A stretch of 24,002 bases of DNA from a virus. Made by a program: the position numbers and the translations under genes. This document shows, in pieces, positions 1 through 24,002 of the stretch; positions within the stretch are counted from its first letter, which is position 1; each line of letters begins with the position of its first letter. The DNA lies in IMG/VR virus record IMGVR_UViG_3300006925_000149, positions 1-24,002 of that record; one strand, 5' to 3'. The notes below the pieces were generated by a model. It saw nothing but the letters and a program-made list of their open reading frames with translations. It did no database searches and had not been told where the DNA came from.

Positions 1-1
1 G

Positions 2-7
2 AAGGAG
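2..7 (+). promoter_or_regulatory. Shine-Dalgarno site that fixes the scaffold start
   Basis: AAGGAG sits 7 bases before ATG 15. An in-frame TTG at 9 would lie only one base after this site, so ATG 15 is the likely start. Confidence 0.75.
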
Positions 8-14
8 ATTGAGA

Positions 15-836
15 ATGTCAGAAGTACAAGAAGAAGTTAGTAATCCATACAATGCTCGTAAGCCTTGGCACGAAGCTGATAAGCCCAGTGGAGGCAGTGC
101 AGATGGATTATTTTTTGAGCCACAACAGGCTACCCTTGAAGAAGAGGCCCCTGAAGAAGAAGCTCAACCCCGAAAGAGGACTAACTATAAGAAACGATAC
201 GATGATCTAAAGAAACATTATGATCAGAAACTTGGAGAGTTTAAACAAAAGGAACAAGAACTCCTTGCGATGGCTCAACAAGCACAACCCCGCTATGAAC
301 CGCCTAAGTCTGAAGAAGAGTTAGAAAGTTTTAAAGAGGAGTATCCTGATCTGTATAACACTGTTGAATCTGTAGCACATATGCAGAGTCAACGGCAGGT
401 AGCAGAACTTGAAGCGCAACTACAGGCTATGCGGCAACGTGAGTCTGAAGTGTTACGTAGAGAGGCTGAAACCACACTGCAACAGCGCCATCCAGACTTT
501 GAGGATATCAGAGGGGATGAGCAGTTTCATGCGTGGGCTAAGGAGCAACCTGAGCAGATTCAAGATTGGGTTTATAATAACCCTGATAATGTTGCTTTAG
601 CTTCAAAAGCTATTGATCTTTACAAATTGGAAACTGGTGTTACTCAAAAACAACAGCCCAGAAAGAAACCTCAAGGTTCGGCAGCAGATATGGTATCAAC
701 TAAAACAACTAACGTAGATGCTGGTCAACCTAAGATCTGGACTGAACGGGAAATCGCTGCTATGTCCCTAGATCAGTTTGATAAATATGAAGAAGATATT
801 AAGCAAGCAATGATGGAGGGTCGCGTAGTAGCATAA
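15..836 (+). CDS. Capsid assembly scaffolding protein
   Basis: 273 aa, very rich in Glu, Gln and Lys. It is predicted to be helical, with coiled-coil-like stretches at about residues 55-90 and 115-155. Residues 1-50 are low-complexity and acidic. The C-terminus (AAMSLDQFDKYEEDIKQA, then MMEGRVVA) looks like the short helical capsid-binding tail of phage scaffolds. It lies directly upstream of the major capsid gene, the position of T7 gene 9. By analogy it would template procapsid assembly and leave before or during DNA packaging. Scaffolds diverge fast, so the call rests on composition and position more than on motifs. The 28-base gap to the capsid gene holds only a ribosome binding site. Confidence 0.75.
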   Translation: MSEVQEEVSNPYNARKPWHEADKPSGGSADGLFFEPQQATLEEEAPEEEAQPRKRTNYKKRYDDLKKHYDQKLGEFKQKEQELLAMAQQAQPRYEPPKSEEELESFKEEYPDLYNTVESVAHMQSQRQVAELEAQLQAMRQRESEVLRREAETTLQQRHPDFEDIRGDEQFHAWAKEQPEQIQDWVYNNPDNVALASKAIDLYKLETGVTQKQQPRKKPQGSAADMVSTKTTNVDAGQPKIWTEREIAAMSLDQFDKYEEDIKQAMMEGRVVA

Positions 837-864
837 TTAATTGTGTTATTAGGAGAATATTAAC

Positions 865-1854
865 ATGGCTTATAATGTAAGTGACCAATTCTTTGAACCG
901 TCTACAGATACCAATGCTAACTTTGGTAACTCTGTAGCAGGACAAACCAACTCGTTCTTCCTGCCTAAAGTTTACTCTAAGCAGGTACTGAACTTTTTCC
1001 GTAAGGCTTCTGTGATTGAAGGTATTACGAACACTGACTATGCTGGTGAAATCGCAGCATTCGGTGATAGTGTACGAATCATCAAAGAGCCTGAAATTAC
1101 TGTTTATCAGTATGAGCGTGGTCAAGATGTGACCGCTACTAAGTTGACTGACCAAGAAGTAACTCTGGTTGTTGACACGGCTAACGCATTTAAGTTTATC
1201 GTAGATGACATTGAAACTAACATGTCTCACGTTAACTTCCGTGACGTTGCTACGTCTTCAGCAGCTTACTCTTTGCGTGATGCTTTTGACCAAGGTGTAC
1301 TGGCTTCTATGTTTGCTGGTGTGTCTGCTTCTAGCCCTGACCATATCCTTGGTACAGACGCTACTGCTGACCTTGCTGCTGGAACCTTTGACGGTACTGG
1401 TAACCTAGACCTTGGTTTTGCTTCAGGTGAGCACGATCCTCTGGATATCATGGCACGTATGGCACGTTTGCTAGACGAGCAGAACATTCCAGAAGAAGGA
1501 CGATGGTTCGTAGCTTCACCACAGTTCTACGAAGTACTGTCTCAGTCTAGCTCTAAGCTGTTGAACGTAGACTTCAACGCTGGTCAAGGCTCCATCCGTA
1601 ATGGTTTGGTAAGCTCTGGCAAGCTGCGTGGTTTTGATATGTACAAGTCAAACAACATTCCTGCGGTAACTAATGCTGCTGGTCAATGTCTGGCTGGTCA
1701 CATGTCTTCTACGGCAACGGCTCAAACGATCACCAGCACTGAAGTCATCCGTGACCCAGATAGCTTTGGTGACATTGTACGTGGTCTACACGTTTACGGT
1801 GCTAAGGTACTGCGACCAGAAGCTCTGGTTTCAGCCTTCTACGGTATCGACTAG
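865..1854 (+). CDS. Major capsid protein
   Basis: 329 aa. It should build the icosahedral shell. Recognisable features are an N-terminal arm rich in Asn, Ser and Thr, a stretch around residues 67-90 (GDSVRIIKEPEITVYQYERG), the FKFIVDDIE segment near residue 110, and an EGRWFVASPQFYEVL segment near residue 210. This pattern is familiar from capsid proteins of marine podoviruses, which are expected to have the HK97 fold. Size and place (after the scaffold, before a strong terminator) match T7 gene 10. The ribosome binding site AGGAGA lies at 850-855. Codon use is more C-rich at third positions (GAC, AAC, TTC) than in neighbouring genes, as expected for the most highly expressed gene. No gp10B-type frameshift extension is seen. 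Confidence 0.87.
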   Translation: MAYNVSDQFFEPSTDTNANFGNSVAGQTNSFFLPKVYSKQVLNFFRKASVIEGITNTDYAGEIAAFGDSVRIIKEPEITVYQYERGQDVTATKLTDQEVTLVVDTANAFKFIVDDIETNMSHVNFRDVATSSAAYSLRDAFDQGVLASMFAGVSASSPDHILGTDATADLAAGTFDGTGNLDLGFASGEHDPLDIMARMARLLDEQNIPEEGRWFVASPQFYEVLSQSSSKLLNVDFNAGQGSIRNGLVSSGKLRGFDMYKSNNIPAVTNAAGQCLAGHMSSTATAQTITSTEVIRDPDSFGDIVRGLHVYGAKVLRPEALVSAFYGID

Positions 1855-1866
1855 ACCTTTTAGGTG

Positions 1867-1898
1867 GGGGCTGCTTCGGTGGCCCCTTTCCTTTTTTT
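1867..1898 (+). terminator. Rho-independent terminator after the capsid gene
   Basis: An 8-bp stem (GGGGCTGC / GTGGCCCC, two G-U pairs) closes a C(UUCG)G tetraloop at 1875-1878. It is followed by a T tract (TTTCCTTTTTTT, 1887-1898). It begins 13 bases after the capsid stop codon. The place equals that of the T7 terminator T-phi after gene 10, which lowers transcription of the tail genes relative to capsid. It is the only convincing hairpin-plus-T-tract I find in the window. Confidence 0.88.
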
Positions 1899-1911
1899 AC
1901 TGGAGATTATA

Positions 1912-2118
1912 ATGCCCCAACTTGGATCTGATGCGAAGCCATTAATGATGAGACAAACTATTGCTGGTAAAGGCAGTAGAATCCGCAAAGGAACTAATTA
2001 CGCACGTTACAAAGATAACTTTGATAAAATTTTTAATAAAGACTCTGACCCTGAATGTTCTACAGAGTTTGAAGGCGCTAGAGCAATTAGTAAAACTTTT
2101 TCAATGGAGCAAGATTGA
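1912..2118 (+). CDS. Small hypothetical protein after the capsid gene
   Basis: 68 aa, of no family I recognise. The N-terminal part is basic (KGSRIRKGTNYARYKDN), followed by an acidic patch (DKDSDPE-like, about residues 42-48). ATG 1912 is chosen because TGGAGA lies 6 bases upstream. The longer in-frame extension to 1864 would read through the terminator hairpin. The stop overlaps the next start (TGATG). Size and place suggest a minor head or head-completion factor, which is inference only. Confidence 0.6.
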   Translation: MPQLGSDAKPLMMRQTIAGKGSRIRKGTNYARYKDNFDKIFNKDSDPECSTEFEGARAISKTFSMEQD

Positions 2119-2282
2119 TGATGTACGGTAAAGATAAAAAGAAAGGAATGATGTACGGCAGTATGGTACGCAAAGGTAAGATGGGCGGTGGACGCTCTAT
2201 GTACGGTAGTGGCGGATATGCTTCTGTTCAGGATATGGAAAGAATGTGCGGTAGTAAAACCGTAACGCAGAAAGTAAAATGA
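2118..2282 (+). CDS. Small Met/Tyr/Gly-rich protein
   Basis: 54 aa. ATG 2118 overlaps the previous stop, and its own stop overlaps the next start. It holds repeated MYG motifs (MMYGK, MMYGS, SMYGS) separated by Lys/Gly stretches, with one Cys. Met content is extreme (about ten in 54 residues). I associate similar tiny MYG proteins with marine phage genomes but know no function. Tight coupling on both sides and continuous codons between capsid and tail genes argue that it is real. It might be a minor virion component. Confidence 0.55.
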   Translation: MMYGKDKKKGMMYGSMVRKGKMGGGRSMYGSGGYASVQDMERMCGSKTVTQKVK

Positions 2283-2422
2283 AAGTAGCTGCTCCTAAAG
2301 GTTATCACTGGATGAAGTCTGGAAAGACTTTTAAGCTTATGAAAGATCCTAAAGACGGTTATAAGCCTCATAAGGGTGCAAGTAAATCAGCAACCTTTGA
2401 GGTTCAAAAGGCGCATAAATAA
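2279..2422 (+). CDS. Small basic hypothetical protein
   Basis: 47 aa, rich in Lys. It opens MKVAAPKGYHWMKSG and contains two phrases of the form KxFKLMKDP and DGYKPHKG. It starts inside the end of the previous ORF (AAAATGA) and its stop overlaps the next start (TAATG), so all three small genes are translationally coupled to the tail gene. The APKGYHWM opening is a phrase I know from small marine phage proteins without assigned function. Binding to nucleic acid or to an acidic partner is possible from charge alone. Confidence 0.55.
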   Translation: MKVAAPKGYHWMKSGKTFKLMKDPKDGYKPHKGASKSATFEVQKAHK

Positions 2423-3192
2423 TGGCAGCAACATATCTAGATTTAGCAAATGAACTCCTACGGGAGATGAATGAAGTAGAGCTTACAAGTTCTAGCTTTG
2501 CTTCTGCTGTGGGTATTCAACAACATGTTAAAGACTCTATTAACAGAGCTTATCTAGATATTGTTAATGAAGAACCTCAGTGGCCTTTCCTTGCTGCTAA
2601 TTTAAGTGGTGAGACAGATCCTATGTACGGTAATGTATACGTAGAAACTGTAGCAGGACAACGCTGGTATAATTTAAAGCCTGCTAGTTCTTCTTTAACT
2701 ACTGACTACGGCTACATTGATTGGGACAACTTTTATTTGACTACAGTAGGCGTAGCAGGCGAATCAGTACCATATACTGCACGTAACTTACGTTTTACTA
2801 CAACAGAAGCTTGGAAAGACTATAGACGTATTCCAGAAAACTTAGACGATGCAGATACTCAGCAATACGGCGTACCTGATCGTGTAATTAAAAGTCCTGA
2901 CAATCGTAAGTTTGGCCTTAGCTCTATTCCAGATAAAGTATATCGTATCTGGTTTTACGCTTATGTATTACCTACAGAGCTTGTAGCCTTTGGTGATGAA
3001 ACAGTTTTCCCAAATACTTACAAGCCTGTATTGCTTAATAGAGCTAGATATTATATCTATCAGTTTAAAGAAAGCCCACAGTTTTCTGCTTTTGCTCTTG
3101 AAGACTACAAGCGTGGCTTACGTTTAATGAAACTTAATTTGATGAATCCTAATCCCGGTGAGTTTAAAGATGACCGTATGAGGTTTGTATAA
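2422..3192 (+). CDS. Tail tubular protein A, gp11-like head-tail adaptor
   Basis: 256 aa. The N-terminus (YLDLANELLREMNEVEL, then HVKDSINRAYLDIVNEEPQWPFL) is the helical opening typical of podoviral tail tubular protein A, which forms the ring between portal and nozzle. The middle part is beta-rich with aromatic residues, and the C-terminal helix (ALEDYKRGLRLMKLN) is also typical. T7 gp11 is about 196 aa, so this one is longer. Its neighbour downstream is the gp12-like nozzle protein, as in T7. The start is set by the TAATG overlap. Confidence 0.78.
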   Translation: MAATYLDLANELLREMNEVELTSSSFASAVGIQQHVKDSINRAYLDIVNEEPQWPFLAANLSGETDPMYGNVYVETVAGQRWYNLKPASSSLTTDYGYIDWDNFYLTTVGVAGESVPYTARNLRFTTTEAWKDYRRIPENLDDADTQQYGVPDRVIKSPDNRKFGLSSIPDKVYRIWFYAYVLPTELVAFGDETVFPNTYKPVLLNRARYYIYQFKESPQFSAFALEDYKRGLRLMKLNLMNPNPGEFKDDRMRFV

Positions 3193-4796
3193 TGTCTCAG
3201 CCGTTTGGTTTATCAACTAAAGGCGGTCTATTTACTAGCCTTAACCAGCTTGAGATGCTGGGACAGCCGGGAGTTGCTTCTAAGCTTACAAACTTTGAAG
3301 TAGACACAGATGGCGGCTATCGTCGTATTAATGGCTTTACTATCTTTGGAGGCGGTTCAGCGGTACGTCCTAATGGTGCTAACAAAGTACTAGGGATTAG
3401 AGGGTATGCTGATGGTGTAATAGTTTGTTCAGGCACTGGGATTTTCTTTAGTCAAGACGGAACCTCATGGATTTCTATATCTAAGCAAAGTGTTCATAGC
3501 AGTGGTGATAACTACACAACTTTTACAGGCCGTTCAGACTTAGCTCGCACTGGTCAAAAACAAACTAACTTTTCATTCTTTGAAGGTTTGTCAGACTACG
3601 GTGAGATACTTATATGTGACGGCGTTAACAAGCCTTACTTTTTCAGGATGGAAGGTACTGGTAATTTAAATACACGTACTTTTTTTGCTGGTGAAGTAAC
3701 TGTAAGTGGTACTGTTGCTCCAGCAGTAGGTACTATTCATGATAAGCACTTTGTAGTTGCTGGTGCAGGCGCTGCATCTAATACAATTTACTACAGCCAT
3801 ACAAATGATCCTGATAACTTTACAGGAACTGGATCAGGCTCTATTGTACTTGAAGACCAAGTAGTGGGCCTAGCTAGTTTCCGTAGTGATCTTATTATCT
3901 TTTGTAAGAATAGTATTTTTAAACTTCTTAACATTAATGATTCTAATGCTATTACAGTACAACCAGTAACAAAGAATGTAGGTTGTATGGATGCACAGAG
4001 CATTCAGGAAATTGCAGGTGACTTGTTATTCTTGAGTCCTGACGGACTTAGAACCATTGCAGGTACAGTACGGATTGGTGACGTTGAGTTAGGAACTGTA
4101 AGTAGACCTATTCAGCCTACAATTAAAAGTATTGCAGCCAATATTGATAATTTAGATCTTACAAGTGCTGTACTTAGAAGTAAATCACAATACAGATTAT
4201 TTTATAACACAGACGGTACAGCTAATGCTGCCGCTAAAGGTGTTATTGCTACATTAACAAATGAAGGTTTCCAGTATTCAGAAACTGAAGGTATCAAAGC
4301 TACTGCTTTAACATCAGATCTAGATGTAGATGGTATTGAGCAAACGTGGCATGGAGATAGCGATGGCTATATCTATAATCATGATGACGGTATTTCTTTT
4401 GATTATGGTGGTAGCCCTGCTGACATTAGAGCGTCTTATCAGACACCTAATTTAGACTTTGGTGATGTAGGTACTAAAAAGACTTTACGTTATGTACGGT
4501 TGTCTATAAGTCCTGAAGGGGCTGTTCAGCCTACATTACGTGTACGTTATGATTATGAAGATCCTTTAATTTCACAACCTTTAGATTATATATTAGATAG
4601 TATTCCTTTGCCTAGTATTCTTGGGTCAGGCATATTTGGAGCCAATGTATTTGGTGCTCCAGCAGATCCTCTAGTACGCCAAACAGTTCAAGGCAGTGGG
4701 CATACTGTAAGTTTTATTGTAACAAGTTCAGATCAAAAATCGCCATATACAGTGAATGGTCTTTATATAGACTACACTCCATCAGGAAGGAGATAA
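3192..4796 (+). CDS. Tail tubular protein B, gp12-like nozzle protein
   Basis: 534 aa, Gly- and beta-rich, with no transmembrane segment. The opening (a GLSTKGGLF-type start, then LTNFEVDTDGGYRRINGF) matches the start of podoviral nozzle and tail-stabilisation proteins, where a bound pair of strands precedes a beta-propeller. Phrases of the type GVIVCSGTGIFFSQDG, DHILICDGVNKPYFF-like blades and LASFRSDLIIFCKNSIF support the propeller. T7 gp12 is about 794 aa, so this is a shorter form. It would form the lower tail tube through which DNA leaves, and it follows the gp11-like gene by a TAATG overlap. Confidence 0.75.
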   Translation: MSQPFGLSTKGGLFTSLNQLEMLGQPGVASKLTNFEVDTDGGYRRINGFTIFGGGSAVRPNGANKVLGIRGYADGVIVCSGTGIFFSQDGTSWISISKQSVHSSGDNYTTFTGRSDLARTGQKQTNFSFFEGLSDYGEILICDGVNKPYFFRMEGTGNLNTRTFFAGEVTVSGTVAPAVGTIHDKHFVVAGAGAASNTIYYSHTNDPDNFTGTGSGSIVLEDQVVGLASFRSDLIIFCKNSIFKLLNINDSNAITVQPVTKNVGCMDAQSIQEIAGDLLFLSPDGLRTIAGTVRIGDVELGTVSRPIQPTIKSIAANIDNLDLTSAVLRSKSQYRLFYNTDGTANAAAKGVIATLTNEGFQYSETEGIKATALTSDLDVDGIEQTWHGDSDGYIYNHDDGISFDYGGSPADIRASYQTPNLDFGDVGTKKTLRYVRLSISPEGAVQPTLRVRYDYEDPLISQPLDYILDSIPLPSILGSGIFGANVFGAPADPLVRQTVQGSGHTVSFIVTSSDQKSPYTVNGLYIDYTPSGRR

Positions 4797-4799
4797 TAG

Positions 4800-7454
4800 A
4801 TGGCTCAGAGCTATACCAGACAAAGTACATTCGCTGATGGAGATACTATATCAGCATCGTTATTTAATAACGAATATAACCAATTAGTAAACTCTTTTGC
4901 TTACTCTTCTAGCAGTGCAGTAAGCACAGGCCACAGACACGATGGTACTGCTGGTCAGGGTGGTAATATTTTTAAAATTGGTGATCTTGATTTTCTTAAC
5001 AAGATTGAAGTAGACGGAACAAACAATCGTCTTGGTTTTTATGTAGAAGTTTCTAGTGCTGCTGTAGAGCAGATTCGTATTCAAGATGGTGCTATTGTAC
5101 CTGTAACAAACAATGATATTGATTTAGGCACATCTTCTTTAGAGTTTAAAGATTTATTTTTAAACGGTACAGCACATGTAGATACTTTAGATGTAGATGT
5201 AAATGCTACAGTTGCAGGTACTTTAGGTGTCACAGGCGCTACAACGCTTTCTAATAATCTAAGTGTAGGTGGTAATCTTACAGTAACTGGCAATGCAACC
5301 ATTGCAGGTAACTTAACTTTTGGTGATGCTGCTACAGATACAGTATCTTTTAGTGCTGATGTAGCTTCTGACTTGCTTCCTAGTGCTGATAATACTCATG
5401 ACTTAGGTGCTACAGGGGCTGAGTGGAAAGACTTATACATTAATGGTACTGCTAATCTTGACAGCCTTGTATTAAACAGTGGTACTACAGTAACCTCTAT
5501 TCTTGATGAAGATGATTTAACTTCTAATAGTAATACGTCTTTAGCTACGCAGCAGTCTATTAAGGCTTATGTAGATGCTCAAGTAACTGCACAGGACTTA
5601 GACTTCAGTGCAGACTCTGGTGGTGCTTTAAGCATTGACCTTGACAGCGAAGCTATGACCTTTACAGGCGGTACAGGTATTAATACGTCTGGTTCAGGTA
5701 ATACAGTAACTTTTGCAATTGACAGCACTGTAGCTACGCTTGCAGGTGGTGAAACTTTTACTAACAAGACTTTAACAAATCCAGATATTAATGGAGGCAC
5801 TGTAGATGGTGCTAATATTACTGTAGGATCTGGTAATGCTTTAGATGTTTCAGGAGGTACTCTTACACTTGCAGATAATCAAATATCTGGTGATAAAGTA
5901 GAGGGTGGTACAATTGATGCTGTTGCCATTACAAACTTAACTTTTGGAAGTCTTAACGATGGTTCAATCAATGTAACTGCATTCGTAGATGAAGATACTA
6001 TGTCTTCTAATAGTGCAACACTTGTACCTACTCAACAGTCTGTTAAAGCTTATGTAGACTCTCAAGTTACTGGTTCTATCGTAACAAGAGATTATGGTAG
6101 TGCTTCAAGCCCTGTAGTGTTTACAGTTACAGTAGCTTCAAAAACTTCAGCACATCCTTATAACGGTGACGGTTCTAGCAGCGCATATTTTTTAAATGGT
6201 GAAGAGTCTCCAGCATTATCTTTACTGGGTGTAGACAGCGTTACAAGTTCTAGTGAATATTACTATAAGTTTGATCAATCTAATTCTTCAAACAGTGGAC
6301 ATCCATTACGTTTTTATTATGACGCAGCTAAGACTTCGGCGTACACAACAGGCGTAACAACTTCAGGAACTCCCGGAAGTGCCGGTGCTCATACTACAAT
6401 AGCTGTAACGTCTGATACGCCTAATATTTTATATTATCAGTCTAGCTCACATGATTATATGGGTAATCACGCTACAGCAATTACTACTACAATGGGTACG
6501 ACAGGAGCTTTAAAACTCCCTGTTGGTACTACAGCACAGCGTCCTACAGCTTCAGCAGGACAGTTTAGATATAACAGTACAACTGGAAAGTTTGAAGGTT
6601 ACACTACTTCTTGGGGAGACATTGGAGGCGGTGAGGCTCAGTTCACGCTAGACACCATGACAGGCGATGGAAGCGACACAACGCTCACCATGTCTGTTAC
6701 ACCTGCTTCTGAAAACTCTATTCAAGTTTATTTTGATGGTGTATATCAGCATAAAGATACATTTAGCTTTAGCGGAACTACACTTACTTTTAGCACTGCT
6801 CCAGCTTCAGGCGTTGCTGTTGAAGTTATTATTATTTCTACTGTTGCTGCTTCAACAACTCCGGGCGATGGTACGGTTACTACAGCTAAATTAGCAGGCG
6901 ATGCAGTTACACAAGCTAAAATTGCAAACGATGCTGTTGGTGCAGATCAATTAGCAGCGAGTGCAGTAGTTACAGCTTCTATAGTAGATGACAATGTAAC
7001 TCAGGCTAAAATTGCAAACGATGCTGTAGGTGCTGACCAGTTAGCTGCAAGTGCAGTAGTTACAGCTTCTATTGTTGATGATGCCGTGACAGCAGATAAA
7101 CTTGCCTCTAGTGCAGTTGTAACAGCTTCTATAGTAAATGATGCTGTAACAGCAGCTAAGATAGCTTCTGAGCCTGTGACAGTTGGTATAACGTCAGTAG
7201 TTACTAGTGCAAGCATAACAGCTACGGTAAACACACATGTATATGTGGATACTGCTGGAAGAACCATTACATTACCTGCGTCCCCTACAATTGGTCAAAG
7301 AGTTTTGATCACAGTTGGAAACTTTACAGACACAGTAGTTGGACGTAACGGAAGTAACATTATGTCTAGTGGTACTGATATGACACTAGATAAAGAATAT
7401 CTTTCAATTCAATTTATTTATACAAACTCTACAGTAGGATGGGCAATGTCATGA
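4800..7454 (+). CDS. Large tail fibre protein
   Basis: 884 aa, rich in Thr, Ser, Ala, Gly and Val. Residues 1-60 (TFADGDTISASLFNNEYNQL, then TGHRHDG) are a common virion-attachment opening of marine phage fibres. The shaft carries paired repeats: DLGTSSLEFKDLFLNGTAHV and DLGATGAEWKDLYINGTANL, and two TQQS(I/V)KAYVD(A/S)QVT units. A cupredoxin-like domain follows at residues 432-558. Then come a DGVYQHKDTFSF domain, ten decapeptide repeats (693-792) and a beta-rich tail with TITLPASP and RNGSNI. A strong ribosome binding site (AAGGAG, 4787-4792) precedes the ATG. It should be the main receptor-contact fibre. The last two domains recur in the gene at 8543. Confidence 0.8.
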   Translation: MAQSYTRQSTFADGDTISASLFNNEYNQLVNSFAYSSSSAVSTGHRHDGTAGQGGNIFKIGDLDFLNKIEVDGTNNRLGFYVEVSSAAVEQIRIQDGAIVPVTNNDIDLGTSSLEFKDLFLNGTAHVDTLDVDVNATVAGTLGVTGATTLSNNLSVGGNLTVTGNATIAGNLTFGDAATDTVSFSADVASDLLPSADNTHDLGATGAEWKDLYINGTANLDSLVLNSGTTVTSILDEDDLTSNSNTSLATQQSIKAYVDAQVTAQDLDFSADSGGALSIDLDSEAMTFTGGTGINTSGSGNTVTFAIDSTVATLAGGETFTNKTLTNPDINGGTVDGANITVGSGNALDVSGGTLTLADNQISGDKVEGGTIDAVAITNLTFGSLNDGSINVTAFVDEDTMSSNSATLVPTQQSVKAYVDSQVTGSIVTRDYGSASSPVVFTVTVASKTSAHPYNGDGSSSAYFLNGEESPALSLLGVDSVTSSSEYYYKFDQSNSSNSGHPLRFYYDAAKTSAYTTGVTTSGTPGSAGAHTTIAVTSDTPNILYYQSSSHDYMGNHATAITTTMGTTGALKLPVGTTAQRPTASAGQFRYNSTTGKFEGYTTSWGDIGGGEAQFTLDTMTGDGSDTTLTMSVTPASENSIQVYFDGVYQHKDTFSFSGTTLTFSTAPASGVAVEVIIISTVAASTTPGDGTVTTAKLAGDAVTQAKIANDAVGADQLAASAVVTASIVDDNVTQAKIANDAVGADQLAASAVVTASIVDDAVTADKLASSAVVTASIVNDAVTAAKIASEPVTVGITSVVTSASITATVNTHVYVDTAGRTITLPASPTIGQRVLITVGNFTDTVVGRNGSNIMSSGTDMTLDKEYLSIQFIYTNSTVGWAMS
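6093..6473 (+). repeat. Duplicated cupredoxin-like domain, copy 1 (candidate ligand Cys lost)
   Basis: 127 codons, residues 432-558 of the 884-aa fibre. It aligns without gaps to 8693-9073 (about 98 of 127 residues identical by hand count). Candidate copper-site positions are His501, Ser548, His551 and Met554. The position that is Cys in copy 2 is Ser here (TCT versus TGT). Confidence 0.7.
6876..7175 (+). repeat. Ten decapeptide repeats in the fibre shaft
   Basis: Ten units of exactly 30 bases, encoding a pattern like VTxAKIAxDA (VTTAKLAGDA, VTQAKIANDA, VGADQLAASA, VVTASIVDDN and so on). Units 2-4 and 5-7 form a higher-order 90-base duplication with near-identical DNA. Repeats of this kind are common in phage fibres and probably make a trimeric beta shaft. 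Confidence 0.85.
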
Positions 7455-8338
7455 GCAACTTTACAGATTTTATTAGCGGCGGTAGCGCATCACAGATAGA
7501 TGAAGTTGTTATATTAAACAACAGTGCCAATGTTGTTACGTTGGCTGACGGCAGAGTGTACTTAAAGGCTGGTGTTTTTGAGGATGATTTATCCGTTTAC
7601 CCAGATGCCACCAGCACTTTTTTTTCTTCTGAACAATTTCCAACAACAGGTGAAACAGACCCCCAAGGAATTACGTGGGACGGCACTTCCTTGTGGATGG
7701 TTGGAAATAGTACTGACACAGTTCGTCAGTACAACACAACAGGGGTGGAACAAAGTAACTTTTCAATAGCCAGCGAAGTGACTAACCCCACCGGTATAAC
7801 TTGGGACGGAAGCTACCTTTGGGTTACTGGAGATACTGGAAACGATGTAACCAAGTGGAGTACAGGCGGCGTTTATCAAAACGTATCTTTTTCTGTAGCG
7901 AGTGAAGACGGAACCCCCGAAGGAATTACTTGGGACGGAACTCATTTCTGGGTTATTGGCGGCGCTACTGACGCAGTTTATAAATACAACTCATCAGGGG
8001 TTTATCAAAACGTAAGTTTTAGTGTAGCTAGTCAAATCACAACCCCCACAGGAATTACGTGGGACGGGACTTATTTTTGGACCACCGACAGCGGCACTGA
8101 CAAAGTTTATAAATACAACTCATCAGGGGTTTATCAAGGATTTAATTTTACTACGCGGCCGAACTCCACCGCTCCACAGGATATAACTTGGGACGGAACT
8201 AATTTCTGGATTGTTGATGGTGCTGGTACTGATGAAGTACTCAAGTATCCACCCGGTGTTGGTATTCATGAAATTACATCAAGCCAAGCAGACAACGGTG
8301 TAGATCTAAATGGAACTGTTTATGTGAGGGTTAAATAA
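7451..8338 (+). CDS. Repeat tail protein with five ITWDG units, likely beta-propeller
   Basis: 295 aa. ATG 7451 is preferred over the in-frame ATG 7439 because it gives a 4-base ATGA overlap with the fibre stop. Residues about 73-285 hold five repeats of 42-43 aa with the core (G/D)ITWDGTxFW, then a turn, then VxKYNSSGVYQ. Regular W/G/D blade repeats of this length suggest a beta-propeller, comparable with NHL or Vgb-like blades. The short C-terminus (VDLNGTVYVRVK) could be a strand that closes the ring. Place between fibre and chaperone suggests an exposed receptor-binding or side-tail protein. No enzyme motif is seen. Confidence 0.7.
   Translation: MSNFTDFISGGSASQIDEVVILNNSANVVTLADGRVYLKAGVFEDDLSVYPDATSTFFSSEQFPTTGETDPQGITWDGTSLWMVGNSTDTVRQYNTTGVEQSNFSIASEVTNPTGITWDGSYLWVTGDTGNDVTKWSTGGVYQNVSFSVASEDGTPEGITWDGTHFWVIGGATDAVYKYNSSGVYQNVSFSVASQITTPTGITWDGTYFWTTDSGTDKVYKYNSSGVYQGFNFTTRPNSTAPQDITWDGTNFWIVDGAGTDEVLKYPPGVGIHEITSSQADNGVDLNGTVYVRVK
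7667..8308 (+). repeat. Five 126-129-base coding repeats
   Basis: Units begin at 7667, 7793, 7922, 8051 and 8180 (each GGA/GGT/GAT-AT(A/T)-AC-TGGGA). A 34-base block at 7975-8008 is repeated exactly at 8104-8137, one unit (129 bases) away. Confidence 0.85.
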
Positions 8339-8541
8339 TGGCGTTAATAATAGTAGAAGATAATATTTCAGTTGAGACAAAAGCTCGCAGATGGCGTGAC
8401 GCTGAACTAAAGCGAACAGACATAGCCGCTACAGTTTCTGATTACCCTAACGCTTCAGCGGTATTAACTTACAGGCAGGCACTACGTGATTGGCCCAGCA
8501 CGTCAGACTTTCCAGCTACTCGCCCAGAACTAGGAGCGTAA
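8338..8541 (+). CDS. Small tail-assembly-chaperone-like protein A
   Basis: 67 aa. The residues run RRWRDAELKRTD, then a spacer, then TYRQALRDWPSTSDFPATRP. The pattern R..R...L..TD, then YRqALRD(W/L)P and a final FP..RP, is that of the phage tail assembly chaperone family (Pfam Phage_tail_APC type). These proteins help fold or trimerise fibres and are encoded next to them. It overlaps the upstream gene by TAATG. It is a paralogue of the C-terminal 55 residues of the gene at 10645 (32 of 55 identical by hand count), but lacks that protein's N-terminal half. Confidence 0.65.
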   Translation: MALIIVEDNISVETKARRWRDAELKRTDIAATVSDYPNASAVLTYRQALRDWPSTSDFPATRPELGA

Positions 8542-8542
8542 A

Positions 8543-9463
8543 ATGGCTATAACAAAAATTAAAGCTACTGGTATTGCTGACGATGCAGTAACTTCTGCTG
8601 CTATAGCTGACAATGCCATTACAGCTTCTGCAATCGCTGATGGTGCTATCACATCTACAAAACTTGCAGCGGGTGCTGGTGCGGGCGGAGTCTACGGAAG
8701 TTCTTCAAGCCCCGTAATATTTACAGTTACAGTAGCTTCTAAAACTTCAGCCCATCCATATAATGGAGACGGAAGTAGCTCAGGTTATTTCCTAAATGGT
8801 ATTGAGTCTCCTGCTATTAATTTACACGGTGCTGATAGTGTCACAGCTAACACTGAATATTTTTATCGTTTTGATCAAGCAGACGGGTCAAACAGTGGGC
8901 ATCCTTTGTTGTTTTACATGGATGCTGCTAAAACAACAGCTTACACTACAGGCGTAACGACCACTGGTACTCCGGGAAGTGCAGGAGCTTATACACAGAT
9001 AGCAGTAGATAGAGAAACGCCTAGCGTTCTTTACTATCAGTGTTCAAGCCATGCTTATATGGGTAATCATGCCTATAACGCAGCTTCTACCAACTTAAAC
9101 GGTCTTAAAATGCCAACGGCTGATGGTACAGCAGGTCAAAGCTTAACCACTAATGGTAGCGGAACACTAGCCTTTGCAACAATTGGCGGCGCGTATAATG
9201 ACTTTGCTATCAAAACAGGAAACTATACTGCTGTTAGTAAAGACCAACTCATTGTCAACTCAAGCAGTGCAGTAACAATCACACTACCCGCTAGTCCTAG
9301 TGCTGGTGATGTAGTATTCATTAAGAACGCTGGAACCGGCACAGTCACTGTAGCTCGTAACGGCTCAAACATAAATTCAACGGCAGACGATGGAGAGATT
9401 GCAGCAGATGCTGGAGCTTCTCTGGTTTATGTTGATTCAACTATTGGATGGAAGGAGCTTTAA
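8543..9463 (+). CDS. Short tail fibre paralogue with cupredoxin-like domain
   Basis: 306 aa. In order: decapeptide repeats at residues 11-45 (DDAVTSAAIADNAITASAI), a cupredoxin-like domain at 51-177, and a C-terminal beta domain at about 225-306 with VTITLPASP, VARNGSNI and STIGWKEL. The last two match the same parts of the 884-aa fibre, so this looks like a truncated, internally deleted duplicate of it. The cupredoxin-like domain keeps the set His120, Cys167, His170 and Met173 (CSSHAYMG), the ligand pattern of a type 1 copper site. AGGAG at 8531-8535 precedes the start. Probably a fibre tip or a second fibre. Confidence 0.7.
   Translation: MAITKIKATGIADDAVTSAAIADNAITASAIADGAITSTKLAAGAGAGGVYGSSSSPVIFTVTVASKTSAHPYNGDGSSSGYFLNGIESPAINLHGADSVTANTEYFYRFDQADGSNSGHPLLFYMDAAKTTAYTTGVTTTGTPGSAGAYTQIAVDRETPSVLYYQCSSHAYMGNHAYNAASTNLNGLKMPTADGTAGQSLTTNGSGTLAFATIGGAYNDFAIKTGNYTAVSKDQLIVNSSSAVTITLPASPSAGDVVFIKNAGTGTVTVARNGSNINSTADDGEIAADAGASLVYVDSTIGWKEL
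8693..9073 (+). repeat. Duplicated cupredoxin-like domain, copy 2 (Cys retained)
   Basis: Gap-free partner of 6093-6473, also exactly 381 bases. It retains Cys167 (TGT at 9041-9043) with His170 and Met173. The spacing His120 to Cys167 is 47 residues, equal to His501 to Ser548 in copy 1. Confidence 0.7.
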
Positions 9464-10633
9464 ATGGCTATTAAATTAGGTGGTGGTGGAGATGCAGCAC
9501 CAATACCCACAGCGCAGTTTGTTATAAATGAGTCAAAGACTTTTACAGTGCCAAAAACAGGCAGGATTAAAGTCATCATTACTGGCGGGGGTGGACAAGG
9601 AGCGTTCCTTCATAACACATCTACAACTCTTAGAGATAATCAAGGAGACGCTACTGGCGGTGGTGCTGGTGGTTACAGTGAGAAAACTTTTAATGTAACA
9701 GCAGGAGAAACCTTCACGGTCACTATTGGCTCTGGAGGTGCTACTACCCTTTCAATGAATAGCATTAATTCCAACAGAGTAGGCAATAACGGAGGTAACT
9801 CTAGCTTCGTTACTTTTTCCGCAGCGGAGTCTGTAAACATGGTCGCTAACGGTGGCGGCGGTGGGCAGTTTAGCGCATCTACTTCTAGTGCTGTTACTAC
9901 TGCTGGGGGAACAGGCGGTACTGCTAGTGGGGGAGATTTTAACTACACGGGCGGCGCTGGCGGATCTATCTCAAGAGTAGCCGATTGCCCAAATAATGCT
10001 GTAACAACAGGAGGCGGGGCTGTTGCCCTTTACGGTACAGCCTATCGTGGCGGTAACGTGACCATCACAGGCGCTCTTGGAACTTCTCACAAAGGTATGG
10101 GTACTGGAGGTGCAGGTATTGGGGGTCAAGGGGGTGATATTATTGAAACTGGAGGTGGGTATTCCGTGATACACCGTAGCACGGGCGGTAGCGCGTCACG
10201 AAGCGGCTTTTCAGATTCAACTAATGGTGCTAATTGGGATGGAAATACGCTCTTAACTGCAGGATCGCCATTTGAAGACCCCACAATAAGCGTTATTGAC
10301 GCTCAAGGTTACGGCGGGTACTCCAGATATGCGTATAACGCCTCTGTTTTCGCTGGTACGGGTTCATATGGCGGTGGTGGGGGTGCCGCGATAGGAAGAC
10401 TAACACAATCCCATGCTTTTGAGGGTGGCGGCGCAGGAGGTTTTGCAGGTAGCGGCTCCTTAAATATGTCTGGTGGTTACTACAGCGGCAATGCGTATAT
10501 AGGCACTAGGGCCGGTGGAAATGGCGGCGGTGGTTCAGGTGCTTTTAGCAGTTCGTTTAGCACATCGACATCTGCCACTAACCGTAATTGGGGTCCAGGT
10601 GGTGATGGCCTTTGCATTATTATGTTTGTTTAA
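9464..10633 (+). CDS. Glycine-rich tail adhesin-like protein
   Basis: 389 aa with many Gly clusters (GGGAGGYS, NGGGGGQ, GGAGIGGQGGD, GGGGGAAIG, AGGNGGGGSGA). The N-terminal part (KTFTVPKTGRIKVIITGGGG) and the ending (PGGDGLCIIMFV) are the usual frame of the phage glycine-rich domain. In T-even relatives such as Salmonella phage S16, a polyglycine-helix adhesin (gp38) at the fibre tip decides host range. This protein may do the same, but that is analogy by composition. It is followed by a chaperone-like gene, which fits a fibre-tip role. The start follows the upstream stop directly (TAAATG) with GGAG at 9454-9457. Confidence 0.65.
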   Translation: MAIKLGGGGDAAPIPTAQFVINESKTFTVPKTGRIKVIITGGGGQGAFLHNTSTTLRDNQGDATGGGAGGYSEKTFNVTAGETFTVTIGSGGATTLSMNSINSNRVGNNGGNSSFVTFSAAESVNMVANGGGGGQFSASTSSAVTTAGGTGGTASGGDFNYTGGAGGSISRVADCPNNAVTTGGGAVALYGTAYRGGNVTITGALGTSHKGMGTGGAGIGGQGGDIIETGGGYSVIHRSTGGSASRSGFSDSTNGANWDGNTLLTAGSPFEDPTISVIDAQGYGGYSRYAYNASVFAGTGSYGGGGGAAIGRLTQSHAFEGGGAGGFAGSGSLNMSGGYYSGNAYIGTRAGGNGGGGSGAFSSSFSTSTSATNRNWGPGGDGLCIIMFV

Positions 10634-10639
10634 CGGAGG
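10634..10639 (+). promoter_or_regulatory. Shine-Dalgarno site that fixes the chaperone B start
   Basis: CGGAGG lies 5 bases before ATG 10645. The in-frame ATG at 10612 lies inside the end of the previous gene with no such site, so 10645 is preferred. Confidence 0.7.
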
Positions 10640-10644
10640 CTCCA

Positions 10645-10944
10645 ATGGCTATCTATATTATAAAGAATGAAAGCAACGAAGAGATTAACCGCATTGTAGC
10701 TGCCCAAGAGTTTGTTGAGGCAAACCATGCTGGTAGATACGAAGAGGTTATTCCTGCTACCGACCCTGTGCCAGAAGAAGATGCTGCAAGGTTGTGGCGT
10801 AATGAAGAGCTAGAGGCTACAGACTTCATCGTACCTCTGTCCGACCATCCGCAACGAGCAGCATACATGACGTACAGAACTGCACTACGGGATTGGCCTA
10901 GCACAGAAGACTTTCCAGACACTCGTCCAATTTTAGGATCTTAA
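10645..10944 (+). CDS. Tail-assembly-chaperone-like protein B
   Basis: 99 aa. Residues 1-45 (MAIYIIKNESNEEINRIVA and following) form a beta-strand-like opening that is common in phage tail assembly chaperones. Residues 45-99 carry RLWRNEELEATD and TYRTALRDWPSTEDFPDTRP. The second half is a clear paralogue of the 67-aa protein at 8338. It lies directly after the Gly-rich protein, which is the likely client. The full-length form here and the half-length form upstream suggest duplication with the fibre genes. Confidence 0.68.
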   Translation: MAIYIIKNESNEEINRIVAAQEFVEANHAGRYEEVIPATDPVPEEDAARLWRNEELEATDFIVPLSDHPQRAAYMTYRTALRDWPSTEDFPDTRPILGS

Positions 10945-10947
10945 CAG

Positions 10948-10976
10948 TAGACAACCTTCAGAAAATATGCTATAAT
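10948..10976 (+). promoter_or_regulatory. Sigma-70-type promoter with extended -10
   Basis: TAGACA (10948-10953), a 17-base spacer, then TATAAT (10971-10976), with TG at 10968-10969 making an extended -10. The -35 matches consensus at five of six positions. A start of transcription near 10983 would leave a leader of only about 11 bases, beginning at the ribosome binding site (AAGGAG, 10982-10987) of the next gene. It lies in the 49-base gap after the tail-fibre region. Confidence 0.7.
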
Positions 10977-10993
10977 CTTTTAAGGAGTTAAAG

Positions 10994-11143
10994 ATGGATT
11001 TAATTAATATTGTTACAACAATTGTTACTGTAGCTTCTATTATTGCTGCTTTAAAACCTATTCCTAATAATAATAAATGGGTTGAAAAGTTTTACAAACT
11101 TACAGACTTGTTAGCCATTAATGTTGGTAAAGCAAAGCAGTAG
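10994..11143 (+). CDS. Small single-pass membrane protein
   Basis: 49 aa. Residues about 4-20 (INIVTTIVTVASIIAAL) form one hydrophobic helix. The rest is polar and basic (NNNKWVEKFYKLTDLLAINVGKAKQ). AAGGAG lies 6 bases upstream of the ATG. It stands first behind the promoter at 10948-10976 and is followed at once by another small membrane protein. Size and topology would suit a small holin or lysis regulator, but no family motif proves it, and a role in virion or membrane entry is equally open. Confidence 0.6.
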   Translation: MDLINIVTTIVTVASIIAALKPIPNNNKWVEKFYKLTDLLAINVGKAKQ

Positions 11144-11155
11144 GTGAAAGTAGTT

Positions 11156-11377
11156 ATGGCAGTAAAAACTGAGATGGAAATAGCTCTAGAGGCTTTAGAA
11201 AAGATTGCTCAACATGAGAAAGAATGTGGAGAGCGTTGGGGAGAAGCCACAGTTGAGTTAAAACAGTTAAGGGAGTTAGCCACATCTCATGCTGCACGGT
11301 GGGAAAGACTTGCATGGCTTGTTGTTTCTGTTGTTTTTGCAGGAGCTACTTCTGTTATTTTTGCACACTTAGGATAA
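11156..11377 (+). CDS. Small XhlA-like protein: helix plus C-terminal membrane anchor
   Basis: 73 aa. Residues 1-50 form a charged amphipathic helix (EIALEALEKIAQHEKECGER and on). Residues about 52-71 (LAWLVVSVVFAGATSVIF) are one membrane segment. This layout is that of the haemolysin XhlA family, where such proteins act with a holin in lysis. The sequence match by eye is to the layout only. ATG 11156 is chosen because AGGTGA (11142-11147) lies 8 bases upstream; a GTG at 11144 is the alternative start. It pairs with the 49-aa gene upstream. Confidence 0.55.
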   Translation: MAVKTEMEIALEALEKIAQHEKECGERWGEATVELKQLRELATSHAARWERLAWLVVSVVFAGATSVIFAHLG

Positions 11378-11380
11378 ACA

Positions 11381-14173
11381 ATGAGTAATAAAAGATCTAA
11401 TAGAAATAATAAAAAAGTTTTAAAGGCTTTAAAAAATAAAAGGCTACAAGCGCATGCAGGGCAGCATGTAAGAGTAAGGGGAAGATACTCTCCACACAAT
11501 CCCAACTCAGAGTTACATTCTTTTGAGCCTGAAAGTGGTCAAGATGGGACTGGAATAGATCCTGTAGAAACAGTATCAAGTAATACAACAACTTCATATC
11601 CTTCGGGGGAAGGCGGTGGTTCTGTGGAATCTACACAAGATACTATAACTACGTATACTCCGGGAACTTCAGGAAGTCTTCCTACTACTTCAACAACCTT
11701 GGGGCCACCTAGGGTTGAAGCAAAACCTGCTGCAAAGTTCGAGATAGATGAAGTAGAGACTGAAGATGTTTCTTTAGAAGGCACTCAGTTAGAGCCTGCT
11801 GAACAAATAGGCGCGCAAACAGCAGTGGGTGCATCTACAGTAAAACCCCCACCTACCGTGAAAGGTGCCTTTGCACAATCAGCTAAACAGGGCGTTACAC
11901 CAACCGCTATTACACCTGCCAAAATAGAAGATGTAGCTCTTGTAGGTGCTGATGCATTAGACCCTACAACGGCAGCACAAGGCACTCTAAGCCCCGGAGC
12001 TATTGCCAGTGCTGAAGGCCCTACGCTTACTGAAAGGGCTGTAGCGGCTGAAAGAGATACTACACAAGAGCAAGCAGCTTTAGCAGAAGAACAAGATTTT
12101 ACTGTTTCAGGTAATGCTTTTGTAGATAAAGTAACAGGACAAACTGTAACTGTATCGCCTACTCCTGAAGCAGAAGCTAAAGAACGTGAAGCTATTACAG
12201 GTAAACCTGCTGATGATGGGCAAGCAGCACAAATTATAGATACTGTAGGATTTCAAGTTGCACAAAGACGTACAGTAACTGGTACGGCTGCAAAAGGTGC
12301 CGCAGCAGAAATGCTTGCAGAAGTAGGAGAGTTACCTCCTGATATTACAGCAGCCATTGTAGAAGATCCAGCAACTATTGAAGCACAGATTGACGATCAA
12401 CCTGTGGAAGTACGCGCAGCTATTGCAGCGTTACCTACAGAAGCTCTTGTATCTTCTCAAATGGAAACACTATTAGCTGGTATGGAGGACGGTAAAACTC
12501 CTGCGTGGGCTAGACCAGCAGTAGCAGCTATTGAGCAAAATCTTGCTAAGAGGGGCCTCTCAGCCTCTACAGTAGCCCGTGACTCACTCTTTAATGCAAT
12601 TATACAAAGTGCCTTACCAATGGCTCAAAGCAACGCACAGGCCCTCCAGCAGCGTGCAGCGCAGAACCTTTCTAATGAGCAGCAAGCCAATCTCACGCAG
12701 TCTACACAAGACATGCAAAGACGTATGGCTAACTTAGCTAATAGGCAAACAGCAGAATCTCAAACGGCTGCAAATGCTCAACAGATGGCAACCCTTCAAA
12801 GTCAGTTCACTCAACAAGCTGTGCTTACTACAGCTGAACAGCAGCAGCAAAGCCGTGTACAAAACTTACAAAATCAACAACAGGCTGCTGTATTACGCTC
12901 TCAAAATCAACAAGCTATAAATGCTCAAGAGCTTGGCAATGCTCAACAAATGGAATTAGCTAATCTTCAAATAGAAGATTCTACTGCTCGTGAAAATATG
13001 ACTGCTTACAATCAAAAGCGTCTTGTAGATATGCAAATAAGTGCTGATTTTCTTTCAAAGAATGCAGCGTTTAAACAGCAGATGGAACTAGCTAATCTTT
13101 CTAATGAGCAGCAGATGGAGCTTGCTAATCTTTCTGCTTTAAACCAAGCAGATGCACAAAGTCTTAGTGCAGAGCAACAAACTGAGTTGGCTAATCTTAA
13201 TGCACGTATGCAGACTAATTTAACTCAGGCAAAAATTGCTGAGAGCATGGGGGTAGCTCAATTAAATGTAGATCAGCAACGTGCTGTACAGAATGCTGCT
13301 ATGATTGCTAATGTAGACTTAACTAAGTTCAGTGCGGCTCAACAGGTTGAACTAGCTAATAGTAAGTTTATGCAGTCTATGACTATGGCAGACTTTAATG
13401 CTGAACAACAAACAGCGATGCAAAATGCTACCTTAATGGCTCAGATGGATCTTGCAGCGGCTGATCAGCGTACAAAGCTTGCTATTACTAATGCTCAAAA
13501 TTTCCTACAGATGGACATGGCGAATCTTAATAATAGACAACAAGCTGCTGTACTTGACCAGCAGTTAAAGCAACAACGTCTTCTTTCTGACCAAGCAGCG
13601 ACAAATGCTGCAAAGCAGTTTAATGCAGCCTCAGAGAATCAAACTAATCAATTCATGGCTAACTTAGAGGCTAATATGTCTCAGTTTAATGCTTCACAGA
13701 CAAATGCCATGAGACAGTTTAATGCTACTGAGCTTAGTAAGACAAGCGCCTTGAATGCTCAAAACGCTATAGAAGTCAATAAAGCTAATGCTGCTATCCG
13801 TAATCAAGTTGATCAGTTTAATTCTCAAGTAGAGTTTCAACGTGATCAATGGAATGCTGCTAATGCACAAGCTGTTGCACAGTCAAATGTAGAATGGCGT
13901 AGAAAGTCCAATACGATTGATAGTGCTGCTATTAATGCTGCTAACCAAGCAAACGCTCAGATGTCTTTTAACCTTAATTCAGCAGAGCAGTCTTTCTTAT
14001 GGCAGAACTTACGTGATGAGGCTGCTTATATAAGACAGTCTTATGAGAATGATCAACAGCGTAAGACTACTTTGTATGCTACTGCACTTGCTAACGAGCA
14101 ATCTGCTGATAAAGGTGGAAGTAGTACTAGAACACTTATGGATTTAGCAACTACATTCTTTAAGGAAATATAG
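11381..14173 (+). CDS. Giant hendecad-repeat internal virion protein
   Basis: 930 aa. Residues 1-35 are strongly basic. About 40-110 are Ser/Thr/Gly-rich and look disordered. About 110-330 are acidic and Ala/Thr-rich. Residues 360-422 (KTPAWARPAVAAIEQNLAKR and following) are a helical segment I know from marine phage structural proteins. Residues 423-895 are 43 uninterrupted 11-residue units rich in Gln, Asn and Ala, followed by a short tail (STRTLMDLATTFF). No enzyme motif is visible. It opens a run of five genes that take the place of the T7 internal core genes 14-16, so an ejection or core role is likely. AGGA (11371-11374) precedes the ATG. Confidence 0.6.
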   Translation: MSNKRSNRNNKKVLKALKNKRLQAHAGQHVRVRGRYSPHNPNSELHSFEPESGQDGTGIDPVETVSSNTTTSYPSGEGGGSVESTQDTITTYTPGTSGSLPTTSTTLGPPRVEAKPAAKFEIDEVETEDVSLEGTQLEPAEQIGAQTAVGASTVKPPPTVKGAFAQSAKQGVTPTAITPAKIEDVALVGADALDPTTAAQGTLSPGAIASAEGPTLTERAVAAERDTTQEQAALAEEQDFTVSGNAFVDKVTGQTVTVSPTPEAEAKEREAITGKPADDGQAAQIIDTVGFQVAQRRTVTGTAAKGAAAEMLAEVGELPPDITAAIVEDPATIEAQIDDQPVEVRAAIAALPTEALVSSQMETLLAGMEDGKTPAWARPAVAAIEQNLAKRGLSASTVARDSLFNAIIQSALPMAQSNAQALQQRAAQNLSNEQQANLTQSTQDMQRRMANLANRQTAESQTAANAQQMATLQSQFTQQAVLTTAEQQQQSRVQNLQNQQQAAVLRSQNQQAINAQELGNAQQMELANLQIEDSTARENMTAYNQKRLVDMQISADFLSKNAAFKQQMELANLSNEQQMELANLSALNQADAQSLSAEQQTELANLNARMQTNLTQAKIAESMGVAQLNVDQQRAVQNAAMIANVDLTKFSAAQQVELANSKFMQSMTMADFNAEQQTAMQNATLMAQMDLAAADQRTKLAITNAQNFLQMDMANLNNRQQAAVLDQQLKQQRLLSDQAATNAAKQFNAASENQTNQFMANLEANMSQFNASQTNAMRQFNATELSKTSALNAQNAIEVNKANAAIRNQVDQFNSQVEFQRDQWNAANAQAVAQSNVEWRRKSNTIDSAAINAANQANAQMSFNLNSAEQSFLWQNLRDEAAYIRQSYENDQQRKTTLYATALANEQSADKGGSSTRTLMDLATTFFKEI
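12647..14065 (+). repeat. 43 exact 11-residue (33-base) helical repeats
   Basis: Reading from residue 423 in steps of 11 gives units such as QQMELANLSNE, QQMELANLSAL, QQTELANLNAR, QQVELANSKFM, LQMDMANLNNR, NAAKQFNAASE and NAMRQFNATEL. The register never slips: 1419 bases is 43 x 33 exactly. Positions 1-2 favour QQ, position 5 Leu/Met/Val (later Gln), position 7 Asn, and position 8 Leu/Ala. Confidence 0.9.
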
Positions 14174-14182
14174 GATACTGAT

Positions 14183-15397
14183 ATGGGATTTTTTAAGAAA
14201 ATATTTAAAGGCGTTAAAAAGGTCTTTAAAAAGATTGGTAGTGGTATTAAAAGAGCTTTTAAAAGTATTGGAAAGTTCATGGGTAAGATCGGTGTTGTCG
14301 GTCAGATTGCTCTTTCTTTATTGCTACCCGGAATAGGGACAATGATTGGTGGGCTTGCTGGAGGCATGATGGCTTCTGGCAGTGCTCTTGTTAGAGGCGC
14401 TGGTACATTTTTGAATGCTGCCGTTAATGTCGGTAGTAAAATGGGAGGCATGGTAAAGACTGTGACTCAAGGTGTTACTAAAGTTATTGGTAATGTTGCA
14501 GGCGCTGTGCTTAATAAGATTCCCGGTGCCGACTCTCTTGTAAAAAGTGTAACAGGTCTTGACATAAATAACGCTAGTTTTGGAAATGCTGTAAAAGCCG
14601 CCCAAAGCACAGTAACTGACTTTGCTACACAAGGACGTGACTTGTTCTCTATGGATACTTTGACAGACCCTAATAAGTATATTAGCACTGAGACAAGGGC
14701 TAAGATAAATAAACTTGATGTTGATCTTCAAAAAGATTTAGACGCTGGTAAAACCATCGGAAGTGATCCATACACCCAAGCTCAAATAGAGGCCGACAGT
14801 ATTATAGAAAAGCCTTTAGAAACTTCTAAAACTATTGGTGCAGAGGCCGCTGCTCCTAGAGAAAGCTTATTAAGTCCTACACAGCAAAGAGGACTAGATT
14901 TTACTAAGGACTTTTCTCCTACTAAAATAGACGGAACTGTAGCTTATAAAGTAGCATCAGGCGAAGTCATGTATGCTCCAGAGGGTATTTTAGAAACTAT
15001 GCAGCAGCAAGGTTTAGATACTTCTAGCATAAAACAACTAAATTTTGCTGAGTTAGGTATTGAACAAGGTAAAGAAAAAATAAGTTCTTATGTATCTGAA
15101 AAGGTAGCAGCCTTACAAGACCCAATGTCCCTTGCAAAAGCAGGCTTTAATACTTATGCACAAACAAGACGTGAAGATGAAATGTTAGCTGCACAGCAGG
15201 CTGCTCTTGTAGGCGGTGATGTTATTAATGTAGGACAGTATCAAGATCCTAGTGCTTTCTTAGCCTACCAGACGCAGAATACTGTAGCACCTATAGCTTC
15301 TTTTCAACAGCCTGCTAATTATAATGCACCGCTTTCTAGCTGGGGTCAACAGTTTATGTTTGATCCCTTCGCGCAATTACCGATGAGGACAGCATAA
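14183..15397 (+). CDS. Internal virion protein with cationic amphipathic N-terminal helix
   Basis: 404 aa. Residues 3-36 form a Phe/Ile/Lys helix with 11-residue periodicity (FKKIFKGVKKV, FKKIGSGIKRA, FKSIGKFMGKI). Residues about 38-70 are hydrophobic and Gly-rich (VVGQIALSLLLPGIGTMIGG and on). The whole opening resembles a membrane-active peptide followed by a glycine-zipper-like segment. The remainder is polar and mostly helical, with SFQQPANYNAPLSSWGQQF near the end. It lies among the presumed ejection proteins, so insertion into the host membrane during DNA entry is a reasonable guess. Start at ATG 14183 with TAGGA upstream. Confidence 0.6.
   Translation: MGFFKKIFKGVKKVFKKIGSGIKRAFKSIGKFMGKIGVVGQIALSLLLPGIGTMIGGLAGGMMASGSALVRGAGTFLNAAVNVGSKMGGMVKTVTQGVTKVIGNVAGAVLNKIPGADSLVKSVTGLDINNASFGNAVKAAQSTVTDFATQGRDLFSMDTLTDPNKYISTETRAKINKLDVDLQKDLDAGKTIGSDPYTQAQIEADSIIEKPLETSKTIGAEAAAPRESLLSPTQQRGLDFTKDFSPTKIDGTVAYKVASGEVMYAPEGILETMQQQGLDTSSIKQLNFAELGIEQGKEKISSYVSEKVAALQDPMSLAKAGFNTYAQTRREDEMLAAQQAALVGGDVINVGQYQDPSAFLAYQTQNTVAPIASFQQPANYNAPLSSWGQQFMFDPFAQLPMRTA
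14192..14290 (+). repeat. Three 11-residue cationic helix repeats
   Basis: Phe at residues 4, 15 and 26, and Ile at 7, 18 and 29, are spaced by exactly 11. Lys/Arg fill most other polar sites. It is encoded by three 33-base units. Confidence 0.75.
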
Positions 15398-15951
15398 TGG
15401 ATGAAGAAACAACTCCAGAACTACAGGAGTATTTTTCTAAGATGGACAGACCTATTCCGGGTCAGTCCTTAACTGAAGATCCTGATACACAACAACCTTA
15501 TACGGCAGCGCCAGAGTTTACTGTGCCACAAGAAGCTGTAGAGTATCTATTTGATCAGATGACTCAAGAAGATAACTACCTGCCTTTAATGGATAGTATC
15601 CTAACAGGTACTACTATTATGGATGCTACTAGGCTCATATTATTCTCAGGCTTTAACGAAGGTAAATGGAATCCCGATCTTATGTTGTTGTTGATTGAGC
15701 CTACAGCTTATATGATTATGGGTCTTGCAGAACGTGCAGGTATTGACTACGAAGTTCAAGAAGACGATGAAGAAGATATGTTTGGTGTAGCTGTAGATCG
15801 TCCAGAGCTATCAGAACCTTCAGAGCTTTCAGAAGAGACACAAGATGTTATGGGTCGTGTTGAAAGTGCTGAACTTCCTGAAGTACCTACACAGTCTTTG
15901 ATGGCTCGTCCACCACCACCCCAACCTAGTTTAATGCAGAGGCAGGCGTAA
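15397..15951 (+). CDS. Acidic hypothetical protein in the internal-protein cluster
   Basis: 184 aa, acidic. A central helical part (about residues 48-125) includes a mildly hydrophobic stretch LMLLLIEPTAYMIMGLAERA. After it come an Asp/Glu run (QEDDEEDMF), a Ser-Glu repeat (PELSEPSELSEE), and a Pro/Gln-rich end (RPPPPQPSLMQRQA). I recognise no family. TAATG overlap with the gene upstream and a one-base gap to the gene downstream suggest a joint role with the ejection proteins, perhaps as an assembly partner or chaperone for their basic regions. Confidence 0.55.
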   Translation: MDEETTPELQEYFSKMDRPIPGQSLTEDPDTQQPYTAAPEFTVPQEAVEYLFDQMTQEDNYLPLMDSILTGTTIMDATRLILFSGFNEGKWNPDLMLLLIEPTAYMIMGLAERAGIDYEVQEDDEEDMFGVAVDRPELSEPSELSEETQDVMGRVESAELPEVPTQSLMARPPPPQPSLMQRQA

Positions 15952-15952
15952 T

Positions 15953-17269
15953 ATGGCTATTGAACAATTTGGAGAGTCCCTACTGACTCAAAAGCGTCAG
16001 CGTGATGCAGAGCAAGAAAAGAAGCTACGTAAGCGTGAAGACCGTAATGCACTGCTAGGTCTTGCAGGTACTGTAGGTATTGGGCTGTACAGGAAAAACT
16101 TAAAAGAAAAGCAACAAAATTTCTTGAACAGCCAGCCTGTTATGGATATGAAGATTAAATATAATCAGGCTCAAAGGATTGCAGACGATACTGAAGCAGA
16201 GCGTCAGCGCGTTATGAGTTTTGGCGGTAGTCATGAAGATTACTACTACGATAAAGCTTTTAAAGATATAAAAAGTGAGTATCTTTCTAGGTACTCTGAT
16301 GATTTAGACCGTGTCGCTTACATTAATGCTGGTAAATATGATGCTGCCATAGCTAAAGATGCTAGAGCTATCTATAAAGAACAATTAGATGCTCAGTTAG
16401 CAAGAGAGCAGTGGGCAGACAGATTTAAAGCTCAAGGATCTTTTGAAGACGTTTTAAGTATGTCAAATCAAAGACCTACTAGCGCCTTTGATGGCCTTTT
16501 AAACTTCTTACGTGGAAAGTCTGATCAAGAGCTTGACAGCCGTACTATACAGGCAATGCGTCAAAGTTCTTTGGGACGTGTTGCGTTACCCGCTTCGCCT
16601 GAAAAGCAGTCTGAAGCTCAGAGACTTGAAGAAGCTTATAGGATTACTAATAACATTATAGAGGCTCAAGATGTTGCCGATCTAGGTGAGCTAGAAAGAG
16701 ATACTAGAAAGGAGGTTACGTACACAGGAGGTTTTAATTCTACAACAGGTAAGTACGATTATAGAAAACAGATAAAGCAGTTTGATAAGGTCACTGGAGA
16801 AGAACTAGAGACTGTTTTGGAAAGAACAGAAACTGCCGACATGAATGATCAGTCGGCTATGGATATAATATCTTTAAAAAATCTTAGAACATCTTATGAC
16901 CCCCGTGTTAAAAGCACAACTGTTTTTAATGATGCGGGTGTTAAAGAGTTTAATCGTAGACTTAGAAAAGCTAACAATGATACAAATCTTGATACTCTTA
17001 AAAAGTATAATAAAGCTATGGATATTTTTTACGATGTAATGCAGGCTGAAACAGATCTTAGTGGAAATCCTGTGGATTATGTTACTTCACCTTCACAAAA
17101 ATTTAATGCTATTCAAGAAGCGGTCATTAAGTCTACGGGTTACAGCAATAGGTTTGCTCTTATTAATGAAAAAATATTTGGAGCATCAGCTACTGAAGAT
17201 AGTAGGAGAGAAGGAAGAGATGAGTACATACTAATTATGGAAGAGATAGCTAAATTAGGAAAACTTTAA
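15953..17269 (+). CDS. Putative internal virion protein, 438 aa
   Basis: 438 aa, highly charged and mostly helical. It opens with a basic coiled segment (KRQRDAEQEKKLRKREDR), then one weakly hydrophobic stretch (ALLGLAGTVGIGLYR, residues about 30-44). Long helices with many Asp, Lys, Arg and Gln follow, including SHEDYYYDKAFKDIKSEYL. A short beta-like part (VTYTGGFNSTTGKYDYRK) lies near residue 255. I see no catalytic motif. Its place directly before the 1712-aa gene matches T7 gene 15 before gene 16, which makes an internal core role plausible but unproven. Confidence 0.55.
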   Translation: MAIEQFGESLLTQKRQRDAEQEKKLRKREDRNALLGLAGTVGIGLYRKNLKEKQQNFLNSQPVMDMKIKYNQAQRIADDTEAERQRVMSFGGSHEDYYYDKAFKDIKSEYLSRYSDDLDRVAYINAGKYDAAIAKDARAIYKEQLDAQLAREQWADRFKAQGSFEDVLSMSNQRPTSAFDGLLNFLRGKSDQELDSRTIQAMRQSSLGRVALPASPEKQSEAQRLEEAYRITNNIIEAQDVADLGELERDTRKEVTYTGGFNSTTGKYDYRKQIKQFDKVTGEELETVLERTETADMNDQSAMDIISLKNLRTSYDPRVKSTTVFNDAGVKEFNRRLRKANNDTNLDTLKKYNKAMDIFYDVMQAETDLSGNPVDYVTSPSQKFNAIQEAVIKSTGYSNRFALINEKIFGASATEDSRREGRDEYILIMEEIAKLGKL

Positions 17270-20200
17270 ATGGCTAGTTATACTGATGAGTTTGGAAGAT
17301 CTATAGCTAAATTTGGGGAGACTTTAGCCCAAGCTCCTTTTAGTTTGGCAGACCTTGCGCGTTTTTACGCTGATTCACAGATGAGAGTGTTCACAGAGGA
17401 TGCTCCAAAAAGGCAGGGCCTTACGCCTGAAGAGCTTGAAGAACGTGCAGCATTAAAAGCAGATATATCTAAAGGTTTAACTGCGCCGATGCTAAGTGCT
17501 TTGGGGGTTAAAGAAGAAGATGTTTTTACTGAAGAAGGTAAAGTACGTGAGGCTGAAACTTATGCGGGAGCAGCAGGACAGTTCATAGGTGAAGTAGGTG
17601 CTTATGTTGTACCCTATACGGGCGTAACAAAAGCTGCACAGGCTGTGGGGCTTGGTGCAAAATATGCAGCGCCCATTACAGGTGCCGTTGTTTCTGAGCA
17701 ATTGTTAACAGATCCTCAATCAAATTTATTTAATTTTGTAGAAGAGACATTCCCAGAAGCTTCAAAAAATACTTTCATTGAGTACATGTCTGCTGACCCT
17801 GATGATGAAGAAGCAACTAACAGAATGAGAATGGTAGCTCAGGACGCTCTACTGATACCTATGATTGAGCGTGGTATTTCTTTTGTTGCTACTTTAAAAA
17901 GAATAAAACAGAGTAAGAGCTACGATAAGATGTCTGAAGAAGAGCAGACAGAAGTTGTTATGAGTTATCTTGAAAATGCTCGTAAAGAAGCAAAACGTGC
18001 AGACATAGAGGCCCGTAAAGAAGGCCGTATTGGTGTTGAGCGTGAAGACCTACCTGCTGCAAAAGAGGTAGTAAAAGAAACAACCGAAGGTGTTGAACAG
18101 GTTGCTGGTCAGGCTAGTCCGATTAAAAGGCTTTACCGTAGATTCATGACCTCTGAAGGTTACCTTACTCCACAGGCTTATAATGCTTTTAGGGACACCC
18201 AGTATTCTCAAAGACAAACAATAAGGGCTGCTGAAAATATCAGTAATAGGCTTAACCTTGCCCTGAAAAAAATTACAGATGAAACGTCTTCTAAAGAAAT
18301 GTCTGACCGGGTACAGAAAGCTTTACAGGCTGATGCAAGTTTTATTTATGAAATGCCTAAACAAGATCGTGTGGAGTTCTTCAGGACTGAGTACAGACTA
18401 TCAGAAGAAGTAGCTAATGAGGTCTTAAATGCCCGTGAGTTAATGGATGGTCTGTCTAGAAAGATTGTAGGTAGTAAAGGGTTTAGCGCAGATGTCAAGC
18501 AGTCTATATCAGCTAACGTAGGTAACTACATGCGTAGGTCTTACAGGATGTTTGAAGATCCTTCCTATACTCATACAAGTGAAGTGAAAGAAAACGCTGT
18601 ACAGTTTTTAGCTGATGATTTACTTGAAGCAACGCCCGACATGAATATTGATGATGCTCTTTCTAAGGCAAAGTCTCAGGTAGATGAAATACTAAGCAAA
18701 AGTGAAGATTATGAGGTAGTAGATTATCTTGCGAAGATTCGTAGAGTAACAAAATTTAAGCAGAGGAAAGATATTCCAGAGCCAATAAGAGCTTTATTGG
18801 GCGAAGTTACTTCTCCATCTGAAAGTATTATTTTGTCTGTTGCGAAGGCATCTAGAATTTATGAAGTAAATAATTTTTACAGACAGTTTAATGAGCTAGG
18901 AAAAACTGGTGGTTATCTTACTTCAAAAGAGTCAGGACGTAACACTGCTAAAATTACAGATACTAATTCAATATTGGATGGTAAGTACACTACCCCTGAG
19001 ATGTTGCAAGCTTTAGAACGTAAAGAAGAAATGTTTTCTAGCCTGATGGAAGGCACCAATCCTTTAGCTGTGTTGCTGCAAAACTTTTCAACTGCTAAAG
19101 GTTTTTCACAACAGATGAAGACCGTACTGAACCATGTAACACACATTCGTAACTTTTTAGGCGGCGCTCAGTTTGGCGTTGCTAATGGATTAAACCCTTT
19201 CTCTAGTAAGGGCTTGAAGTCTGTACGCAATCTAAGTAATAGTATTCTTCAGGGCGGGGATGAGGCCCTTAATACTGCCTATGAGAAGTATTTACGATTA
19301 GGGTTGATTAATACTAACGTAAAGGTCAATGAGTTTAGGGCTTTGCTTGAAACCGGCATGGAAAGGGAGCCTAGCTTTATTTTGAAGAAGCTGGGGGGTC
19401 TGAAGTATGCTGAAGAGATTCCCGGCGCTCGTCAGGTAGACGCAGGTACTAGATCTTTTCTTCGTAGTGCTGAAAATATATACATGGCTACAGACGATTT
19501 CTATAAGATAAATGCTTTTGGGAATGAACTTGCTACTTTAAAGAAGGCGTTCCCAGATCAAGCTGACGATGTACTAGAAATAAAAGCAGCGCAAATTGTT
19601 CAAGACACAATACCTAACTACGACAAAGTACCTAAAGGCATTAAAGCACTTAGGGACATGCCTGTGGGTAACTTCGTATCTTTCCCTGCTGAAATAGCTC
19701 GTACATCTTATAAGATTGTTAAGCAAGCTTCAGAAGAAATTAACTCTGGTAATTCTGTTTTAAGAAACAGAGGTCTTAAAAGGCTTGCAGGGTTCAGCAC
19801 CGCTGCAATAGGTTTTAATGAAGCTTCTAAAGCTTCTATGGATCTCCTTGGTTGGACAGAGGAAGAGCAGAGGGCGCATACAGACTTGGCTGAAGGGGCT
19901 TTTAACAAGGACTCTAACAAGATTTGGCGTATGGATGAGGACGGCCAGATCTATTTTGTAGATACACGCTTCTTAGACTCTTATGAGTTTGTAAAGCGTC
20001 CTATAATGATTGCTATGGACAGGCTAAATGAAGGCGCTCTGAGGGGTGACGATTTGGATGAGGCTTTATTTGAAGCTGCTAAAGATACTGCTACGTCTTT
20101 GTTAGAACCTTTTGCTTCTCAAGAGATGATTACTGAGGCTATACTAAATTCAGGCATAAAATATAAAAACGGATACATAGATGAAGCAGAGTTTTTGGGA

Positions 20201-22408
20201 GATGTCCTACAGACCTTTGTTCCCGGTTCAGCTACTTCTATACAAAGATATGTAGAGGCTTTGAATGAAGAGCCGAACAGGTACACAGGTGAACCCCGCA
20301 ACGCTGAGAATGAGTTAATGGCAAACATGACGGGTGTTAGGTTTACTAAGTATGACCCTGAATTAAATTTAAGCTTTGCTATAAGGGATTATAACAGGAT
20401 AGAAGACGCTAATCGTAGTAAAAAGTTCTTGTATGACACAGATACTGAAGAGTATTTAGGTGAGTACAGGGATCAGCAACAAGCAATATATTCTGCACAA
20501 CAAGAGTTGTTTAAGATTACAAACGCTTATGTAACTCTTTACGGTAAAGACGATGCTATGCGCGTACTGACTGAAAATGGTATTAGTAGACCAACTGCTG
20601 CTAGTGTTGTTTTAGGTCAGTTCAAAGGTACTGATCCTAGGGGTGATAAGCTTACTATAGAAGCTTATAGAGCTTTTCAGAAAATAAATCCTGAATTAGC
20701 TGATAAACAAGCGAAGAGATTTAGAGAGGAGCTATCCGGTGTACAAGCAGAACTAAACGGCTCATCGCTATACACCCCAGATTATAGGTTAGATACTTCT
20801 ACAGATACTTACAGGGAAGGTAAGGCCAAAGGCGGTGAAGTACTTGACGTACCTAACGTACCCAGAGAGCCTGACCAGCGCATCGACAAGATGACAGGGC
20901 TGCCCTATGACCAACAGGCTGGTACAGCTTTTGTGGATGAGGAAGACCCTTTACGTAGGTTAGGCTTTACAGGCGGTGGTGAGGTAGATCCCTTACGCCG
21001 ACTTGGTTTTGTTCCGGGCGGTACTGTTATTGCTAGAGGTCTTCGTGACCTGTTCACGCCTACCAAGACTGTAGGCAGTAAAGGTTCTAAACGTGTCGTA
21101 CAAGACCCTGACAAGCCTGTAGTGATGACACAGACTGAGGAGCTTGAAGAAACTTTAGATCCTAGAATGGGTAGAGCTATGGAGGCTGAAACAGCTTCTA
21201 GTGTTATGCCTGCTCCCGGTAAGTTCTTTGATCCTGAAAAGAGTTCATACAAAGAAGGTCTTACTAGGAAAGCAGAAGACGCTGGTATAGAGATAGATCT
21301 TGAGTTTGGTAAGTACTTAAAGATGGGCAGAGAACTAGAAGATGTTTCTAATAAAACATTCCAGAATCTTTATGTTACTGCGCGGCCTCCAATGGGTGTA
21401 GAGCAGCGTGGGTCTGTTATAGGGCCTCTTCCTGAAGTAAATCCCACTAGGGAGCAGGGAAAGCTGTCTACGTTTGGAGCAAGTAATAAAGCTATAGCTA
21501 GAGCCAACGAATATGATGGTGCTGATTTAACTATCGATGAAATGAAGGCTAACTATAAGAGAAATACAGGCGTGAAGAGTCCTCCTAGAGTACAGACAAA
21601 TCTTTTGCAGCCAGAGAAGTTTAAGATTATTACTGGTGAAGGGCCTAAACGATTAGATAATCCTATTGTTTCTGTAGAAGCGCCTGAATCTAGGGGCGGT
21701 CATTTTTACGCCTTAGACTACCAGCTTGTAGGGCCTGTAAGGATGAATGTTCTTACTGCCAAAAACAAGGAGGGTAAAGTTAATAGCCCTAACTTACGGC
21801 CTGAGACAGTTGGTGAAGTTAAGCTGGGTAATATAATTGGAACAGTTCAAACTTCAGGGAAAGGTAAGACTCACCCTCTCTATGACTACATTGAAGTAGA
21901 CGGTACGCCCTCACTACCTGAAGGCGTTACAAAGCGTGAGAAGTTTAAAAGAGGTGGTAAAGTTTTAGCGGCTTTGACAAGAAAGAAGTACTCAGGAGGG
22001 GGTAAGGTATCTCAGATTACGGAAAGATTAGCTAGAGAGCTTTTCGGTATTACAGCTAAAGATTTTCGTAAGCATGAGGGTCAAACCTTAGAGATGGTAG
22101 AGCGTCTTGTGGATGAAGGGAAGTTACCAGAACATGAGCGTGGGTACGGAGATGCTTTTAATCAGGCTAATCACATGAGACTAGCTAGACTGTCTGGTGA
22201 TAGTACTTTAAAAAGAGCAGGGTTGCAGGCTAAAGAGGTAGCTCAATATATTGGTGACAATGATCGTCATCCACAGCATGGGGCTATTGCTGATTTTAAA
22301 AATAATAATCTTGGGTTTGAGATATACGATAAAGTTAAAGGGGATAGTGCGGCTTTTGAGCAAGGCGTGGCTGACTATTTAACTGCACAGTATAGAGAAA
22401 ATAAATAA
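17270..22408 (+). CDS. Giant internal virion (ejection) protein, 1712 aa
   Basis: 1712 aa, the size class and position of T7 gp16. Residues about 97-145 hold a Gly/Ala-rich hydrophobic part that could insert into membrane. Residues 200-600 are helical and charged. About 615-640 (LNHVTHIRNFLGGAQFGVA) and 810-860 (PVGNFVSFPAEIARTSYKIV) resemble segments of large phage polyvalent or ejection proteins. From residue 1188 the protein becomes modular: GG(E/K/T)V linkers at 1188, 1236, 1250, 1562 and 1578 flank a tandem 14-residue DPLRRLGF repeat, a beta-rich domain (about 1350-1555), and a helical end domain with DAFNQANH and DFKNNNLG (1628-1682). No lytic transglycosylase motif was found. It probably enters the host with the DNA. 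Confidence 0.6.
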   Translation: MASYTDEFGRSIAKFGETLAQAPFSLADLARFYADSQMRVFTEDAPKRQGLTPEELEERAALKADISKGLTAPMLSALGVKEEDVFTEEGKVREAETYAGAAGQFIGEVGAYVVPYTGVTKAAQAVGLGAKYAAPITGAVVSEQLLTDPQSNLFNFVEETFPEASKNTFIEYMSADPDDEEATNRMRMVAQDALLIPMIERGISFVATLKRIKQSKSYDKMSEEEQTEVVMSYLENARKEAKRADIEARKEGRIGVEREDLPAAKEVVKETTEGVEQVAGQASPIKRLYRRFMTSEGYLTPQAYNAFRDTQYSQRQTIRAAENISNRLNLALKKITDETSSKEMSDRVQKALQADASFIYEMPKQDRVEFFRTEYRLSEEVANEVLNARELMDGLSRKIVGSKGFSADVKQSISANVGNYMRRSYRMFEDPSYTHTSEVKENAVQFLADDLLEATPDMNIDDALSKAKSQVDEILSKSEDYEVVDYLAKIRRVTKFKQRKDIPEPIRALLGEVTSPSESIILSVAKASRIYEVNNFYRQFNELGKTGGYLTSKESGRNTAKITDTNSILDGKYTTPEMLQALERKEEMFSSLMEGTNPLAVLLQNFSTAKGFSQQMKTVLNHVTHIRNFLGGAQFGVANGLNPFSSKGLKSVRNLSNSILQGGDEALNTAYEKYLRLGLINTNVKVNEFRALLETGMEREPSFILKKLGGLKYAEEIPGARQVDAGTRSFLRSAENIYMATDDFYKINAFGNELATLKKAFPDQADDVLEIKAAQIVQDTIPNYDKVPKGIKALRDMPVGNFVSFPAEIARTSYKIVKQASEEINSGNSVLRNRGLKRLAGFSTAAIGFNEASKASMDLLGWTEEEQRAHTDLAEGAFNKDSNKIWRMDEDGQIYFVDTRFLDSYEFVKRPIMIAMDRLNEGALRGDDLDEALFEAAKDTATSLLEPFASQEMITEAILNSGIKYKNGYIDEAEFLGDVLQTFVPGSATSIQRYVEALNEEPNRYTGEPRNAENELMANMTGVRFTKYDPELNLSFAIRDYNRIEDANRSKKFLYDTDTEEYLGEYRDQQQAIYSAQQELFKITNAYVTLYGKDDAMRVLTENGISRPTAASVVLGQFKGTDPRGDKLTIEAYRAFQKINPELADKQAKRFREELSGVQAELNGSSLYTPDYRLDTSTDTYREGKAKGGEVLDVPNVPREPDQRIDKMTGLPYDQQAGTAFVDEEDPLRRLGFTGGGEVDPLRRLGFVPGGTVIARGLRDLFTPTKTVGSKGSKRVVQDPDKPVVMTQTEELEETLDPRMGRAMEAETASSVMPAPGKFFDPEKSSYKEGLTRKAEDAGIEIDLEFGKYLKMGRELEDVSNKTFQNLYVTARPPMGVEQRGSVIGPLPEVNPTREQGKLSTFGASNKAIARANEYDGADLTIDEMKANYKRNTGVKSPPRVQTNLLQPEKFKIITGEGPKRLDNPIVSVEAPESRGGHFYALDYQLVGPVRMNVLTAKNKEGKVNSPNLRPETVGEVKLGNIIGTVQTSGKGKTHPLYDYIEVDGTPSLPEGVTKREKFKRGGKVLAALTRKKYSGGGKVSQITERLARELFGITAKDFRKHEGQTLEMVERLVDEGKLPEHERGYGDAFNQANHMRLARLSGDSTLKRAGLQAKEVAQYIGDNDRHPQHGAIADFKNNNLGFEIYDKVKGDSAAFEQGVADYLTAQYRENK
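20945..21028 (+). repeat. Tandem 42-base coding repeat
   Basis: Two 14-residue units, DPLRRLGFTGGGEV and DPLRRLGFVPGGTV, stand back to back and mark the start of the modular C-terminal part of the 1712-aa protein. Confidence 0.85.
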
Positions 22409-22777
22409 ATGTATAAGTACTTTACAGAAGAAGAACTAGAGTGTAAGCACTGTCAAACCAAGGGTATAGACCCTGAGTTCATGAAGAAGGTAGATGCCCT
22501 GCGTGAAAAGCTTGGATTTAGCTTCCCTGTAACCTCTGCATACCGTTGTAAAGACCACCCCATAGAGGCCCGTAAAGCCTCTCCGGGAGCACATGCTTCA
22601 GGTAGAGCCATAGATATAGGGGTACGTGGTGAAGCCGCTTACAAGCTCTTACAGGGCGCTCTAGAGGCAGGTTTCACTGGCATTGGTATTAGTCAGAAAG
22701 GTGGCTCTAGATTTATACACCTTGATGACCTTGAATGCTCTGAAGGCCGTCCAAGGCCCCACATTTGGAGTTATTAA
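22409..22777 (+). CDS. Peptidase M15-type endolysin
   Basis: 122 aa. It matches the Peptidase_M15_3 layout: an FTEEELECKHC opening, VTSAYRC near residue 41, the zinc motif PGAHASGRAIDI with His62 and Asp69, and the third ligand His104 in RFIHLDD. Enzymes of this family are zinc D,D- or L,D-peptidases that cut the peptide stems of peptidoglycan. Length is typical of single-domain phage endolysins, and no signal peptide is seen, so a holin is needed. The next gene is that holin. The ATG overlaps the end of the upstream stop context (TAAATG) with no clear ribosome binding site, so translation may depend on coupling. Confidence 0.85.
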   Translation: MYKYFTEEELECKHCQTKGIDPEFMKKVDALREKLGFSFPVTSAYRCKDHPIEARKASPGAHASGRAIDIGVRGEAAYKLLQGALEAGFTGIGISQKGGSRFIHLDDLECSEGRPRPHIWSY

Positions 22778-22778
22778 T

Positions 22779-23168
22779 ATGAGTATGCTAGCAAACTTAG
22801 TAGGCCCTGTCACTGGATTACTAGATAAGTTTATTGAAGACAAAGACCAGAAGGCAATGCTGGCTCACAAGATTGCTACGATGTCAGAAGAACATCATCA
22901 AGAGCTTATGAAGGGTCAGCTTGAAGTTAACAAGACTGAAGCAGCACACTCTAGTATCTTTGTAAGTGGTTGGAGGCCCTTCATTGGCTGGACATGTGGA
23001 CTAGGAATGTTCGGTAACTTTATTACAATTCCATTTGCAAACTTTGTACTGGCTTTAGTGGGTATAGACATTGTTATTCCTCTTGTACCGCTAGAAACTA
23101 TGATGCCTGTCCTTATGGGTATGTTGGGTTTGGGTGCTATGAGGAGTTATGAGAAGACCCGCAAATGA
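22779..23168 (+). CDS. Three-transmembrane holin
   Basis: 129 aa from ATG 22779, which has GGAG 8 bases upstream (22767-22770). An upstream in-frame extension to 22683 would lie inside the endolysin gene and is rejected. Residues 15-57 form a charged amphipathic helix. Then comes FVSGWRPFIGWTCGL (residues 61-75) and three hydrophobic segments at about 66-83, 84-103 and 106-122, ending MLGLGAMRSYEKTRK. The SGWRP and LGLGaxRxYEK motifs are those of the 3-TM holin family (GTA_holin_3TM). It would open the inner membrane so that the M15 enzyme reaches the cell wall. Confidence 0.85.
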   Translation: MSMLANLVGPVTGLLDKFIEDKDQKAMLAHKIATMSEEHHQELMKGQLEVNKTEAAHSSIFVSGWRPFIGWTCGLGMFGNFITIPFANFVLALVGIDIVIPLVPLETMMPVLMGMLGLGAMRSYEKTRK

Positions 23169-23614
23169 TTGCTGAAATATCTGCGATCATAGCAGGTGTT
23201 AACGCTGCCACAGGCGCTATCAAGCGTGTAGCTGAAACTACAAATGATATACAATCTATATCAGGTTTCTTATCTACACTTGGTGGCGCTGAAGTAGAGC
23301 TTGCAAGAGCACAGAATGAGGGTAAACTATCTGAAGCAGATGCTGTAAAAGCTGCACTAGCTAAAAAACAAATACAAGAAACCATGAAGGAGATCAAAGA
23401 TCTCTTTACAGTAAGTGGTAACGGTCAGCTATATCAAGAAGCTATGGCTGCTATGGCTGAAGCTAGGAAGGCTAAACAGTTAGAGTTAGCTAGAGCAGCA
23501 GCGGCTAAGAAGAAGTTTTGGAAGGACGTTAGAGAGATAGGTACTGTTATAGCCGTACTAGTGTTATTAATACCTATGTGTTTAGCCCTTTTAATTTCAT
23601 ATTTAACTAGATAA
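23165..23614 (+). CDS. C-terminally anchored membrane protein of the lysis cassette
   Basis: 149 aa. The start overlaps the holin stop (ATGA). Residues 1-45 are mildly hydrophobic (AEISAIIAGVNAATGAIKRV). Residues 50-120 form a charged coiled helix rich in Ala, Lys and Glu. Residues about 125-147 (IGTVIAVLVLLIPMCLALLI) are one strong membrane segment. Place after endolysin and holin suggests a spanin-like or accessory lysis role. However, known inner-membrane spanins have the anchor at the N-terminus and this one is reversed, with no lipobox partner visible. Its function therefore stays open. Confidence 0.6.
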   Translation: MIAEISAIIAGVNAATGAIKRVAETTNDIQSISGFLSTLGGAEVELARAQNEGKLSEADAVKAALAKKQIQETMKEIKDLFTVSGNGQLYQEAMAAMAEARKAKQLELARAAAAKKKFWKDVREIGTVIAVLVLLIPMCLALLISYLTR

Positions 23615-23625
23615 CTGGAGGCACA

Positions 23626-23823
23626 ATGCCAGCAGCTAAAAAGCCAGCAAAGAAAAAGTCCAAAGTTAATGAGGCGGGTAACTACACCAAGCCTACTATG
23701 CGTAAGCGTTTATTTAACAAGATCAAGGCGGGTAGTAAAGGCGGTAAGCCGGGACAATGGTCAGCCCGTAAAGCTCAGATGCTTGCTAAGGAATACAAAG
23801 CAGCAGGTGGTGGGTACAAGTAA
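23626..23823 (+). CDS. Small Lys-rich protein with WSARKAQ motif
   Basis: 65 aa, about one quarter Lys plus several Arg. Residues 1-16 are a Lys/Ala tail like a histone tail. Then come NYTKPTMRKRLFNKIKAGSK, GGKPGQWSARKAQMLAKEY and KAAGGGYK. The motif GGkpGqWSARKAQ with a closing YKaaGGGY is familiar from marine phages and giant viruses (I believe the DUF5872 family). Strong positive charge suggests binding of DNA or RNA. CTGGAGG lies just before the ATG. It forms a pair with the next gene. Confidence 0.7.
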   Translation: MPAAKKPAKKKSKVNEAGNYTKPTMRKRLFNKIKAGSKGGKPGQWSARKAQMLAKEYKAAGGGYK

Positions 23824-24002
23824 TGGCACTCAAGAAATCACAGAAGTCCCTAAAGAAGTGGACTAAAGAGAAATGGGGAACCAAGTCAGGTAAACCCTCA
23901 ACACAAGGAAAGAAAGCAACAGGTGAAAGGTATCTCCCGAAGAAGGCTAGAGAGGCTCTATCAGACAAGGAGTACGCTGCCACTTCCAAAAAGAAACGTG
24001 AA
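23823..24002 (+). CDS. Lys-rich small protein, cut by the window end
   Basis: 60 codons are visible and the reading frame is open at the edge. The ATG overlaps the upstream stop (TAATG). The visible part is very basic (LKKSQKSLKKWTKEKWGTKS) and contains ATGERYLPKKAREALSDKEY and AATSKKKRE. The phrase W(T)KxxWGTKSGK...TGERYLP with YAATxxxKR recurs in marine phages and travels with the WSARKAQ protein upstream, so the two probably work together. Nucleic-acid binding is likely from charge only. Confidence 0.65.
   Translation, partial: MALKKSQKSLKKWTKEKWGTKSGKPSTQGKKATGERYLPKKAREALSDKEYAATSKKKRE

Follow-up and report, generated by a model that had tools for sequence, protein, structure and literature searches.

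How HMO-2011-type phages, which rank with the most abundant phages of the sea (PMC9038755), pass their DNA through the host envelope is a question for which no account was found in the literature. It is raised here by a gene for a 404-aa protein (14183..15397, plus strand), an ATG-start ORF with homologues in viral contigs and in isolated phages, whose product opens with a segment resembling an antimicrobial peptide. The sequence-only reading of this locus proposed that the segment serves, jointly with the product of the preceding gene, as a membrane device during DNA entry. The present analysis names a specific conserved candidate membrane element in the likely ejection module of HMO-2011-type phages, one that is unannotated in PHROGs and Pfam, and as isolated phages carry the 404-like element, its role is testable there.

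The gene block and its cationic helix

The window, that is, the whole stretch of DNA analysed, corresponds to a source record that is a single virus contig of 24,002 bases, and it is a fragment of a short-tailed marine phage of the HMO-2011/HTVC103P type: HMO-2011, HTVC103P and their short-tailed marine relatives provide the matches to its coat protein, tail proteins and a tail-B-like gene. A block of five plus-strand genes (products of 930, 404, 184, 438 and 1712 aa) closes the structural region of the window and plausibly constitutes a DNA-entry module. Its first gene (11381..14173) encodes a Q/N-rich homologue of HTVC103P gp59, in which lag tests reveal an 11/22-residue repeat over residues 411-900. 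The 404-aa gene is followed by the gene of the 184-aa protein (15397..15951), a conserved downstream neighbour whose order is kept in most homologue loci, and which HTVC103P gp54 and HMO-2011 gp24 resemble, by eye, at the equivalent place. Judged by position only, the 438-aa (15953..17269) and 1712-aa (17270..22408) proteins are a probable internal virion protein and a probable large internal virion protein, respectively; the latter has no PHROG or Pfam match, and its own start is fairly amphipathic (residues 4-21, moment 0.58).

The segment encoded at 14192-14290 consists, exactly as claimed, of the units FKKIFKGVKKV, FKKIGSGIKRA and FKSIGKFMGKI, which are residues 4-36 of the 404-aa ORF. Its cationic nature is borne out as well, since residues 1-37 contain 11 Lys, a single Arg and no acidic residue (net charge +12). 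In the other proteins of the window Lys and Arg are used about equally (317 Lys, 299 Arg). The best 18-mer hydrophobic moment of the protein is 0.78, when the next among the 21 window genes compared reaches 0.61 at most, and the moment of the 35-residue segment was attained by 0 of 5000 shuffles. The Lys-rich amphipathic helix was accordingly delimited to residues 3-37 (14189..14293, plus strand) by the moment, charge and lag tests, the AlphaFold2 model and its top conservation within the family. AlphaFold2 predicts a single helix over residues 3-47, with a pLDDT of 86-92 over the first 30 residues, in a model that is poor overall (mean pLDDT 65, pTM 0.27). The Gly-rich hydrophobic stretch that had been described behind the helix is also there, with Kyte-Doolittle 19-mer means of up to 1.73 across residues 36-60; as a feature it was set to residues 38-62 (14294..14368, plus strand), on the strength of its hydropathy and of the conserved G37, G40 and P49. 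Further downstream on the same strand lie helices predicted with moderate to low confidence (residues 69-187, 14387..14743) and a variable C-terminal half (residues 188-404, 14744..15394), where the frequency of the top residue is mostly below 0.2.

The 11-residue register in which the three units stack is present in the sequence, with an identity of 0.42 at spacing 11 (P=0.0008 against a plain shuffle), but it is explained by amphipathicity, because it reappears (P=0.22) when residues trade places only inside their own class (hydrophobic, basic or other) and the helix pattern is preserved. The register is therefore what a regular amphipathic helix with few residue types produces, and is ordinary for such a helix. 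The strongest spacings among 37 non-redundant 404-type N-termini are 11, 4, 7 and 18, as is characteristic of an amphipathic alpha-helix. Units 1 and 2 share six residues, two of them with the same codon, and as identical residues mostly have different codons, the three units are not a recent duplication. The helix is shorter in three homologues (L004, L031 and L032); the loss of one 11-residue unit was ruled out as the cause, because the alignment shows a difference of 7 residues. The further claim that the two adjacent genes share hendecad helices needs qualification: the 930-aa protein displays a true repeat with peaks at lags 11, 22, 33 and 44 (z 7.0, 8.8, 6.4 and 8.7), lags 7 and 18 being without a peak, whereas the 404-type N-termini peak at 4, 7, 11 and 18. 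One is a sequence repeat and the other an amphipathic helix, hence the adjacent genes have no common repeat type.

Conservation and distribution

A homologue search seeded with peptides of the gene returned 53 viral-contig relatives of the 404-aa protein, all with a cationic start. The seeds included MGFFKKIF, which biases this set, and conservation was therefore retested in a set found via an alignment of 930-like proteins. Among the 76 loci of the latter whose next gene was readable, which include close relatives and are thus not 76 independent cases, the next gene is strongly cationic in 67 (net charge of at least +7, range +7 to +17, in the first 45 residues), and the cationic start leads, as a rule, into a Gly-rich hydrophobic stretch. 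In two of the nine exceptions (L138 and L141) the cationic gene comes second, behind an acyltransferase gene, and in two others the script apparently read past the gene (L075, which is the same contig as the gene-bearing L024, and, by appearance only, L090). The cationic gene is absent as next gene in L143, L144, L146 and L147, and the next gene of L087 has a net charge of +1.

Within the family (45 distinct sequences in the first set), conservation is highest in residues 1-40, in contrast to a hypervariable C-terminal half. The first 40 residues have on average 11.0 Lys, 0.8 Arg and 0.27 acidic residues, the Phe/Ile/Val face of the helix is conserved, and G37, G40 and P49 vary little or not at all across 85 sequences. 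The motif at the head of the hydrophobic stretch starts at residue 37 in 38 of 67 proteins, and elsewhere at residue 25, 30, 35, 39, 42, 44, 47, 48, 56 or 69; it is unrecognised in 12 of the 67. According to the earlier reading, homologues lacking both the charge and the periodicity would speak against it; they keep the charge and the amphipathic phase, so the reading withstands the sequence half of this test, although the helix also varies by steps other than 11.

The genomic context is equally stable, as the 404-like gene lies directly after the 930-like Q/N-rich gene in 52 of the 53 homologue loci, the remaining one being cut by the contig end, and a large Q/N-rich gene is found upstream in all 52 loci with a readable upstream gene. 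This adjacency, together with the retained charge and phase, lends support to the DNA-entry part of the earlier proposal, but not to the register as a design common to both genes. The start is kept more strictly than any other part, which suggests that the protein probably serves DNA entry and contacts the membrane with this end; a membrane-active role in DNA entry thus finds comparative support and is plausible on sequence grounds.

Isolated phages with the gene include the pelagiphages HTVC103P (gp58), HTVC104P (gp60), HTVC115P (gp45) and Pseudoalteromonas phage Slicky01 (a 321-aa protein), and all four products are annotated as hypothetical. Since tblastn of the 404-aa protein against isolated phages gave no match, these relatives were reached by gene position and profile. 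Profile alignment with hhalign, which covered gp58, gp45 and the Slicky01 protein, links these three to the 404-type family with 96-98% probability over ~110 residues (E 4e-9 to 4e-13). All four products share with the 404-aa protein the place after a Q/N-rich gene and a cationic amphipathic start followed by a Gly-rich hydrophobic stretch, but their identity to it is low, their helices are longer or differently phased and their C-terminal halves are unrelated. A 404-like gene is absent at that place from HMO-2011 and from the Roseobacter, Rhizobium and Sinorhizobium phages examined, and in CHOED and MQM1 the position is taken by a short protein that lacks the strong charge. With so many relatives devoid of it, the 404-like gene is not essential to the phage type. 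In HTVC033P, the gene directly after the short 930-like gene (at L060:8044-8388) encodes instead a protein of 114 aa whose start is hydrophobic and rich in Gly/Ala. A profile scan of the genome collection with a narrower alignment gave a single contig with the five-gene block of the window. The block occupies L150:674-11323, and the contig is assigned to a Sphingobacteriales MAG; it is probably a phage contig, which leaves its MAG host assignment uncertain.

Candidate roles of the 404-aa protein

On a narrow balance, the 404-aa protein appears to be an accessory protein of the ejection module, of the internal virion or pilot kind, the cationic end of which contacts the membrane; its packaging into the virion, ejection, membrane binding and partnership with the 930-aa protein are inferred together. 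The first ~45 residues would form one continuous Lys-rich amphipathic helix that leads into the Gly-rich hydrophobic segment. Upon ejection, this helix would settle through its Phe/Ile/Val face on the anionic LPS or phospholipid of the host envelope and aid the insertion of the hydrophobic segment, and the inserted end might then anchor or open the membrane for a DNA conduit, the tube of which may be the Q/N-rich 930-aa protein.

Protein binding or DNA binding could just as well account for a conserved amphipathic helix, and both options were weighed against an ejection role. If the helix worked within the capsid, it would bind packaged DNA, with its hydrophobic face and the Gly-rich segment packed on internal proteins. 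The net charge of +12 without any acidic residue and the virion-type neighbourhood are in accord with this, but DNA binding needs neither the strictly conserved Phe/Ile/Val face nor the hydrophobic segment, and the use of Lys almost to the exclusion of Arg also argues against it, which makes such a role unlikely. A docking element of tape-measure-like or scaffolding character, with the portal, the tail or the 930-aa protein as its partner and without any membrane role, would account for the fixed adjacency to the 930-like gene. The 404-aa protein has no accepted PHROG or Pfam family (a Pfam match to DUF2789 with an E of 0.007 fails the family cut-off), and the docking option draws on the weak matches of 41 of the 85 family members to the tape measure profile phrog_167 (best E 1.9e-8) and of 37 of the 85 to phrog_1272. 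In tape measure proteins an F/W marker recurs every 11 residues (PMC3271669), and the 404-aa helix likewise has an aromatic residue every 11 positions (F4, F15 and F26). However, the regions matched by the profiles are helical and of low complexity, and this phage type has no long tail, so membership of the tape measure family by PHROG was rejected. Unlike a tape measure, the 404-aa protein has three units only, at its N-terminus, in the gene set of a short-tailed phage, and the register follows from amphipathicity. Foldseek searches with both models returned no match with E <0.001, tape measure proteins included, and a docking helix would not need to exclude acidic residues almost totally; this explanation is accordingly held to be rather improbable. 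Matches to LysM and type III translocon proteins in a few family members are weak, and a simple motif scan for LysM gave nothing convincing.

The peptide-like N-terminus could also belong to a lysis factor that acts like an antimicrobial peptide and disrupts the membrane when infection ends. Phage-encoded cationic peptides required for lysis exist, for example disruptin of phage phiKT, which provides a precedent. Nevertheless, the 404-aa protein is encoded inside the structural block, and the window has, apart from it, an M15 peptidase-type endolysin gene (22409-22777) and a holin-like gene (22683-23168), so that a lysis function is very improbable indeed.

Neighbouring genes and known systems

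The ejection role proposed above for the 404-aa protein leads to a second testable idea, in which a HlyC-type enzyme acylates a phage entry protein. HTVC115P gp46, annotated as a toxin-activating lysine acyltransferase (Pfam HlyC match, E 1e-15), is encoded between the 930-like and 404-like genes, and the HlyC-family gene of this HTVC115P-type arrangement is found at L058:6978-7427, L138:7733-8188 and L141:2185-2634. A scan seeded with gp46 gave nine viral-contig loci (L151-L159), which include several near-duplicates and one contig identical to that of L141 (L153). The next gene is a cationic 404-like gene in all nine, with an overlap of 8-17 bases, and in all eight with a readable upstream gene the upstream product ends like a 930-like protein. 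The link is not exclusive, as the HlyC-family gene of CRP-235 adjoins a different structural gene, and there is no acyltransferase gene within the 24 kb window, which is part of a genome only. The order of acyltransferase and 404-like genes in the HTVC115P lineage recalls the hlyC-hlyA order of RTX operons. Gene order thus hints, as a long shot, that the Lys-rich ejection protein might be a substrate of fatty acylation, that some phages might lipidate their DNA-entry protein for membrane insertion, and that the phage of the window, as far as its 24 kb are seen, might have the unmodified version.

The C-terminus of the 930-like proteins tends to differ with the presence of the 404 gene. A Gly/Ala-rich hydrophobic tail reaches the threshold, which was picked after the tails were seen, in 10 of 14 genomes without the 404 gene versus 8 of 122 with it (Mann-Whitney P=1.6e-7 for the tail difference, uncorrected for relatedness). 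In the simplest view, these phages need a membrane-contacting element, which would be supplied by either the tail of the 930-like protein or the 404-aa protein. Tails in genomes without the gene are seen at L055:30404-32524, L057:28583-31117 and L069:5597-8011, among others. In CRP-235 and CRP-738 a further stretch extends beyond the hydrophobic tail, with an SDIRLKENI-like motif in CRP-235; this stretch may resemble an S74 chaperone domain.

With regard to known ejection systems, podoviral ejection proteins of the T7 gp14 and gp16 type generally possess membrane-spanning elements (PMC8954989). The podoviral ejection genes (T7 gp14/15/16 and P22 gp7/20/16) resemble the block of the window in layout, as large genes of unknown or internal-virion type are clustered within the structural region. 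In contrast to the 404-aa protein, T7 gp14 and P22 gp20 do not start with a comparable cationic helix, and hhalign comparison with T7 gp14, gp15 and gp16 and P22 gp20 and gp16 indicated no homology (probability of at most 1.1%). No virion proteomics for the HMO-2011/HTVC103P phage type was found in the literature. The 930-aa neighbour is a Q/N-rich protein of only slight acidity, and its 22-residue repeat, equal to two hendecads, is strongest at spacings 22 and 44 (12611-14080 of the window). In the DNA pilot protein H of phiX174, the tube is built of Q-rich hendecads and has an N/Q/R-lined lumen (PMC7354561). The likeness is one of features, namely Q/N-rich 11/22 repeats, and it concerns the 930-aa protein, not the 404-aa protein; the H tube is thus reminiscent of the 930-aa protein, of which it would be the closest documented analogue.
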